Shown in pieces: positions 1 through 64,000 of a stretch of 64,000 bases of DNA. This DNA comes from SAR324 cluster bacterium (GTDB lineage Bacteria; SAR324; NAC60-12): the NCBI GenBank assembly GCA_015231825.1, contig JADGAV010000007.1, forward strand, positions 126,639-190,638, written 5' to 3'. Both the position numbers and the translations under genes were made by a program. The notes under the pieces are model-generated. The model did no database searches. It saw nothing but the letters and a program-made list of their open reading frames with translations, and was not told the origin of the DNA. The first letter of the stretch is position 1, and every line of letters begins with the position of its first letter.

Positions 1-483
1 CGATAAAACCTGCCCTCTTGCAATAGATTGTGTGGCTTGAGCGATGATTTCCAATAAAGGGAAATTGCCAAGGCGCGTCATGGTTTTAAAAGAAATTGAG
101 AGCAGGTAATCCCCCAATAGAACGCTGGCCTCGTTTCCCCAGATGCTGAGCATTTCTTTTTGCTGACGTCTGAATTCTTCAGTCATCACGATTTTCTGAT
201 GCAAGGCAGTGGCCGTGTTCAAATATTCCAAAACGCTGGAAACATGAGGAAGCATTTCGCCGGAATACGAAAAAAGACGGGCACTCAAGGCTAGAGTGAT
301 GGACCTTAAGGGGGATTTTGAAGTCGTATTGATATATTCGATGACTTCCTGCAGAAATGGGACATAGATTTCAAGGTTGCTTTGAATCGCCTTTTTGCTT
401 TGATCGAGTTCATTTTCGACAAATTGGGCGATACCGGCCAGCGTTTCCAACGAGGCGTTTTCAACAGTAGGAGACTTGGACAT
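1..483 (-). CDS. Polyprenyl synthetase-like protein lacking the first Asp-rich motif (partial, C-terminus outside window)
   Basis: Translating the minus strand from the ATG at 483 gives at least 161 residues that look like the N-terminal half of a trans-isoprenyl diphosphate synthase (IspB/heptaprenyl-synthase type). The family features WGNEASVLLGDYLLS (about residues 115-129) and AQATQSIARGQVL near the window edge are present. The family normally has LHDDVVDE just before the Arg-Arg pair. Here the segment reads LHQKIVMTEEFRR (about residues 94-106), so the catalytic DDxxD has become QKxxM. The Mg-diphosphate site is therefore probably lost, and the protein may be a non-catalytic partner subunit or a diverged paralogue. 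It starts 30 nt after the quinone oxidoreductase gene and is probably co-transcribed with it. The second Asp-rich motif lies outside the window. Confidence 0.75.
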   Translation of the reverse strand, partial: MSKSPTVENASLETLAGIAQFVENELDQSKKAIQSNLEIYVPFLQEVIEYINTTSKSPLRSITLALSARLFSYSGEMLPHVSSVLEYLNTATALHQKIVMTEEFRRQQKEMLSIWGNEASVLLGDYLLSISFKTMTRLGNFPLLEIIAQATQSIARGQVLS

Positions 484-513
484 TGATGATTCAGAAGTAA
501 ATTTCTCGAAAAC

Positions 514-1494
514 CTATTGAACTGCAAGAATAATTTTTCCAAAATGCTGGCTTGCTTCCATATACTTGTGCGCTTCAGCGGCTTGTCCCAGGGGAAAAAC
601 ATGATCAATAACAGGACGGACCTGACCGGCGATCAATCGAGGAAACCAGTTTTTTTCAAATCGGTCTTTGATCGCAATTTTCTCAAGAATCGGCAAGCTT
701 CGGATCAGAGAACCAAAAATCCTCAACCGCTTGGACATGACAGTTGCTAAATTAATTTCTGCCTGTGCTCCTCCCAGCAAGCCGATCAGGGCCAGGCGGC
801 CCTGATGCCGCAAAACCTGCAGATTCCTGTTTAAATAGGCAGCACCGACAAAATCCTGCACCAAATTGACCCCCTGGCCCTCAGTCAGATTTTTGATTTC
901 TTCCACGAAATCATGAGTTTTGTAATTGATCCCCGCAGCGCTCCCCAACTTCAGACTGGAATCTATTTTTTTCTGAGATCCGGCAGTTATGAAAACCTTT
1001 GCCCCTATCAGGTGAGCCATTTGAGTTTCTGCACTGCCAACTCCACTGCCGCCAGCATGAATCAGAACCGTTTCTGAGGGGAGCAATTTTCCATGAGTGA
1101 ACAAGTTTTCATTCGCGGTAAAAAAAACCTCCGAAACAGCAGCAGCCATTTCAAAGCTCCATGGCTCCGGGATGAGCATCGCCATACGGAAATCAAGCAA
1201 TGCCTGTTCTGCATATCCCCCACCTCCAATCAGACCAAAAACACGGTCACCTTTTCGAAATCCCAGGACCTGATCACCAACCGCTTCAACGGTTCCGGCA
1301 ATTTCCAATCCAATCACTTCCGAGTCACCAGGAGGAGGGGGATAATGGCCCCGTCGCTGCAGAATATCAGCGCGGTTCACACCCGCCGCACGGACATTGA
1401 CCAGCAAATCGAAATCACGAGGGAAAGGAGGAGGTATTTCTGCTTCCTGCAACACATCGGCGTCTCCAAATTCGTGGGCTATAATCGCTTTCAT
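514..1494 (-). CDS. qor: NAD(P)H:quinone oxidoreductase, zeta-crystallin/PIG3-like MDR family
   Basis: A 326-residue cytosolic zinc-independent medium-chain reductase. The N-terminal GroES-like domain contains GVNRADILQRRGHYPPPPG and GLEIAGTVEAVG. The Rossmann part has the signature LIHAGGSGVGSAETQMAH (about residues 143-160) and ends in the usual GKIILAVQ-type tail. The family reduces quinones or enones with NADPH. The PPPPG loop and the SxVGS variant resemble the PIG3/TP53I3 branch. The ATG at 1494 gives the full family length. The polyprenyl-synthase-like gene follows 30 nt downstream, which would suit a link to quinone metabolism, but that link is inference. Confidence 0.85.
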   Translation of the reverse strand: MKAIIAHEFGDADVLQEAEIPPPFPRDFDLLVNVRAAGVNRADILQRRGHYPPPPGDSEVIGLEIAGTVEAVGDQVLGFRKGDRVFGLIGGGGYAEQALLDFRMAMLIPEPWSFEMAAAVSEVFFTANENLFTHGKLLPSETVLIHAGGSGVGSAETQMAHLIGAKVFITAGSQKKIDSSLKLGSAAGINYKTHDFVEEIKNLTEGQGVNLVQDFVGAAYLNRNLQVLRHQGRLALIGLLGGAQAEINLATVMSKRLRIFGSLIRSLPILEKIAIKDRFEKNWFPRLIAGQVRPVIDHVFPLGQAAEAHKYMEASQHFGKIILAVQ

Positions 1495-1719
1495 ATCTAT
1501 TTATTTTTCTACTTTTCGATTTCTACAATTCATGCAGAAGTACACTTCTTTTTAATGTCGATGAAACTGCGGGCTTCAATTGTCCTCGTTCCTCAAACAA
1601 TCCCTCTGGATTCTTGAGTACCAAAATTAACACCATCGTATTATTTTTCAAACATGTTTTTCAAAATAGAAGGATAAAACTCGCGAGAATGAGAACAAAG
1701 GCATAGCTTCAACCCGTAA

Positions 1720-2310
1720 TCAATGGAGATGAGGCGGATGATTTTCCAGTTTTGCCAGAATTTTCTGCAGGACAAACATATTCAACGTGTAAATTAGTAG
1801 AAACCAGGAATTGAGAAACAGGGCAATGCCCAGCATCACTGTTTGGGAACCAGTGTACATCGGATTCTGCAAAAATCGAAATAAACCGTCTTCAACCCAG
1901 GAAGGTTCAGAATCCGAAAATAAACGTATTTTCAGAACACGTTCCCATCCGAGCATGTAGAGTGCGCCTCCCATCAAAGCAAATCCTCCTGGAAACAGCA
2001 ATATCCCTGCAAACTCGAATAAGATATGATGGTGAAAGGAATAGTGGGGCATTCTCCAAATCAGTACCAGTAAAGCGAGGCCCACTAAAATCCAGGTTCC
2101 TCCCAGTTGAACCCCATGCACAGCAAAAGCATATTTCCCGAATATTCTTGAGTAACAGCGTTTGTTCAACTGAAGCCAGTAGAGCAAAATTTCATGCAGA
2201 ATACCAAACGTAATGAGAGACATCCCTGCCAACAACCATATCCATTCTACTTCCATCATCACTTTATGCCACTTGAGGGCTTTAAAAAAGCATTTGACAT
2301 TCTCAATCAT
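1720..2310 (-). CDS. Isoprenylcysteine carboxyl methyltransferase (ICMT)/PEMT-like membrane protein
   Basis: A 196-residue polytopic membrane protein with about five hydrophobic segments. The C-terminal part contains VEDGLFRFLQNPMYTGSQ (about residues 138-155), which matches the RxxxxPxY SAM-binding signature of the ICMT/PEMT superfamily. Members methylate lipids, prenylcysteines or unknown membrane substrates, and the substrate here cannot be deduced. An internal ATG about 17 codons in (near 2259, before EVEWIWLL) is an alternative start. It is transcribed away from the MBL-fold gene at 2446. A second member of this superfamily lies at 27405-28061. Confidence 0.6.
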   Translation of the reverse strand: MIENVKCFFKALKWHKVMMEVEWIWLLAGMSLITFGILHEILLYWLQLNKRCYSRIFGKYAFAVHGVQLGGTWILVGLALLVLIWRMPHYSFHHHILFEFAGILLFPGGFALMGGALYMLGWERVLKIRLFSDSEPSWVEDGLFRFLQNPMYTGSQTVMLGIALFLNSWFLLIYTLNMFVLQKILAKLENHPPHLH

Positions 2311-2445
2311 TTGACCAATGCTCAGGAATTAAAAAAACTCTGTTCCTTAGGGTATGGCCTGGATTTTGAAATTATTCGTAAAAACATAACAGATTACTTA
2401 TCAATGCACAGTTTACATGTGCCAATCAACCATATTTGAAACACC

Positions 2446-3234
2446 ATGTCGATGAAAGTGACATTTTTAGGGGTCGGAAGCACCTTGTCTCGAATCAATG
2501 CCAACAGCAACATTCTGGTGGAGTGCGGAGGCATTAAAATGTGCATCGACTGCGGCCGTTCGGCTTTTGCTTCAGCAGAACAAACCGGATTATCACTCAA
2601 AGACATCACTCACGTTTTGATCACCCACCTGCACGCCGACAAAATCAGCGGTTTGGAAGAAATCGCGTTTATGACCAAATTTGTTTTTAAAAAGCGGGTT
2701 AAACTATTGAGTACTCAGACGATGTTGGATCGCTTGTGGCACTGCAGTTTGAAAGGTGGCCTGGAGTATATCGAAGAATCCCCTGGCGATCTGAAAGCAC
2801 ACGTATTAAACAATTATTATGATGTCATAGAAGTGAAATCCGAACGTTGGGAATCTATTGCCGATTCAACCCTCGAATTTTACCTTCATCCGACTAATCA
2901 CATTCAAGGGATGGAAAGTTATGGAGTCGAGGTTAAAGAAGGTCAGGGCGATCAAAAAAAGCAATTTTTCTTTTCAGGAGGAAGCAAATTTGATCCGGAA
3001 CTGCTCAAGCGCAATGCCAGGCATTCTTCCCACATATTTCACGATTGTCAAATAGCTGATCATGGTGATCAGCACAATTTGCAGTGGCATGCGACCTACA
3101 GTCAACTGCGTGAACTGCCATCAGATCTCAAAAAAAAGATCTGGCTCTATCACTATGAAGATAGCGACCTGCCCAATGCCCAGGAGGACGGATTTGCAGG
3201 ATTTGCCCAACACCTGCAATCTTTCGAATTCTAA
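2446..3234 (+). CDS. MBL-fold metallo-hydrolase, RNase Z/AtsA-like
   Basis: A 262-residue cytosolic protein opening with MKVTFLGVGS and the strand-loop motif VLITHLHADKISGLEE (about residues 57-72). This is the HxHxDH metal motif of the metallo-beta-lactamase fold, except that the last His is Lys. Later features are HPTNHIQG, IFHDCQIADHGDQH and HATYSQLRELP with a terminal LYHYED, as in uncharacterised MBL proteins related to RNase Z. The Lys substitution suggests altered metal occupancy. Two ATGs (2446 and 2452) are possible starts. It stands alone, divergent from the ICMT-like gene. Confidence 0.75.
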   Translation: MSMKVTFLGVGSTLSRINANSNILVECGGIKMCIDCGRSAFASAEQTGLSLKDITHVLITHLHADKISGLEEIAFMTKFVFKKRVKLLSTQTMLDRLWHCSLKGGLEYIEESPGDLKAHVLNNYYDVIEVKSERWESIADSTLEFYLHPTNHIQGMESYGVEVKEGQGDQKKQFFFSGGSKFDPELLKRNARHSSHIFHDCQIADHGDQHNLQWHATYSQLRELPSDLKKKIWLYHYEDSDLPNAQEDGFAGFAQHLQSFEF

Positions 3235-3388
3235 TATTTTTCTTAAACTTCAGCAATTGGCTAGCACCGACATGAATTTGAAAGCCGGATTTTTTTTCAA
3301 GACAGGATGAACAATTCTTCGCTGCCAGGACTCCAAGCATTTGTTCTTATTTTTTTGAAATAATTATCCTGGCTGATTAAAATCCAGA

Positions 3389-4561
3389 ATGGGTGTGAAT
3401 ATAAAATTCCGGTTACTGTTTAATACTTTTTTGCTGCTCAAAGTCTTCCTTTTTTCCTTTTTAATCCCGTCATCCATATTTGGACAGGCTCCGCTTTCTT
3501 TGGGGCCCATCCCTGTCAGAAACCAATTTCCGATCTCCCTCCGTTTTCTCAACTTTACTCCGGATACACCACGCCCCCTAGCAGAAGGGACCGGCCAGAT
3601 TTCCTACCAGCTGGCAATCGGAAATTCCTTTATCAATACCCGTGGAGATTCTGGAGATTTAAACCCCGAACTGGTCAGTTCTGGTTTGGAAGAGGGAGAC
3701 TTTATCCTTCAAGAAACGGGACAGCCTCGCAATGGCTATAATCTTTATATCGATGTGGAAACATATCGGCACTTGTTCAAAATCAAAATGGGAACACCAT
3801 TTGAAACGGAGATTTCCGTAGAATGGCCCTTGATTGGTTTTACCGGAGGTTTTCTGGATCGTCCCATTGAGGTGGTCCATGAGATGACGGGCGTTGACAA
3901 CAATGCAGAAGATGGGGGATTTCGCAGCAAATCGGACCGGAATCGATTTGACTATTATTTAATACGGAACAACCAGTTCATTTTCAACTCTCAAAAACCG
4001 TTTGATCTTCAATTGGGAGATCCCGTATTTGATTTAAAATGGAATTTTTTACAGGAATCTAAGCTCGCTCCGAACATGAGCTTAAAATTAAGCTATAAAT
4101 TCCCCTGGGACAGCGCAGAACACTATCCCCGAAATCTCATCAGCAGCGGGCATCCTGATTACGGGGTATATTTTCTGTTCTCAAAATCGTTTTTTGAAAA
4201 CAAATGGATTGGTTATTGGGAAGGGGGAGAAACTTTTTTAGAGGCAAGCGGAAAAAATTTTAAAAACAGTCTCAAACATGCATTCCTCGCCATTGAATAT
4301 CACCCGAATCCAGAACAATCCTGGCTGATCCAATGGGCCCACCAAAGCTCCATTTTCCCTTCTAAATCACCTCCTTTGGATGGAACAATCCGTGAATATG
4401 TCGTGGACCGCGGCCTCGGACAAGCCACCGATGTCCTGACACTGGGGGTCAAACAGATTTTCGCTTCGCAAGTTTACTACGTTGGTTTTTCAGAAGATGT
4501 CACCCAAACCAGAAATGAAGTCGATTTTCTGTTGTTTTTCGGTATGGAATGGCAATTGTAA
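3389..4561 (+). CDS. DUF3187-like outer-membrane/secreted protein
   Basis: A 390-residue protein with an N-terminal signal peptide (hydrophobic residues 8-29, probable cleavage after SIFGQA). The mature start LSLGPIPVRNQFPISLRFL resembles the opening of DUF3187 proteins as I recall them. The rest is rich in alternating aromatic/polar strands (for example NSFINTRGDSG and HAFLAIEYHP) and ends in an aromatic-rich strand, FFGMEWQL, consistent with an outer-membrane beta-barrel. Function is unknown. It may share a transcript with the small ORF 126 nt downstream. Confidence 0.6.
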   Translation: MGVNIKFRLLFNTFLLLKVFLFSFLIPSSIFGQAPLSLGPIPVRNQFPISLRFLNFTPDTPRPLAEGTGQISYQLAIGNSFINTRGDSGDLNPELVSSGLEEGDFILQETGQPRNGYNLYIDVETYRHLFKIKMGTPFETEISVEWPLIGFTGGFLDRPIEVVHEMTGVDNNAEDGGFRSKSDRNRFDYYLIRNNQFIFNSQKPFDLQLGDPVFDLKWNFLQESKLAPNMSLKLSYKFPWDSAEHYPRNLISSGHPDYGVYFLFSKSFFENKWIGYWEGGETFLEASGKNFKNSLKHAFLAIEYHPNPEQSWLIQWAHQSSIFPSKSPPLDGTIREYVVDRGLGQATDVLTLGVKQIFASQVYYVGFSEDVTQTRNEVDFLLFFGMEWQL

Positions 4562-4687
4562 AGTTAGGGGGAAGCTTTTGAAAAATGAAAAGTATTGCAT
4601 TCTTTCCTCAACTTCCCTAAGCTTGCCAGTTCTGTCTGGAAATCAACAATATCGAGAATATCCTGATTTACTTACCCCTGAAGCGTT

Positions 4688-5080
4688 ATGTCGGAACAGA
4701 AAAATAAGGAATTTTTCGAGCTGATAAAAGCAGCCCGGGAGGAGATCAAATCAGATCTGGAACTACAAGCCTCTTCGTGGGCCTGGGTTCACGAGCTGGA
4801 CGATGAAGGGTTTTTTATATTCTGCTATCTTCGGCAAGATTTTAATCAAAATATTATTTCCAAAAAAGACCTGGAAGACACGGTTTATACTTTAGTGATG
4901 CTGCGTCACAAATTTCTGCCAGGTAACCTTCCTCCTCTGAGGGACCTTCCTATTCTCTCCCAAATGCAGCCCATCTTCAATCTTTATGAAAAATTGAAAA
5001 AAGAAGAAATGGACTGGGAAGCATGCCAGGATTTTATCAACGAACAGCTCGAAACCCTGCCAATTTTCCAGAACAACTAG
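4688..5080 (+). CDS. Hypothetical small cytosolic protein (130 aa)
   Basis: I do not recognise this 130-residue protein. It is mostly alpha-helical and charged, with an N-terminal KNKEFFELIKAAREEIK helix and a C-terminal LKKEEMDWEACQDFINEQLETL helix. There is no signal peptide or membrane segment. It follows the DUF3187-like gene on the same strand and its 3' end faces ccmB. Its codon use looks like that of its neighbours, and no overlapping alternative ORF is more convincing. Confidence 0.6.
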   Translation: MSEQKNKEFFELIKAAREEIKSDLELQASSWAWVHELDDEGFFIFCYLRQDFNQNIISKKDLEDTVYTLVMLRHKFLPGNLPPLRDLPILSQMQPIFNLYEKLKKEEMDWEACQDFINEQLETLPIFQNN

Positions 5081-5133
5081 ATTGCCGGGTAACATCCGGG
5101 ACTGTAAAGATCATTTCACTGAATAGATCCGTG

Positions 5134-5814
5134 TTATTCCTCCAGGATGAATTCAAAACTGAGGTAGGACACAACGGCGATGAGGATGTCAAACGAGATC
5201 AATAATTTCCACCACGAGAGCACTTCATCCCATTCGCCTCCGAAAAATACGTAAGCGGTAATGTGGACGACACTGATCAGGTTGGGAGTCATTAAGGGGA
5301 ACAATAAAATAGGGAGGAGCATTTCCCTGCCTCGAAGGGTTGCTGTCATTCCCGCGAGCAGAGTTCCCAATGCCGTAAATCCAAAGGTGCCGGCAAACAT
5401 AACCAAGGCGAGAACAGCCCAGTTTCCAGAAAGATTCACTCCAAAAAAAAGAATGAACATGGGGACGATCAAGCTCTGAACAAGGGTCAGGAAGATCGTA
5501 GTGCCCAACATTTTTCCTAAAAAAAGGTTACCCCGATCCATCGGTGTCAGGAGTAAACCTTTGATGCACCCATTTTCGATCTCCTGAATGAAGGCTTTGC
5601 TCAACCCTAAAACACCTGCCATTAAAAAAACCACCCAAATGATCCCTGGAATCATCAAACGGAAGAGTTTTGGATCTTCACCGATCGAGAAGTTGAAAAC
5701 AATGAGCGTCAACAAGGAAAATAGGAACATAGAGAGGAAGTTTTCCTTTCTCCTGATGTCAATCATGACATCTTTCCAGGTCAAGATTCCGATTTGCCGA
5801 ATAAATTCAATCAT
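5134..5814 (-). CDS. ccmB: Haem exporter membrane subunit CcmB
   Basis: A 226-residue integral membrane protein of typical CcmB length, with about six transmembrane segments. N-terminal WKDVMIDIRRKENFLSM and the segment IENGCIKGLLLTPMDRGNLFLGKML (read in two parts around residue 85) are characteristic of CcmB, the permease partner of CcmA in cytochrome c maturation. It overlaps the 3' end of the upstream Ppx/GppA gene by 8 nt, so the two are translationally coupled. No ccmA, ccmC or other ccm gene lies nearby, so its partners must be encoded elsewhere. Confidence 0.85.
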   Translation of the reverse strand: MIEFIRQIGILTWKDVMIDIRRKENFLSMFLFSLLTLIVFNFSIGEDPKLFRLMIPGIIWVVFLMAGVLGLSKAFIQEIENGCIKGLLLTPMDRGNLFLGKMLGTTIFLTLVQSLIVPMFILFFGVNLSGNWAVLALVMFAGTFGFTALGTLLAGMTATLRGREMLLPILLFPLMTPNLISVVHITAYVFFGGEWDEVLSWWKLLISFDILIAVVSYLSFEFILEE

Positions 5815-6808
5815 AGACTTTTGTTAATGTGAGATGAGAAGAACCTTGAAGGCTGATATCAGACTGCGATTCTATCCGGACATCCGGAGATTCCTGACGG
5901 ACTCGTTTCAGCAACACACCCTCTTTTAATCCAACAAAGGGAACAGTAATTTTTTTACACAAGGAGACTTTTCCAATTTGTTCAAATATATGGAAAGAAG
6001 GAATCAACATTTCAGCCTGTTCAGGACGGAGTTTTTCTTCGAATATAGAATGCTCTGCTTCCTTTTTCAAAAGAATGCCTTGACTGTGAATAAAGCTTTG
6101 CCAGGAAAGTGTAAAAAGTTTGTCAGCTTTCCGCTCGGGAAACTGTTGAGCATGGATCAGCCGCGCCCAAATCTTTGCAGGTCCACCGGATAAAATCAAA
6201 TGCATATCAGGAATAATGTATTGATCTAGCTCTTTTTTTAATTGCTGTTCCAATTTGTACAAAAACAGATGCTTTGGCCGGTCCTCAAGTTTTAATAAAC
6301 GAAGCACTCCCCAATCAAAGCTTTTTTTGAATAAAACATCAGTGCCCTGCAACACGGAAATTTCAAGACTGCCTCCTCCCAGATCTGCCAGGATCACTCG
6401 TTCTCTTCCCCAGGAAACGACGTCCTGAACAACAGTCAGAATGTAGTCGGCTTCCTCAGCACCGGAAATAACTTTGACCTGCAAACCGAGATTTTCCTTT
6501 ATTTGTCCGATCACGGTTTGCTGGTTCTTGGCATCACGCATCGCACTGGTGGCTACTGGCAAGATTTCAATGTTTGAATATTCCTTTAAATAGTCTAAAA
6601 ATTGTTCCAGAATCTCTGACAGTGTATTCGAGCTGCATCGTGATATTTCTCCCGATTGGAAGACATCCTGCCCAAGACGCAAAAAACTCCGCCAGGAATG
6701 TGTGACCTTCAAATACTTTCCATGAAATTCAGCCAACGCCATGCGAACAGCATTGCTCCCAATATCAATGGCCGCAAAATATTGGGCTTGATTGAGATTT
6801 TTATTCAT
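5807..6808 (-). CDS. Ppx/GppA family exopolyphosphatase/pppGpp phosphohydrolase
   Basis: A 333-residue member of the ASKHA-fold Ppx/GppA family. The phosphate-1 loop AAIDIGSNAVRM (residues 13-24) and the second loop LADLGGGSLEISVL (about residue 140) are present, as is ATSAMRDAKNQ (about 86-96). The length matches short two-domain forms (about 300-330 aa) that lack the C-terminal HD-like domain of E. coli Ppx/GppA. The substrate may be polyphosphate or pppGpp and cannot be settled from sequence. It overlaps ccmB by 8 nt, an unusual pairing. Confidence 0.85.
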   Translation of the reverse strand: MNKNLNQAQYFAAIDIGSNAVRMALAEFHGKYLKVTHSWRSFLRLGQDVFQSGEISRCSSNTLSEILEQFLDYLKEYSNIEILPVATSAMRDAKNQQTVIGQIKENLGLQVKVISGAEEADYILTVVQDVVSWGRERVILADLGGGSLEISVLQGTDVLFKKSFDWGVLRLLKLEDRPKHLFLYKLEQQLKKELDQYIIPDMHLILSGGPAKIWARLIHAQQFPERKADKLFTLSWQSFIHSQGILLKKEAEHSIFEEKLRPEQAEMLIPSFHIFEQIGKVSLCKKITVPFVGLKEGVLLKRVRQESPDVRIESQSDISLQGSSHLTLTKVYD

Positions 6809-6847
6809 AAAAAATTTGTTGCCCTTTTAAATAAAATTTCTCGAAAC

Positions 6848-7963
6848 TCAGCTTTCTGTTTCTATCGTATTTAGAATGCGTTGCGTGATGGTTTTCCATT
6901 TAAATTGCTGGGAATGAATCACCGAGTCCCGGCTCATTTTTTGATACATTGCCTGATTTTGCAGCAGGAGCAAAGTCGCCTCAATCAACGCTTCTTCATT
7001 GCAGGGATCAACCAGAAACCCGGTCTTTTCATTTTCCACTGCATCCGGAATTCCTCCAGAATTTCCCGCAATGACGGGCTTTCCACAGGCATTTGCTTCC
7101 AGGAAAACGATTCCAAACCCTTCAAAGTCATTACCGATTTGACGCGATGGCATAATAAATATGTCACAGGAAGCAAAATGAGAAGGAATCTGGTCTTCGG
7201 GGACAAAACCTAAAAATTCAACGCAGTCCTCAATTTGAAGATCTTCTGCCAGTTTTTGAAGTCGGGACAGATCAGGGCCTTTCCCCCCAATCCGGAAAAG
7301 AATTCCAGGATAGTGGTTTCGAATACGAGGCAGGACTTTCAGTACCATATCAATCCCTTTACGAGGAATCAATGCCGCAATAACCAGCAAAACTTTTTTT
7401 TCAGAGTTTTGAAACCTTGCCGGAACGTCAGGATGAAAACGTTCCGTATCAACTCCGCAGGGAACAACCTGGATATGGGATTCGGGAATATCCAGCAATT
7501 TGATCTGATTGGCCGTGAATCGGCTATTGGCAATAACAAACCTGCTTTCCAGAATAGTATGGCGCATTACTGATTTCATCAAAAACCGTTTTTCCCAAAT
7601 TCCAATTTCGGTCCCGTGAAAAACCGTTAAATAGGGAATTTTAAAGACCGGTTTTCCTAAACGAGCGGCTAAACCGCAAGGAGCCCAGATCGTCGCAATT
7701 GATATTTGAGGACGGAAACGCCAGGCGAACCACAAATAGGAAGCCGAAAAGAACAATAATTTGATCCATCTTGCCTGAGTTCCCCAAATTCGTTTTATAA
7801 AGAAAGGTTGTTTGGCATCAAACGCAGCGTCTCCCTGGCACGGAGGGCAAAGAACCATCACTTCATGCCCAAGTTGATAACAGCTTCTCGCCAGTTCAAA
7901 ACTGTAGGTCTGAATTCCTCCCACCTCAGGAGAAAATAAGCGGGCAATGATTAGAATTTTCAC
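6848..7963 (-). CDS. Glycosyltransferase family 4 (PimB-like)
   Basis: A 371-residue GT-B glycosyltransferase. The N-terminal domain begins ILIIARLFSPEVGGIQTYSF with the glycine-rich acceptor loop. The C-terminal domain has VAALIPRKGIDMVL, the nucleotide-sugar motif EGFGIVFLEANACGKPVIAG with the E-x7-E pair, and SGGIPDAVENEKTGFLV. Such retaining enzymes transfer sugars from NDP-sugar to lipid, sugar or polysaccharide acceptors at the inner face of the membrane. The gene is 39 nt upstream of ppx/gppA on the same strand. The acceptor is unknown. Confidence 0.85.
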   Translation of the reverse strand: MKILIIARLFSPEVGGIQTYSFELARSCYQLGHEVMVLCPPCQGDAAFDAKQPFFIKRIWGTQARWIKLLFFSASYLWFAWRFRPQISIATIWAPCGLAARLGKPVFKIPYLTVFHGTEIGIWEKRFLMKSVMRHTILESRFVIANSRFTANQIKLLDIPESHIQVVPCGVDTERFHPDVPARFQNSEKKVLLVIAALIPRKGIDMVLKVLPRIRNHYPGILFRIGGKGPDLSRLQKLAEDLQIEDCVEFLGFVPEDQIPSHFASCDIFIMPSRQIGNDFEGFGIVFLEANACGKPVIAGNSGGIPDAVENEKTGFLVDPCNEEALIEATLLLLQNQAMYQKMSRDSVIHSQQFKWKTITQRILNTIETES

Positions 7964-8194
7964 GATAAAATCCTCATAGCTTGGTGAAAAGAAAATGTCT
8001 ATGCCAGTTGCCCCCGACTTTCCAGTTTATTTTGAATAAAAATGCCCATCGTGAAGAGAGAACGTCTCTTCCGAGTTCTTCTTGTGAAATGAAAAAGTTT
8101 GTGAGATATAATGGCGACAATTTTCAAGTGATTACTGATGCATGAAAAGCACTTGCTGAAAGAAACTCCATTTTATATTTAAATAGACGGTTCC

Positions 8195-8917
8195 ATGTTA
8201 AAAGTTTTAATGTTCTTCCTGGTCTTTTTTCCTAATGATGGGCAAGCCTTTTTTGACAGGATTGTCCAGGATGATCTGCTGAATTCGCTGCATGCCCTGA
8301 ACGAGCCTTTATTGGAAAACCGTTTTGCTGCAACCCAGGAACTGCTCCGTTTCCCGCAATGGTCATTGCCACTTATCAGAAATGCTATTCAGGATCCAAA
8401 TTTCGAACCGATTCATTGGCGACTGGCATATCTGTTGAGCATGCTCGGAACACAAAATGATATTCCTTTATTGTTGAAATCTGCTTCCCGAGCAGGTTCC
8501 AGCTATCGGGAAAAAATATGGAAGGGAGCAGCAGAACGTCTTTTTTGGAGACACCGTCGCAGCAATAGTAAAAAATACATTATCTCTCGTTTACGTTTTT
8601 TACCCGATCAACGTCAAGGTGATCTTATTTTGGGAAAACTTTTATTTAAAATTGTCAACCCTGACAACGAAGGAAGACTGATCCATCCCCGTTTTGATTT
8701 TTGGCATGTCCGGCTTACCGGCTTTCTCCCCATGCCCTACTATTGGATTGAAGCAAAAAGTGACCTGGAAGTGGAATTGCCCCTCAGTTTTAGTGCGATC
8801 TCTGGACGGAAAACTCTTCGTATTGATATGAAAGTGACCGAAGTCGGCAAAATTGATGGATTCATCATCCGTTATCCCCTCAAAGTTCCTCTTCCACCAA
8901 AAAAGAATAGCGGATGA
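8195..8917 (+). CDS. Secreted HEAT-repeat-like protein of unknown function
   Basis: A 240-residue protein with a short signal peptide (residues 1-20, probable cleavage at GQA before FFDR). Residues about 25-125 form pairs of amphipathic helices (ENRFAATQELLRFPQW, EPIHWRLAYLLSMLGTQND, REKIWKGAAERLFWRH) reminiscent of HEAT/armadillo repeats. The C-terminal half is beta-rich (DLEVELPLSFSAISGRKTLRIDMKVTEVG). Its stop overlaps the ABC ATPase start in an ATGA junction, so the two are translationally coupled and probably work together. I cannot name the family. Confidence 0.6.
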   Translation: MLKVLMFFLVFFPNDGQAFFDRIVQDDLLNSLHALNEPLLENRFAATQELLRFPQWSLPLIRNAIQDPNFEPIHWRLAYLLSMLGTQNDIPLLLKSASRAGSSYREKIWKGAAERLFWRHRRSNSKKYIISRLRFLPDQRQGDLILGKLLFKIVNPDNEGRLIHPRFDFWHVRLTGFLPMPYYWIEAKSDLEVELPLSFSAISGRKTLRIDMKVTEVGKIDGFIIRYPLKVPLPPKKNSG

Positions 8918-9573
8918 TCTATTTTCTTGATGTCTCAAAATATTTCGGCAATCATTTGATTTTTGATCAGGTTCATTGCCACATCGAGATGGGTTCATTC
9001 AATTGCTTGATCGGTGCGAACGGCAGCGGAAAATCGACATTTTTAAAATTGATTCTCAAACAGGAAATTCCGAATGGAGGAGAAATTTTATTTTTTCAGC
9101 GGTCACTCGCAGTCCTTCAAAAATCATCGTTGGAAGAACATCGCCGCCAAATCGGTGTGATTGAACAGGAACACAGGTTTTTGCGTCATGAAAATGTGGA
9201 AACCAATCTCATGCTCCCATTTAGCATCGCCGGAGCACATTCTCCTGAAAATAACAGCAAAATGCTGAAACTGGCGGAACAGCTCAATTTAACCAGATTC
9301 CTAAAAAGTCCGGTCTATGAGCTATCTTCAGGAGAGCGGCAACTGGTTTCTGTGGCCCGGGCTATGGTTCATGACCCTGCATTGATTCTGGCAGATGATC
9401 CTACCCAGTTTTTAAGTGAGGAGTCAGCGTCGACAGTAATCACCTTGTTGAAAGAGGCAAATAATGGCGGTGCAACAGTGATCTTGACGTCCCGATCCAT
9501 GCAGCGAATCCCTCATGGATCAGGCGTTTGGCTGATCCGGCGGCATGAGATTCAGGAGTTCTCTGGAGGGTAA
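8914..9573 (+). CDS. ABC-type ATPase, FtsE/LolD-like but with altered catalytic residues
   Basis: A 219-residue nucleotide-binding domain. Walker A is IGANGSGKST (about residues 33-42) and the signature is ELSSGERQLVSVARAM (about 141-156). Walker B reads ALILADDPT, with Asp in place of the catalytic Glu. The switch-His position (normally ATHD) reads ILTSRS, with no His, and the D-loop SALD/GNLD is FLSE. ATP binding is likely, but hydrolysis may be slow or lost. It is coupled by a 4-nt overlap to the secreted HEAT-like protein. No permease gene (FtsX/LolC-like) is adjacent. Confidence 0.8.
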   Translation: MIYFLDVSKYFGNHLIFDQVHCHIEMGSFNCLIGANGSGKSTFLKLILKQEIPNGGEILFFQRSLAVLQKSSLEEHRRQIGVIEQEHRFLRHENVETNLMLPFSIAGAHSPENNSKMLKLAEQLNLTRFLKSPVYELSSGERQLVSVARAMVHDPALILADDPTQFLSEESASTVITLLKEANNGGATVILTSRSMQRIPHGSGVWLIRRHEIQEFSGG

Positions 9574-9598
9574 AATATAAAATGATTTGGAGCAATTC

Positions 9599-9621
9599 AA
9601 AAAAAATACTTATGCAGTATT
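9599..9621 (-). terminator. Possible AT-rich intrinsic terminator after the STAS gene
   Basis: On the minus strand AATACT, a 5-nt loop and AGTATT form a perfect 6-bp stem that is immediately followed by a T-run. It overlaps the STAS stop codon by one base. The stem is AT-only apart from one pair, so it would be weak. Confidence 0.4.
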
Positions 9622-9962
9622 TAAAGCGAGTTTAATGCGTCTTCGTTCGTAGGGTAAATGCTTAATATTTTATCGAGTCGGGTCATGTGAAAAATTTCAC
9701 CATTTTTTTTGCTCAACTGAGAAAGCAGCAATTTTCCCTGACGGGCCTGGAGCGATTTATAGATAGAAACGATTAAGCCGATTCCTGACGAATCAATGAA
9801 ATCAACTTTTTCAAAATTTACCAGAATCGCAGTTGTTTTTTCATCTTGAAGAAAGGGTTTGATATAATTTTTAACTTCTCCAACGGCTTCAAGAGCAATA
9901 TTGCCATCAATTGCAACCACGCAGGTGTTTCCGTTTATTTCGTGTTTTATCCGCATTTTCAC
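9621..9962 (-). CDS. STAS-domain protein (anti-sigma factor antagonist-like)
   Basis: A 113-residue single STAS domain of the SpoIIAA/RsbV type. The motif DFIDSSGIGLIVSIYKSL (about residues 54-71) contains the Ser pair (58/59) that is phosphorylated by a cognate anti-sigma kinase in known systems. No kinase, phosphatase or sigma factor gene is adjacent. It lies 28 nt downstream of hflK on the same strand and is probably co-transcribed with it. It could serve in a partner-switching pathway or as a scaffold. A second orphan STAS protein is at 33570-33911. Confidence 0.85.
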   Translation of the reverse strand: MKMRIKHEINGNTCVVAIDGNIALEAVGEVKNYIKPFLQDEKTTAILVNFEKVDFIDSSGIGLIVSIYKSLQARQGKLLLSQLSKKNGEIFHMTRLDKILSIYPTNEDALNSL

Positions 9963-9990
9963 TCCTATTACAATTGAAAGTCTTTATGAT

Positions 9991-11031
9991 TTACTGAGTC
10001 TGTTTTTCCAATTCCTTGATGGGTAAAAAAGGAAGAAAGTTCTTGCCAAGCTGAGGATCGGCAACGACTTTATTCACGTGAGGAAGAATTTCCTCCATAG
10101 TTTCGATTCGTATGCGCGCTTTTGTGATTTCTTTCGCCTGTCGGTATTGTTCAAGGATTGCATCGAAACGATTTGCTTTTCCAGCGGCCACCAACACGAT
10201 CCGATCGGCATAAGCTTTTGCGTCGTTGATCATCTGTACCGCTTCACCGCGGGCCTTTGGGATAAGATTGTTACGATAGCCATGCGCTTCATTGATCATT
10301 TTTTCGCGGTCTTCTTTTGCACTGGCGACATCTTTGAATGCCTCTTTTACGGGATCAGGAGGATGAACATCCTGTAGTTTGACGTTTTCAATATGAACAC
10401 CGGCAGAATAATCATCCAGGGTATTCTGAAGCAGCTCCCCTGTGGAAGTTTCAATCACACCTTTACCGATGGTAATTGCATCGTCCACCGTGGTTCTTCC
10501 AATGATTTCCCGCATCGCGGATTCAGCAGCCGCACGGACTGTATCTCTCTTGTCTGTGATGTTGAAAATATAGTCTGGAAGGTCAATAATTTTGTACTGG
10601 ACAATGAACTGAACATCAACAATGTTCTCATCACCGGTCAGCATCAATGCCTCTTTGGTGACTCGTCTGTAACGTGCCGGTGGTCCTTGTTCGATGGTTC
10701 TGAATCCAATTTCAAGCCGACGTACTTCTTTAACATTTTCTTTGACAACCGTTTCAAAGGGGACGGGAAGGGCTAAATGCGGCCCAGGCTCTACAATCCG
10801 GTTATAAGCACCAAATCGTTTTACAATTGCCTGCTCCGGGGGTTCCACAATAAAAAAACCGGTCATACCCCAGAAAAAAAGCAGGCCAATCGCAATCAAC
10901 CAGGTAAAGTTTGACCCTTGAAATCGGTTTTTGAATTGATCTTGAAGGTTGTTTAAAATTTCATCGACGTTGGGTTGTATCGGTTTTTTACCCCAAGAAG
11001 GCTTTTGTGGCGGTTTATTCCATGAATCCAT
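9991..11031 (-). CDS. hflK: HflK-like SPFH/prohibitin protein, FtsH protease modulator
   Basis: A 346-residue protein with a proline/lysine-rich cytosolic N-terminus, one transmembrane segment (about residues 44-62, WLIAIGLLFFWGMTGFFIV), and an SPFH domain opening with EPPEQAIVKRFGAYNRIVEPGPH. HflK-typical features are RRVTKEALMLTGDENIVDVQF and IGRTTVDDAITIGKGVIE. The C-terminal coiled coil (about 225-310) fits the membrane-cage assembly seen for HflKC. The expected partner hflC is not downstream; a STAS gene follows instead. A distinct HflK-like orphan role is possible. Confidence 0.88.
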   Translation of the reverse strand: MDSWNKPPQKPSWGKKPIQPNVDEILNNLQDQFKNRFQGSNFTWLIAIGLLFFWGMTGFFIVEPPEQAIVKRFGAYNRIVEPGPHLALPVPFETVVKENVKEVRRLEIGFRTIEQGPPARYRRVTKEALMLTGDENIVDVQFIVQYKIIDLPDYIFNITDKRDTVRAAAESAMREIIGRTTVDDAITIGKGVIETSTGELLQNTLDDYSAGVHIENVKLQDVHPPDPVKEAFKDVASAKEDREKMINEAHGYRNNLIPKARGEAVQMINDAKAYADRIVLVAAGKANRFDAILEQYRQAKEITKARIRIETMEEILPHVNKVVADPQLGKNFLPFLPIKELEKQTQ

Positions 11032-11456
11032 AGCAATTGATTAACGCACTGTTGTTGATTGAAAAAATTAGATTGACTTCAAATATGGATAAAATTCTAT
11101 TTCTTACTGACGCCAATTAACGCAAAATAGTCATTTCTATTCGGAACTTAATCTCATGCAGAATTACATATCAAGCGGATTTGAGCAAGTCTTTTATGAT
11201 TGCACAAAGATCTGAAATTCACTGAGATTTTGAACAGTTGACAGAAAATTTTTGATACTGTTTAGCATATATTTGGGCGTTTTATAAAACAACTGGAGCA
11301 ATTTTGATACTGGTACAAGATCCTAAAAATTATTTTTGCCATTTCGAAAGCAAGGTGCTAGCTTTTAGCCGATCAAAAACGAAGTATTGCGGGTCAAACG
11401 ATGTGAATTGAAAAAACCTGTAAATTTGAGTTTCCCATACCTTATCAAGGGTCCCT
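11032..11456. other. Divergent intergenic region hflK / C45 hydrolase
   Basis: A 425-nt AT-rich region between divergent genes, with no convincing ORF. It contains an 11-nt direct repeat, TTTTGATACTG, at 11250-11260 and 11302-11312 (52 nt apart, about five helical turns), and a TTGACA hexamer at about 11239. I could not pair the hexamer with a convincing -10 box. Confidence 0.4.
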
Positions 11457-12470
11457 ATGCCAAAGAATACGTTTCCGAGAATTCTAGTTAGCGGCGATGC
11501 TGAAGAAAGAGGATTCCAGCATGGTCAGCAATTGTCGGAAGAGGTGAACCGGACCGTCGAATACTATGCCCGAATTTTTGACAAACCATCAGAAGAAATT
11601 TTGGCAAAGGGTTCCTTTTTTCAAAAAAAAATCCATGCTTTTGAGCCGGACTACTGTATAGAAATCGAAGCACTGGCGCATGGAGCAAAGCTCAACCCCT
11701 TATGGATTTATGCATTAAATGCAAGAAGCGAAATTTTATCAATGGGGGCCATGGAGTGCACGTCTCTTTATTTTCAGGATTCCTCCCTCCTCGGGCAAAA
11801 CTGGGACTGGACCAGTACTTTAGAAGAACTGCTGGTTTTGATGGAAATTGAAAAAACTGACGGACACAAAATACTGATGATCACCGAACCCGGCATGCTG
11901 GGAAAGATCGGACTGAATTCAAGTGGATTAGGCGTTTGTCTCAATATCTTGAAGTTGAACAAAAAATTAGATGGCGTTCCTGTTCATATTCTTTTGAGGG
12001 CAATACTGGATTCTAAATCAGTGGAAGAAGCAAGGGACAAAGCAATAATTTCTGGACTGGGAAAAGCCAGCAACATTTTGGTAGCAGATGCACAGGGAAA
12101 TAGTTTTGATATTGAATTTGCCGGGGATGAATGTTTCTATGTCGATCCGGACCCGGTCCTTGTTCATACCAATCATTTTCTTGCTCGACCGCTCAATAAA
12201 AAGAGTGGGGATTTTCTTTCCTCTTATGCTCGTTTTCATACAGCAAGTGAAAAACTGAAAACACTCCCGCCCCTTTCGCTGGAAACAATGAAAGAAATCT
12301 TGCTCGATCAGTCAAATGCCGAATTACCAATCTGTCAATCGTATCACAGACACGCAATACTGGAAGATGTCGGAACTGTTTGTACTATTGTGATGGATCT
12401 GAAGGAGCGGCAAATTCATCTCAAAAAAGGCAACATTTCTGAAAACGATTTTTACGAGGTTCACTGCTAA
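11457..12470 (+). CDS. C45-family Ntn hydrolase (acyl-CoA:6-APA acyltransferase-like)
   Basis: A 337-residue protein resembling the isopenicillin N acyltransferase-like C45 peptidase family. The N-terminal segment VSGDAEERGFQHGQQL precedes the probable autocatalytic cleavage site and nucleophile Cys101 in AMECTSLYF. Further family features are GQNWDW (about 114-119), the segment PGMLGKIGLNSSGLGVCLN, and LVHTNHFL (about 232). Known members process themselves to expose the N-terminal Cys and then hydrolyse or transfer amides. The bacterial substrates are mostly unknown. It stands alone here, 78 nt upstream of deoD. Confidence 0.82.
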   Translation: MPKNTFPRILVSGDAEERGFQHGQQLSEEVNRTVEYYARIFDKPSEEILAKGSFFQKKIHAFEPDYCIEIEALAHGAKLNPLWIYALNARSEILSMGAMECTSLYFQDSSLLGQNWDWTSTLEELLVLMEIEKTDGHKILMITEPGMLGKIGLNSSGLGVCLNILKLNKKLDGVPVHILLRAILDSKSVEEARDKAIISGLGKASNILVADAQGNSFDIEFAGDECFYVDPDPVLVHTNHFLARPLNKKSGDFLSSYARFHTASEKLKTLPPLSLETMKEILLDQSNAELPICQSYHRHAILEDVGTVCTIVMDLKERQIHLKKGNISENDFYEVHC

Positions 12471-12548
12471 GAGCTTTCAAGCCAAATAATTTTTTCGATA
12501 CTAACCCATTGTCAGAAATTTTCAGACATCACTGAAGCGGAGAAAATT

Positions 12549-13250
12549 ATGAGTATACACATCGGTGCAGAAGCAGGCGATATCGCCGAAACAATCCTCT
12601 TGCCGGGAGACCCTCTCCGGGCAAAATATATTGCCGAAACAATGCTGGAAAATGCAGTTTGTTACAATGAGGTGCGAGGAATGTATGGTTTCACCGGCAC
12701 GTACAAAGGGAAGAAGGTTTCTGTCCAGGGGACAGGCATGGGACAACCGTCTCTTTCAATTTATGTGAACGAACTCATTTCTTATTTTCACGTAAAAAAT
12801 TTAATAAGAGTGGGGACCTGCGGAGCCATCCAATCTCACCTAAGGATGCGGGATGTCATCCTGGCAATGACGGCCTCCACTGACTCAAGCATGAACAAAA
12901 TACGATTTCAGGGGAACGATTATGCCCCTGCGGCAAGTTTTACTTTGTTGAAAAAAGCCCATGATGTCGCTACGCAGATGGGCGTCAACGTGGAGGTTGG
13001 CAGTATTCTCAGCAGTGACACATTTTATGATGATGATCCAGATTCCTGGAAAAAATGGGCTGCATTCGGCGTTTTAGCGATTGAAATGGAAAGTTCTGCT
13101 TTATACACCCTGGCCGCCAAGTTCAATGTGAATGCCCTGACTCTTTGTACTGTAACGGACAGCCTCGTGACCCAAGAACAGGAACCTTCGGAGGCTCGTG
13201 AAAAGGCCGTCAATCAAATGGTGGAAATTGCCCTTGAAATAGCGGTCTAA
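12549..13250 (+). CDS. deoD: Purine nucleoside phosphorylase, DeoD type
   Basis: A 233-residue cytosolic enzyme that splits purine (deoxy)nucleosides with phosphate. Family features are [37 protein letters not shown] and [11 protein letters not shown], with the catalytic Asp in [11 protein letters not shown]. The length fits the hexameric NP-I enzymes (about 235-239 aa). The ATG at 12549 follows a GAAGCGGAGAAA purine-rich stretch. It may be transcribed with the C45 hydrolase or alone. Confidence 0.95.
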
Positions 13251-13268
13251 GGGATTGTGTCAATTGAC

Positions 13269-14195
13269 TTACAAGGGTATTCGTTTCACACAGCGGACAG
13301 ATGAAGAGTAAAGAGTCTGGGAAACCTCATGGGCGGAACCGGTATCCAGATGAAGATGGTAGGCAGTGGAAGAAGTATTGGCCGTGCTTGACCAATAGGC
13401 GACCGGAACAATTGTTCCGGATGTCAGGCAGGGCCCGCTGTTGGAAGTGCAAAGATTGAGGTTGCTGAGAGGAGATCCTATACCTTTCGCATCAAGGAAC
13501 AAATCAAGTTCCGTGGAAGTGGGGAGATAAGCGGTACTTCCATTACTTGTCCCACCCGGGCAGATTGATTTTGCTTCAGTAAAAGTTTTACAATTTGCAT
13601 AACTGTCCGACACACGACAGGCGGCCCGGTCTGAATCCTCCATAATCAAACAGACATTTTCATCAACCTGCAGTAAAGTTCCATCGTTGTCCGAAGCAAT
13701 TCGGGTGCATTCTGCCGTGATAGTTGTTGGAGTTGCAGTGCTGGAAGGATTCACTTCCTTTGAAGTAAATCCGCTGTCAATCGCCCAGACGGCGGTGAAA
13801 AGTTTTGCGGTGGTAAAGGCAATTTTCTCGAGATGCTGCAGTTCAAAACCAAAATTGCTCAATATTGAATTTTGCGAACTGAACTCTGCTTCAGTCAATT
13901 CCGTAAAGGCGAAAAAAGAAAAAGGTTCGGTAAAAGGAGCAAACACAGCACGAAATTGATTGTTTCCATCAATCAGACGCCCCTGTATTTCAACAGGATA
14001 ACGTTTTTCTCCTTTCTGCTGGCGAATTTCTTCTTCAAATTTCGCAAGTGTCAACCATTCCGTATAGGGGGGATTGTCTGAGACATCCTGACTATTCGTG
14101 GTACTAAAATCTGCAGAACAGGCACTCAATAGAAAAACACTGCCCAAGAGACCTGCTATCAGGATCCATTGCTTGTAAAAAAAGGGAGTCATCAT
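13269..14195 (-). CDS. DUF1566 (Lcl C-terminal domain) lipoprotein
   Basis: Taking the ATG at 14195, the protein is 308 residues with a lipoprotein signal peptide and lipobox LLSAC (lipidated Cys at about 26). The C-terminal half has the DUF1566/Lcl signature: CPGGTSNGSTAYLPTSTEL, then YWSSTANTSSTAYHLHL and the ending SVRCVKR. This fold is common in surface lipoproteins and adhesins of aquatic bacteria. The longer frame to 14225 would need a TTG start inside the upstream gene and is not favoured. It is 17 nt downstream of the 14212 gene and probably co-transcribed. Confidence 0.75.
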   Translation of the reverse strand: MMTPFFYKQWILIAGLLGSVFLLSACSADFSTTNSQDVSDNPPYTEWLTLAKFEEEIRQQKGEKRYPVEIQGRLIDGNNQFRAVFAPFTEPFSFFAFTELTEAEFSSQNSILSNFGFELQHLEKIAFTTAKLFTAVWAIDSGFTSKEVNPSSTATPTTITAECTRIASDNDGTLLQVDENVCLIMEDSDRAACRVSDSYANCKTFTEAKSICPGGTSNGSTAYLPTSTELDLFLDAKGIGSPLSNLNLCTSNSGPCLTSGTIVPVAYWSSTANTSSTAYHLHLDTGSAHEVSQTLYSSSVRCVKRIPL

Positions 14196-14211
14196 GCACC
14201 TCATTGGGAAG

Positions 14212-15348
14212 CTACAGGCGGTCAATAAAATGGATTTTTTTTGTTTTCGGCTTAACGATCAGCGCTGAACGAGGACCACCGAATTGGATATTGAACGAAA
14301 ACTTTGGTATTTTTACTTCGGCCACCGTGTCACTCCCGTCGAGCAGTTTAATGGTAGCTTGTCCCAGTTTGATGGTACCGATGGCAATTGGAAATTGGAA
14401 ACTGATCGTTTCAGTCTGCAAACTCAAACTGAACAGGCTTTCTTTTCGAACACCATAACTGACATCAACAAAAGGAGGATAAGCAAAACGAATCAACTGC
14501 CCTTCAATGGTTCCCGCTTCACCGGATTCTCCCAAAAAATTATTGTCAACTTTGCTGGTTGTTCCGGTTTCGAATAAATACTGGTAGGCACTTTCTCCAT
14601 ATTCTACCGCAACACCAATTCCCACAATTGTTTGCCCGGCTTCTTCGAACGGTTGAGTCGCATCCAGAGATTTTCCTGATTTCTGGTAGTCAAACTTAAT
14701 TGTCCCTTTTGTGGGCGGGACATACATAATTCCCAAATCAAAGATGTCCCAAAGTCCAGGAATAATCACTCCCACATCGAGCGTGCTAACGGAAGCGATG
14801 CCATTGATATTGGTGTCTACATCATCGGCGAATGTCCCGCTATAATGAACATCTTTATCGATATAGATGGTCCGTTGATTAAAACGCAATCCAGCAGTAA
14901 AAAAATCAAAAGGGGTGGACACCCAAAGTCCACGGTTTACTTTGGTGAATTTTTCCACAGCACTTCGTTGCCGACCTTCAATCAAGTCAATATTGTTGCT
15001 TTTGTATTCTTCCTGATGGGCATCAAGTGAGAGTCCAATCGAAAGATTAAATAGAAAAAAACCAGGCCAAACAAAAGTGAGTTCTCCCTGAACCAAGTTT
15101 CCTTTATCATATTCGGGATCTGAAACAAAAGTTTGTCCAGTCGTTTCCAGAGCATCAAATGAATACGCGTCGTATTGCAAGTGGAAGCGGTTGATTGTAC
15201 CGACTGACGCAGGATTTTTTGTTACTCTTTGAGAAGACACTCCACCCACGAAGTCCTCCAGATCTGCTCCTTCTGCAGGAAACCTGGAAAATAAAAAAAA
15301 GACTGTGCAAAACAGGCAAATTACCTGAAATTTAGGAAATAATTGCAT
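14212..15348 (-). CDS. Putative outer-membrane beta-barrel protein
   Basis: A protein of about 378 residues (ATG at 15348, since the frame to 15366 needs TTG) with a signal peptide ending near AEGADLEDF. The mature part alternates hydrophobic and polar residues in many predicted strands (GELTFVWPGFFLFNLSIGLSL, read in parts; FRFNQRTIYIDKD-like segments). It is rich in Gly, Tyr and Phe, as in porin or OmpP1-like barrels. I do not recognise the family. The DUF1566 lipoprotein follows directly and may be its surface partner. Confidence 0.55.
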   Translation of the reverse strand: MQLFPKFQVICLFCTVFFLFSRFPAEGADLEDFVGGVSSQRVTKNPASVGTINRFHLQYDAYSFDALETTGQTFVSDPEYDKGNLVQGELTFVWPGFFLFNLSIGLSLDAHQEEYKSNNIDLIEGRQRSAVEKFTKVNRGLWVSTPFDFFTAGLRFNQRTIYIDKDVHYSGTFADDVDTNINGIASVSTLDVGVIIPGLWDIFDLGIMYVPPTKGTIKFDYQKSGKSLDATQPFEEAGQTIVGIGVAVEYGESAYQYLFETGTTSKVDNNFLGESGEAGTIEGQLIRFAYPPFVDVSYGVRKESLFSLSLQTETISFQFPIAIGTIKLGQATIKLLDGSDTVAEVKIPKFSFNIQFGGPRSALIVKPKTKKIHFIDRL

Positions 15349-15632
15349 CAGGATCGTGTATCTCAAAAGAAAGTTTGCGGCATTTCGATAGAAGATTTTC
15401 CATTTTTACATCCATTGCCGGGGAGCTGCTTTTTTCTTTGCCGAATAGAGCAAATTCACCGCTCTAGTCCATGCAAGCTTCAAACCCTCTACAGGAGCAG
15501 ACCTCCAGGGAAACGATCCTCATTTAACTTGCATTATAGCTTGCCTTCGCTATTCTTTGTGCTGAGATTTACATCAGATTTCAGCACTGACAAAAGGTGA
15601 GACACTTAAACACATTGCAGGAAACAGGAACC

Positions 15633-17132
15633 ATGGAAATCACTTTGAACCATAAGGCTCAGGCCATTGCAAACGGAAAAACGGAATGTTTGGTAGTTTT
15701 TCTACCCAGTGAGAAGGACAAGCAATCGAGACGGGGACTGGAACAACTGCCCAAAGCGGCAGGCCATATTGTTGATCAGGTCTTAAAACTCAATGATTTT
15801 TCGGGAAAATCCGGACAAATGGAGCTCGTGTTTTCCGAAGCACCTGGAATTCCAAGAATTCTTTTGATCGGGCTGGGAACAAAATCCGATGTTGATCTTG
15901 AAGGACTGCGTCGGGCTGGCGGAAAAATCGGCAAAAAACTGCATGAAATGAAAATTTCTAAATTGGCAATCTCTCCACCTGATTTTTTAAAAAGAAGCAT
16001 CAAGTCCGAGAGAGGCACTGCCCTGATTGAAGGAATTGTTTTGGGTGCTTATCAGTTTAAAACCTACAAATCAAAAAAATCAGACCAGGGCTCTGAATCT
16101 GTTTCAATCACTTGTTACGACCCCAAAAAACTGACTGGGCTGAAAGCAATGCAACTGGGTAAATTAAGAGGAGACTCTGCAAATTTTGCCAGAACCCTAG
16201 GTAATACACCCGCCAGTGATCTGACTCCAAAAAAACTTTCAGAACACGCTAAGGATATTGCAAAAGAACACAATATGTCGGTCAAGGTATTGGAAGAAGA
16301 GGAGATGGCCAAACTCGGCATGGAGATGCTTTTGGGAGTGAGCAAGGGATCCAGGGAACCCGCAAAACTGATCATTATGGAATATTCCCATAAAAAGGCA
16401 GAAAAAACCGTGGCATTTGTCGGGAAAGGCATCACTTTTGATTCTGGAGGAATTTCACTCAAACCCGGCAAGGGAATGGATGAAATGAAATTTGATATGT
16501 GTGGCGCGGCAGCAGTCCTGGGAGCGATGAAAGCAATCGGCACCTTGCGCCCAAAACTGAACGTGATCGGAGTGATACCCAGTTCAGAAAATTTGCCGGA
16601 CGGACAGGCGCAACGTCCCGGTGATATCGTCAAATCCTATGCAGGAAAACGGGTGGAAATTCTGAATACTGACGCTGAAGGACGCCTCATATTGGGAGAT
16701 GCATTGACTTACATCGCAAAAAAATTCAAACCGGATGCAATGATTGATCTTGCCACGTTGACCGGAGCCTGCGTCGTTGCGCTGGGGAACTATGCCTCGG
16801 GAGCCATCACAAACAACGAAGCCTTATGCGACAGAGTGGTCGCTGCAGGAAAAAGCAGTGGTGACCGGATCTGGCCGCTGCCCAACTTTCCGGAATACGA
16901 AGAGTCTTTGAAAGGTAAATACGGGGATTTGCAGAATATCGGCGGTCCATCAGCTGGAGCCATCACTGCAGGTTTGTTCCTAAAGAATTTTGTTGAAGAC
17001 GTACCCTGGGTTCACCTGGACATTGCGGGAACAGCATGGGACGTCAAGGGAATCGATTATTTTTCCAATTCCGGAGCAACAGGAGTTGGCGTGCGTCTCC
17101 TCATTGATCTGGTTAATCAGTGGAACAGTTGA
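15633..17132 (+). CDS. pepA: Leucyl aminopeptidase PepA (M17)
   Basis: A 499-residue cytosolic di-metal aminopeptidase. The catalytic domain carries the metal/substrate residues in GKGITFDSGGISLKPGKGM and the M17 signature NTDAEGRLILGDAL (about residues 345-358). It ends with SGATGVGVRLLIDL. The ATG at 15633 is preceded by ACAGGA; an in-frame GTG at 15597 would add 12 unlikely residues. It removes N-terminal residues from peptides, and PepA homologues can also bind DNA. It heads a four-gene cluster with the ferritin-like/ATP-grasp fusion 23 nt downstream. Confidence 0.93.
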   Translation: MEITLNHKAQAIANGKTECLVVFLPSEKDKQSRRGLEQLPKAAGHIVDQVLKLNDFSGKSGQMELVFSEAPGIPRILLIGLGTKSDVDLEGLRRAGGKIGKKLHEMKISKLAISPPDFLKRSIKSERGTALIEGIVLGAYQFKTYKSKKSDQGSESVSITCYDPKKLTGLKAMQLGKLRGDSANFARTLGNTPASDLTPKKLSEHAKDIAKEHNMSVKVLEEEEMAKLGMEMLLGVSKGSREPAKLIIMEYSHKKAEKTVAFVGKGITFDSGGISLKPGKGMDEMKFDMCGAAAVLGAMKAIGTLRPKLNVIGVIPSSENLPDGQAQRPGDIVKSYAGKRVEILNTDAEGRLILGDALTYIAKKFKPDAMIDLATLTGACVVALGNYASGAITNNEALCDRVVAAGKSSGDRIWPLPNFPEYEESLKGKYGDLQNIGGPSAGAITAGLFLKNFVEDVPWVHLDIAGTAWDVKGIDYFSNSGATGVGVRLLIDLVNQWNS

Positions 17133-17155
17133 GGCTCCAATTTAGAACTTGAGTC

Positions 17156-19327
17156 ATGAAAATTCAGGAATTTGCGGAAAGGATCCTCTTAGGCAAAACC
17201 CTCTCAGAAAAACTGCTGCACCCCGGACATATTGAAGATCCGGGGGACTCCTACCAAACGACAGCAATCCCTCCCTTTCCAAACCGTCCTCCTGGTCTGT
17301 CCTTAGAAAACTGGCATCGGAGCAAACGGGTACGTTTCCCCAATGCGGGCAGTCTTGACAATGAAAAGCAGCGGGGTATTGTCTTACATTTTTTTGCCAA
17401 TCACGAATTACTGGCCCTGGAGCTGATTGCGCTTGCACTGCTCAGATTCCCAGAGGCTCCCAAAGATTTTCGCTGGGGATTGGTCAACATCCTCAGGGAA
17501 GAACAATCTCATATGACACTTTATGAGAAACGAATGAGGTCCTGTGGAGTGGAGCTCGGGGAAATTCCAGTCAACGATTTTTTCTGGAAATGCCTCTCCC
17601 GAATGCAGAGTCCACAGGAGTTTGTTTCCGGGATGAGCCTCACTTTGGAACAGGCCAATCTGGACTATGCACTACATTATGCTGCAATTTTCCACCAAAT
17701 TGGTGATCAGGAAACCGCAAGGATTCTAAAAAAGGTGTATCAGGATGAAATCGGTCATGTCCGACATGGATTAGTATGGTTTAAACGGTGGAAATCCAGT
17801 AAAAAGAATGACTGGGAAGCCTATAAAGAGTCACTCGTTTTTCCACTTTCTCCTGCACGTGCCAAAGGGATCGGCTTCGACGAAGAGGGACGCAGGCAGG
17901 CAGGATTTTCAGAGCATTATATTTCAGAAATTGCGCTTTATTCTCAATCCAAAGGCCGTACCCCCCGGGTCTTTTATTTCAATCCTGCCTGTGAAAGTGA
18001 GATTGCATTTGGAAATCCGAACTATACTCCTTCAAAACCTGTTGCTCAAATGACAAAGGATTTTACTGCGATTCCGATGTTTTTTGCACAACAAGATGAT
18101 GTCATCCTAGTGAGTCAAAAACCCAGCGCGTCTTTCCTTTCAAAAATCCGGGATGCAGGATTTTCGCTGCCAGAATTTGTTGAATTCAACCCTTCAGCCA
18201 GAACCAATCCGTTGGAAAACCTGGAGATCGCAAAGCGAAAAGTCAACAGTCTTCATCCCTGGGGATGGAGTCCTAAAACAGCCCAAATGCTGCAGTCACT
18301 GCATAAAAACACCGGGACCAATTCAACGACGCAGTGGCATCCCCAATTCCTCCCTCTTTTTTCAAAAGCAGAAAGCGCCAAAATTTTAAATGAATTGTTT
18401 CACTCCGAGGCCTTTGACCCTCATTGGGGAATTGAGTCAAAAGTTGTCGGCAGAGTCTGCCATACCAGCAAAGAGGTTGAAGAACAAGTAGCATGTCTCA
18501 AGGCTCAGGGATTTGAGCACCTTGCAGTCAAAGCATCTTTCGGAGCATCAGGGCAGAACATTGTTCACCTGCACGGCAGTCATTGGGGGGCACATAGTAA
18601 AAACCGGATTGACAAAATATTGAACAAGCAAAATTCCGTCGTGGTAGAACCCTGGTTGGAAAAAGTACTCGATCTTTCCTGCCATTTTGATCTGCACGAG
18701 GATGGAAAATTCACAATGCGGGGAACCAGTCGCTTTTTTACTGACGCCCGGGGTCAGTACCGGGGATCAGTTGTTGGACGATTTGATGCGGGATTAGGAA
18801 ATGATCTTTTGAAATTTCTCCACAAGCAGCCTTTCCGCAATCAACCAAAGCCGCTGCCTCAAATGTTCCGCCAGATTGCGACGCGGGTCGCGGCCCGGTT
18901 TTCTGAAGCCCGCTATGCAGGGCCGGTTGGCATAGATTCCCTAGTCTATCAGGTTCCAGGTGAAGCTCTCTTTCGTTTCAAACCCATTGTCGAAATCAAT
19001 CCCAGGTTTTCAATGGGTCGGCTTGCTTTAGAACTGGCAAAAATTCTTCAACACCGGCATCTTGGAATATGGCTGGTTTTGAGCATGCGGGAAATTCAAG
19101 CTTCTGGATTTGCCAACATTCCCGAATTTGCTGAAACCCTGGAAAAAAAATTTCCTCTTGAAACAATCAACTGCCCTGGAAAAAAAATCTGCAGAGGCAT
19201 CTTATTTACAACAGACCCGAATCAAGCAAACAACTTTGTCAGTTTCCTGCGAGTCGGAGAATCTCTGGAGGAGTGTCTGGACGGAATGGATCAATTCCTG
19301 GATGCCAAACATCCTCTGATGTGTTGA
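17156..19327 (+). CDS. DUF455 ferritin-like / ATP-grasp fusion protein
   Basis: A 723-residue, probably cytosolic protein with two recognisable parts. Residues about 75-215 form a DUF455 ferritin-like (MiaE-like) four-helix domain with candidate di-iron ligands: Glu84/89 in NHELLALE, EEQSH (Glu116, His119), Glu165, and DEIGH (Glu198, His201). Residues about 440-640 look like an ATP-grasp fold: the flexible loop VKASFGASGQNIV (about 463), VVVEPWLEK, and the Mg-binding VEINPRFSMGR (about 612). The middle region is unassigned. ATP-grasp enzymes activate carboxylates and join them to amines, and ferritin-like domains oxidise or hydroxylate. The pepA neighbour suggests a peptide-like substrate, which is inference. 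Confidence 0.75.
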   Translation: MKIQEFAERILLGKTLSEKLLHPGHIEDPGDSYQTTAIPPFPNRPPGLSLENWHRSKRVRFPNAGSLDNEKQRGIVLHFFANHELLALELIALALLRFPEAPKDFRWGLVNILREEQSHMTLYEKRMRSCGVELGEIPVNDFFWKCLSRMQSPQEFVSGMSLTLEQANLDYALHYAAIFHQIGDQETARILKKVYQDEIGHVRHGLVWFKRWKSSKKNDWEAYKESLVFPLSPARAKGIGFDEEGRRQAGFSEHYISEIALYSQSKGRTPRVFYFNPACESEIAFGNPNYTPSKPVAQMTKDFTAIPMFFAQQDDVILVSQKPSASFLSKIRDAGFSLPEFVEFNPSARTNPLENLEIAKRKVNSLHPWGWSPKTAQMLQSLHKNTGTNSTTQWHPQFLPLFSKAESAKILNELFHSEAFDPHWGIESKVVGRVCHTSKEVEEQVACLKAQGFEHLAVKASFGASGQNIVHLHGSHWGAHSKNRIDKILNKQNSVVVEPWLEKVLDLSCHFDLHEDGKFTMRGTSRFFTDARGQYRGSVVGRFDAGLGNDLLKFLHKQPFRNQPKPLPQMFRQIATRVAARFSEARYAGPVGIDSLVYQVPGEALFRFKPIVEINPRFSMGRLALELAKILQHRHLGIWLVLSMREIQASGFANIPEFAETLEKKFPLETINCPGKKICRGILFTTDPNQANNFVSFLRVGESLEECLDGMDQFLDAKHPLMC

Positions 19328-19340
19328 AAGCAGAAATCAA

Positions 19341-20114
19341 ATGCCTGTAAAACTGGTCAATCGCGAATTTGGAACAGGGACTCCTTTTCTTATTTTGCAT
19401 GGACTCTTTGGATCCAGCAGCAACTGGGGAAGGATTGCAAAAATTTTATCAGGCAGTTTTCAGGTTTTCACCCTGGATTTACGCAATCATGGGGAATCCC
19501 CCCATGAATCAACCATGACCTATGAAGCAATGGCAGAAGATATTTTGGCGTTCATGGATGAAAAGGGCCTAGAAAAAGCAATTCTGCTCGGTCACAGCAT
19601 GGGTGGAAAAACAGCAATGGTTGCAGCATTGAATCACCCTTCTCGAATAGAACAGCTGATTGTTGTAGACATCGCTCCTGTCTCCTATCATCATGATTAT
19701 CAACAACTGCTAAATGCCTTGAATAGTGTCGATTTCAATCAAATCAAAAAAAGAGATGAGGTCGACTTTCATCTTCAATGCCAAATCCCGGATATCGGTC
19801 TGAGACATTTTCTTATGAAAAATCTCACCAGGAAAGGGCAACAGTATTTTTGGCAAATCAATCTGCACAGTATTGAGGAGGCAATGCCGGCGTTGATGCT
19901 TTTTCCGGAATTTCCTGCAGAGAGAAAATATTCTGGAAAAACTCTTTTTATCGGGGGTGCAAATTCCGACTATATTTTGCGTCAGCACTATCAGCAAATT
20001 TTTCGCTTCTTTCCTCGAAACAAGATTGTGATGCTAAAAAACGCAGGCCATTGGGTTCACGCCGAACAGCCGCAAGCTTTGCTGAAAACCGTCCAAAGTT
20101 TCATCAATACTTAA
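19341..20114 (+). CDS. Alpha/beta hydrolase, YbfF esterase-like
   Basis: A 257-residue alpha/beta-hydrolase. The oxyanion region is LHGLFGSSSNWG (residues about 19-30). The nucleophile elbow is GHSMGGKTAMVAA (Ser about 95), the acid lies around VDIAPVSYH, and the catalytic His is in NAGHWVHAEQP near the C-terminus. The HSMGGK elbow and the overall length match YbfF acyl-CoA/ester hydrolases. It lies 13 nt after the ATP-grasp fusion, so it is very likely in the pepA operon and may act on the same ester or amide product. Confidence 0.85.
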   Translation: MPVKLVNREFGTGTPFLILHGLFGSSSNWGRIAKILSGSFQVFTLDLRNHGESPHESTMTYEAMAEDILAFMDEKGLEKAILLGHSMGGKTAMVAALNHPSRIEQLIVVDIAPVSYHHDYQQLLNALNSVDFNQIKKRDEVDFHLQCQIPDIGLRHFLMKNLTRKGQQYFWQINLHSIEEAMPALMLFPEFPAERKYSGKTLFIGGANSDYILRQHYQQIFRFFPRNKIVMLKNAGHWVHAEQPQALLKTVQSFINT

Positions 20115-20136
20115 TTGACCATGGAGATTGTCCATT

Positions 20137-20400
20137 ATGTTAGAAAATACAGAATTGATTCCGCTCGCATTGTTGGCAGCAGGAGCATTGGCAACAATGA
20201 TCGGCTTGTTGAAACTCATCCAGCATGGGATGGCTTTAATGATCTGGATTGTGATGATGCTGGCAGGAATTTGGGGAGTGAGCTACGGCTGGACTCATAT
20301 GGGTGAAGAACTCCAACCCGCCATTCCCGATGAAATCAGAAAACAACTGGAAGCAATCGATGTGACCGGGAAGCTCGCAGACTGGTGCGACAAGCTTTAA
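20137..20400 (+). CDS. Small two-TM membrane protein of unknown function
   Basis: An 87-residue protein with two hydrophobic segments (LIPLALLAAGALATMIGLL and MALMIWIVMMLAGIWGVSYG) followed by a soluble charged tail (IRKQLEAIDVTGKLADWCDKL). The ATG at 20137 is preceded by GGAG about 10 nt away; the frame also has an upstream TTG at 20128. It is the last gene of the pepA operon, 22 nt after the hydrolase. I do not recognise a family. Confidence 0.6.
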   Translation: MLENTELIPLALLAAGALATMIGLLKLIQHGMALMIWIVMMLAGIWGVSYGWTHMGEELQPAIPDEIRKQLEAIDVTGKLADWCDKL

Positions 20401-20510
20401 AAAAAGGAATTTCGTAATCGTGAAGAATTCGAACTGATGGTGCCTTTAAACACGCCCCTGCACCGGCCATGACCAATTGCAACGAGCTGAGGCGTGTCGG
20501 GAGAATAGAA

Positions 20511-21914
20511 TCAATAGTCAAAGTAAAGATTGTATTCAAAAGGATGAGGACGGGAGTTCATTGGGCTGAGCTCTTCCGTTCTCTTATAATCCAGCCAGGT
20601 GTCTATCAAATCCTGAGTAAAAACATTCCCTTTGAGAAGAAAATCATGATCCTTCTCAAGCGCGTCAAGGGCTTCATCAAGACTTCCTGGCATTTTGCCG
20701 ATTTTATTCAATTCATTGGCAGGCAAGTCATAAATATTAACATCCATCGGCTCGCCGGGACTTAATTTGTTTTGAATTCCATCCAGTCCCGCTAACATCA
20801 TCACAGAGAAAGCAAGGTAAGCATTTGCACCGGAATCCGGACATCGGAACTCAATGCGCTTGGCGGCTGGTGCATCAGCAACTGGAATCCGAATCGTTGC
20901 TGAACGGTTGCGGGCAGAGTAGGCCAGATTGATCGGCGCCTCAAATCCGGGAACAAGTCGTTTGTAGGAATTTGTCAATGGATTCGTGAACGCAGCAATG
21001 GCAGGAGCATGCTTTAAAATTCCACCAATATAGTGCAGGGCCATTTCACTCAATCCCCCGTAACCGCTCCCAGCGAAAAGCGGCTTGCCGTCTTTCCATA
21101 GAGACTGATGGGTATGCATTCCGCTGCCGTTGTCATTGAAAACCGGCTTTGGCATGAATGTCAGAGTTTTGCCATGTTGATGTGCGATATTTCTCAAAAT
21201 ATATTTGTACCACTGAAGATCATCTGATGCTTTTTGCAAAGTATCGAATTTGTAATTGATCTCATGCTGTGCAGGAGAAACCTCATGGTGTGCCCGTTCC
21301 ACTTCCAATCCCATTTTTTCCAGCGTGATGATCATTTCGTCTCGAATATCGGCATTGGAGTCGGCAGGTAAAGTAGGGAAGTATCCGCTTTTTGCACGAA
21401 TTTTATAGGCGAGATTTCCTCCCTCAACTTCATGCCCTGTTGTCCAGGGAGACTCTCCTGAGACGAGGGACACAAACGAGCCAGATTCCGAGTAATCGTA
21501 ACGAACATCATCGAAGATGAAAAATTCAGCTTCTGGGGCAAAATAAGCGGTATCCGCAATACCCGTCGAATTCAAATAGGCCTCTGCTTTTTTGGCAACA
21601 TTTCGAGGGTCGCGCGTATAGTCTTCCCCGGTGACAGGGTCTACAATCCCACCCAGCAGGACCAGCGTCTTGTGTTTGGCGAAGGGGTCTACTTTGGCCG
21701 TTGCAGGATCCGGCACCAAGCGCATATCACTGCTGTCAATGGTCTGCCAACCCCGGATACTGGAACCATCAAAAGGAACTCCTTCCAGATAATCTGCAAG
21801 GGTGCTGACGGGGGAAGTGATGTGGTGCCAAGTGTTGAAAAGGTCGCAGAATCGAAAGTCTACCAATTCACAATTTTGATCTTTTGCAAGTTTCAGGACT
21901 TCTTCAGGAGTCAT
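20511..21914 (-). CDS. glnA: Type I glutamine synthetase GlnA
   Basis: A 467-residue GSI with the full set of family features: FDGSSIRGWQ, the ATP/glutamate site HTHQSLWKDGKPLF, and the adenylylation loop VNIYDLPANEL with Tyr395 (equivalent to Tyr397 in E. coli). It makes glutamine from glutamate, ammonia and ATP. The ATG at 21914 is chosen because AAGGA lies at the right distance and the length then equals E. coli GlnA; the frame extends to 21989 without support. The modifying enzyme GlnE is encoded divergently. A sigma-54-type promoter lies upstream at 22071-22086. Confidence 0.96.
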   Translation of the reverse strand: MTPEEVLKLAKDQNCELVDFRFCDLFNTWHHITSPVSTLADYLEGVPFDGSSIRGWQTIDSSDMRLVPDPATAKVDPFAKHKTLVLLGGIVDPVTGEDYTRDPRNVAKKAEAYLNSTGIADTAYFAPEAEFFIFDDVRYDYSESGSFVSLVSGESPWTTGHEVEGGNLAYKIRAKSGYFPTLPADSNADIRDEMIITLEKMGLEVERAHHEVSPAQHEINYKFDTLQKASDDLQWYKYILRNIAHQHGKTLTFMPKPVFNDNGSGMHTHQSLWKDGKPLFAGSGYGGLSEMALHYIGGILKHAPAIAAFTNPLTNSYKRLVPGFEAPINLAYSARNRSATIRIPVADAPAAKRIEFRCPDSGANAYLAFSVMMLAGLDGIQNKLSPGEPMDVNIYDLPANELNKIGKMPGSLDEALDALEKDHDFLLKGNVFTQDLIDTWLDYKRTEELSPMNSRPHPFEYNLYFDY

Positions 21915-22358
21915 ATGATTTCCTTTTTGATTTTCCATGTCCAACGACATGGCGGGTTGATGTGACGAAAGCCAAGATTTCTCTGACACTTTGAAGAAAT
22001 TTTCTTCACCTCCGGAAGATGAGGTGTGGGTGAGCAGAAGACTCAGCGTGGATTTAAACTTCCTTTTTACAGCAAAAATGAGGCCAATTCAAATCAATTG
22101 ATATTGTTAACTTTTATTAATTCAATCGAAATTTTTGATGTTTAAAATTTAGGCATCTGCTTAAAATTTCAACATTTTGTGATCAATTTACAAGTGCAAT
22201 TTCGTACAGACGGAACTCAACAAAAATGTTTCCACTGAAAACGATCCGGGGCCTTTTCGCCTTATTTCATCAGCAAGTTTGATCTGTACTCCAGGCTTGA
22301 ATTCGGGTATAAAAATGAAAAACATTCACCTTTCCAAATCCCTTATTTTAACCGATTT
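21915..22358. other. glnA-glnE divergent regulatory region
   Basis: 444 nt with no convincing ORF. It holds the sigma-54-type promoter for glnA (22071-22086) and a very AT-rich block (22085-22190). I looked for NtrC sites of the TGCACC-N5-GGTGCA kind and saw none that is convincing. The glnE promoter was not recognised. Confidence 0.6.
22071..22086 (-). promoter_or_regulatory. Sigma-54 (RpoN) type -24/-12 promoter for glnA
   Basis: The minus strand reads TGGCCTCATTTTTGCT. The -24 GG and -12 GC are 12 nt apart, exactly as in the consensus TGGCAC-N5-TTGCW, and the TTGCT part is intact. Transcription would start near 22060, giving a leader of about 145 nt to the glnA ATG. Nitrogen control through NtrC is the known arrangement for enteric glnA; here it is inferred. 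Confidence 0.65.
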
Positions 22359-25349
22359 ATGCCTGAATGGATAAAAGTTCTGGTCGAACAGTGGAACCCA
22401 TCTTCAAACTGGAATTCGGCCCTCACCCATTACCTTTCAAAAAACAAGCTGCATGCCCCTGATCAGATTCACGAGCTGTTTGGTCAATTGCGTGAAGTAC
22501 CCGGTTTTTCAGAATGTTCTCAAGAAATTTTACCGGTTTTGCTGCTCACCGGAGATCTCAAAACCACACTGATGCAGCTGCATGATTTCTGCCTTTTGTT
22601 TGAAGAAGAAAGTCACCATCCATTTGATTTCAAACATCCCTTTGTGCCTGCCCTGCTGACGGTTTTTGGACGGAGTGATTTTTTGACAAGATGTCTTTTT
22701 AAAAGGCCACTACTCAGTTCCCAAATCCTGGATTCTCCATTTCTTGAAAAGGCCAAAACACTGGAAATCATGACCGAGGAACTGCGGCACCGTCTGGAAC
22801 TTGAGGAATCCGTCAACAAGGAAGTGATGAAAAAGGCGCTGCGATTTTACAAATACGAGGAGTTTCTTCGCATAACGATCAGGGATTTAGCAGAATTGGC
22901 TCCTTTTTCTGAGATCCTTGAAGAGTTGACATCTATTGCAACATGCTGTGTTCAGATTGCCCTGGAAGCTTCCCATAAAATTGCCCGCGGTCTCGCTACT
23001 TTTCAGATTTCCAAAAATTCCACTGAACAAAATGACATGCCGTTTATTATTTTGGGAATGGGAAAACTGGGAGGCAACGAGTTGAACTATTCGTCCGATA
23101 TTGATCCGATCTTTCTCTGCAACGCCAACCCTGACGAGTACACACTGCCTCTCACTGCCGACAAAGTGCTGAAAACTACTGCGCGCAGTTTGATAGAATT
23201 GATCGGGGAAATCACAGCCGACGGATTTGTTGCTCGTGTGGATATGCGCCTTCGTCCTGGCGGTGATACATCATCACTTTTTCAAACTCTGGAAGATACA
23301 GAATTCTATTATGAAGTGAAAGGAGAAACCTGGGAACGGCAAGCTCTGATCAAAGCCAGACCCATTGCTGGAAATATTATTCAGGGAGAGATGTTCCTTA
23401 AAAACCTCTCTCCTTTTATTTTCAGTAAAATGATTGATGAGAATATGCTGGCAGAGATTCGAAAAATAAAAGAGCGAATTGAAAAAGAACACCTCAAACA
23501 GCATCTGAATGTCAAACTGGGCGTTGGCGGGATCCGGGAAATTGAGTTTTTTGTGCAGATCTTTCAACTTCTATATGGAGGAGCCAAACCTGAATTGAGA
23601 ACACGAAATACCCTGGAAACAATCCACATGCTGCAAGAAAAAAAATATATTTCTCCGTCTGATGCAGCCACACTGAGCAAATCATACGTTTTTCTCCGTA
23701 AATTGGAACACCGGCTGCAGATGGACCAGGAGCTGCAGATTCACGTCATTCCCGGTGATCCAAAAAAACAGCAGGCTCTGGCACGATTCATGGGATATGA
23801 TGAGGAAAACATCGAAAGAGCCCGACGCCATCTGCTGCAGGATATCAGTGACACGATGGTCCGAGTGCGTTCGATCTTCAGCGGACTTTTCGATCAGGAG
23901 TACTTGGAAATCGAAGCCTCCATTCGCAACAACACTCACTTCAATCACCTCTCGCCTGATGTCCAGTCTCTCCTGGAAAACTCGGCCAGGCAATTTACTG
24001 CCATTATCCGGCAGTCCGAACATTCCAACCTGGGTCTTCGTTTTCAGCAGCTCTTTGAACGGATCCAGGCGAAACTGGATTATTACCAACATTTGCTGGA
24101 TTACCCTGCTTCTCTGAGACGTCTTGCGGGAATCGCGGAAACGAGTGAATTTCTCTGGAATTATTTGCTCAATCACCTGGAACTGCTCAAGCAGTTGGAC
24201 GCCAGCGAGGTCCTCCATTCGCGTATTGATTGGGAGAATCAGTTGTCTGACAAACTCGAATCCTGTCAAGACGAAGAGCAGCGCCTTGATGCGCTAAGAG
24301 AATTCAAGCACGCCATTACTTTTATTATCGGAAGCGCCGAATTGGGAGGATTGCTGCCTTATATGCAGGCACGTCAACGCCTGACGACACTGTCCGAAGT
24401 CGTTTTACAAGCAGCCTACCTCCTGGTTCGAAAACAGCTGGCTCAGCAATTTGGTTTTCCTTATTGTGAAAATCAGCCTGCTCGACTTGCTATAATCGGT
24501 TTAGGAAAAATGGGCGGGAACGAACTGAACTACCATTCAGATTTGGATCTGATTTTCATCTGTTCCGGGACAGGCACGACTTCCGGTCCAAAACAAATCA
24601 GTAACTACGAATACTACGCCAAACTGGCCCAACGATTTATTTCAACCCTGTCTTCTATCACTCGAGCTGGAGAGGCATATAAAATTGATACTCGCTTACG
24701 TCCATCCGGGAAAGGTGGCCCATTGGTCTGTGATCTTGACTTCTTTCAGAACTATCATCTAAGTTCCCAACCCTGGGAACACCAGGCCCTGACCAAGGGC
24801 AGACTGGTGGGGGGAGATCAAGATGAAGCCTGGATGCGTACCGTTGAAAAAAGCATTGCAAAAACCGTTTACGAGTGGACCCCTCCCAGCGATTTAAAAC
24901 AGCAAATTTTTCATTTGAGAGAACGAAAGGAAAAAGAACTTTCAGGAGAAACTGAACGACGAAAAAATATCAAGGAGGGTTACGGAGGACTGCTGGATAT
25001 AGAATATTTAACACAATACCTGCAGGTTTGTCATGGTCCCAAAATCCCGGAACTTCGCATTACCCGCACATTGCTTTTGTTGGAACAGTTTCGGTTGAAT
25101 CAGATCCTCGATCCGGAAACTGCACGTGAACTGATCAAAGGATACACCTTTTACCGTCTGCTCGAGAGCTACCTTCGTCTGCTCTGCGATACAGATACTA
25201 ATATTCTTGACTTTGACAACCTCCTTACAGACAAATTAGTTTTGTTTTTGCACCATCACGGATTTTCCGTGACCGATGTTTTTGAAACCTATTGTCAGAC
25301 CTGTAATAAGATCAGGCAGATCTACCTGAAATTCATGACCGACAAATGA
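22359..25349 (+). CDS. glnE: Bifunctional glutamine synthetase adenylyltransferase/deadenylylase GlnE
   Basis: A 996-residue enzyme that adds AMP to, or removes it from, GlnA Tyr395 according to the glutamine/PII signal. It has two nucleotidyltransferase domains, each with a G-x-G-K-x-GG motif and a DxD metal pair: GMGKLGGNELNYSSDID (about residue 232) and GLGKMGGNELNYHSDLD (about 712). Each is followed by an RLRPxGxxG element and a helical GlnE/GlnD-type domain. Length fits the family (about 945-1000). It is divergent from its target glnA. A strong hairpin follows the stop. Confidence 0.96.
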   Translation: MPEWIKVLVEQWNPSSNWNSALTHYLSKNKLHAPDQIHELFGQLREVPGFSECSQEILPVLLLTGDLKTTLMQLHDFCLLFEEESHHPFDFKHPFVPALLTVFGRSDFLTRCLFKRPLLSSQILDSPFLEKAKTLEIMTEELRHRLELEESVNKEVMKKALRFYKYEEFLRITIRDLAELAPFSEILEELTSIATCCVQIALEASHKIARGLATFQISKNSTEQNDMPFIILGMGKLGGNELNYSSDIDPIFLCNANPDEYTLPLTADKVLKTTARSLIELIGEITADGFVARVDMRLRPGGDTSSLFQTLEDTEFYYEVKGETWERQALIKARPIAGNIIQGEMFLKNLSPFIFSKMIDENMLAEIRKIKERIEKEHLKQHLNVKLGVGGIREIEFFVQIFQLLYGGAKPELRTRNTLETIHMLQEKKYISPSDAATLSKSYVFLRKLEHRLQMDQELQIHVIPGDPKKQQALARFMGYDEENIERARRHLLQDISDTMVRVRSIFSGLFDQEYLEIEASIRNNTHFNHLSPDVQSLLENSARQFTAIIRQSEHSNLGLRFQQLFERIQAKLDYYQHLLDYPASLRRLAGIAETSEFLWNYLLNHLELLKQLDASEVLHSRIDWENQLSDKLESCQDEEQRLDALREFKHAITFIIGSAELGGLLPYMQARQRLTTLSEVVLQAAYLLVRKQLAQQFGFPYCENQPARLAIIGLGKMGGNELNYHSDLDLIFICSGTGTTSGPKQISNYEYYAKLAQRFISTLSSITRAGEAYKIDTRLRPSGKGGPLVCDLDFFQNYHLSSQPWEHQALTKGRLVGGDQDEAWMRTVEKSIAKTVYEWTPPSDLKQQIFHLRERKEKELSGETERRKNIKEGYGGLLDIEYLTQYLQVCHGPKIPELRITRTLLLLEQFRLNQILDPETARELIKGYTFYRLLESYLRLLCDTDTNILDFDNLLTDKLVLFLHHHGFSVTDVFETYCQTCNKIRQIYLKFMTDK

Positions 25350-25389
25350 CTCAAAATCCGGACCTCGCCCGGATTTTGAGCTATTTTTT
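25350..25389 (+). terminator. Intrinsic terminator after glnE (probably bidirectional)
   Basis: A perfect 12-bp stem: CTCAAAATCCGG (25350-25361) pairs with CCGGATTTTGAG (25369-25380) across a 7-nt loop, followed by a T6 run at 25384-25389. It starts one base after the glnE stop and sits between convergent glnE and cspA. Confidence 0.9.
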
Positions 25390-25391
25390 GA

Positions 25392-25583
25392 TCAAACGGT
25401 CTTAACATTGGTGGCACAAGGTCCCTTTTGCCCCTCTCCCACTTCAAATTCGACTGTATCATCAGGGCTTAAATGTCCTCCTTCAACTTCTGAATGATGG
25501 ACAAAAAGATCATCACCGGCTTCTTGCTCGATAAATCCATAGCCTTTTCTGGCGTTAAACCATTTTACTTTACCTTGTGCCAT
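25392..25583 (-). CDS. cspA: Cold-shock domain protein (CspA family)
   Basis: A 63-residue single cold-shock domain. RNP-1 is KGYGFIEQ and the RNP-2-like element is DLFVHHSEV; it opens with [14 protein letters not shown]. These proteins bind single-stranded nucleic acids and act as RNA chaperones. The ATG at 25583 is preceded by AAAAAAGGTAAT. The longer frame up to 25700 has no family support. It faces glnE across the shared terminator. Confidence 0.95.
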
Positions 25584-25732
25584 ATTACCTTTTTTATAAT
25601 TAAATAATGCATCAATCTCCGCGGAAATCACGGAGTACCAAGGGTGGTTTGAAAAACTTGACCATCCCTGAACTAGCAGTACTCGACAAATCCGGAACAT
25701 TCAAGGGAAATATGACGATCTCGCCGATGTAC

Positions 25733-26050
25733 TCACCCGAGGCTCATCCAGACACAATCCGTCCAATCGAGTCCCATGTGAATCAAGAGCCCCAGGGCCA
25801 GCAATCGGCTGCGGGAATAGAGGGTCAGCAAGCAATAAATTGCTATTGCCCAATAAGAATGCAGCGGGTGAAAAGGGATGCTGCATCGATTCGGATCAAA
25901 AATCGGACTGGCCAGCAAATGGTCCAAATCAACCAGAATGGTTGCTCCCATGAGCACCCAGGCAAATACCCATCGATCTTTAAATGCAATGCGGGCCACC
26001 ACACCCGGAACTGTAAAATGCAGCAGCAAGTGAATAAACGGTCGCAGCAC
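25733..26050 (-). CDS. DUF6122 membrane protein
   Basis: A 105-residue protein of three to four hydrophobic helices. DLDHLLASPIFDPNRCSIPFHPLHS (read in two parts, about residues 40-64) and a later HMGLDWTDC form a His/Asp-rich pattern. I recall this from the DUF6122 family, whose function is unknown. The GTG at 26050 is preferred because GGAGTAAGG lies just upstream and the start MLRPFIHLLLHF fits the family. The frame itself extends to a TTG at 26074. It is 8 nt downstream of the EgtB-like gene and ends the selenoprotein operon. Confidence 0.7.
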   Translation of the reverse strand: MLRPFIHLLLHFTVPGVVARIAFKDRWVFAWVLMGATILVDLDHLLASPIFDPNRCSIPFHPLHSYWAIAIYCLLTLYSRSRLLALGLLIHMGLDWTDCVWMSLG

Positions 26051-26058
26051 TGAACACC

Positions 26059-27396
26059 TTACTCCAGGGCACAAGTACGAAATCCTGAAAAGATGTCGTT
26101 GCGGTGCGGAGGAAAAAAATTGCGATAGGAATTACAGGCCAAGCGGGATCGGGTAGGCCATGCCCCTCCTTTCAATACCTTGGGGTAGCCGAACCAGGGA
26201 GCCGAATACTCCACATAGGGAAAGTCTACAATGTAGCCGGGAAACGGGTAAAAAGGGCTTGCAGTCCATTCCCAAACGTTGCCGAGCATCTGACGGCAGC
26301 CAAATGCACTGTCGCCTGCGGGAAATGCTCCGACATCCACGGTTCCTGAAAACCTCCCGTCCAGATTGGCCCTTTCCGATGTGGGATGCTCGTCTCCCCA
26401 GGGGAACCTTCGTTTTTTTCCGGTAATTGTCTTGCCGTCAGAACTTGGTTCTGCGCTGGCCGCCATATCCCATTCAGCTTCCGTGGGAAGACGTCTCCCT
26501 GCCCAGCGGCAATATGCTTCAGCTTCATACCACGAAATGTGAGCAACCGGCGCATGGGAGGCAAGGGGAATCCAGCGATTGAAATGACGATGCAACCAAT
26601 CCCTCTCCCCACGAGCCCAGTAGACTGGACACTGCATTCCATTTTTGCTGCGCCATCGCCATCCTTGAGTGCTCCATAACTCGGGGCGCTTGTAACCATT
26701 ATCTTCTATAAAATCTTTAAATTCATCATTGCTTACGGCAGTCCGCGCAATTCTAAAAGAGGGAACTTCTATGGGGAATGCCCATTTTTCATTGTCAAAA
26801 ACAAAGGGGTTCTCGCGTGATGCTCCCAACTGGTAGTTTCCTCCGGGAACCTCAACATCTCCAGTCAAAGCAGTCTCTCCAGACAGTTCCAGAGGAGGAT
26901 TGCTTTCTGAATAACCGAACGACGGTTTTGGATATTTCAGAGTTTGACGCATCCAGGTAAACGCTTCACCATGCATGTCTTCATGGAAAACCGAGAGGAG
27001 GTAAATGTAAGTTTCTGCAGCGTCCGGCTCATGCGATCCCAAACGATCAATCACCATCAACCGGATTTGCTCCATATACGCTAAAGTTTCTTTTCTTGAA
27101 GGGAGCGGCAATCCCCATCGATCATCATGATCGATTTCAAATGAATTGTAGAAATCGTTTCCGTCTTCGGTGAGAGGAGGAATCTGGTCCAAAGTCTGTA
27201 AAAGCATGGCTTCATAAAAAAATGAAACGTGCCCCATTTCCCAGCGGAACGGGTTGACAATACCAAGCAAAGGAACATTCAATTGACTATCGTCCAGATC
27301 TGAGAGCAGATCCAGGGTACGCTGGTGAGCGTCATTGACCAAATGAATCAGCTCAGATGCTGGCAGTGTGAAGTGTTTATCCTCCAATTGTTTCAT
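26059..27396 (-). CDS. EgtB/SenA/OvoA-family non-haem iron sulfoxide (selenoxide) synthase
   Basis: A 445-residue two-domain protein. The N-terminal DinB-like four-helix domain has the three-His/Glu iron motif HX3HXE at His138-His142-Glu144 (HEDMHGE), with a likely further ligand His56 in MGHVSFFYE. The C-terminal domain (about 180-445) is FGE-sulfatase/SUMF1-like: WYEAEAYCRWAGRRLPTEAE, GNVWEWTASPFYP and the ending SYRNFFPPHRNDIFSGFR. Known members join a thiol or selenosugar to a histidine derivative using O2. Sequence alone does not decide between ergothioneine, selenoneine or ovothiol type. No egtD, senB or senC is in the window. It lies 9 nt after the methyltransferase gene. The start has a GAGAGGA RBS. 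Confidence 0.8.
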   Translation of the reverse strand: MKQLEDKHFTLPASELIHLVNDAHQRTLDLLSDLDDSQLNVPLLGIVNPFRWEMGHVSFFYEAMLLQTLDQIPPLTEDGNDFYNSFEIDHDDRWGLPLPSRKETLAYMEQIRLMVIDRLGSHEPDAAETYIYLLSVFHEDMHGEAFTWMRQTLKYPKPSFGYSESNPPLELSGETALTGDVEVPGGNYQLGASRENPFVFDNEKWAFPIEVPSFRIARTAVSNDEFKDFIEDNGYKRPELWSTQGWRWRSKNGMQCPVYWARGERDWLHRHFNRWIPLASHAPVAHISWYEAEAYCRWAGRRLPTEAEWDMAASAEPSSDGKTITGKKRRFPWGDEHPTSERANLDGRFSGTVDVGAFPAGDSAFGCRQMLGNVWEWTASPFYPFPGYIVDFPYVEYSAPWFGYPKVLKGGAWPTRSRLACNSYRNFFPPHRNDIFSGFRTCALE

Positions 27397-27404
27397 TTTT
27401 CCTC

Positions 27405-28061
27405 TCAGTATAGATGGGGGATCAGTTTATATTTTACGTGCTTTTTGTAGTCTGCATACTCTGTGGAATGCAGCAAAACTTCTTCTTCGTACCTGATCCT
27501 GAGTACAAACAGCAAGACAGCAATGGAGAAGATGATAAAATTTCCCAACGAAGGATGGGCAACGATGATTCCACTGTCCAATACAATATATGAAGCATAG
27601 ATCGGGTGGCGAATCAGGCGATACGCGGCAGAGGTTCGAACTCCTCGACAGACAGGAAGGATGCCGAAACATTTGCCCAGGGAGAGGGTCGAGGCAATTC
27701 CCATCAACCCGCCCAAGACTATCAGGAACTGGCCGAGTCCAACCATTTCTGATGCAGGATGCGGGTCGTAAAGCAGGTAGTAGTTGACTGAGGCGAGCGC
27801 CACAAAATAGGCAATTTTTGAAGAGGAATATTGAACAGGAGGGTTTCGAATTAAAAAAAGGAGGGCTGCGATACAATGAAGTAGAAACCAGAGTATCAAG
27901 GACAAATCAGGCGTCACTATAAATTCAGCAAAGGTCCCAAAGGCCATCGACAAGGCAACAACAGCCCAAAGAAATCCCATGTGTTTCTCATAATTCCTGA
28001 CTCTATCAAACACAGGGAATCTGACCTCAGAGCTAAATTTTGAATGCTGACACACGAGCAA
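27405..28061 (-). CDS. ICMT/PEMT-like membrane methyltransferase
   Basis: A polytopic protein of up to 218 residues with about five transmembrane helices. The C-terminal signature SAAYRLIRHPIYASYI (about residues 143-158) and the later RIRYEEEVLLHSTEYADYKKHVKYKLIP are characteristic of the ICMT/PEMT/NnrU-like SAM-dependent superfamily. The frame opens at a TTG (28061), and an ATG at 27980 (MGFLWAVV) is an alternative start. With the TTG start it sits 23 nt downstream of the TlpA-like selenoprotein and 8 nt upstream of the EgtB-like gene. Its substrate is unknown. Confidence 0.7.
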   Translation of the reverse strand: MLVCQHSKFSSEVRFPVFDRVRNYEKHMGFLWAVVALSMAFGTFAEFIVTPDLSLILWFLLHCIAALLFLIRNPPVQYSSSKIAYFVALASVNYYLLYDPHPASEMVGLGQFLIVLGGLMGIASTLSLGKCFGILPVCRGVRTSAAYRLIRHPIYASYIVLDSGIIVAHPSLGNFIIFSIAVLLFVLRIRYEEEVLLHSTEYADYKKHVKYKLIPHLY

Positions 28062-28084
28062 TTTGCATTTCCTGCAGAACCGGA

Positions 28085-28645
28085 CTACTGAGAAATCGGT
28101 CGTTTTTTCAGAACTTCCATTCCCTGGATCGCATATTTGGCTTCGATATGGAAGTTATTGTAGCGGACTATTCCTTCTTTATCAATAATGACCACCCAGG
28201 GAGTACCGCCAGTGCGGTAGTTCTTCATCACCGGAGAAGGTTCTTCTTCCGTACCACTTTGACCTATGGGAATCTGCAGATCGTACTTTTTTGCTACTTG
28301 TTCGGTACCTCCAAACGTATTCACCTTGAACCCCTCAAATGCAGTTTGAACCGCGACAATTGCGACGTCCGGATCGTCTTTATAATATTTGATCATTTCC
28401 TGCAGGGTCGGAAATCCATGGGAATGGCAGGCGGGTCACCAGTTTTGGAAACAAAACAAATAGACCACCTTTCCTTTCAGATCCTGAATATCGATTGCCG
28501 TCTTTCCTGATGGGAGGTTTCTCCACTCTGTGACATGCAGAGAAGGAGCTGCCTGATTTAAAATTCCAGTTTCCTGTGCAAATAATCTGCTGCTGAAAAC
28601 GGTCAGGATTCCTGAAATCAGAGTCAAAATCACTAGGTTTTTCAT
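28085..28645 (-). CDS. Periplasmic TlpA/thioredoxin-like selenoprotein (UGA-encoded Sec at residue 70)
   Basis: The minus-strand frame runs 186 residues if the single in-frame TGA at 28438-28436 is read as selenocysteine. Residues 1-23 form a signal peptide (cleavage at LFA). The redoxin core follows: VVYLFCFQNW-U-PACHSHGFPTLQ, so Sec70 takes the place of the first Cys of a CxxC thioredoxin motif. Later features are a TlpA-like GGTPWVVIIDKEG (cis-Pro loop) and DDPDVAIVAVQTAFEG. The frame is intact on both sides and family similarity runs straight through the TGA. A SECIS-like hairpin lies 20 nt after the TGA. It probably acts as a periplasmic thiol/selenol oxidoreductase. The alternative, a Cys-to-stop nonsense mutation, is less likely. 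First gene of a four-gene operon. Confidence 0.8.
28395..28415 (-). promoter_or_regulatory. Putative bacterial SECIS hairpin downstream of the in-frame UGA
   Basis: On the transcript AUUUCC (nt 24-29 counting U of UGA as 1) pairs perfectly with GGAAAU (nt 39-44) around a 9-nt loop GACCCUGCA. The loop begins with G about 26 nt after the UGA. This meets the published bacterial SECIS pattern: a stem-loop 16-37 nt downstream with a G in the first two loop positions. The folding was done by eye. Confidence 0.6.
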
Positions 28646-28850
28646 AATCTTGTTGCTACCCTTTTAAAAGTATCGCAGGAAGTTGTTACACTTTAGGACA
28701 TTTCTCTGGAATAAACAGTCTTTTAAAATGTCGTTTTATTACAAAAGTTGTTCTATAGACCGCTCACTTTATGATTCAGGCTTGCATAAAGCAATCAGGC
28801 GGATAGAAGACCGGAACATTTCACTGAATTTTTTTAGAAATTTGCGTGTG

Positions 28851-29297
28851 TTAAAAACTGAATGAGGGTCTGTCATTGATTATGCGTTTCACTTCTTCTT
28901 CATGCCACACAAGAATTGATTCAATCAGACGGTCGATTTCCGCATCGTTCATTCCCCGACAACAGCGCTCGATCTGCCAGCAGGCGCGGTCCTGGCCGGC
29001 CAGCCGATCCACTTTCACACCAAATTTCAGACTTAGATCCTCATCCTTGAATTTGTCAAAAAAATTGTAATAGTTCTGCTCAGACTGTGAAAAAGGGGAC
29101 GCATTGAGCACCAGTCTCAGCACCGAATTTTTAGGCGTCTCTCCCTCCTCCCAATCCGGTCCTCCGCCCAGATAAGCGGCATGCAACAGGCAAGGTTCTC
29201 GTTTTTCGATTTTTATTTTTCTTTTTGGCAGACCCAGTAAACCGTCAACAGGGTTCCACTGGTACAACTGCCATTTTTCGGGTCTGCGTTTCCCCAT
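28851..29297 (-). CDS. Hypothetical protein (148 aa)
   Basis: A 148-residue protein starting at ATG 29297 (MGKRRPEKWQLYQWNPVDGLLG). The frame continues upstream to 29438 but overlaps the DUF924 gene, so the shorter form is chosen. It is charged, has no signal or membrane segment, and contains CCRGMNDAEIDRLIES near the C-terminus. I do not recognise a family. It starts 16 nt downstream of the DUF924 stop and is probably co-transcribed with it. Confidence 0.55.
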   Translation of the reverse strand: MGKRRPEKWQLYQWNPVDGLLGLPKRKIKIEKREPCLLHAAYLGGGPDWEEGETPKNSVLRLVLNASPFSQSEQNYYNFFDKFKDEDLSLKFGVKVDRLAGQDRACWQIERCCRGMNDAEIDRLIESILVWHEEEVKRIINDRPSFSF

Positions 29298-29313
29298 TAC
29301 AAATATTGATCTT

Positions 29314-29910
29314 CTAAAAACTGGAACCGGGCTGTTTGAGGAACTCTTCCTCTTCACGGCTGCTGGGCCTTCCCAAGATTTCGTTACGGTGAGGAAAGCG
29401 GCCGAATTTTTCAATAATCTCACAGTGTCGATGTGCAAAATCCAAAGATCCCTTTATCATTTCTCTAGTTTCAGGGGCTGTGCTTTCCAACAATTTTTCA
29501 AAACATTGAATGCACCTTTTTTGGTTTTCCAAAACTTCTGAATGCATCAAAGGCATGTAGAAAAATATCCGTTCAACCGGCCGCAGCTGCTCATCAATTT
29601 TGGCGGACACCCCATCCAAACAAAGCCTCAGCGACAGTGGATCCTGGGCAAAAGCTTTTGCTGTGTTCCGAAACATGTTTCTGGAAAACTGGTCAAAAAG
29701 AATAATGAGTGCCAAAATTCCTCTGGGAGTTTTTTCCCAATCTTCTGTTCCTTCAATCGCCTTAAGAAGGTCAGTCTCAAATTGCTCCCGAATCGTCTGG
29801 TCCGTTTCCTCTGATTTCTTAAACCAGATCTCTCGTTTTTCATGTGGTATTTGATTGTCTGCCTGCAGATCGCCAAACCAGAAATTTAATATCGATTCAA
29901 TCTTTTGCAT
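29314..29910 (-). CDS. DUF924 family protein (TPR-like fold)
   Basis: A 198-residue soluble all-helical protein of the widespread DUF924 family. Diagnostic segments are ILNFWFGD (residues 7-14), ILFDQFSRNMFRNTAKAFAQDPLSL (about 69-93, read in parts), FFYMPLMHSE (about 116-125) and the ending FGRFPHRNEILGR (about 169-181). Members are broadly conserved and have no established biochemical role. The ATG at 29910 follows AAAGGAAACAG. Confidence 0.9.
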   Translation of the reverse strand: MQKIESILNFWFGDLQADNQIPHEKREIWFKKSEETDQTIREQFETDLLKAIEGTEDWEKTPRGILALIILFDQFSRNMFRNTAKAFAQDPLSLRLCLDGVSAKIDEQLRPVERIFFYMPLMHSEVLENQKRCIQCFEKLLESTAPETREMIKGSLDFAHRHCEIIEKFGRFPHRNEILGRPSSREEEEFLKQPGSSF

Positions 29911-30095
29911 CTGTTTCCTTTCTCAATTTTAAAAGAATTAATACTACAATTGTGAACTGAAGTATCCGCTTCACTTAGGCACACCGTATATTTTCACGCC
30001 TCATTTTTCAAACCTGGCATCGTCCGCTCAAGCAAGTCACACGAGTGAATGGTTCAGTTACTTTTTCGCAACATGCGACGAACACATCAATTGTT

Positions 30096-31856
30096 TTAAT
30101 ACAATGATTTGTTTTTGAAAAAACGTAATATTTTTCGGAGCATCCACTGGAGCAGGAGCACCGCAATTGCGCCAAAAAAAGCTCCCACCAAGGGTCGGGC
30201 ATTGTATTCGGTGTCCCACCAGACACGGAAACGGCGATGCCATTCTTCCCACTGATTCAACTTGGCTTGCTGCAGGTTTCTTAACGTGAGGAGATATGCG
30301 GTCAATTGGTCTATCTCTTCCGCAGAAAGCCCCAATTGTGGCATTTGCGAATGCTGCACGTCAAAACGCGGTTCCGCAAGATGATGGCGAAGCCAATATT
30401 CGATTCTTTTTTCCCCTTCCAAGAGGCGCAATTCTGCACGGGTGCTTTGGTATTTGACATGAAGCGGCGTGGTCAATTGATCTACAAATTCCAGCTGCTG
30501 GTCATATTTTTCAGAAAAAAGTGACTCCTGCAGCCGATCGATCAAGCCGTCCAGTGGTGGTCCGGCTCGACCCCCAAATCCCGTGATCTGGTGACATCCC
30601 ACACAGCCTTTGGCATGAAACAGTTCTGATCCTGATAGAGATTTCGAATCGGGAATTTTTCCTTCTTCACGAATTAGTTTAAAGATCGACGTCTGGTTTT
30701 GCGGATCCGGAAAAAATCCGGAAAAATAAATCCCGTCGGGACCTTCTGCAATAGGGATCAGCATCTGCAGATAATTCCCACGAAAAGAAACCAGGGTTTG
30801 AGGATTGTCGATTAATCCTCTGCCTGCTTGAACCCGAAAGCTGTTGATGGTCACTCTCCCTTTTTGACTCGGTCCCGGAGTCTGAGGAGCTCCTCCCTGG
30901 GCAACCAAAATCCTGTGTTTCCAATATGGAAATTTGGTCTCTGCACCGAGAAAAATGGCCCCTGCCGGTCCGACGGACCCGCTCCAATTCCAGATGCTGT
31001 TGCCCCTCATACTGTCATTGGTGCCATCCCACAAATAGTTTTTCCCAGGCACTGCTTCTATCAGACGATCCCGATCCGGACCATTGTCTGTGATGTATAG
31101 TTGATCGTCGTCATCCAGGGTGATGGCAAAAGGATTACGCAATCCATAAGCAAAAATATAACTGCTGACTGATTCGGGATTCTGTCCGCTGTAATAGGGA
31201 TTGTCTTCAGGTGCAGAACCGTCCGGATTCATTCTCAGAATTTTTCCGTTGGGATTGTCCAAGCCCTGGGATTTGTGGTGCTGATGTCCATCTCCGACTC
31301 CGACAAACAATTTTCCATTTTTTCCAATCACACATTTCCCTATTTGATGAGAATTCGTCGATTCGTCTTTGTCAAAAATTCGTGTGAACTCGATCGATTT
31401 TTTGGGATTCACTGCAAAGCGTGTCGTTTCATGTTCAAAACGAACAATTTTGTTATAAAACGTGCTGTTTTTAAGATACGCAGTTGTTGCAAAAAGATAC
31501 CCTTTTCCAGAATCAAGACAGATCCCGGTCAAACCAACCTCGGCCAGTTCATTAGGAAGCTCTGTGGGTGGCCGGTAGGAATTTATTTTTTCTGCATAGG
31601 TGTAAACGGTGCGATCATTTGTTACCACCTTAATCGTACCACGAAGCTCTGAAACATAATACAGAGGGTCTTTGGGAAGGGAGCCGGGATTGGGGACAAA
31701 TGCGATTTCCACTGGAAATGACCAACCGGTATTTTCCAAAACAACGGTGTGGTCCTTAATAGCCACCCAATCTTTAGCGCCTTGAGCCTGCAGAGCAGAA
31801 AAACTCAGGGCGAGCAAGGACAGGAAGATCAGTATTCCTCTTTCAATTGTTTTCAT
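30096..31856 (-). CDS. PQQ/sorbosone-type sugar dehydrogenase fused to a cytochrome c domain, C-terminally anchored
   Basis: A 586-residue exported protein with a signal peptide (residues 1-26). Residues about 30-395 form a GSDH beta-propeller: ELRGTIKVV, LTGICLDSGKGYLF, GVGDGHQHHKS, FAYGLRNPFAITLD and ITDNGPDRDRL. The haem-binding CVGCH follows at about 418-422 in FHAKGCVGCHQITGFGGRAGPP. A C-terminal transmembrane helix (about 555-573) precedes a basic tail. It probably oxidises a sugar or aldose at the periplasmic face and passes electrons through its own haem. Whether it uses PQQ is inferred from the family. It lies 12 nt downstream of the GT39-like gene. Confidence 0.8.
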   Translation of the reverse strand: MKTIERGILIFLSLLALSFSALQAQGAKDWVAIKDHTVVLENTGWSFPVEIAFVPNPGSLPKDPLYYVSELRGTIKVVTNDRTVYTYAEKINSYRPPTELPNELAEVGLTGICLDSGKGYLFATTAYLKNSTFYNKIVRFEHETTRFAVNPKKSIEFTRIFDKDESTNSHQIGKCVIGKNGKLFVGVGDGHQHHKSQGLDNPNGKILRMNPDGSAPEDNPYYSGQNPESVSSYIFAYGLRNPFAITLDDDDQLYITDNGPDRDRLIEAVPGKNYLWDGTNDSMRGNSIWNWSGSVGPAGAIFLGAETKFPYWKHRILVAQGGAPQTPGPSQKGRVTINSFRVQAGRGLIDNPQTLVSFRGNYLQMLIPIAEGPDGIYFSGFFPDPQNQTSIFKLIREEGKIPDSKSLSGSELFHAKGCVGCHQITGFGGRAGPPLDGLIDRLQESLFSEKYDQQLEFVDQLTTPLHVKYQSTRAELRLLEGEKRIEYWLRHHLAEPRFDVQHSQMPQLGLSAEEIDQLTAYLLTLRNLQQAKLNQWEEWHRRFRVWWDTEYNARPLVGAFFGAIAVLLLQWMLRKILRFFKNKSLY

Positions 31857-31868
31857 GCGATTTACTGT

Positions 31869-33506
31869 TTATTGGGGAGCCTTCACTTTCCGGTAGATCG
31901 TGACGTTGATTTGAGGAAAATGGGCAACAACAGAAAACATTCCGTTGATCCCGTCTTTTTCCAGCTTTTTCCAGAACTCAATGGTGTCATCGGTATCCTG
32001 TTGACTTCCCCGCATCAGAACCGATGAGCGCATTGCCGGACGATAATTATTATTGATAATCAAATAGTCCAGGTCTTTTTGACCAAGAATCGTTGCAGGA
32101 ACGTCACTGAAAAGAGGTCGGGAATAGGGATAGTTTTTTGCTGAGATATAGACACGAATCGTGTGAAGAATATTGGCATCATAAGGGACGTGTTGTGGCA
32201 GCTCTCGACCAAATCGACGATGGGGTTCCAGCAGATCATTAATCGTTTCTCTTCGCTCAATATCACGGCGTGTGTGGCGCCACTGGCCTTGAACACCGCC
32301 ATAAAGTAAAAGAATAATAACGCTTTTGACGGCAAGATTATAGAAGGGACGTTTTTCCTGAACCCACCAGTAAAGCCCAGAGACAATAACCAGGACCAGA
32401 GAGATGTGAATATGAATCAGATAACGGTCGGTAAATACACGATAGGTACTGACTATATATCCAGCCCCGATTCCAATCCACAAGAGGTTTGCAATAAAAA
32501 AAACTTCGGCGGGTTGATCCAGTAATTCCCTCCCGAGCAATTTCCATTTCGCGATGATGTGCATACTTCCCAGCAGCATCGCCAACAGGAAAAGAAAAGA
32601 GAAAAAAGGACCGAAGTGCAGTTCAGACGTCACCTGCGAAAGCCAATGCCAGGCGCTGTAGCGGCCTTGCCAATAATCCGTGATATTGAGACTTTCTCCA
32701 CGAATTCCCTGAATCAAATCAGAAAAATGAATCAGCTGATAGGGAGAAACTGCAAAAAGTGCAGTCACCAAAATTACACTCGAAATCACGACCTGCAGAA
32801 GAAAAGGCAACACTGAAAACTTGCGAAACTTCCAAATCATAAAAAGAAACATCAGCCCGCCCCAGGGAATCAGAAAAATAACCTGCAATTTTGCTCCCAA
32901 AGCCAGTCCGGTTGCTGCTGCCATTCCCCAGAGATGCTTTGTTTTTCCTTCGACCAGCAGAAGAGTCCCGGCATAAAGCGCGGAAGTTGTAAAAAGCAGC
33001 ATCAATGCTTCGGGGTGCATGAGAGTCCCGTAGCTTAAATAAAAACGCTGTCCTGCCAATAAAATCAATCCGAGAAATGCCCATTTGAACGAAGCCAAAA
33101 TCCGGTAGCACAGCGCAAAACCGACTAAAAGATGAAGATTGATGCTGATTAAAGAAACCCATTTTGAGCCCCAGGCAAATGCCTGCGGAGAAATTGGCAT
33201 GCGCCCCAATTCAATCGCCCAGGCGAACAGAAAAGAGAGATTGGGATAAAAAGCAGTATAGGCTGGATGGATCAATTTAAGAGACCGGGTGGCCTGCATG
33301 GTTTCGAGGGTGTCCATGTGACGCCCCTCATCCACCCAAAAAAAAGAAGCATCAAGAGCACTTTCCAATCCGAACTTCATGTAGGGCCATGCCGTCATGT
33401 TGAATATGAGCAGCACCAGTCCGCACATTGCAATACGCCACAATCCCGGAAAAGAATTATAATTTCGGATCAGTATTTTTTGGAAAGCGAGTCCTTGATT
33501 TATCAT
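31869..33506 (-). CDS. GT39-like integral membrane glycosyltransferase
   Basis: A 545-residue protein with about ten transmembrane helices. The first periplasmic loop has the acidic pair FFWVDEGRHMDTLE (about residues 55-68), which resembles the catalytic D-E region of GT-C/ArnT/PMT enzymes. A segment YPNLSFLFAWAIELGRMP follows. The C-terminal about 120 residues are soluble and periplasmic. Such enzymes move sugars from polyprenyl-phosphate donors to lipids or proteins outside the membrane. The acceptor is unknown. It is upstream of the GSDH-cytochrome gene with only 12 nt between. Confidence 0.7.
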   Translation of the reverse strand: MINQGLAFQKILIRNYNSFPGLWRIAMCGLVLLIFNMTAWPYMKFGLESALDASFFWVDEGRHMDTLETMQATRSLKLIHPAYTAFYPNLSFLFAWAIELGRMPISPQAFAWGSKWVSLISINLHLLVGFALCYRILASFKWAFLGLILLAGQRFYLSYGTLMHPEALMLLFTTSALYAGTLLLVEGKTKHLWGMAAATGLALGAKLQVIFLIPWGGLMFLFMIWKFRKFSVLPFLLQVVISSVILVTALFAVSPYQLIHFSDLIQGIRGESLNITDYWQGRYSAWHWLSQVTSELHFGPFFSFLFLLAMLLGSMHIIAKWKLLGRELLDQPAEVFFIANLLWIGIGAGYIVSTYRVFTDRYLIHIHISLVLVIVSGLYWWVQEKRPFYNLAVKSVIILLLYGGVQGQWRHTRRDIERRETINDLLEPHRRFGRELPQHVPYDANILHTIRVYISAKNYPYSRPLFSDVPATILGQKDLDYLIINNNYRPAMRSSVLMRGSQQDTDDTIEFWKKLEKDGINGMFSVVAHFPQINVTIYRKVKAPQ

Positions 33507-33569
33507 TTAACCGGCTGTTCTTTCTCGTTTCTTCTTCTAAGACTTTCGGTCCCTTCTCAAAAACGGCCG

Positions 33570-33911
33570 CTATTCCTGAAAATACTTCATCGCCTCTTCT
33601 TCGCTTGTAAAAAGACGAATCTTCCGGTCAAGCGATAGTATTTTAAAAATTTCACGTACTTCTTCATTCATTTGGCACAATGCCAGTTTTTTTTTATTTT
33701 GCTGGAGTTTTTTGAAAATCGAAATCAGGGTTCCAAACCCCGAAGAATCAATGAATTCCACGTTGCTTAAATCCAAAAGAAGTCCCATGATTTCGAGATT
33801 CTCAATCAAAGGAAGAACGTGTGCCTTGAATTCATCTACTTCATCCATTGAAAGTCTTGGTTCAAAAAAAACAACAGCAATTTGATCAGTGATGCGGTGG
33901 TAAATCTCCAT
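33570..33911 (-). CDS. STAS-domain protein (anti-sigma antagonist-like)
   Basis: A 113-residue single STAS domain starting at ATG 33911, just after GGGAGGTCC. The phospho-acceptor motif is VEFIDSSGFGTLISIFKKL (residues 51-69, Ser56/57). The longer frame to 34103 runs through the dehalogenase-like gene and is a shadow. It is probably transcribed with the hydrolase upstream or on its own. It is similar in length and layout to the STAS protein at 9621-9962; both lack adjacent partner-switching kinases. Confidence 0.85.
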   Translation of the reverse strand: MEIYHRITDQIAVVFFEPRLSMDEVDEFKAHVLPLIENLEIMGLLLDLSNVEFIDSSGFGTLISIFKKLQQNKKKLALCQMNEEVREIFKILSLDRKIRLFTSEEEAMKYFQE

Positions 33912-33963
33912 GGACCTCCCATTTAAATTTGCAGGTATTATGAAATATGAACTATCAATCAGG

Positions 33964-34848
33964 TTATGAAATATTATTTTTGATAAATGTTGCCAGTTCC
34001 GCGCCGATGCTGTCCGGGGAATCTTCCTGAACAAAATGAATCCCATTGACGGTGACTTCTTTCTGGTTTGGCCATTGGCGGCAGATTTCGCGGGCACGTC
34101 CAATCAGAATGGACCCGGGTTCGGCATTGACAAAAAGTTTGGGAACCAGGCACTTTGCCAACCATTCTCCATAATCATTGACAATCTTGACAAGTTCCTC
34201 CGGTTCTCCTCCAATGGGAATCTGCCTGGGCCAGGTCAGGGTGGGACGACGATCTTCACCAGCACTTATAAATGGGCGCCGGTAAACTGCCATTTCTTCT
34301 TCACTCATTTGTCGGAGCACGGAATTGGGCAGCACCCGTTCCACGAAAACATTTTTCTCGAGCACCATACTTTCCCCGGCAGCAGAGCGGAAGCCTTGAA
34401 AGACCTTTTGGGCATTTTCAGGCCAGTCAGTCCATTCCAGGGGGGAGACGATCGCTTCCATATAGGCAATTCCGTTGACCCGATCACGATGCCGATTCGC
34501 CCAGTCAAAGCCAAGAGCGGAGCCCCAGTCATGGACCACTAAAATCACGTTTTTCGTCACACCAAGATCTTCGAGCAGGGCATCAAGAAAGTTTCGGTGC
34601 TGCTTAAAGGTGTAGGATTCCGGCCCGCTCGGATCTAACTTTTCTGAATCACCCATCCCAATCAGATCGGGTGCAATGCATCGTCCCAGCGAAGTGGTGT
34701 AGGGGATGATGTTGCGCCACAGGTAGGAAGATGTTGGGTTGCCGTGCAGAAAAACGATCGGATCTCCTGTGCCTTCCTCGACATAACTCATCGAATGACC
34801 CAGTACCTGTGCCTTCTTCTTGGAATAACGCTCTTCTGCAGAAATCAT
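33964..34848 (-). CDS. Haloalkane dehalogenase-like alpha/beta hydrolase (HLD-II type)
   Basis: A 294-residue alpha/beta-hydrolase carrying the full HLD-II catalytic pattern: the halide-binding Asn37 in [15 protein letters not shown], the nucleophile Asp107 and halide-binding Trp108 in [11 protein letters not shown], the acid Glu131 in YMEAIVSP, and the base His271 in [11 protein letters not shown]. These match LinB/DhaA spacing closely. Such enzymes hydrolyse C-halogen bonds of haloalkanes. Renilla-luciferase-like proteins share the same triad, so the substrate is not proven. No signal peptide is present. Downstream lies a STAS gene. Confidence 0.85.
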
Positions 34849-35097
34849 CGAGTCCTCATTTCACCAGGTTATGACAAATGAATTAGAGAAAGTTATCCTA
34901 CCTGATCTCCATTTTCCAGGTATTTGTGAATATAGGAAAACACCAAAATGGAAGACCTGCCAACAAAATCAGAAGCAGAGAATCAACCCGCCGTTCGGAT
35001 TGAGCAATTTCCTGAAATTTAACCGCTTTCAGAAAATTGCAGTCGGCAACAAAAAAAATTAATTTGTTCAATTTACAGTTTTTTTTAAGAGTGCCAT

Positions 35098-37326
35098 TCA
35101 AATGAATTTATGCTTCGAAACGGGCAGTTCATAGATCCGCTTTCCGGTGAGATTGAAAATCCCATTGCAGAGCGCAGGCGCCACAGGAGGAACTCCGGGC
35201 TCACCAATACCGGTGGGAATTTCATCGCTGTCTATCAAAGTGATATCCACCCGGGGCATTTCATTGATGCGCAAGACAGGATAGTCATTGAAATTGCTTT
35301 GCTGGACCTCGCCGTTTTCAACGGTGATCGAACCATACAATGCTGCCGTCAAACCAAAAACAATTCCTCCTTCGACCTGGGCTTTGACATAACTGGGATT
35401 GACCACGGTGCCGACATCTACCGCGGCAGTTACTTTGTGAACTTTGACGCTTCCGCGATCTATGGAAACATCCATCACCATTGCAACATAGGAATTGAAT
35501 GATTTATGGGCCGCAAATCCCAGGGCATGCCCTTCCGGCATTTTTTGTCCCCAGGCTCCCTGTTCTGCCGCAACTTGAATAACGTTGCTCAGCCTTCCCG
35601 TTTTGAAGGGATAGTTTAAGTATGCTGCAGCAGGATTGTATTCATCCCAGTTGTGATATATCAGTTCGCGGGAAGGACCCAACAGAGAGAGCCGGAATTC
35701 CACCGGATTGACATTGGCGGCGTGTGCTACTTCATCAATAAAATTATTCAGACTCCAGCCATGAAAAGTGTGACACACGGAGCGGAGAAATCCTATTCTG
35801 ACATCTGATTTTATCCCATGAGATTCTATCTGGACATTGTCAATCCGATAAGGCATCTCGACCAGACCCATTCCCATTTCTGCAGGAATCGGGTCCACTG
35901 CGCCCGGGACATAAGTTGAAAGGATCGTATGAAAAACACTGGTCGCCTTAATTCCGGTCGGATAACCATATTTATCCAAAGCCGCTTCATATTTTTGCAT
36001 GCTGGCGGGTCGATAAAAGCCGTGCCTGATTTCATCCTCCCGGGTCCAGGTCACTTTGACCGGTTTTTTGATTGCTTTCGAAACTTCAACCGCCTCCATA
36101 CAATAGTCAGGCACCCCTTTTCTTCCAAACGCTCCTCCAACGAGAGTGGTGTTGACTTTTACTTTTTCAAATGCCTTTTCCGGCTCGTGGCCAAGCTGTC
36201 CTGCCACGGCTATCGTATCAAATTGAGGGTCTTGGGTAGGAACCCAAAGTTCAGCAGAATCTCCATTGACAGAAGCCGTGGCCACCATCGGTTCCAGAGG
36301 AGCGTGCGCCAGATAAGGGGAATAGTAAGACGAAGAAATCACTTGCTCTGCATTCTTCCTGGCGATCTCAAAACTGCCTTCAGAGCGTTCTACTTTCCCC
36401 GCCTTGTCCGCCAGTTCACGAAGCTGGATCCGATACGCCTTGTCAGATTCAAGAGATTCTGATTCACTTTCCCATTGAGCATTTAACGCTTTTCTCCCTT
36501 TTATGGCAGCCCAATTGTTGCTCGCAAGCACGGCAACAGCATTATTCGTCATCCAGCCGTTGCCCTGAATCTCTACAACGTCGACGACCCCCTTCACCGC
36601 CAAAGCATTTTGTTTATCATATGATAATATTTTTCCGGTGAGCGTCGGACTTCGCTCGAGGCTCGCATGGAGCATACCCGGCACTTCCACGTCCATTCCA
36701 TAAACCGCGGATCCCTGCACAATATCAGCTGAATCAACGGACATGATTCTTTTTCCAATATAATTGAAATCCTCCCTTTTCTTCAATTTGGGATTTTTCG
36801 GCACCGGCAATGATCTGGCGACATTGACCAGCCGCCCATAGGCGATCCCCTTTCCACTTTTTTCATGGTAGACTGCGCCCTCTTTGGCAGCGAGTTCCGC
36901 CACAGGGACATCCCAGATTTTCGCCGCAGCGGCAATCAGCATTTCTTTTGCAGCGGCTCCTGCCTGTCTGAAAGGAGTGTAGCGCATTTTGATACTGAAA
37001 CTGCCGACCGTTCTTTGATCCCCATAGTCAGGATGACCAGGAGCTTGAAAGTACCGGATGTTTTTCCATTCCGCTTCCAGTTCATCTGCCAGAATTTGGA
37101 TCAAACCCGTCATCGATCCCTGCCCCATTTCCTGATGAGGAATCACCAGGACGATGATTCCCGATTCTTCAATGCTGATAAAAGCACTTGGGGCCAGTGC
37201 TTTTCCTGTTTCCGAGGCAACGGCATTTGATCCCGGTACACTGATCCCAAGAAGCAGGCTGGATGCCGTGATTCCGGCGCTGCCTTTCAGAAATCCGCGA
37301 CGAGTAATTTTGGTGATTTTACTCAT
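35098..37326 (-). CDS. iorB: Molybdenum hydroxylase large subunit (IorB-like, xanthine oxidase family), Tat-exported
   Basis: A 742-residue protein with a Tat signal ([20 protein letters not shown] at about residues 8-27, twin Arg then hydrophobic core). It has the molybdopterin-cytosine-dinucleotide-binding fold of isoquinoline 1-oxidoreductase/aldehyde-dehydrogenase large subunits: [27 protein letters not shown], and AGIG-like [14 protein letters not shown] near the C-terminus with the catalytic Glu in GEPG. The ATG at 37326 overlaps the small-subunit stop by 4 nt; a longer frame to 37395 is not favoured. It hydroxylates an N-heterocycle or aldehyde in the periplasm; the substrate is unknown. 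Confidence 0.88.
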
Positions 37327-37793
37327 GCTCCCTCCAATATTTCCGCCGCACGGTGAATGGCTGTTCTTATTCGTTGATAAGTTCCGCAGCGACAAATATT
37401 TCCCTTCATCGCTTCGTCAATATCTGCATCACTCGGTTTTTTGTTCCTCCTCAGCAAAGCTGCAGCGCTCATGATCTGTCCGGCCTGGCAGTATCCGCAT
37501 TGAGGGACATGTTCTTCCATCCATGCCTGCTGAACGGCAAGACTTCCTTCCCCCGACAGGCCCTCGATCGTGATGATTGCATGACCCTTTCCCATGGCAG
37601 CAGAAATTGGAGTGATGCAGGAACGGATTGGTTCTCCGTCAAGATGCACCGTACAGGCTCCGCAGAGTCCCATTCCGCACCCGAATTTGCTTCCCTTCAA
37701 TCCAACAATATCGCGCAAGGCCCAAAGAATGGGAGTATCGTCATCCGCATCAATTTCATATTGCCTTCCATTTATTCGCAAAGATTTTGCCAT
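37323..37793 (-). CDS. iorA: [2Fe-2S] small subunit of molybdenum hydroxylase (IorA/CoxS-like)
   Basis: A 156-residue protein with two [2Fe-2S] clusters. The plant-ferredoxin-type N-terminal site is Cys39, Cys44, Cys47 and Cys59 ([15 protein letters not shown]). The second helical site is Cys99, Cys102, Cys134 and Cys136 (CGYCQAG and [10 protein letters not shown]). It relays electrons from the Mo centre in the large subunit, with which it overlaps by 4 nt. No FAD subunit is present, as in IorAB-type enzymes that pass electrons to a cytochrome or membrane carrier. Confidence 0.93.
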
Positions 37794-38093
37794 AAGACCT
37801 TTTGGGTTTCAAATGATTAACAGGAATTCGGGAATTTCTGCAAAAATTAACGTTTCTCCTCCATGTTTCACCCTTTACCGGGGAAAATTTACCGCTTAAG
37901 CATAAAATCTTTCAAAGGTCGAAATCATCACAAAAATACTTCTTTAAGTCAAATAATTATTCTCACGGAGAATGAACGCATATTCAGGGAAAAGACAACC
38001 CCCCGGAGTATCAAAAAATCCACATAAATTTTAAACCATGCTATTATCCAACTTTCGGGTACTGACTGATTATTCTCGTTTTCAAAAACTACG
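37794..38093. other. Divergent intergenic region iorA / rlmN
   Basis: 300 nt, AT-rich, with no ORF that I can support. It must hold the promoters of both divergent genes. No clear operator, riboswitch or repeat was seen. Confidence 0.4.
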
Positions 38094-39170
38094 ATGAGCA
38101 ATTTAAAGAATATCAAAGACTTTCCACTTCCTGATCTGACGGACTGGTTTGTCACTCATGAAGAAAAGCCGTTTCGGGCCAAACAGGTTTTCAACTGGCT
38201 CTATCAAAAGCGTGTTGAAGAGTTTGGGGAAATGAAAAACATGTCGAAAGCTTTGCGACAGAAACTTCAGCAACATTTTTTTATTAGCGACTTGACCCGC
38301 GCCCGGGAAGCACGATCAAAAGATGGCTCCATCAAATATGTCTTTGAATTGAGAGATGGAAAACGAGTTGAATCCGTGCTAATGCCGCACCGAGATCACT
38401 ACACAGTCTGTGTTTCCTCTCAGGTTGGCTGTGCTATGGGTTGTGATTTCTGCATGACCGCCAAAATGGGACTGATCCGCAATCTCACACCAGGAGAAAT
38501 TCTGGATCAGATTTTGGAAATGTGGAAAGACTTGCCTCAAGGAGAAGTGATCAGGAACGTCGTCTTTATGGGGATGGGAGAACCCTTTCACAACTATGAC
38601 AATCTGATGCGTACTCTCGAAATCATGCTCGAAGATGTCGGCTTTAACTTTTCGTCAAGACGAATCACGGTTTCAACTTCAGGGCTGGTTCCTCAAATTA
38701 TTCGATTTGGAAAGGAAACTGTCAAAGCCAATCTGGCGATTTCTCTGAATGGGGTCAATGATGGCGTGAGGACTCAATTGATGCCCATCAACAAGGCCTA
38801 TGATCTTGAGAAACTGATTGCAAGCTGCCAGGCATACCCGCTCGAATCGAGGAAACGAATCACCTTTGAGTATATTCTCATGCGGGATGTGACCGACGCG
38901 CTCGATGATGCCAAACGGCTGATCAAAATTCTACATGGATTGAAATTCAAAATCAATCTCATCCCCTACAATGATTCCCCCGGGAGCAAATACAAAAGGC
39001 CCTCCTGGGACCGGATCCAGCAATTTCAGAACTATCTACTCGAGCATGGGGTTACCGCCACGCTCCGCATTTCCAAAGGACAGGATATTCAGGGGGCTTG
39101 TGGGCAACTGATAACCGGAACAAAAATTGATCCGGAAAAAACCCTCCCCGCTGCAATTCCATCCCCCTAG
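38094..39170 (+). CDS. rlmN: 23S rRNA/tRNA adenine C2-methyltransferase RlmN (radical SAM)
   Basis: A 358-residue radical SAM enzyme. The 4Fe-4S motif CxxxCxxC is Cys113-Cys117-Cys120 in VGCAMGCDFCMT. The methylated catalytic Cys336 is in QGACGQL near the C-terminus. Other family features are PFRAKQVFNWLYQKR and VFMGMGEPFHNYDN. It methylates A2503 of 23S rRNA and A37 of some tRNAs. The length is usual for RlmN. It appears monocistronic. Confidence 0.96.
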   Translation: MSNLKNIKDFPLPDLTDWFVTHEEKPFRAKQVFNWLYQKRVEEFGEMKNMSKALRQKLQQHFFISDLTRAREARSKDGSIKYVFELRDGKRVESVLMPHRDHYTVCVSSQVGCAMGCDFCMTAKMGLIRNLTPGEILDQILEMWKDLPQGEVIRNVVFMGMGEPFHNYDNLMRTLEIMLEDVGFNFSSRRITVSTSGLVPQIIRFGKETVKANLAISLNGVNDGVRTQLMPINKAYDLEKLIASCQAYPLESRKRITFEYILMRDVTDALDDAKRLIKILHGLKFKINLIPYNDSPGSKYKRPSWDRIQQFQNYLLEHGVTATLRISKGQDIQGACGQLITGTKIDPEKTLPAAIPSP

Positions 39171-39499
39171 TCCAGTATTCCGCGAACTTTGTTTTTATTG
39201 CGCGTCCTCGCTGAAAAAACGGGATGCGGGCAAGTGCCCGGGCGCAGTGACCCTCACCCAACGAAATAGCAGAATACAGTCCTTGCTGGCCCTTTTTTAC
39301 AGGCATCCATTCAATCCCCGCAAAATAGGAATCGAGAGCTGACAGGACTCCAAAACGTCTAACCGCTTCTATGGCGTCAACGCTTTCTGAGATCCGCACT
39401 CTCAATGATACATTTTGTTACAAAGCGTTACGCTTTGGCAAAGATTTTAAATGAAAAAGAATGTAATTTGGGGAAAGTTGATCTGACAATCTTTAATTC
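39171..39499. other. Intergenic region with a GC-rich block; possible repeat element
   Basis: 329 nt between rlmN and the lipoprotein gene. The first about 230 nt are richer in GC than neighbouring intergenic DNA and hold an imperfect palindrome, GGGCAAGTGCCCGGGCGC, near 39227. A minus-strand frame (about 39405 to 39171) is open and continues into rlmN. I cannot support it as a gene. The composition suggests a dispersed repeat or the remnant of a mobile segment. Confidence 0.35.
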
Positions 39500-40309
39500 A
39501 TGCAGGAGCAGCAAATGCTAAGGAGTGGGAAAAGACGAAACTTTAAACTGGATTGGAGCCGTGGACTGCCAGCCATATTCTGCCTCTTGATTTTTATGGG
39601 ATGCCAGCAAAAAACAAATCAGGTCCCCGATATTGAGAGCCGTCTCAACCCCAATCGGAGCAGGGATTATGTCGTTTTGCTGCACGGGATGTGGCGAAGT
39701 TCTCACGCAATGGACCCTCTGGAGAACTACCTGGAGGACAAAGATTATCAGGTGATCAACCTCAGCTATCCCTCAACAGAATTTCCGATTGAAACGCTCG
39801 TTGAACGTTACCTGCATCCCGCGGTGGCTCTTCTTCAGACAGGACCTTTACAAAAAATTCATTTTGTTTCCCATTCCATGGGAGGGATTTTGGTGCGGTA
39901 TTATTTGAAGCACTATGATGTTCCTGCTCTCGGTCGGGTTGTCATGCTGAGTCCTCCCAATCAGGGTACACCGTTGGCCGATTTAGCACGAGGCACCGAT
40001 TGGTATCATGACATCACAGGCCCTTCCGGCAAACAGCTCGGCACAGAAGAGCAAAGTTTGGTCAAAACATTGGGACCGGTTGATTTTGAACTCGGAGTGA
40101 TTGCCGGAACCGGATCCAATTGGACCACATCCTGGCTGATCCCCGGTTTGGATGACGGTGTCGTCTCCGTCGAAAATACAAAGGTTCAGGGAATGCAGGA
40201 TTTCATCGCGGTGGCAGAAAAACACTATCGGCTCCGTAGAGAAGCACAAGTGCTGCAGCAGGTGGCTTTTTTTCTGGAAAACGGGAGATTTCTTCACAGA
40301 TCCGCATGA
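39500..40309 (+). CDS. Alpha/beta-hydrolase lipoprotein (PGAP1/lipase-like)
   Basis: A 269-residue protein with a lipoprotein signal: hydrophobic PAIFCLLIF then lipobox MGC (lipidated Cys about 35). The hydrolase core starts VVLLHGMWRSSHAM. It has the nucleophile elbow FVSHSMGGILVRYYL (Ser about 120), VVMLSPPNQGTPLADL, and a late GLDDGVVSVE acid loop as in triacylglycerol lipase/PGAP1-like proteins. The catalytic His is probably in AEKHYRLRR. It likely acts on esters in the envelope. It converges with the YciH gene. Confidence 0.75.
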   Translation: MQEQQMLRSGKRRNFKLDWSRGLPAIFCLLIFMGCQQKTNQVPDIESRLNPNRSRDYVVLLHGMWRSSHAMDPLENYLEDKDYQVINLSYPSTEFPIETLVERYLHPAVALLQTGPLQKIHFVSHSMGGILVRYYLKHYDVPALGRVVMLSPPNQGTPLADLARGTDWYHDITGPSGKQLGTEEQSLVKTLGPVDFELGVIAGTGSNWTTSWLIPGLDDGVVSVENTKVQGMQDFIAVAEKHYRLRREAQVLQQVAFFLENGRFLHRSA

Positions 40310-40317
40310 CAGGGAAC

Positions 40318-40683
40318 TTATCCTCCCGATCGTTTAACGTTAAACCCCTGTGTTTTTAGTTCTTCAATCAAAAATTCCCGGTGCTCTCCCTGAATTTCAA
40401 TCACACCGTTTTTCAATGTTCCTCCCGTTCCGCATTTCTGTTTGAACAGTTTTGCCAGTTTACGCAACCCGTCGTCATCCAGGGGAAGCCCTGTGATTAG
40501 AGTCACACCTTTTCCTTTACGTCCTTTGCTTTCCCGACCGACCCTGACGATTCCATCGCCTTTGGGAGACACTTTTTTTGAACGGCATTTGCATTGAGAT
40601 TTTGCATTACCACACAGGGGACACATCCTGCCGTGTTCACTGGAGTAGACGGTTTGAAAGTCTTCATTTTCTTTTGAATTCAT
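40318..40683 (-). CDS. yciH: SUI1/YciH family translation initiation factor-like protein
   Basis: A 121-residue protein. Its SUI1/eIF1-like domain (about residues 45-121) includes VTLITGLPLDDDGLRKLAKLF, KQKCGTGGTLKNGVIEIQG and a terminal EELKTQGFNVKRSGG. The N-terminus carries a small Cys cluster (CPLCGNAKSQCKC, about residues 21-33) that could bind zinc. YciH homologues can influence start-codon fidelity, but the physiological role in bacteria is unclear. The gene is 21 nt downstream of fdhD. Confidence 0.92.
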   Translation of the reverse strand: MNSKENEDFQTVYSSEHGRMCPLCGNAKSQCKCRSKKVSPKGDGIVRVGRESKGRKGKGVTLITGLPLDDDGLRKLAKLFKQKCGTGGTLKNGVIEIQGEHREFLIEELKTQGFNVKRSGG

Positions 40684-40704
40684 AGGAACTGCTTTGCAAA
40701 CGAT

Positions 40705-41568
40705 TCAAAATGGTGAATTGGGGGAGGCCGCTTCCAGATCGGCAATTTTTCGAGTTTGCAGCACATTTTGGGGATTGGAATAAACCGTCGCCCGATTTCC
40801 ACGACAAAAACCAAACAAAGTCATTCCCAACCTTTCTGCCAGCTGAACTGCCAGCGTCGATGGCGCGGAAACAGCCAAAAGGAAAGGGATCCCTGCCCGG
40901 TATGTTTTCGAGACGATTTCGTATGAAATTCTCCCACTGACCAACATGAATTCCGCCTTTGGAATGTCTCCCGTTTCCAACAGTCCGCCAATTACCTTAT
41001 CCACCGCATTGTGCCGGCCAATATCTTCGAAAATCGCCAGCAGCTTACCTGCATTATCAAAAGCCGCGGCTGCATGGGACCCGCCTGAATACTGAAAAGT
41101 CTTTTGCCGCTGCTTCATCTTGTCGTACATACTCTCAATATTTCCTGTGTCAAGCAATCCGGCAGGGGTCAACCCTTCTCCTTCAATTGCAATTGCGCTC
41201 AACTCCGTTTTTCCGCAGAGTCCACAGGATGCACTGGAGACCATCGTCCTGTTATTTGACAGCTGTTTTTTATCTCGCCCGCTGAAAGACAGCCATACAT
41301 TGACCGTTTCCGTGATCCCGGTCTCGGGATTTTCTTCTTCATGGAAATTCTTCATATCTTCGGGGCCAGCCAGAATTCCCTCTGTATAAAGCAAGCCTCC
41401 GACCAGAACACGGTCGTCGCCCGGGGTCCGCATCGTCACAGTATAGGGAATCGAGTTGATCGTAATCTGCAAAGCAGCTTCTACTGCCAAATAATCGTCA
41501 ACCGGTACAACCTGATTATCCTGAATTTTTGTTCCGGAAAATTTATTGAATTTCTCTGATCTCGACAT
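40705..41568 (-). CDS. fdhD: Formate dehydrogenase accessory sulfurtransferase FdhD
   Basis: A 287-residue FdhD. The active-site CxxC is Cys115-Cys118 in SSASCGLCGK. Other conserved parts are RTPGDDRVLVGGLLYTEGI, GGSHAAAAF, EDIGRHNAVDKVIG and SGRISYEIVSKTYRAGIPFL. In known systems it moves sulfur from IscS to the Mo-bisMGD cofactor to activate formate dehydrogenase. No fdh gene is in the window. moeA lies about 740 nt upstream of it on the same strand. Confidence 0.95.
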   Translation of the reverse strand: MSRSEKFNKFSGTKIQDNQVVPVDDYLAVEAALQITINSIPYTVTMRTPGDDRVLVGGLLYTEGILAGPEDMKNFHEEENPETGITETVNVWLSFSGRDKKQLSNNRTMVSSASCGLCGKTELSAIAIEGEGLTPAGLLDTGNIESMYDKMKQRQKTFQYSGGSHAAAAFDNAGKLLAIFEDIGRHNAVDKVIGGLLETGDIPKAEFMLVSGRISYEIVSKTYRAGIPFLLAVSAPSTLAVQLAERLGMTLFGFCRGNRATVYSNPQNVLQTRKIADLEAASPNSPF

Positions 41569-41656
41569 TCCAGGTTCCAGGGAAAATGGGAAATTGCAGC
41601 AATGGGAATTCCGGCTTGAATTTACTGAAAATTTTTAAAACTAGCAAACAGATCTT

Positions 41657-42205
41657 TTAAAGAGAAAGCAGGATCTCTTCAGTATTTTTCAATTGGGCAT
41701 AGACCGGAAAAAGGGCAGCCATAAAAGCACCATGGACCTGTTCTGCAGCAATAGTTTTATTTTGATACTGCAGATCCCGGGTGGCACAGGCATCCCCGGC
41801 TACTGTGCATTTAAAGCCAAAATCAAATGCGGCTCTTGCAGTGGCATCGACACACATGTGGCTCATTGCTCCGCAGAGGACCAAATTTTCAATTTCGGCC
41901 TCACGCAGCTCTTCCAAAAGATTTGTATTCCTGAAACTGTTTGGAAAATTTTTTTTGATCACTTTCTCTGATTCCAGTGGCAGCACCGCTTCATTGAAAT
42001 CAACACCTGGCGTATCCGGGACAAAAAATGCTGCTCCTTCGTATTCAGAAAAGTGCTGGATGTGATAGAGTGCATATTTCTTTTCTCGAAAAGCCTTCAA
42101 CAGCTTTTTTGCATTTTTGGCCGCATCTTCGATGCCGGATAATTCCATTTTCCCGCCTGGAAAGTAATCTCTTTGCAGATCAATAATGATTAAGGCATTG
42201 CCCAT
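41657..42205 (-). CDS. Isochorismatase-like cysteine hydrolase
   Basis: A 182-residue protein with the catalytic set of the isochorismatase/nicotinamidase superfamily: Asp9 in LIIIDLQRDYFPGG, a Lys at 84/85 in VIKKNFPNSF, and Cys118 in GAMSHMCVDATARAAFDFG. The TRDL/AACATRDLQYQN-like tail also fits. Substrates in this superfamily include nicotinamide, isochorismate and ureidoacrylate, and the choice here is open. It appears monocistronic between moeA and fdhD. Confidence 0.88.
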   Translation of the reverse strand: MGNALIIIDLQRDYFPGGKMELSGIEDAAKNAKKLLKAFREKKYALYHIQHFSEYEGAAFFVPDTPGVDFNEAVLPLESEKVIKKNFPNSFRNTNLLEELREAEIENLVLCGAMSHMCVDATARAAFDFGFKCTVAGDACATRDLQYQNKTIAAEQVHGAFMAALFPVYAQLKNTEEILLSL

Positions 42206-42304
42206 TGTTTCTCCTGATTCTATGAAGTTACCGGGGTCAGTTTGTCTCGAAAAGAGACGTTAAAGGAATACAATAAATGAGTCAAGGTGAGTTCTCGCGA
42301 ATAT

Positions 42305-43567
42305 CTAATGTAGAAAATTGTCGTCAGAGCCAATCGATCTGACTGAAACAGATGTACCTTTTTCAAGCTCAGACTGAAATTCAGGAACTTCGATCAACGC
42401 ATTGGCCAGCAGTGCTGACGGATTTGTACCGCTGCTTTTGCTTCGCAGTGGAGTGACTTTGGCGAGACCTTCTGAATCGAAGCGAAGCCACCCAGGGACA
42501 AAATACCGCGGCCCGGTTCCTGCCCTGATATTGTCCGTTAAGCGAGCCTGAATGCAGGGGTGCTGCCATCTGGAACAGCCTGCTAGTTTCAGTAAAGCAG
42601 GCCGCATCAACAATTCGAAGGCTCCCCATGATGGGATAGGTGTCCCGGGAAGCCCGAAAAAAAGCGTGCTTCCCTTCGTTGCAAAAATAGTTGAAGGCCC
42701 CAAATTGATCTGGGTTCTTCTAAATTGGATAGCCGCACCCAGCCTTTCAAAAACCTCGCAGGCAAAATCAAAGTCTCCCCGTGAAGAACCGCCAAGTGTC
42801 ACGACGATGTCAGAGGTCAGTGAACTGGACTTGGATTCAGGAAGGCAGGGGCGCAAGAAGTCTTCAATCTGGTCGGGATCGTCTCGGGCAATTCCAAGTC
42901 GCCTGGAAATTCCGCCGTATTGGAGGATCGATCCTTCGAGTGCATAAAGATTGCTAACATGCAACTTCCCCGGTTTGAGAGGCTGTGTCAGCTCCAAAAG
43001 TTCGTCGCCGATGGCCAGCAGGGCCACTCGCGGCTGTTGATGAACCTGCAGACTTGAGATCCCCAGTTTCGCCAACATTCCCAAAGCTTGTGGGGTGACC
43101 CGATCACCGGAACGGAGAACCTGATCTCCTGATCTGAGATGCTGACCTTCTGCAATCACATTTTCTCCAGCTGTCAGGGGGGTTTCGAGGACAACGGTTC
43201 GTTCGTCCGGCATGCTCGTATCTTCCTGTTTGACAACCGCATCAGCACCTTCAGGCAGCAGAGCTCCGGTCATAATTCTCAGCGCAGTTCCCGGATCCAG
43301 CCTCTCTTGCGGAAGATGGCCCGCCCCCAGCACCCCTGAAACAGGCAAATCAATCGGACTACCCGGCGAAGCAGCTTGAGTGTCGAAGGCACGAAGACAA
43401 AATCCATCCATGGCCGATTTGGCTGCGGGCGGATCATTGTCAAGCGCGCAGACATCATCTGCCAGAACTCTCCCCATCGCTTCAAAGAAGGAAGCAATCT
43501 CAACAGGCAAGGGTCGACAGGAGGAGAGGACCTGGGCAAGAGATTCCTGATAAGTATTGATCTTCAT
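42305..43567 (-). CDS. moeA: Molybdopterin molybdenumtransferase MoeA
   Basis: A 420-residue MoeA from the ATG at 43567 (MKINTYQESLAQVL); the frame reaches a TTG at 43630. Diagnostic elements are DNDPPAAKSAMDGFCLRAFD, RIMTGALLPEGADAVVKQED, ALLAIGDELLEL, the MPT-binding VTLGGSSRGDFDF and LFFGLPGTPIPS. It inserts molybdate into adenylated molybdopterin. The usual GGVSVGD loop reads GGSSRGD. The molybdenum hydroxylase (35-38 kb) and fdhD nearby are possible beneficiaries. Confidence 0.94.
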   Translation of the reverse strand: MKINTYQESLAQVLSSCRPLPVEIASFFEAMGRVLADDVCALDNDPPAAKSAMDGFCLRAFDTQAASPGSPIDLPVSGVLGAGHLPQERLDPGTALRIMTGALLPEGADAVVKQEDTSMPDERTVVLETPLTAGENVIAEGQHLRSGDQVLRSGDRVTPQALGMLAKLGISSLQVHQQPRVALLAIGDELLELTQPLKPGKLHVSNLYALEGSILQYGGISRRLGIARDDPDQIEDFLRPCLPESKSSSLTSDIVVTLGGSSRGDFDFACEVFERLGAAIQFRRTQINLGPSTIFATKGSTLFFGLPGTPIPSWGAFELLMRPALLKLAGCSRWQHPCIQARLTDNIRAGTGPRYFVPGWLRFDSEGLAKVTPLRSKSSGTNPSALLANALIEVPEFQSELEKGTSVSVRSIGSDDNFLH

Positions 43568-43721
43568 GATTTTTTTGATTTTTATCGTCTGGATTTCCTC
43601 AGCAAGGGAATTGCTTTTTGAGATGCTCAATATTGCGATCCCGGGATTGTATCAAATACTATGCGCTTTGCAATGATCCCATTGAAAAATAGCTTAAAAA
43701 AGAAGATGTCTGGAGGGTACA

Positions 43722-43739
43722 CCCCCAATCAAATGGGGG
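43722..43739. other. Stem-loop (CCCCCA/TGGGGG)
   Basis: A perfect 6-bp inverted repeat with a 6-nt loop, lying 67 nt beyond the DUF1127 stop and upstream of moeA. No T-run follows on either strand, so it is not a standard intrinsic terminator. It could stop transcription poorly or stabilise the mRNA 3' end. Confidence 0.4.
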
Positions 43740-43805
43740 AATCGGGAAGAGGGGGATTTGCAAAGCGACAAGGAAATTTGCAGGAAACTCTGACTGATCC
43801 TGTCA

Positions 43806-44078
43806 TCAATTCTGCCAAAACCATTTTTCAGTTTCTTTGACTGCATCGAAACGGCTGACGCCCAAATCTTTCAACTGATGCTCATCCATCATTGCCAGGT
43901 TCCTTCTTTCTTTTGCTCGTTCCAGCCAGAAAAGGAGAAGAATCCATTTGGATCTGAAGTAAAATTTGAGTGACTCAAGATGATGGTTGCCGACTTCAGA
44001 AGTCCTGTTCCCCTGAGGGATATCCATCCAATGGACCGGGGTAATATACAATTTTCCACTTAGTTTATCTAATTTCAT
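43806..44078 (-). CDS. DUF1127 (YjiS-like) small protein
   Basis: A 90-residue protein whose C-terminal 45 residues fit DUF1127: FWLERAKERRNLAMMDEHQLKDLGVSRFDAVKE (read in two parts) with the terminal WFWQN. Such small proteins occur in many proteobacteria and some bind RNA. A good RBS (AGAGGAAAAAG) precedes the ATG at 44078. It is divergent from the LysR-type gene, a frequent arrangement suggesting control by that regulator. Confidence 0.8.
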   Translation of the reverse strand: MKLDKLSGKLYITPVHWMDIPQGNRTSEVGNHHLESLKFYFRSKWILLLFWLERAKERRNLAMMDEHQLKDLGVSRFDAVKETEKWFWQN

Positions 44079-44182
44079 GATGCTTTTTCCTCTTCGCCAA
44101 TTGTGCCAAAATCGACTTGTTCAATTTATCCGTTTGTTTTATTTCTATTGTAGCAATTGAGCATCTTTATACAAACGATGAA

Positions 44183-44203
44183 TTCTAAATCTATAACTTA
44201 GAA
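44183..44203. promoter_or_regulatory. Putative LysR-type operator (TTCTAA-N9-TTAGAA)
   Basis: A perfect 6-bp inverted repeat with a 9-nt AT-rich spacer, extending with one mismatch to GAATTCTAA/TTAGAAATTC. It sits 16 nt before the LysR start codon, between the divergent DUF1127 and LysR genes. The form agrees with the T-N11-A dyads bound by LysR regulators. An autoregulatory role is inferred. Confidence 0.5.
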
Positions 44204-44218
44204 ATTCTATAGCAACTC

Positions 44219-45187
44219 ATGGCTTATCAGCTTCCTTCTCTGAACGGGCTTCGTGCATTCGAGGCAACGGCACGTCATCTCAGTTTTAAACAGGCGGGTG
44301 CAGAACTTTTTGTCACACCCGGAGCCATCAGTCAGCAGGTCAAAGCACTCGAAGAAGAACTGGGGGTGCCGCTTTTTCGCCGATTTTCCCGCAAGATTGA
44401 ATTGACCGAAGCAGGGAGATTATTTTTACCTCCTGTGCAACGTGCGTTTCAAAACATTTCTGAAGCGACAACCAACCTCGAAAAACGTGACAAATCCGGG
44501 GTATTGAACATCAGCCTTCCTCCCGCCTTCGCCATCAAGTGGATCACACCACGAATTTCCAGTTTCCAGGCGCTTTACCCCGATATTGAAGCTCATATAC
44601 ACGCCAGCAATCAGCTGGTGGATTTTGACCGTCAGAATATTGATCTTGCTATTCGATGGGGTTTTGGCAAATACCCTGGACTGCGCAGCGAGCATCTTTT
44701 GTCTGTCAGCTTTTTTCCCGTGTGCAGCCCTCGCTTGAAAGAAGGCCCGAAGCCCCTGGAAAAACCCTCTGATTTGGCCCATCATACTCTGCTGCACAAT
44801 GAACTTCGCAAGGAATGGCCATTATGGATCAAGGCGCTCAATTTGTCTGATGTCGTGGATGGGAGCAAAGGTCCCAGTTTCAGCAACGACGGCCTGGTTC
44901 TGATGGCAGCCATTGAAGGGCAAGGGGTGGCATTGGGAGAAAACCTTTTGGTGGAAAAAGATTTGAGGACCGGATTGCTCGTCAAATTGTTTGATATTTC
45001 ATTTCCAACGAATGTTGCCTACTATATTGTTTGTCCTGAAGAAAGATGGGACCAGCCAAAAATAAAATTCTTCCGGGAGTGGGTGACAGCCGAAGCCAAA
45101 AAAACTGAACGGGTCGTCGAAGATGAGATTCGTGATTACAGCTTACAGGACCTAATCGGTGCTGCAGGATACACGGGAAAGAAATAA
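44219..45187 (+). CDS. LysR-type transcriptional regulator, GcvA-like
   Basis: A 322-residue regulator. The N-terminal winged HTH (about residues 7-66: LNGLRAFEATARHLSFKQAGAEL, read in parts, then VTPGAISQQVKALEEELGVPLFRR) is of the GcvA subgroup. It is followed by a periplasmic-binding-type effector domain starting at about 95. The C-terminus is longer than in GcvA by about 20 residues. The start ATG at 44219 follows a palindrome. The probable target is the divergent DUF1127 gene, itself, or both. Confidence 0.9.
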   Translation: MAYQLPSLNGLRAFEATARHLSFKQAGAELFVTPGAISQQVKALEEELGVPLFRRFSRKIELTEAGRLFLPPVQRAFQNISEATTNLEKRDKSGVLNISLPPAFAIKWITPRISSFQALYPDIEAHIHASNQLVDFDRQNIDLAIRWGFGKYPGLRSEHLLSVSFFPVCSPRLKEGPKPLEKPSDLAHHTLLHNELRKEWPLWIKALNLSDVVDGSKGPSFSNDGLVLMAAIEGQGVALGENLLVEKDLRTGLLVKLFDISFPTNVAYYIVCPEERWDQPKIKFFREWVTAEAKKTERVVEDEIRDYSLQDLIGAAGYTGKK

Positions 45188-45317
45188 GGGAAATATTCGG
45201 GGGGGGGGGAATTTTTTCTGAACATCTGCCGGTCGCCCAGCAAAGGCAGTTGATGATCAAAAATTCGAGTAAAGGATCATCTGATCTGCCAATGCTCTTC
45301 CTAGACAACAGAGATGC

Positions 45318-46379
45318 TCAGGTCAAACGACTCAGCAAAGTTTGTTCTCCGGTGCGGGCAGAGTCAATCGCCCCGCGGATTAATCTCAAAGCATTTAATG
45401 CGCTGATTCCATCCGTTTCCGGGGTTCTACCCGATACAATGCAATCCGCAAATTCTTCAATTTCCTCAAGAATTGGATTTCCAACTGCAATGGGAACCGC
45501 CTCTGCACCAGTCTGTCCTTTTTTGAATATCTGCACTGTTGTGTCTTCATCAACCCTTTCCCACCATTTTAAGTATTCTTCAAAGGGCAGTTCCGGAGGG
45601 GTGATCGTGCACAAAAGATTGGCTTCAGTTCCGTAGATATAAAACCAGACGGCCTTCGGTGAGGCGTAATTGGATCCAAGATAGCCCAGGACTCCCGACT
45701 CATACTGAAAGAGAAGTGCGGTCACGTCCTCAACAGGGGCTTCAATGTAGAGTTTATTAAAATAGGAAAAGGCTGACTTGATCGATCCGAATAAATAGTT
45801 AAAAACATCCGCATGGTGGATTCCCATGGTCATCAGGGAACCCGCCGGACATCCCGTATCATCCCCTCTCCATCGAAAGCTGGCAGGAGTCAGGGAAAAA
45901 CCGATATTCTGTGAATAGTTTCCTTCAACTTGAATAGGCTTTCCGATGCTTCCGCCATCGATCAGTTCTTTCAGTTTTCGGATTCCCGTCAAGCGTCGCA
46001 TATGTTGACCGACCATCAACGTGACGCCTGCCTTCTGGCAGACCTCGATCATTTTTTCTCCATCGGCAATTGTATTCGCAATGGGTTTTTCGACAAAGAT
46101 ATGCTTGCCGTGTTCTGCAGCAAGAATGGTTTGTTCCGGATGCAAAAAATTAGGAGTGGCCAAATGGATTCCATCAATATCGTCGCGCTTGAGCACGGCT
46201 TCGAAACTTTCCTCGGCTTCACAAGCAAATTTTTTGCTGCAAGCCTCCCGTTTTTCTGGAATTTCATCAAAGCAGGTCACCAGATTGACTCTGCTGCTTT
46301 TGTTCATCACATGGCCAATACAGCCGGACCAGGCGCCAGCCCCGATCAACGCTAGATTGACTACTTTCCCTTCAGCCAT
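45318..46379 (-). CDS. Gfo/Idh/MocA family NAD(P)-dependent oxidoreductase
   Basis: A 353-residue protein. Its Rossmann domain begins LALIGAGAWSGCIGHVM. It also has THLATPNFLHPEQTILA-like text (IHLATPNFLHPEQ, about 75-87) and the family motif EHGKHIFVEKPIANTIADG (about 92-110) with the EKP Lys. The C-terminal beta-sheet dimer domain has GNYSQNIGFSLTPASFRWRGD. Substrates are sugars, inositols or other hydroxyl compounds and cannot be named here. It is 35 nt downstream of the cupin gene on the same strand. Confidence 0.9.
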   Translation of the reverse strand: MAEGKVVNLALIGAGAWSGCIGHVMNKSSRVNLVTCFDEIPEKREACSKKFACEAEESFEAVLKRDDIDGIHLATPNFLHPEQTILAAEHGKHIFVEKPIANTIADGEKMIEVCQKAGVTLMVGQHMRRLTGIRKLKELIDGGSIGKPIQVEGNYSQNIGFSLTPASFRWRGDDTGCPAGSLMTMGIHHADVFNYLFGSIKSAFSYFNKLYIEAPVEDVTALLFQYESGVLGYLGSNYASPKAVWFYIYGTEANLLCTITPPELPFEEYLKWWERVDEDTTVQIFKKGQTGAEAVPIAVGNPILEEIEEFADCIVSGRTPETDGISALNALRLIRGAIDSARTGEQTLLSRLT

Positions 46380-46414
46380 TTCAGCCCCCTCTTTGTATTT
46401 ATGTAATATTTGAA

Positions 46415-46786
46415 TTAAGACTCTTTCACCTCAACAAAATCATTGGTGACCGGAGGATTCGTAAAAAATTCAAGGTAGCGGAATTCATTGTCCGAACGAT
46501 TGATGGTCGTGTGTTTCATTTTTGCAGGAATAAAAATCACATCCCCTTCTTCAAATGGAAATTCCTCTCCATTCATTACTTCTGTCGCTTTTCCGCTGAT
46601 GGCCATAATAATCGATTCACGCTTCTCATGGTAGTGATAAGGAACCTGACTGTGAGGTGCCAGCACTCCAAACATTCCCCCCATATCCTTGGCATCGTGC
46701 TCATTCGTGAGAATTTCGGGCCGGTAGATTTGACCGGGGGTCGGGTTCGCCATATTCACGTACTCGCCAACTTTAAATTTTTTCAT
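46415..46786 (-). CDS. Cupin-domain protein
   Basis: A 123-residue single cupin. Motif 1 is VPYHYHEKRESIIMAISGKATEV (about residues 48-70, read in parts: the HYH-x4-E metal ligands) and motif 2 is FPFEEGDVIFIPAKMKHTTIN (about 77-97), with its His. The combination with Gfo/Idh/MocA suggests sugar or small-molecule metabolism or ligand sensing. The ATG at 46786 has AAAGGAATC upstream. A palindrome lies about 110 nt upstream. Confidence 0.88.
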   Translation of the reverse strand: MKKFKVGEYVNMANPTPGQIYRPEILTNEHDAKDMGGMFGVLAPHSQVPYHYHEKRESIIMAISGKATEVMNGEEFPFEEGDVIFIPAKMKHTTINRSDNEFRYLEFFTNPPVTNDFVEVKES

Positions 46787-47160
46787 GAGATTCCTTTCGA
46801 TTAGAGGATGTAATAACGTTAAAAAACAACTCAGACAATGGGTGTGAGATTAGTATAATCACTGGAAAAATTCAATCATAGAAAAGAATTATTCCGTAAT
46901 TCAAGCCGAATTACGAAATTGCCAAGCCATTCCTCTTTTGCCGAAAGAATATTCTTATCAAAATGCCCTACTGATCGATTCAATTTAAACCGGCATTTTT
47001 CAAAAAATTTATGAATATTTAATAATATTAATGCCTTACTTGATTTTCTCCGTTCTTTTTAAATGTTGGCACACAAGCTGTAGAAAGCTGGAAAGAAGAA
47101 GAATTGACCGCGTTGGTAGCACCAGCATTTTGAATCACCCAATCGATCCAGGGGCGGAAC
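46787..47160. other. Divergent intergenic region cupin / 437-aa protein
   Basis: 374 nt, AT-rich, with no supported ORF. It contains the inverted repeat at 46895-46915 described separately. The rightward gene has a GGGGCGGAAC element before its ATG. Confidence 0.4.
46895..46915. promoter_or_regulatory. Inverted repeat CGTAATTC-N5-GAATTACG (putative operator)
   Basis: A perfect 8-bp dyad with a 5-nt spacer, about 110 nt upstream of the cupin/Gfo-Idh-MocA pair. It looks like a transcription-factor site. Which factor binds it is unknown. Confidence 0.45.
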
Positions 47161-48474
47161 ATGCAAAAAATTCAACTCAAAACTTCAAAGTGTAGTTTGA
47201 AAGAAGTGATCGGCAAAGAAATTCACGAAGTCAACTGGCAGGAAGGAATTGGAGAATTTGCAATCAGGTATGATAATTTTACTATGATACCCTGGCTTTT
47301 GCCGCATTGGTTGGGTGAAAAAAAGATTCGCGTTCGCGAAATCTGCGAATGGAAAAGCTCCAGTTCCTTCCTGACTCGTGCTTTTGATATTTTAAAAAAA
47401 GACAAAAAAAGCAGGGACTCGCTGACGCGCACAACGGGTGAGGAGTTGCTAAAATTTTTAGAAATTGAAAGTACCAAATTGACCAAATCTTTAAAAAACT
47501 CACCTCAGGATGGAGAGCTTCGTTCCCAGCTTGTCAGCAAAACATTTGAACGATTGAATCAAAAGCCAACTGCTTCCCTGCAGCAATACAGGGCCCTTTT
47601 GCTGCAGGCCGTCATTGCCAATAGTTTTGGCGAAGTTTCTTCAGACAGTCTTTTACTGCTTCGAAAAATCCAGGACCGATATTACCTCCACGCCCAACGT
47701 TCCTGCCAGGAAAGAATTGCCAGGAATCAGCCGAGAGAAAAGGATCGTCCCGAGAGGAAAAAAGAAAAAGAAAAAACGGCTGCCCTCAGCATGGTCCACA
47801 TGAAACTGATGGAAAACGAAAAGAAATATTTAAATACCAAATTGAGAAAAATCGAGGAAACTGCGAAAAACAGAAAATTTGTTCTGCGCACCAGTGATTT
47901 CAAAAAATACGCACCGAACAGTAAAAATAGCGCCTGCATTAAAAATACACTATTGGCCAATTCCTGGAAAGCGGTTCAAATCATGCGCTGTTTCCCGCTT
48001 CTTCATGATGATGCCCAGGCCATTGCTGATCATGTGATCAGGCTCGATCCGAAAAATCCACTGGGAATTTTTTTAAAAGGCTATATCGCAATTGCCGAGG
48101 CAGATTTATTAATCCAGGCTTTTAAAGCGGGATACAAGTCCCAAAGCAGACTGTTTCAGATTCAAAATATATTGAAAACAACAATCAAATACTATGAACA
48201 TGCACTTCTGCTCATCGACAAAGACTACTGTTCTGCCAACCTGAACATCCTTGCCGAATATGCAAACACCATCTTCTTCATGCACAACATGGGAAAAATG
48301 GTAAAACCCGTCCCGGCGCTTGTATTGAAAAAATACGTCAATAATATTAGTTTTTTACTGATGAATGCCTTTCAACACACGGAATCGGAATCCATCCGGC
48401 AGGCCATTTTGAAAATGGAACAGATTACGGTACAAAGCAATGGATACAACGCAGTTCAAGCCCAGTCTGCCTGA
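47161..48474 (+). CDS. Unrecognised 437-residue charged helical protein
   Basis: I do not recognise this protein. The first about 200 residues are basic and helical. A very charged segment follows (about 195-245; Lys/Arg/Glu-rich, partly coiled-coil, including REKDRPERKKEKEKT). A C-terminal helical-repeat region (about 270-430) includes AQAIADHVIRLDPKNPLGIFLKGYIAIA, read in parts, which resembles TPR units. No signal peptide or membrane segment is present. It is alone on its strand, converging with the ThDP-enzyme gene 23 nt away. Confidence 0.65.
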   Translation: MQKIQLKTSKCSLKEVIGKEIHEVNWQEGIGEFAIRYDNFTMIPWLLPHWLGEKKIRVREICEWKSSSSFLTRAFDILKKDKKSRDSLTRTTGEELLKFLEIESTKLTKSLKNSPQDGELRSQLVSKTFERLNQKPTASLQQYRALLLQAVIANSFGEVSSDSLLLLRKIQDRYYLHAQRSCQERIARNQPREKDRPERKKEKEKTAALSMVHMKLMENEKKYLNTKLRKIEETAKNRKFVLRTSDFKKYAPNSKNSACIKNTLLANSWKAVQIMRCFPLLHDDAQAIADHVIRLDPKNPLGIFLKGYIAIAEADLLIQAFKAGYKSQSRLFQIQNILKTTIKYYEHALLLIDKDYCSANLNILAEYANTIFFMHNMGKMVKPVPALVLKKYVNNISFLLMNAFQHTESESIRQAILKMEQITVQSNGYNAVQAQSA

Positions 48475-48497
48475 TCACGACAAATTAGACGAAGCAA

Positions 48498-50045
48498 TCA
48501 ATACAACGCTTCGATTAGGTAAGGCCCCTCCTGAGACAAACTTCTTCCGAGGTGCTCTGCAAATTCTTCCGCCGTCGTAGCGACTCCGGCAGGAACCCCC
48601 ATCCCTTTGGCAAGTGCAACCCAGTCGAGATCGGGTTGATCCAACGCAAACATGCTGCGTGCTTTCGATCCTATTTCATTCACCCCCAAACGCCAAAATT
48701 CAGTTTCAATAATCCCATAGGAGCGATTTGAAAAAATAACAGTGGTCACATCCAATCCTTCACGGGCCTGCGTCCAAAGTGCCTGGTTGGTATACATCGC
48801 CCCCCCATCCCCGCAGAGGCTAATCACTCTTCGATCCGGCGCTGCAATTGCGGCACCCGCGGCAACAGGCCCCCCCTGCCCGATCGCTCCTCCCGTGATA
48901 TTCAACCAGCTGTGAGGTGCAGCTTTCTGAGCAGGAACAAAGACCGCGCGACCTCCACCAGAATCAAGCGAAAAAATCGTATTGTCCGGCATCAATGCAG
49001 CCACGACGGCCCCGATTTTTTCAAGGTTCAGTTGACCTGAAGGAAGGCCCGGTCTGGCGACTTCGTTGCTGTACCCGGCAGTTTTGGAGACCTTGAGTGT
49101 TTCCGCAAGATCTGAAAGAGCCCCTACAATATCCTCTTCCGGTTTTGCAAGGGTATATACCTGGCAACTTTCAGGAACGAGGCTGCTGGGATGTGATTGG
49201 TAGGCAAAAAAACTAACTGGTGCTCTGCTCCCCGCCAAAATTAATTTCTGTACCCCTTTAAACCTTTCCAGGATGTCTTCTGGAAAATAGGGAAGCCGGC
49301 TGACCGGCCCACGCCCTGGTCCTCCTTCCAATCGGGAAGGAGAGCCTGCACACCAGACCTGACATCCGGTGGCGGCAGCCAGACGATTTGCGAAGGCAAG
49401 GCCTTCTTCCAACATGGCAGGGCCATCTAAAAGAATTGCTGAATTGGCATCAAGGACTTGAGCCGCTTCATCGACCGCCTTCCCCGAAGCTTTTTTTCTA
49501 GAAGGCAGCGGGTTCGGCGGAACCGGGCGAGAAGCTTCATTCCAACAGGCATCCGCCGGTATAACCAGTGTTGAAATCTGCCCCAGACTGCCAGGTTTTG
49601 CCGTCATTGCGGCGCTTACAGCATCAGCGCCATCTCTGGCAATGCTCTCTGCCGTGCTGTTTTCCTTGTACCATGCAGAAAAATTTCTCCCTAAGGTTTC
49701 AATATCAGAGGTGAGTGGAGCATCGTAACCTAAATGATAGTCAGGATGATTTCCGACCAAATTGACGAGGGGTGTTGAAGCGCGACGGGCATTGTGCAAA
49801 TTGGCAATACCATTAGCCAAACCGGGCCCCAGATGAAGCAGTGTTGCTGCCGGGGTGCCGGTCATTCTTCCATAGCCATCAGCAGCTCCGGTACAGACGC
49901 CTTCAAACAATGCCAGAACAGCCCGCATTTCAGGGACTGCATCAATAGCCTGGACCAGGTGAATTTCCGAAGTTCCAGGATTGCTGAAACACGTATCGAC
50001 TCCTGCAGACAGCAGCGTACGAATTAAACTTTCTGCACCATTCAT
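48498..50045 (-). CDS. ThDP-dependent enzyme, acetolactate synthase/benzoylformate decarboxylase-like (IlvX type)
   Basis: A 515-residue three-domain ThDP enzyme. The Pyr domain has FSNPGTSEIHLVQAID and the catalytic Glu in LFEGVCTGAADGYGRMTG (about residue 49). The PP domain has the ThDP-Mg motif GDGGAMYTNQALWTQAREGL (about 420-439) and FSNRSYGI. The N-terminal sequence matches the acetolactate-synthase-like proteins annotated as IlvX/MdlC-like, which lack an associated small subunit. The 2-oxoacid substrate is unknown. The start has AAGGAG 12 nt upstream. Confidence 0.85.
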   Translation of the reverse strand: MNGAESLIRTLLSAGVDTCFSNPGTSEIHLVQAIDAVPEMRAVLALFEGVCTGAADGYGRMTGTPAATLLHLGPGLANGIANLHNARRASTPLVNLVGNHPDYHLGYDAPLTSDIETLGRNFSAWYKENSTAESIARDGADAVSAAMTAKPGSLGQISTLVIPADACWNEASRPVPPNPLPSRKKASGKAVDEAAQVLDANSAILLDGPAMLEEGLAFANRLAAATGCQVWCAGSPSRLEGGPGRGPVSRLPYFPEDILERFKGVQKLILAGSRAPVSFFAYQSHPSSLVPESCQVYTLAKPEEDIVGALSDLAETLKVSKTAGYSNEVARPGLPSGQLNLEKIGAVVAALMPDNTIFSLDSGGGRAVFVPAQKAAPHSWLNITGGAIGQGGPVAAGAAIAAPDRRVISLCGDGGAMYTNQALWTQAREGLDVTTVIFSNRSYGIIETEFWRLGVNEIGSKARSMFALDQPDLDWVALAKGMGVPAGVATTAEEFAEHLGRSLSQEGPYLIEALY

Positions 50046-50668
50046 TGCTCTAGACTCCTTTTTAAGTTGGGATTGTTCAGTAATCAGGAAGGTCGAAAAT
50101 ATAGAACTTTACAGTTATTTTTGCAAACTCTATCCATTGGCATTTTCGTATTTCAGCACCATCGGTATTCCTCTGCAATTCCTTTTCACTTTTTGACTCG
50201 ATGCATATCATATGGAGAAACACAAAATCGGCTCCACCGAATGGAATTGACCACATTTGCGGAAGGAACATTGAGCTTGAGCAGTCCTAAAAATTTTAGG
50301 ATTCATTCATGATTTTTCCTGGATTCCGTATAAAGAGAGCGCCAATCAATGAAGAAGCCCATCCCGGCTGCCAGAATCAGAAATTCGGATTTTTCTTGCT
50401 TTCGATGCCCATGGAAGAAACACGATTCTTATTGATCAGTGCCAGAGTATTTTTGCTTCAGAGAAGAGAGAATTGAAAGGGGCAGAGCATTTCGCTCTAA
50501 ACTTGGAAGGATCGGGAAATGAAGTCTCAGTTCCTTGATATTAGCGGCACGAGGATAAAAACTTATAGGCCTCATTCTGGGACGATTCGGATGGAATCCG
50601 CCCGAAATTGCGCAATCTCTGTCGAAGGCGAAAAGAAAGGTTGTAAAACGGAAAAATTTGAAAACCTA
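50046..50668. other. Gene-free region between the ThDP-enzyme gene and the acidic protein gene
   Basis: 623 nt, the longest gene-free stretch of the window. It holds the palindrome at 50285-50301. Open frames here are short and without recognisable composition. The plus-strand frame 50519-50887 overlaps the opposite-strand acidic gene and is not supported. Confidence 0.45.
50285..50301. promoter_or_regulatory. Perfect 17-nt palindrome (putative operator)
   Basis: TCCTAAAA-A-TTTTAGGA is a perfect dyad with a single central base, 240 nt upstream of the ThDP-enzyme gene. No T-run follows, so a protein-binding site is more likely than a terminator. The binding factor is unknown. Confidence 0.45.
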
Positions 50669-51082
50669 TCAGTCTTCATCCTGCCAAAACGATTCGTCAC
50701 CATCCGGATCAAATCCAGTATCATCACCGTAAAGATCATCTGTCCCGTCATCACCGTACAGATCATCAGCGGCATCATCGACGTTAAAATCCAGAGGATC
50801 ATTTTCATCCAGAGGACCTTGAATTTCTCCAATTTGCTGATCATAAGCAAGCAGATCTTCTTTGCTCATCCGAAATCCCTTTTTTAATTCTCTTACATAA
50901 TTCGCCAGAGGTCCAAAAGGATTTTGATCACAAATTTTCTGCATCTCATCGAAAGACGCTTTTGCAGGTTCTTCCTCTATGCCATTTTGCTTTAGTTCGC
51001 CACATGCGGCATGCTTGAGTCCCCAAAAATAGGGAATTAAATTCCGGCATTCTGATGGGACCTGAAAAATCTTTTCTTCCAT
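50669..51082 (-). CDS. Acidic-tailed protein with DDLYGDD repeats
   Basis: A 137-residue protein of unknown function. The first about 90 residues are helical and contain Cys13 and Cys27 in CRNLIPYFWGLKHAACG, a possible metal site, and YVRELKKGFRMSKEDLLAYDQQ. The last about 45 residues are almost all Asp/Glu/Gly with a tandem pair DDLYGDDG and DDLYGDDT. Such tails occur in calcium-binding or nucleic-acid-mimic proteins, but no such function can be assigned. It is monocistronic as far as can be seen. Confidence 0.65.
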   Translation of the reverse strand: MEEKIFQVPSECRNLIPYFWGLKHAACGELKQNGIEEEPAKASFDEMQKICDQNPFGPLANYVRELKKGFRMSKEDLLAYDQQIGEIQGPLDENDPLDFNVDDAADDLYGDDGTDDLYGDDTGFDPDGDESFWQDED

Positions 51083-51490
51083 TTGATCCGTTAGAATTAG
51101 AGGAACTTGTTTGTGGATGCTTCATCCAGAGTGAAAGAACTTATGGCACTTTAATTTGATGAATAGTTTATGTCTACGGTAATTTTTTTTAAAATTACCG
51201 AACGATCCCCCTGAAATACTCTGCAAGATTCTCTCCACATAGATTTTTACAGAAAAATATTGAGAACAAAATCTCATTTTGGCGCCAACATGAATCTTTC
51301 TGAACAAGCCCGAAAAGAAAAAAATTCAGGCCACCTGCAGGAAGAAATTTTTCCATACAGGTTTCAGTTCTCTTTTGTGAATTGATTATAGAAATGCCAT
51401 GATGCCGCACATTCAAATTCGAAAGCAAATTAGTCCAACCCTGATTTCCAAAAGTACCCGGCGGAAGTTTGAAAGCAAGAAACGGTTGAC
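51083..51490. other. Divergent intergenic region acidic protein / EamA exporter
   Basis: 408 nt without a supported gene. It carries the perfect hairpin at 51177-51200. Open frames on the minus strand here have no recognisable composition. Confidence 0.4.
51177..51200. other. Perfect AT-rich hairpin (10-bp stem, TTTT loop)
   Basis: CGGTAATTTT (51177-51186), TTTT, then AAAATTACCG (51191-51200). No T-run follows outside the stem. It may be an operator, a weak terminator or a structured element in a leader. Confidence 0.45.
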
Positions 51491-52390
51491 ATGAATTCAA
51501 ACTACATCCCTCCCCGAATACTGCTTTTGCTGAGCGCATTGATTTTTGTCTGGGGATGTTCTTTTCCCATCCTAAAAATCGGCCTTCGCGAAATCCCGCC
51601 CCTGACATTTCGAGCTTCCGTTGTCCCGTTTGGAATCCTTGTCTTGTCGGTGCTCGCATTGATCTCCAGACATTCATCAATTTTGCCTCGGGGGCAATGG
51701 AGAACCCTGATGCTGACCTCTGTTTTTAATGTCACCGGCTGGTTTGTACTGAGCGCCTATGGACTTTCCCTGCTTGGGTCCGGGCACGCCATCATTATTG
51801 CCTATACGATGCCTTTGTGGGCTTCTCTTTTCAGCATGATATTTATCGGAGAGGAGGCTACTGTCAGAAGGATTGCAGGCTTGTGTTTTGGACTGGCGGG
51901 CATGGCAGTTCTGCTTTCAGGGAAATTCGGGATGATCAATTTTTCTCCCATGGGCCTGGTGTGCATGTTTGGAGCAGCCATCTCCTGGGGAATCGGTACG
52001 GTTCTGCAAAAACGGACCACCTGGAATATTCATTCACTGCTGGTGGCACAATGGCAATTTGTGATAGGAGGGTTGCCCATTGCAGTGGCGGCGCTTCTCT
52101 TCGAAGTTCCCGATTTACAGCCCGTTTCCTGGAAGGCAATTGCTGTGGTCGTATACACGTTGCTGTTCCCTCTCTTGTTCTGCTGGTTTGCGTGGTTTAA
52201 AATTGTTTCGATTCTGCCGGTGACCGTAGCAAGCGTCAGTACGATGATTATTCCTGTCATCGGTGTGATCACCAGCAATTTGATATTAGGGGAAGCCATT
52301 GGAAAGTATGAAATTGGGGCCCTCTGCCTGGTCTGTACCGGCCTCGCCTTTGTTCTGATCCCCCCAGGATCTAAAAGAAAAGCAAACTGA
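51491..52390 (+). CDS. EamA-family (DMT superfamily) membrane exporter
   Basis: A 299-residue protein with ten predicted transmembrane segments in two EamA repeats. The first repeat starts LLLSALIFVWGCSFPILKIGLREIPPL (read in parts). The second has GLVCMFGAAISWGIGTVLQKRT and ends in the TM10-like GALCLVCTGLAFVLI with a short basic tail (SKRKAN). Such proteins move metabolites or amino acids. The substrate is unknown. It is monocistronic and converges with the SWIM gene. Confidence 0.9.
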   Translation: MNSNYIPPRILLLLSALIFVWGCSFPILKIGLREIPPLTFRASVVPFGILVLSVLALISRHSSILPRGQWRTLMLTSVFNVTGWFVLSAYGLSLLGSGHAIIIAYTMPLWASLFSMIFIGEEATVRRIAGLCFGLAGMAVLLSGKFGMINFSPMGLVCMFGAAISWGIGTVLQKRTTWNIHSLLVAQWQFVIGGLPIAVAALLFEVPDLQPVSWKAIAVVVYTLLFPLLFCWFAWFKIVSILPVTVASVSTMIIPVIGVITSNLILGEAIGKYEIGALCLVCTGLAFVLIPPGSKRKAN

Positions 52391-52459
52391 GATTTCTCCT
52401 CCAATTTAAAAATTTCCGGCATTTTGCGGTGTTTTTGACAATCAGAAAATCACACGAAC

Positions 52460-53302
52460 TCAAAGGCTGTCGCGATTCTTTTCACGAATCTTTAGATAAA
52501 TTGCTTCCATGGCCTCAATGAATGAATTGTCACGATCCCAGAAAGCTGGATAGTCCCCTTGTTTTTTAATGAGGAGTGCCGATACGCCCGGGGTTCCGCC
52601 GTCATAGCTGTCTGCAGGAAATTGCGAAGATTTTCCCCAAAATTCCCTCAGCGAACAGGGCTCCTGAAGCGGCTGCAGCCGGGGTTCAGCAAAGCAATGC
52701 TCACTAAAAATCAGATTTTCTTCCCCGTCAGAAGAGAGCTGAGAAGCAAGCGCCTGTCCCAAAGGAGATTTGATCAACTCCTGCATTAAGGCTTTCCTCG
52801 ACAAGCCCCTCAATTCAAATAGCAAAAAAGGATCTTCATCCAGCATCGAAGCCACTCTGAAATACACCCCTGCCACATGTTTACAGGGATTGGAGTAATC
52901 GGGACAGGTGCATGAAGTTCTAAAATCATCCCGGTCTTCGGGAAGCAACGGAAAGCCTTGTTGAGAAAAAATTTGGTCAATCCCATCCGGGATTTCTCCC
53001 TGCAGCAATTGAGTGATCCAGGCTGCATTGTTACTCAGTTTTTGGATCAGAGATTCCCAGTCTTCAGGAGCAATTGTAGACATTTCAATAGTGACTTGAT
53101 AGTGAGGCTCTTTGTGAATGCCGTAGTAGTGATTGACATTGCCGCGAACTTTTGCCTTGACCCAATGGCCGTTCCAATCAAATTTTAAAATCCGATTCGG
53201 AGTCCGGTAGGATCGTCCTCTCTGCAGCCTGCCTGATTCCATCAATCGCTTGAGCGCCTCCATGAATCGCTGGCCCCACCATGTTCTGCTGATTGCTGCC
53301 AC
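52460..53302 (-). CDS. SWIM zinc-finger protein partnered with SNF2 ATPase
   Basis: A 280-residue protein with an N-terminal motif WWGQRFMEALKRL and a SWIM zinc finger, TSCTCPDYSNPCKHVAGVYF (Cys-x-Cys-x6-Cys-x-His, about residues 149-168). SWIM domains bind DNA or proteins. Such proteins are commonly encoded beside a large SNF2 helicase, as here, 4 nt downstream of it, and probably act as its accessory subunit. Confidence 0.9.
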   Translation of the reverse strand: MAAISRTWWGQRFMEALKRLMESGRLQRGRSYRTPNRILKFDWNGHWVKAKVRGNVNHYYGIHKEPHYQVTIEMSTIAPEDWESLIQKLSNNAAWITQLLQGEIPDGIDQIFSQQGFPLLPEDRDDFRTSCTCPDYSNPCKHVAGVYFRVASMLDEDPFLLFELRGLSRKALMQELIKSPLGQALASQLSSDGEENLIFSEHCFAEPRLQPLQEPCSLREFWGKSSQFPADSYDGGTPGVSALLIKKQGDYPAFWDRDNSFIEAMEAIYLKIREKNRDSL

Positions 53303-53306
53303 TTCT

Positions 53307-56300
53307 TCACTCCATTACTGAGTTGCGATTGAGTTCAATCAATTGGCGAAATGCCTGATCATCCAATTCAGTCAGCCAGGATTCATCACCTCCGACAACC
53401 GACTCTGAGAGCTTTTTCTTGTCTTCCAGCATGGCGTCAATCCTTTCTTCCAAAGTTCCTGGAGTGACAAATTTATGAACAAATACATTTCTTTTCTGAC
53501 CAATCCGGAAAGCACGGTCCGTCGCCTGATTTTCAACAGCAGGATTCCACCATCGGTCGAAATGAAAAACATGATTGGCTTTAGTCAAAGTAATCCCTAC
53601 GCCTCCAGCTTTGAGGGAAAGTACGAAGATCCCCGGGTCTGTCTCAATGTCCTGAAATTCACTGATCATGGCCTCTCGTTTTTGACGACTGGTAGCACCG
53701 TGCAAATACCATGTTTTGATGTGTTTTTCGGAACGAAACAATTTTTCCAATTCCTGCCCCACTTCGTTGAATTGGGTGAAGAGGAGCAGGCTTTCTCCGT
53801 TTTCCAATATTTCATTTGCCATTTCCAGCAAGCGACCAAGCTTGTGAGAACGCGCCTCAGAGAATTCGCTTCCGTCTTTGAGAAATTGAGCGGGGTGGTT
53901 GCAGATCTGTTTCAGCTTCATCAACGTTGATAAAATCAGCCCTTTCCGCTGAATTCCCTCCACTTCCTCCAGGGCTTCTTTCACCTCATCGACCACCGAT
54001 TGATAAAGAGAGGCCTGTTCTTTTCCCAACGGGCAATAGACTTTTTGTTCCACTTTTTCCGGAAGATCCTTAATAATCGCTTTATCGGTTTTGACTCTCC
54101 GAAGTATAAAAGGTTCCACCAGTTTTTTGAAAATTTTCAGACGATCCGCATCGTTATCTCTTTGAATCGGAATTTCATAGAAAGCTTTGAATTTATTTTG
54201 AGAATTCAGATATCCTGGATTGAGAAAATTGAAAATCGACCACAAGTCCAACAAGCGGTTTTCGATCGGAGTCCCCGTGAGAGCAATCCGATGGCGGGAT
54301 TTTATTTTAAGGATTGCGCGTGTCTGGGTAGCATTTGGATTTTTTATGTTTTGTGCTTCATCCACCACAATCCTGTGCCAGGGACAAAAATGAAACAATT
54401 TGGCGTCAATGCGGGCCAACGCAAACGATGTGATCACAACATCCGCTTGAGCGCATTCTGACTGGAAAGCTTGAGCTTTGCCGGGCCGCTGGCTGCCATG
54501 ATGGATGAACGTTTTCAGTTCCGGCCCGAAGCGTTCAATTTCTTTTTGCCAATTCCCCAAAACAGAGGTCGGGGCAATCAGCAAAGTCGGATCAGGAGAA
54601 CCGCCATGCTGTCTTTCATGAAGGAGCAGGGCAATGATCTGCACGGTTTTGCCCAATCCCATATCATCCGCGAGACAAGGCCCCATTTTCAGAGATTCCA
54701 AAAAACAAAGCCAGGACAAGCCCCGTTGCTGGTACTCCCGCAGTTCTCCAAGAAAATTCGACGGCGCATCCAACAAGGAAAATTCCCGTTTCTGCTGCAG
54801 GCTGGACATCATTTCAGACAAGACCGGATCATATTCGAATTCGACATCCTGCTCCTTTTCAGCGACACGTTTGATCAGATCACTCAAAGCAAGTTCTGTT
54901 TCCTGCTGCCGGGATTGCCAGAAAGAAAGCATCTCCCCCATTTTTTCCTGGTCCAGCTCCATCCATTGCCCTCTGAACCGCACCAGAGGCATTTTAGCAT
55001 TGATCAAAGCTTCCCATTCGTCTTCCGTAATTTCTTCATCACCAATCGAAAGGCGATACTCGTAACGAACCAGTGTCGGCAGGTTGAAATGTCCGCCGGG
55101 AGCGGTCTGGCCGGGCGGTGAGATTCCTTTAACTTTCATGCGCAACCTGGCCCGGCGGCGCCCATCAGGCGTCCACCACGCCGGGACCATCACACGGTAA
55201 CCGGCATCTTCAAGAATCCAGGCTTTTTCTTTCAAAAACGCGTAGGCTTCCTCCATTGAGAGAAGGATCCCATCCGGCTTTTCCGTCTGCAGTCCTTGCC
55301 ACAATTTTGGATAAATCCGTGCTGCTGCCCCCATCAAAAGCAAGAAATTCTTATCAAATTCCTTTCCGAAAAATTTGGTGAAGTTCACTTTTTCCTTCCC
55401 CTGAAGCTGCCAGTACTGGGAAAGGTGGACTTTGAGAGAAGGATCTTTGCGGGATTCCACTAAAAAATCCAATTGCCAGGAATGGCCCTCATCTTCAGAA
55501 TCTGAGTTGAGGCGAAAACACAAAACAAAAGGAGTGTTCGTATTCGAAGTTTCCAGCTGCTTCTTCCACCTGAACCATTTTTCGAAAGTCGACTTCCACA
55601 GTTTACTTTGTCGAGCTATCCTTGTTTTTCCAACGGGAGCAATACAAAGTTCCAGCAACGAGTCAGCGACTCCACGATTTTGCTGTTGGGTAAATGGCGT
55701 CTGCAATACCAGACTGTCCAGCACACATTCGCTGAAATGCCGAAGCAGTGATTCTGCTTCAAAAAAGCTTTTGTTTTTCTTCAGACCGGATTGTCCTGCC
55801 CTGCAAATCAAGGGCATTGATGGGGCGAATGATGTCAGGATTGATTCAAACCGTGGCGATATAATTTGCCAGTTTGGCACGATTTCGAACTTTTTTGTGT
55901 TTTCGGCTGAAGGGTGAGCTTTCAAGCCTGGAATATACTGATCTTTTAAAATAATTTCACGAAATGCGCACCAATAGCAGTACCAGAAAAGCAAATCGGA
56001 ACCGAGCCGGATTTTCCCGGATGCGTGGAGACTGACAAAGTGAATCTCTTTGAGAAAGGCCAGCGGCTTTTCTGCAAGGATGCAGTCCACTTGCCACTTT
56101 TTTATTTTGAAATGCTCGGGCGGCAAGTCTCCCAAAAACTGGAACATTTCTGAAGAAGGCAGGGGAGCATTCTGAGCACTGGGGAGTAAAAAATACGGGG
56201 GAGCACAGGCACTGAACTGCTGGCGTACCTTTTCATTCACAGAAAATGTATTTTGAAAAAATCCCGCCAGTTCTTGTGCGGAAAGGCAGTTCGGGTGAGA

Positions 56301-56417
56301 TTTGACCGAATTATTCAGATTAATTTCGGGGACCTTTTCAACCCAAACAAAAAAATCTCCACCGTTCTTGAAATGAGAGGAATCTCGGGGAATCCAGGTT
56401 CCATGAATGATCCACAT
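53307..56417 (-). CDS. SNF2-family DNA translocase/helicase
   Basis: A 1036-residue protein. The N-terminal about 550 residues are the SNF2-associated region common in bacterial SWIM-linked SNF2 proteins. The motor has Walker A (motif I) LADDMGLGKTVQ (about 580-590), motif II VVDEAQNIKN (about 684), TGTPIENRLLDLWSIFNFL, and the C-terminal helicase motif VI with TDRAFRIGQKRNVFVHKF. It remodels protein-DNA complexes using ATP. Its pairing with the SWIM gene 4 nt downstream suggests one functional unit. Confidence 0.93.
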   Translation of the reverse strand: MWIIHGTWIPRDSSHFKNGGDFFVWVEKVPEINLNNSVKSHPNCLSAQELAGFFQNTFSVNEKVRQQFSACAPPYFLLPSAQNAPLPSSEMFQFLGDLPPEHFKIKKWQVDCILAEKPLAFLKEIHFVSLHASGKIRLGSDLLFWYCYWCAFREIILKDQYIPGLKAHPSAENTKKFEIVPNWQIISPRFESILTSFAPSMPLICRAGQSGLKKNKSFFEAESLLRHFSECVLDSLVLQTPFTQQQNRGVADSLLELCIAPVGKTRIARQSKLWKSTFEKWFRWKKQLETSNTNTPFVLCFRLNSDSEDEGHSWQLDFLVESRKDPSLKVHLSQYWQLQGKEKVNFTKFFGKEFDKNFLLLMGAAARIYPKLWQGLQTEKPDGILLSMEEAYAFLKEKAWILEDAGYRVMVPAWWTPDGRRRARLRMKVKGISPPGQTAPGGHFNLPTLVRYEYRLSIGDEEITEDEWEALINAKMPLVRFRGQWMELDQEKMGEMLSFWQSRQQETELALSDLIKRVAEKEQDVEFEYDPVLSEMMSSLQQKREFSLLDAPSNFLGELREYQQRGLSWLCFLESLKMGPCLADDMGLGKTVQIIALLLHERQHGGSPDPTLLIAPTSVLGNWQKEIERFGPELKTFIHHGSQRPGKAQAFQSECAQADVVITSFALARIDAKLFHFCPWHRIVVDEAQNIKNPNATQTRAILKIKSRHRIALTGTPIENRLLDLWSIFNFLNPGYLNSQNKFKAFYEIPIQRDNDADRLKIFKKLVEPFILRRVKTDKAIIKDLPEKVEQKVYCPLGKEQASLYQSVVDEVKEALEEVEGIQRKGLILSTLMKLKQICNHPAQFLKDGSEFSEARSHKLGRLLEMANEILENGESLLLFTQFNEVGQELEKLFRSEKHIKTWYLHGATSRQKREAMISEFQDIETDPGIFVLSLKAGGVGITLTKANHVFHFDRWWNPAVENQATDRAFRIGQKRNVFVHKFVTPGTLEERIDAMLEDKKKLSESVVGGDESWLTELDDQAFRQLIELNRNSVME

Positions 56418-56824
56418 TATTCACAATTCTTGAATATGGCAAATTCTCTTGAATATGTTTCTCAAGTTTTATTCAGATTTGAACGAAGAACGATAAAGTT
56501 TTTGCTGTGAAATATCAATATCTTCTTATCCGTCATTCACTTTTTCGAAGCATTGCTGTCGACTTGATCGAGCATTTAAAAAAGTTTTCATTTCAAGCAC
56601 CGGAGAATCATTTTTGCTGCAAAATCCAGGCAAGGACGAACGCGACTTCGACACGAGGCGGAACCTGACAGCATATAAATTTTTTTAAAAATCCATCAAA
56701 TATGAGGCAGAAGTATAAATTGGTTGAAAAAGACTACAATGGGAATATGATAATACTTAAGATATGTATTTCATAGTTTTGATATTTTTTTTTTTAAAAA
56801 ACGACCTACTCCTTAATTTCTGAT
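56418..56824. other. Divergent intergenic region SNF2 gene / signalling operon
   Basis: 407 nt, AT-rich, with a T-run at about 56785-56795 and no supported ORF. A candidate promoter for the rightward signalling operon is listed separately. Confidence 0.4.
56724..56751 (+). promoter_or_regulatory. Candidate sigma-70-type promoter for the signalling operon
   Basis: TTGAAA (56724-56729), a 16-nt spacer and TATGAT (56746-56751), 73 nt before the ATG at 56825. Alternative -10 GATAAT overlaps it. Evidence is by eye. Confidence 0.3.
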
Positions 56825-57838
56825 ATGTCAAAACAGACTCTGGCAGGAATTATAGCAGTATTGCTCATCGTGTTTGCAGGAATTGGATTTTGGGTTCACC
56901 AAGAATCTCAGCAGAAACCTGCAGGAGAACTCAAAAAACTGACGCTGGGACTGACCAACAGTTTTTTTGAAGCAACAGTTTTTATCGCGGAAGAGAAAGG
57001 GTTTTTTCGCGAAGAAGGACTGGATTTGACAATTCTAAATTTTCCTTCCGGAAAAGCCGGACTTTCGGCAATGTTGAGCGGGGAGGGAGTAGACATTTCC
57101 TCTGTTGCTCCCTTTCCGATCGTGCTCAGTAGCTTTGAGAGAAAAGATTTTGCGGTTCTGGCCACCTTTGTTTATTCCTATGACAATATTAAATTAATTG
57201 TAAACAAAAATAGTGGGATACAATCAGGTGCCGATTTGAAAGGAAAAAAAATCGGAACCCCATTCGGTACATCTGGAGAGTTTTTTATCAATACTTTTCT
57301 AACATACCATAGCCTCGGAAACACAGACATCACTGCAATCAATTTGCCTCCTTCTGATTTACCAATTGCTCTCAAAGAAAACCAGGTGGATGCAATTGTG
57401 ATTTGGGAGCCTCATGCTTATCAAGCCCAAAAATTGCTGCAGGAGAACGCAGTGCAGCTTCCCAGCTCGGAAATTTACAGAGAATCTTTTAATTTCCTGG
57501 TGATGAAAGATTATGCTGAAGAAAATTCAGATACGCTCAAACGATTTTTAAAAGCATGTCAAAAAGCAACAGATTATATCAATAATCATAAAACTGAAGC
57601 TCAGAAGATTGTGATCAAACGATTGAGTCTCGATCAGGAAGTCACAAGCACACTTTGGGAAGATTTTGTTTTCAAAATCACTTTGGATCAATCGTTACTG
57701 ATCTCTTTGGAAGACGAAGCCCGCTGGCTCATAAGAAGCAAAAAAACTGACAAAAAGGAAATTCCAAACTATTTGAATTTTGTTCTTCCGGAAGTGCTGA
57801 AAGCCGTAAATCCGAATTCGGTGACGCTTATTCATTGA
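56825..57838 (+). CDS. Membrane-anchored NMT1/SsuA-type periplasmic binding protein
   Basis: A 337-residue protein. It has an N-terminal transmembrane anchor (residues 7-24, IIAVLLIVFAGIGFWV) and no cleavage motif or lipobox Cys. It is followed by an SBP of the NMT1/ThiY/SsuA fold (LKKLTLGLTNSFFEATVFIAEEKGFF, read in parts, then VDAIVIWEPHAYQAQKLL). It probably binds a small ligand in the periplasm. No ABC permease or ATPase is adjacent. Its stop overlaps the start of the sensor kinase by one base (TGATG), so it probably serves as the ligand-sensing partner of that kinase. Confidence 0.85.
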   Translation: MSKQTLAGIIAVLLIVFAGIGFWVHQESQQKPAGELKKLTLGLTNSFFEATVFIAEEKGFFREEGLDLTILNFPSGKAGLSAMLSGEGVDISSVAPFPIVLSSFERKDFAVLATFVYSYDNIKLIVNKNSGIQSGADLKGKKIGTPFGTSGEFFINTFLTYHSLGNTDITAINLPPSDLPIALKENQVDAIVIWEPHAYQAQKLLQENAVQLPSSEIYRESFNFLVMKDYAEENSDTLKRFLKACQKATDYINNHKTEAQKIVIKRLSLDQEVTSTLWEDFVFKITLDQSLLISLEDEARWLIRSKKTDKKEIPNYLNFVLPEVLKAVNPNSVTLIH

Positions 57839-59394
57839 TGCAGAGTGCACTCATGAATATTAAACAAAAATTCCAACTCAACATAGCCCTGTCCATTGGG
57901 CTGATCAGCGGAATTGGCTTGATCGTTTTTTGGTCCTCTCAGTTACTGGAGGAAACCTTTCTTAAAAAATATTCCATTGACCAGATCATTCATGGAATCT
58001 TTGATCTCAACCTGCTGACCGAAGATTATTTACTGCATCAGGAAACCCGGCCTGTTCGCCAGTGGCATAGCACCCATGACGATCTTTCTCGGCACTTAAT
58101 GTTTCAATCCTCTTCCAGTAATGCAGAACAATTTTTGTATAAGGAAATACAACTCAGCCATACAAAACTGGATACCATCTTTTCCAGTTTAGTTGCTGAA
58201 TTCCAATCTCAAAATTTCAGAAACAAATCGGCAGCACAGTTTTCACCAAAGCAAGAGCGATTAATCAGCCAACTGCAGACGGTGTCCATGTCCATGGTTT
58301 CCAATGCCAAACAACTATCTGCCTTGAACAAAAATGAAGTTGGGAGCACCTTAAGAAAGGCGAATGCTGCCGCGATTGTATTTGTAGTAATTGTGGCGTT
58401 TGCCTTTATGCTCAATTCAATTTTACTAAACCAGAAAATCATTAAACCGATAACAGCTCTGCATCAGGGAATTCAGAGTATCATTGCGCAGCATTTGAAC
58501 CTTCCGGTTGAAGTTAAACCAGGTGATGAATTGGAACAGCTGACTGACACATTCGAACAAATGAAAGAAAAACTCGATGAAGCACAAGGTATGCTTCATC
58601 AGGAAATAGAAAAACAAAAGCGTTCCAATGTGCTCATTGAAGAGCTCAATGAGAACTTGTCTAAGCAGGTCAATGCGTTGGCGGCTTCCAACAAAGAATT
58701 GGACGATTTTGCCTATATTGCCGCTCATGACCTCAAGGAGCCGCTCAGAGCGATTCGATTCTACGCCCAATCGCTCACAAATGAAAACTCCCGGCAATTG
58801 AGTGAAAATGCCAACGAGAAGCTCGATCGGATGCTTCCTCTGACGCAGCAGATGGAAGATCTCATTGATGCTCTGCTCTTTTATTCTCGAGTCGGACGAA
58901 CAGAACAGGCATATCAGGAAGTAAACCTTCAGTCCACATTGAACAATGTTCTGAAAAGGTTCCTCCATTCTATTGAAGAAAGTTGTATCGAGATTCGGGT
59001 TCCTCACCCCCTGCCGACATTATTTTGCGACAGTATTCGAGTAGGCGAGGTTTTTTACAATCTGATCTCAAATGCAGTGAAATACAGCGACAAGCTGAAT
59101 AAATGGATCGAAATCGGGTGGCAGGAAGGAAATTCAGACGCGACCGGGAAAGGGAAAAAGAAAAGCTATATCTTCTACGTTAAAGACAACGGCATTGGAA
59201 TCCAGGAAAAACATTTTGATGCGATATTTCAAATGTTTCGGCGTCTGCATGGTAAAGACAAGTTTGGAGGAGGCGTCGGAGCAGGACTGACGTTTGTTAA
59301 AAAGATCATTGCACAGCACGAAGGTCGAATTTGGTTGGAATCCACTTACAAGGAAGGAAGCACGTTTTATTTTACCCTGCAAAAAGGAGCATGA
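57838..59394 (+). CDS. Membrane sensor histidine kinase (HAMP, phytochrome-like HisKA)
   Basis: A 518-residue kinase. TM1 is residues about 13-31, the periplasmic helical region about 32-175, and TM2 about 180-200. The HAMP domain follows (LNQKIIKPITALHQGIQS), then a coiled coil. The dimerisation box is DFAYIAAHDLKEPLRAIRFY (phospho-His about 297) and the ATPase has NLISNAVKYSDK, DNGIGI and GGVGAGLTFVKKI. The ATG at 57838 overlaps the binding-protein stop by one base; an in-frame TTG at 57835 also exists. It likely reads the upstream binding protein and phosphorylates the downstream hybrid kinase. Confidence 0.9.
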   Translation: MQSALMNIKQKFQLNIALSIGLISGIGLIVFWSSQLLEETFLKKYSIDQIIHGIFDLNLLTEDYLLHQETRPVRQWHSTHDDLSRHLMFQSSSSNAEQFLYKEIQLSHTKLDTIFSSLVAEFQSQNFRNKSAAQFSPKQERLISQLQTVSMSMVSNAKQLSALNKNEVGSTLRKANAAAIVFVVIVAFAFMLNSILLNQKIIKPITALHQGIQSIIAQHLNLPVEVKPGDELEQLTDTFEQMKEKLDEAQGMLHQEIEKQKRSNVLIEELNENLSKQVNALAASNKELDDFAYIAAHDLKEPLRAIRFYAQSLTNENSRQLSENANEKLDRMLPLTQQMEDLIDALLFYSRVGRTEQAYQEVNLQSTLNNVLKRFLHSIEESCIEIRVPHPLPTLFCDSIRVGEVFYNLISNAVKYSDKLNKWIEIGWQEGNSDATGKGKKKSYIFYVKDNGIGIQEKHFDAIFQMFRRLHGKDKFGGGVGAGLTFVKKIIAQHEGRIWLESTYKEGSTFYFTLQKGA

Positions 59395-59530
59395 AAGTAG
59401 TGAGAGGGTATCAGGATTCGTCTTCTGCCGCGAAATATGTAAAGTTTGGATTCTGGAAAGGAGGACCAGGCTCATCCAAAACAATAGTGAAAAACAAGAG
59501 AGTATTTCACTTATTCCAAAGGAGGGCATC

Positions 59531-61198
59531 ATGCATTCAAATAATATAAAAATCCTCATTGTCGACGACAGCTTTGATGATCGGAAAATGCTGAAGGAAC
59601 TGCTGGACGAAAGCAAAGATGTGCTCTACCAGTTTGCAGAATGTGAAGAAGGCCAGCAAGCCATTGAACTGCTGCAGAATGAATTCTTCAACTGCCTCCT
59701 TCTGGACTATAGGCTCCCCGACATGGATGGATTAGAATTTGTGAAGCAAATAGAAGCCGGCATCGAAATTTTGCCCCCACTCGTAATGTTGACCGGACAG
59801 GGAAATGAACGTGTGGCTGTGCAGGCACTTAAATCCGGATTTCAAGATTATCTGGTAAAGGGTGAAATTACATCGGACAGTCTTCAGAAAACAGTGAACA
59901 ATGCCATTGAAAAAAGTTCGATGGCAAATGAAATTTCACGACAGCAACTGGAACTGCAAGAGGCAAATGCCCGACTGAGAAAAACCAACCAAAAAATTCT
60001 CGAGGAGATCTCCGAGCGAAAACAACTGGAAGCCCAGTTGCGACAGGCACAAAAAATGGAAGCCATTGGGATTTTGACTGGAGGCATAGCTCACGAATTT
60101 AACAACCTGCTGTCTCCGATCCTTGGATACACTGAATTGCTCATCGGAGATAAAGCCAGCGACGACCCGGAAAAGGAAAGCCTTGAGCAGATACAAATTG
60201 CCGGGAACAGAGCAAAAAAACTAGTTCAGCAAATGCTTGCATACGGACAGCAATCCCTCTCCCAAAGAGAATCTGTTTCATTAGAGTCTTTGGTCAAAGC
60301 GACTCTCGAATTTGTGAAAAAAACAATTCCCCGCAACATTGTCAGCAAAACAGAAATTGAAGCGGATTTGCCACCGATTCGGGGGATGCCCAACGAAATC
60401 CATCAAGTCATTGTCAACCTCTGCCTCAATGCCAGTCAAGCGATGCCGGATGGCGGAGAAATAGCAATCCGTTTAATAAACGAGGGCTATCGAAAATTTA
60501 AAAACGCGAGTGGACAGAGTCGCGAAGGGGAGTTCATTGCTCTTTATGTTGAGGATACCGGAGTCGGCATGGATCAACCCACACTCGATAAAATTTATGA
60601 TCCATTTTTTACCACTAAAAAAGTTGGATTTGGGACAGGTTTGGGGTTGTCGGTGGTGTATGGAATTGTCGAACAGCACAAAGGCCATATATTGGTTGAA
60701 AGTGAGTTGGGCAAGGGAACTGTCTTTAAAATTTATTTTCCTGTTTCTCGGGAAGAAGCAAAATCCCCAATTTTGAATGCATGTAAAATTGATCCTGAAA
60801 ACTTCCGTATTCTGCTGATTGATGACGAACCGATCGTTGCCAAATTAGCAAAGCGAATGCTTGAAAAGCTAGGGTACTTTGTCAACGACTATATTGATTG
60901 TTCCGAAGCATTGAATTTTTTTACCGAACACCCTCAAGACTTTGAACTGGTGCTGACAGACTATGAAATGCCTCAAATGAACGGCAAACAACTGGCAATG
61001 AAAATAAAGGAAATTCGTCCCCAGATTCCAATTGTTTTATTGACGGGTTATGGAGATTTACTCCTCAAACAGGATATCGCCAAATGGGGAATGGAAGGCA
61101 TGTTGACCAAGCCTTTTGAAATAAAAGAACTCGGAGAACTTGTTCAGGAGATCTTGAGTACAAACTCTGGAGCAGATGGCGAAATTCAGTGTTTGTGA
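59531..61198 (+). CDS. Hybrid kinase: REC - HisKA/HATPase - REC
   Basis: A 555-residue cytosolic protein. REC1 is residues 6-120 (Asp59 in LLLDYRLPDMDG). A coiled coil (about 128-172) follows. HisKA carries His188 in GGIAHEFNNLLSP, with a HATPase (NLCLNASQAMPDGG, DTGVGM, GTGLGLSVVYG) to about 400. REC2 is about 420-545 (Asp477 in LTDYEMPQMNG). No output domain is present, so it passes phosphate to a further regulator. The ATG at 59531 follows AAAGGAGGG, the best RBS of the frame; an upstream extension overlaps the kinase gene and is not favoured. Confidence 0.9.
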   Translation: MHSNNIKILIVDDSFDDRKMLKELLDESKDVLYQFAECEEGQQAIELLQNEFFNCLLLDYRLPDMDGLEFVKQIEAGIEILPPLVMLTGQGNERVAVQALKSGFQDYLVKGEITSDSLQKTVNNAIEKSSMANEISRQQLELQEANARLRKTNQKILEEISERKQLEAQLRQAQKMEAIGILTGGIAHEFNNLLSPILGYTELLIGDKASDDPEKESLEQIQIAGNRAKKLVQQMLAYGQQSLSQRESVSLESLVKATLEFVKKTIPRNIVSKTEIEADLPPIRGMPNEIHQVIVNLCLNASQAMPDGGEIAIRLINEGYRKFKNASGQSREGEFIALYVEDTGVGMDQPTLDKIYDPFFTTKKVGFGTGLGLSVVYGIVEQHKGHILVESELGKGTVFKIYFPVSREEAKSPILNACKIDPENFRILLIDDEPIVAKLAKRMLEKLGYFVNDYIDCSEALNFFTEHPQDFELVLTDYEMPQMNGKQLAMKIKEIRPQIPIVLLTGYGDLLLKQDIAKWGMEGMLTKPFEIKELGELVQEILSTNSGADGEIQCL

Positions 61199-61227
61199 AT
61201 GCTTGGCAGGGGTTTCTGGATGCCTGA

Positions 61228-62334
61228 TCAGTGACACCCCAATACCGTTTCATCTGCGAGCATATCCACCACTGCTTCGAGACTTCCGGTTTCCTCAAAA
61301 GTTCGCAATTGACGGTCGGCGCTGGTGCCTCGAGTCAATATTGATCGGATCTGTTCGATTTCCTGTCGAGACCCCAACTCATCGACGACATCATCCACAA
61401 GTTCCAGCAATTCTTCAATCAAAAAACGCAGCGGAATTTCTTCTTCTTTGCCGAAATCAATCAACTTCCCATCCAATCCATCCTTCATCGCTCTCCATTT
61501 ATTTTCCGCAATCAAACTTTGCCGATATATGCGCCAGGTTTGATTCTTCCTGCGCAGTTGGATCAGTTTCGCAACCATCGCCTGAATCAAAGCGGCAATG
61601 CTGAGCACATCTTCAATTTGGGTGGTGCAGTCGCACATGCGGAATTCAAGGGTCGGATATTTTGGATGGGGACGAATATCCCACCAGATTTTGGTCGCTT
61701 CCTCAAGGCAGTTGGTTTTGATCAAAGTGTCGACATAGTGATCATAGGCCCTTGCAGATTCAAAATGCTCGGGCAGTCCGGTGCGCGGTAAATTCTCAAA
61801 GACAACCGTACGGTAGGATTTCAGACCCGTATTTTGCCCCATCCAAAATGGAGACGAAGTCGCCAGGGCAAAAATGTGGGGGATGGTGTAGCTGATTTGG
61901 TTCATGACGTCAATCCGCAGATCGGGGTCAGGTATGCCGATATGAACATGCATGCCAAAGATGAGCAATCGTCGCCCCAAAATCTTGTAGTCTGTCATCA
62001 ATCCCTGATAGCGGTCTTTATCAGTGATCAATTGATTTTCCCAACGGGAAAAAGGATGGGTTCCGGCAGCAATGATCTTGCGCCCGTTTTTGTGGGCGAC
62101 TTCACTGACCATACTTCTGAGTCGAGTGACTTCCTGACGGGCTTCTTTGATATTCCGGCAGACATGCGTTCGGGTTTCCACCTGGGACTGAAGAGCCTCC
62201 GGCGTGACTTGATCCCGGAAAAGAACCGCACCTTTATCCATAATTTCTGAAATATAGGAAGTCAATTCCCGTGTCTCAGGATCAATGATTTGATATTCTT
62301 CTTCAATCCCAAGCGACAAATCTTTAATATCCAT
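61228..62334 (-). CDS. YbdK-type carboxylate-amine ligase (GCS2 family)
   Basis: A 368-residue protein of the glutamate-cysteine ligase 2/YbdK family. Diagnostic segments are LSLGIEEEYQIIDPETREL (residues about 6-24), AAGTHPFSRWENQ (about 90-102), FGMHVHIGIPD (about 130-140), and the C-terminal part with LEFRMCDCTTQIED. Known members join glutamate or other carboxylates to amines in an ATP-dependent reaction, and YbdK itself has weak GCL activity. The native substrate is uncertain. It converges with the hybrid kinase, 29 nt between the stops. Confidence 0.92.
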   Translation of the reverse strand: MDIKDLSLGIEEEYQIIDPETRELTSYISEIMDKGAVLFRDQVTPEALQSQVETRTHVCRNIKEARQEVTRLRSMVSEVAHKNGRKIIAAGTHPFSRWENQLITDKDRYQGLMTDYKILGRRLLIFGMHVHIGIPDPDLRIDVMNQISYTIPHIFALATSSPFWMGQNTGLKSYRTVVFENLPRTGLPEHFESARAYDHYVDTLIKTNCLEEATKIWWDIRPHPKYPTLEFRMCDCTTQIEDVLSIAALIQAMVAKLIQLRRKNQTWRIYRQSLIAENKWRAMKDGLDGKLIDFGKEEEIPLRFLIEELLELVDDVVDELGSRQEIEQIRSILTRGTSADRQLRTFEETGSLEAVVDMLADETVLGCH

Positions 62335-62675
62335 TCCAGGGCCTCCGATTTTTTAAAGAAAAGACTGAGCCGCATCCATTATATTCGCAATTCAGATTTT
62401 TTAAAAAAATGCGTATCAGATCTACCGTCTCCGGTTCACTCCCGGTCTCTTTTGTCAAAGTGGGCAACATTATCAAGCAAATGTTTTCTTTGTAAAGTTT
62501 ATTTTCTTCAATTTTCCGCAGCCTTTGGAAGATGGACCCCGATGCTATTGGTAAAATCGATGCTTCGATACCATTGAAAAATCATTTGATCAAAAATTTC
62601 AATTCTATAAAAGAAATAATTTGCTGAATCAGGCATGCCGGAAAAAGGGGCTTATCGGGGAATTTCTCCCTGGCT
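62335..62675. other. Intergenic region between O-antigen ligase-like gene and ybdK-like gene
   Basis: 341 nt, AT-rich. No ORF is supported. Short imperfect repeats of GATTTTTTAAA occur near 62349 and 62396. No clear terminator was found after the ligase gene. Confidence 0.4.
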
Positions 62676-64000
62676 TTAGGCAGGTACCAAACTATCCTTA
62701 TTTTTAAGGGACGAGTTCGCCGGCGATTTTTCAATATGCTTTCCAAGATGCAAAGACCATCCTATCAACGCAAAAAGCAGCGTCTGCGTTTCTCCATCCC
62801 GCAGACTGTTTTCAAAAACACCACCAACCATAAAACCAGCAAATCCCGCCTGCATCCCCCATAAAAGCGCTTTTTCAAAAGGAAACTGCTTTTTTGCAGC
62901 CCGGATCCAAAAGAAATTCCATTTCAAAACCGTTCCCCAAAACCAGAAGTAGCAAAGCAATCCTATCAGACCGAAGTTGAGCCAGGTTTGCAGATAGATA
63001 TTGTGAACTCCCGCAGAAGCTTTGTTGAGAAATGTATGGTGATGGTACTGTTCTCCGACAATTTTTCGATAAGCAGGCATGATTTGTTCATCATTGTTCA
63101 GTCCAATACCCAACCAGAAATGGTCTCGGATGGCTAATCCAGCCGATTCCCAGAGGAAAAATCGGTCCCGATGGTGGCGGGAAGTCAGCATACTGTCGAA
63201 ACGGGCTTTCAAGGGAGTCTCAATAGACTGCTGATAAGTATTGAAGGAGGAACCGATATTCAGGAAAGGAACTGCAGCAGTCCCTACTATGACAATAAAG
63301 ATTCCCAGAGCAATGAGCCATTTTTTCGGCAATTGGAGCGCCAGTACGGCTAAAGCGGCCAGTGCGCCCAGCCAGGCACTGCGTCCCAGGGATAAAAACA
63401 GACCGCCCAGCATACAGAAACTGCCTGCTATCATTCCCAGACGAAGCGGCCATGAATATAAAGGACGGCATCCCAAAGATAAAAAAAGAGGAAAGGCCAG
63501 CAGCAGATAATGGGCATAAGTCAAATGATGACTGAAATTTCCCTTGGCATGAAACACCCCGGTGATGAGGCCGTCAGGAGCGTATGGAGTGATTTTTTTA
63601 TGCCCTTCTCCACGAAACCAGTCCACCCCCTCGAAATATTGAACAATGCCATAAATGGAAACCAGTACGAGCATAAAAAGAAAGATTTTCAGCAATCGAT
63701 CCGACTTGATCCCATCAAAACTTTTCCAAACAACAAAAGGGAGAAAGAATCGCCAAAACTCCCGCAGGGGCGTCACCGCTTCCCAGGAAAAATCAGCAGA
63801 CAATCCTGAAATGAATGCCGAACCAATCAGGGCAAGCACAGGCCAGATCAAGGGAATCTTCAACTGCCGCCAATCTGGAAAGAAAAAACAGGCGGCAAAA
63901 AACAGAAGATACAAAGCCATAGAGACTCCGCCTACTGCAGCCATGGAAAATGTGCTGAAGAAGAATAGCGCATAAACCAGAAATCGGGCAGTTGAGGATA
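62676..64000 (-). CDS. O-antigen ligase/polymerase-like membrane protein (5' end outside window)
   Basis: A polytopic membrane protein of the Wzy_C/RfaL superfamily: about ten helices and a large periplasmic loop with SRHHRDRFFLWESAGLAIRDHFWLGIGLNN (read in parts). The GIGLNN and the later HNIYLQTWLNFGLIGLLCYFWF are hallmark segments. The first ATG in the frame is 63944, but the reading frame stays open to the window edge and begins with more hydrophobic residues (RFLVYALFFFSTFSMA), so the true start is probably outside. It polymerises or ligates surface polysaccharides from undecaprenyl carriers. Confidence 0.82.
   Translation of the reverse strand, partial: SSTARFLVYALFFFSTFSMAAVGGVSMALYLLFFAACFFFPDWRQLKIPLIWPVLALIGSAFISGLSADFSWEAVTPLREFWRFFLPFVVWKSFDGIKSDRLLKIFLFMLVLVSIYGIVQYFEGVDWFRGEGHKKITPYAPDGLITGVFHAKGNFSHHLTYAHYLLLAFPLFLSLGCRPLYSWPLRLGMIAGSFCMLGGLFLSLGRSAWLGALAALAVLALQLPKKWLIALGIFIVIVGTAAVPFLNIGSSFNTYQQSIETPLKARFDSMLTSRHHRDRFFLWESAGLAIRDHFWLGIGLNNDEQIMPAYRKIVGEQYHHHTFLNKASAGVHNIYLQTWLNFGLIGLLCYFWFWGTVLKWNFFWIRAAKKQFPFEKALLWGMQAGFAGFMVGGVFENSLRDGETQTLLFALIGWSLHLGKHIEKSPANSSLKNKDSLVPA

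Follow-up and report, generated by a model that had tools for sequence, protein, structure and literature searches.

Selenoproteins with a UxxC motif are tabulated in a 2026 review under the domains cd02966 ("thiol-disulfide isomerase-like protein"), PF00578 and PF08534 (PMC13188914). A 2008 ocean survey likewise reports the UxxC families Trx-like 1 (COG0526; 321 sequences) and Prx-like 3 (pfam08534; 68 sequences) (PMC2398784). From the SAR324 cluster, two single cells were listed in 2016 with SelD and no known selenium trait ("orphan" SelD) (PMC5029168).

The window analyzed here, a stretch of 64,000 nucleotides from a SAR324 genome with a completeness of 93.5%, contains a frame of 186 codons with one in-frame TGA. 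We consider it highly likely that this gene encodes a signal-bearing UPAC selenoprotein, a ResA/TlpA/redoxin-type oxidoreductase, which is served by the genome's own selenocysteine (Sec) machinery, and that the gene probably belongs to one unit with senA and a methyltransferase-like gene. Of this joint reading, the sequence supports the exchange of TGA and Cys at the nucleophile position, the predicted thioredoxin fold, the Sec machinery and the senA cluster. The features of the locus, all on the minus strand, are as follows.

28085-28645, minus strand: gene for a predicted Sec-containing TlpA/redoxin-type protein, 186 codons plus a TAG stop (frame with a single TGA; Pfam; AlphaFold)
28577-28645, minus strand: signal-peptide-like N-terminus, residues 1-23 (MKNLVILTLISGILTVFSSRLFA), with a hydrophobic core and a putative cleavage site
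28436-28438, minus strand: TGA codon 70, very probably read as selenocysteine (U of UPAC); Cys or TGA in the family column, with three changes on the tree
28427-28429, minus strand: codon 73, the putative resolving Cys of UPAC, invariant in a 16-row alignment
28395-28415, minus strand: tentative SECIS hairpin AUUUCC-GACCCUGCA-GGAAAU, with its loop 26 nt 3' of the TGA (geometry fit)
28199-28204, minus strand: Thr148-Pro149 of GGTPW, invariant across the 16 aligned rows; we take it to be where the thioredoxin fold has its cis-Pro
27405-28061, minus strand: second in the cluster, a gene for an ICMT/PEMT-like membrane methyltransferase, starting at TTG 28061 or at the in-frame ATG 27980 (Pfam ICMT 24.4 bits, gathering score 24)
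26059-27396, minus strand: predicted SenA, selenoneine synthase of the EgtB superfamily (NCBIfam SenA 472.4 bits, cut-off 420)
25733-26074, minus strand: DUF6122 membrane protein, overlapping the end of senA (Pfam DUF6122 130.2 bits)

The initial annotation had given no strand for the redoxin-type gene, which is here placed on the minus strand, with an ATG start at 28645 and the terminal TAG at 28087-28085. Its description of an intact frame with a single TGA proved correct: the only TGA is codon 70 (28438-28436), and the frame has no second defect. The protein begins with MKNLVILTLISGILTVFSSRLFAQETG, displays the peptide FQNW-U-PACHSHGFPTL in its middle, as claimed, and carries NYRTGGTPWVVIID near its end. 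Read with translation table 11, the sole ORF listed 3' of the TGA in this frame comprises 103 amino acids (28396-28085), and a standard gene call would split the gene at this codon.

The senA cluster and the gene neighbourhoods of the family

The four genes follow one another in the order redoxin-type, methyltransferase-like, senA and DUF6122, with a spacing of 8 nt between the stop codon of the methyltransferase-like gene and the ATG of senA. The methyltransferase-like protein matched PEMT and NCBIfam models below their cut-offs. The product of 26059-27396 passed the EgtB-X signature (79.6 bits, cut-off 71) in addition to the SenA model, but failed the EgtB model (322.6 bits, cut-off 360). 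The reverse was observed for two EgtB controls, L057 and L165, which scored 567.9 and 566.8 bits with EgtB and 321.7 and 339.8 bits with SenA. An operon with an EgtB-type enzyme, as initially proposed, stands as an apparent operon with an EgtB-family gene, although the enzyme scores as SenA rather than EgtB and the methyltransferase-like gene lies in between. This result makes the gene context more selenium-specific. Ergothioneine synthesis by this neighbour was set aside, since its score is below the EgtB cut-off. The next-best match listed for the SenA model in the window genome reached 76.7 bits, as compared to 322-340 bits for the two controls, so that no second EgtB candidate was seen among the matches listed.

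EgtD makes hercynine, which SenA would combine with a selenosugar to give the antioxidant selenoneine, and a protein above the EgtD cut-off (321.2 bits) is encoded away from the cluster, as is SelD. SenB (405.5 bits, cut-off 300) is found on a different contig. Based on these model scores, the window genome has a full predicted selenoneine gene set, in which the neighbour at 26059-27396 is the predicted SenA selenoneine synthase and the partners SenB, SelD/SenC and EgtD are present. In view of the SenA and SenB genes of SAR324 relatives described below, selenoneine synthesis could be the missing selenium trait of the orphan-SelD SAR324 cells. Among the 78 genomes searched, SenA was above cut-off in nine, the window genome included. 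At six of the eight SenA loci besides that of the window, SenB adjoins, in one of the six together with SelD; SenB was not found within the short flanks of the remaining two, L156 and L161. SAR324 relatives with SenA beside SenB are represented by L157-L160, L163 and L164. The SenB motif is EGGANA in the window genome, and in the six adjoining SenB proteins it is EGGANV in four and EGGAHV in one, the sixth (L159) being cut before the motif. For characterised enzymes, the motif has been given as EGGAHV (PMC10891094).

That the redoxin-type gene and senA are neighbours by chance, without functional meaning, is a serious possibility to which we give somewhat less than an even chance. When the window SenA was searched by tblastn against the loci compared, this gene order was seen in the window genome only. 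The other SAR324 genome with the TGA has different neighbours, and the SenA genes of the relatives sit with SenB, both of which fit a chance arrangement. Yet the genes share a strand and are separated by short gaps, and both products use selenophosphate-derived selenium. Moreover, an EgtB-family gene is located near four other members of the redoxin family, all of them Cys relatives, at 155 bp in L057, where it is a true EgtB by its model scores, and at about 5 kb in L055, L119 and L137.

Our preferred reading is that the redoxin-type gene, the methyltransferase-like gene and senA probably form one transcription unit and would be co-expressed. The most interesting aspect of the locus is that a probable selenoprotein gene lies in a cluster with one for selenoneine, here in one genome only, and this link hints at possible shared control over the making of selenoproteins and selenoneine. 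The Sec enzyme and selenoneine would then be produced together, most simply for oxidant defence or repair. A dedicated oxidant-defence operon would go further: a single transcript would yield both an exported Sec reductase and the selenoneine synthase, and the reductase would take part in the chemistry of selenium or selenoneine, with oxidised selenoneine (diselenide) or oxidised envelope proteins as examples of what it might reduce. We consider such an operon unlikely; if true, it would couple the cell's two organic-selenium outputs.

The wider neighbourhoods of the family were surveyed at 83 loci, of which 53 had flanks of 3 kb or more on each side, the loci that supplied the queries being included. 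Genes for MsrA were found within 6 kb at 15 loci, MsrB at 14, SelO at 8, a DUF255 protein at 6 and an EgtB-family protein at 4. One or more of MsrA, MsrB and SelO occurred at 16 of the 83 loci, and, L078 being the one exception, these neighbours were confined to the family's other large branch. Queries for Msr, SelO, DUF255 and DsbD gave zero matches in the 64-kb window, and neither Msr nor SelO was found near the other three TGA genes, L058, L083 and L088, within downstream flanks of only 1.4 and 1.6 kb for the first two. The link to methionine repair is a feature of members with Cys and may not extend to those with Sec.

Several further observations were made in this survey. The order MsrA-SelO-redoxin-MsrB recurs at L055, L056, L119, L126 and L137, on Pseudomonas and Aeromonas plasmids and in Rubrivivax, and at L055 and L056 the redoxin gene is missing from the plasmid gene table. 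Thioredoxin-like DUF255 proteins lie near the Cys form at L061, L068, L069, L089, L116 and L125. Directly upstream of the Cys homologue L089 is a gene whose product combines a DsbD_TM and a thioredoxin domain, and a monothiol bacilliredoxin-like gene is found near the TGA carrier L088. In the window itself, 30096-31856 (minus strand) encodes a glucose/sorbosone dehydrogenase domain fused to a cytochrome c domain, with a C-terminal membrane helix as judged by eye.

Predicted fold, probable export and proposed reaction

The Redoxin (36.6 bits) and AhpC-TSA (34.8 bits) models of Pfam both matched above their gathering scores. An AlphaFold model built with 15 family rows had a mean pLDDT of 88.8 and a pTM of 0.82. 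The best Foldseek matches were 3eyt and 3lor, followed by DipZ and ResA, with TM scores normalised by target of 0.84-0.88 for 3eyt and 3lor. The same two structures were the best sequence-profile matches (7.5e-28 and 1.5e-24, respectively). Thus, the Pfam scores and the fold matches place the protein in the TlpA/ResA/redoxin group of the thioredoxin fold, in agreement with the original assignment. None of the four TGA members of the family reached the cut-off of an NCBIfam model. In the 16-row alignment, W69, U/C70, P71, C73, H74, G77, F78, P79 and G146-W150 (GGTPW) are invariant.

The N-terminus of the window protein contains a 12-residue hydrophobic core with a mean Kyte-Doolittle value of 2.56. 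All four TGA members have hydrophobic N-termini, with best 12-residue means of 2.17-2.85, as compared to 0.87 and 1.58 for the plasmid members L055 and L057, suggesting that the family probably has both exported and cytoplasmic branches. Of the signal peptide and periplasmic location that had been claimed, the export-like N-terminus was supported, and the signal-like N-terminus is what points to the periplasm.

A selenoprotein that acts as a Prx-like peroxidase, rather than as a thiol:disulfide reductase, would agree with Redoxin and AhpC-TSA being the top Pfam families and with the occurrence of some peroxiredoxin chains within the 50 best fold matches; Sec peroxiredoxins are also known (PMC13188914). 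However, the peroxiredoxin selenoproteins described there have the motif TxxU and the window protein has UxxC, and it is 3eyt, 3lor, ResA and tryparedoxin that lead the fold and profile matches. Peroxidase activity is for these reasons an improbable function, in our view.

For a thiol:disulfide oxidoreductase, the reaction may be pictured as follows. The UGA codon would be decoded by the genome's own Sec machinery, with Sec replacing the attacking Cys of the CxxC motif to give UPAC, and the protein would be exported by virtue of its signal-like N-terminus. The selenolate of Sec70 would attack a disulfide, or another oxidised sulfur or selenium group, in the cell envelope, and Cys73 would resolve the mixed selenosulfide. 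A DsbD/CcdA-type donor in the membrane could then re-reduce the resulting Se-S bond; the window genome encodes one candidate, a DsbD_TM protein whose open frame spans 672 amino acids.

Codon 70 as a probable selenocysteine codon

A search for close homologues covered 145 genomes, comprising the window genome and its relatives, and found one in three of these: the window genome, G010 (62% identical, likewise with one TGA) and G004 (56% identical, without a stop). Some match at E ≤ 0.001 was obtained in 61 of the 145 genomes, the best after the three close homologues having an E-value of 1.6e-11. A collection of species genomes was scanned with a query that begins 3' of codon 70, so that Cys members were not preferred over TGA members. 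The best 80 of 127 relatives, three plasmid relatives and the window together made up 84 rows; the G010 and G004 contigs (L058 and L061) are taken to occur also as L022 and L023, and each pair was counted once.

In the family alignment, which is continuous across codon 70, this column holds Cys in 80 of the 84 members and TGA in four. At the DNA level (82 rows), the codon is TGC in 47 rows, TGT in 31 and TGA in 4. The initial claims that the TGA falls on the first Cys of a CxxC-type site and that similarity extends to both sides of it are thereby supported. Besides the window, TGA occurs in L058 (SAR324), in L083 (Desulfobacterales) and in L088 (Krumholzibacteriia). In the maximum-likelihood tree, three changes between Cys and Sec, in either direction, are needed and are forced by well-supported branches. 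A census of 395 genomes from the phylum of G145 (E ≤ 1e-20) detected the family in G145 only, with zero further TGA cases. Among the plasmid relatives (201 records in all), the match had no annotated feature in 8 of the 10 records listed. Hidden TGA genes were considered for such unannotated relatives and rejected, as all three records examined, two of them unannotated, encode CPGC. Six distant thioredoxin-fold matches have one in-frame TGA each and are possible selenoproteins (G010:C29:4030-4449, G003:C197:103073-103387, G049:C49:7622-7924, G047:C30:26325-26777, G099:C20:48079-48237 and G083:C158:1886-2035).

Absence of selA, selB or selC had been named beforehand as a sign of a nonsense mutation, as had decay or a frameshift at codon 70 in homologues. 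Neither was observed: the homologues have Cys or TGA at this codon, and the window genome encodes tRNA-Sec (59.3 bits, cut-off 47; classified by ARAGORN as tRNA-SeC with anticodon tca), SelB (382.9 bits), SelA (538.8 bits) and SelD (379.4 bits), each above its cut-off. Its SelD gene also has an in-frame TGA, in KTCGUAAK (G000 C48:54834-55754; L020:1468-2559). In the other three TGA genomes, the search comprised tRNA-Sec and SelA, and both were above cut-off. The same holds for all six genomes searched for these two components, namely G010, G004 and those of L083, L088, L089 and L059, of which G004, L089 and L059 carry Cys homologues. The Sec machinery thus goes along with the TGA genes without dictating Sec at this position.

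The published bacterial SECIS model requires a loop of 3-9 nt with a G among the first two, a stem of 4-16 bp, a spacing of 16-37 nt and a minimum free energy of -7.5 kcal/mol or lower, and some bacterial elements deviate from it (PMC13188914). The hairpin at 28395-28415, with a 6-bp stem and a 9-nt loop starting with G, matches this geometry, and its energy is -4.0 kcal/mol alone and -7.3 kcal/mol with its neighbours. It is tentatively proposed as a SECIS element. The positive control, the selD hairpin of the same genome, is strongly SECIS-like at -12.3 kcal/mol. A scan with the published constraints found matches in two of the four TGA genes (L088 at -9.8 kcal/mol; none in L058 and L083), as compared to 43 of the 78 Cys genes, 13 of these at -7.5 kcal/mol or lower. 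A simpler hairpin scan over 82 genes ranked three of the TGA genes within the top 8 for energy, with no match in the fourth; it was dropped as support, since the constrained scan also matches 43 of the Cys genes. Plain downstream folds of the four TGA genes and ten Cys homologues, compared with shuffled sequences, gave unremarkable z-scores and no signal. Thus, by three approaches, no hairpin was found that distinguishes the window gene from its Cys homologues.

In one genome alone, a recent nonsense mutation would look alike, since a single base change turns TGC or TGT into TGA. A stop in place of the first Cys codon of a CxxC TlpA gene in decay, or a sequencing error at that codon, would account for the failure to find a clear SECIS. 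The restriction of close homologues to 3 of 145 genomes, which marks the gene as dispensable, points the same way. However, TGA stands at this codon in three further genomes, which represent three lineages, and all four TGA genomes contain tRNA-Sec and SelA. The frame has no other defect, and differences from L058 after the TGA fall mainly on third positions (26, 16 and 65 at codon positions 1, 2 and 3 of 112 codons; 27, 23 and 49 of 69 codons before it). The homology on both sides, the predominance of third-position differences and the Cys/TGA column show that the frame is more than a chance reading. The recurrent TGA, the three changes on the tree and the Sec machinery of the TGA genomes make a nonsense mutation very unlikely. 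Decoding of UGA as another residue, Trp or Cys, through an altered code or leaky termination would also keep the frame open, as would any code that gives TGA sense, but we dismiss it as extremely improbable, given that Sec machinery is present, that the site is Cys rather than Trp in the 80 non-TGA members and that the methyltransferase frame of the same cluster terminates with TGA just before senA. We conclude that the TGA of this gene from a marine SAR324 bacterium is very probably read as selenocysteine in a thioredoxin-like active site.

Comparison with described systems

The window protein resembles the described UxxC selenoproteins with cd02966, PF00578 and PF08534 domains in its fold group, in having Sec first in a CxxC-type motif and in being far outnumbered by its Cys homologues (PMC13188914, PMC2398784, PMC9312934). 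The listed families were compared with the subfamily UPxCHxHGFPTL...NYRTGGTPW at the level of domain and motif descriptions. Of the proposal of a new selenoprotein, Sec in a UxxC motif holds, and novelty at the family level does not, since UxxC proteins with such domains are in print. The predicted selenoprotein adds to these published UxxC thioredoxin-fold proteins, perhaps as a separate subfamily. It contributes a well-supported Sec/Cys pair to a redoxin subfamily that is spread over many phyla, in which the choice of Sec or Cys can be compared among orthologues and part of which adjoins methionine sulfoxide repair genes.

Among characterised or curated proteins, the likeness to 3eyt (SPOA0173) and 3lor (a thiol-disulfide isomerase of Corynebacterium glutamicum) is that of the best profile and fold matches, by fold and sequence alone. 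ResA, DsbE and TlpA (NCBIfam NF002854, TIGR00385 and NF047696) are likewise thioredoxin-fold thiol:disulfide oxidoreductases and are among the few NCBIfam matches. However, the redoxin-type protein scored below their cut-offs (47.5 of 170, 17.3 of 123.15 and 17.2 of 230 bits, respectively) and is not a member of these families as curated.

In the literature covered, outside of which lies the original Nature 2022 selenoneine paper, we found no description of senA in a cluster with a selenoprotein gene. The closest described counterpart of the cluster is the senA-senB-senC locus of Variovorax paradoxus (PMC9814287, PMC10891094). The window genome shares with it proteins that pass the SenA and SenB models, as well as SelD and EgtD. 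In contrast to that locus, senA of the window lies apart from senB and is clustered with a predicted selenoprotein gene and a methyltransferase-like gene.
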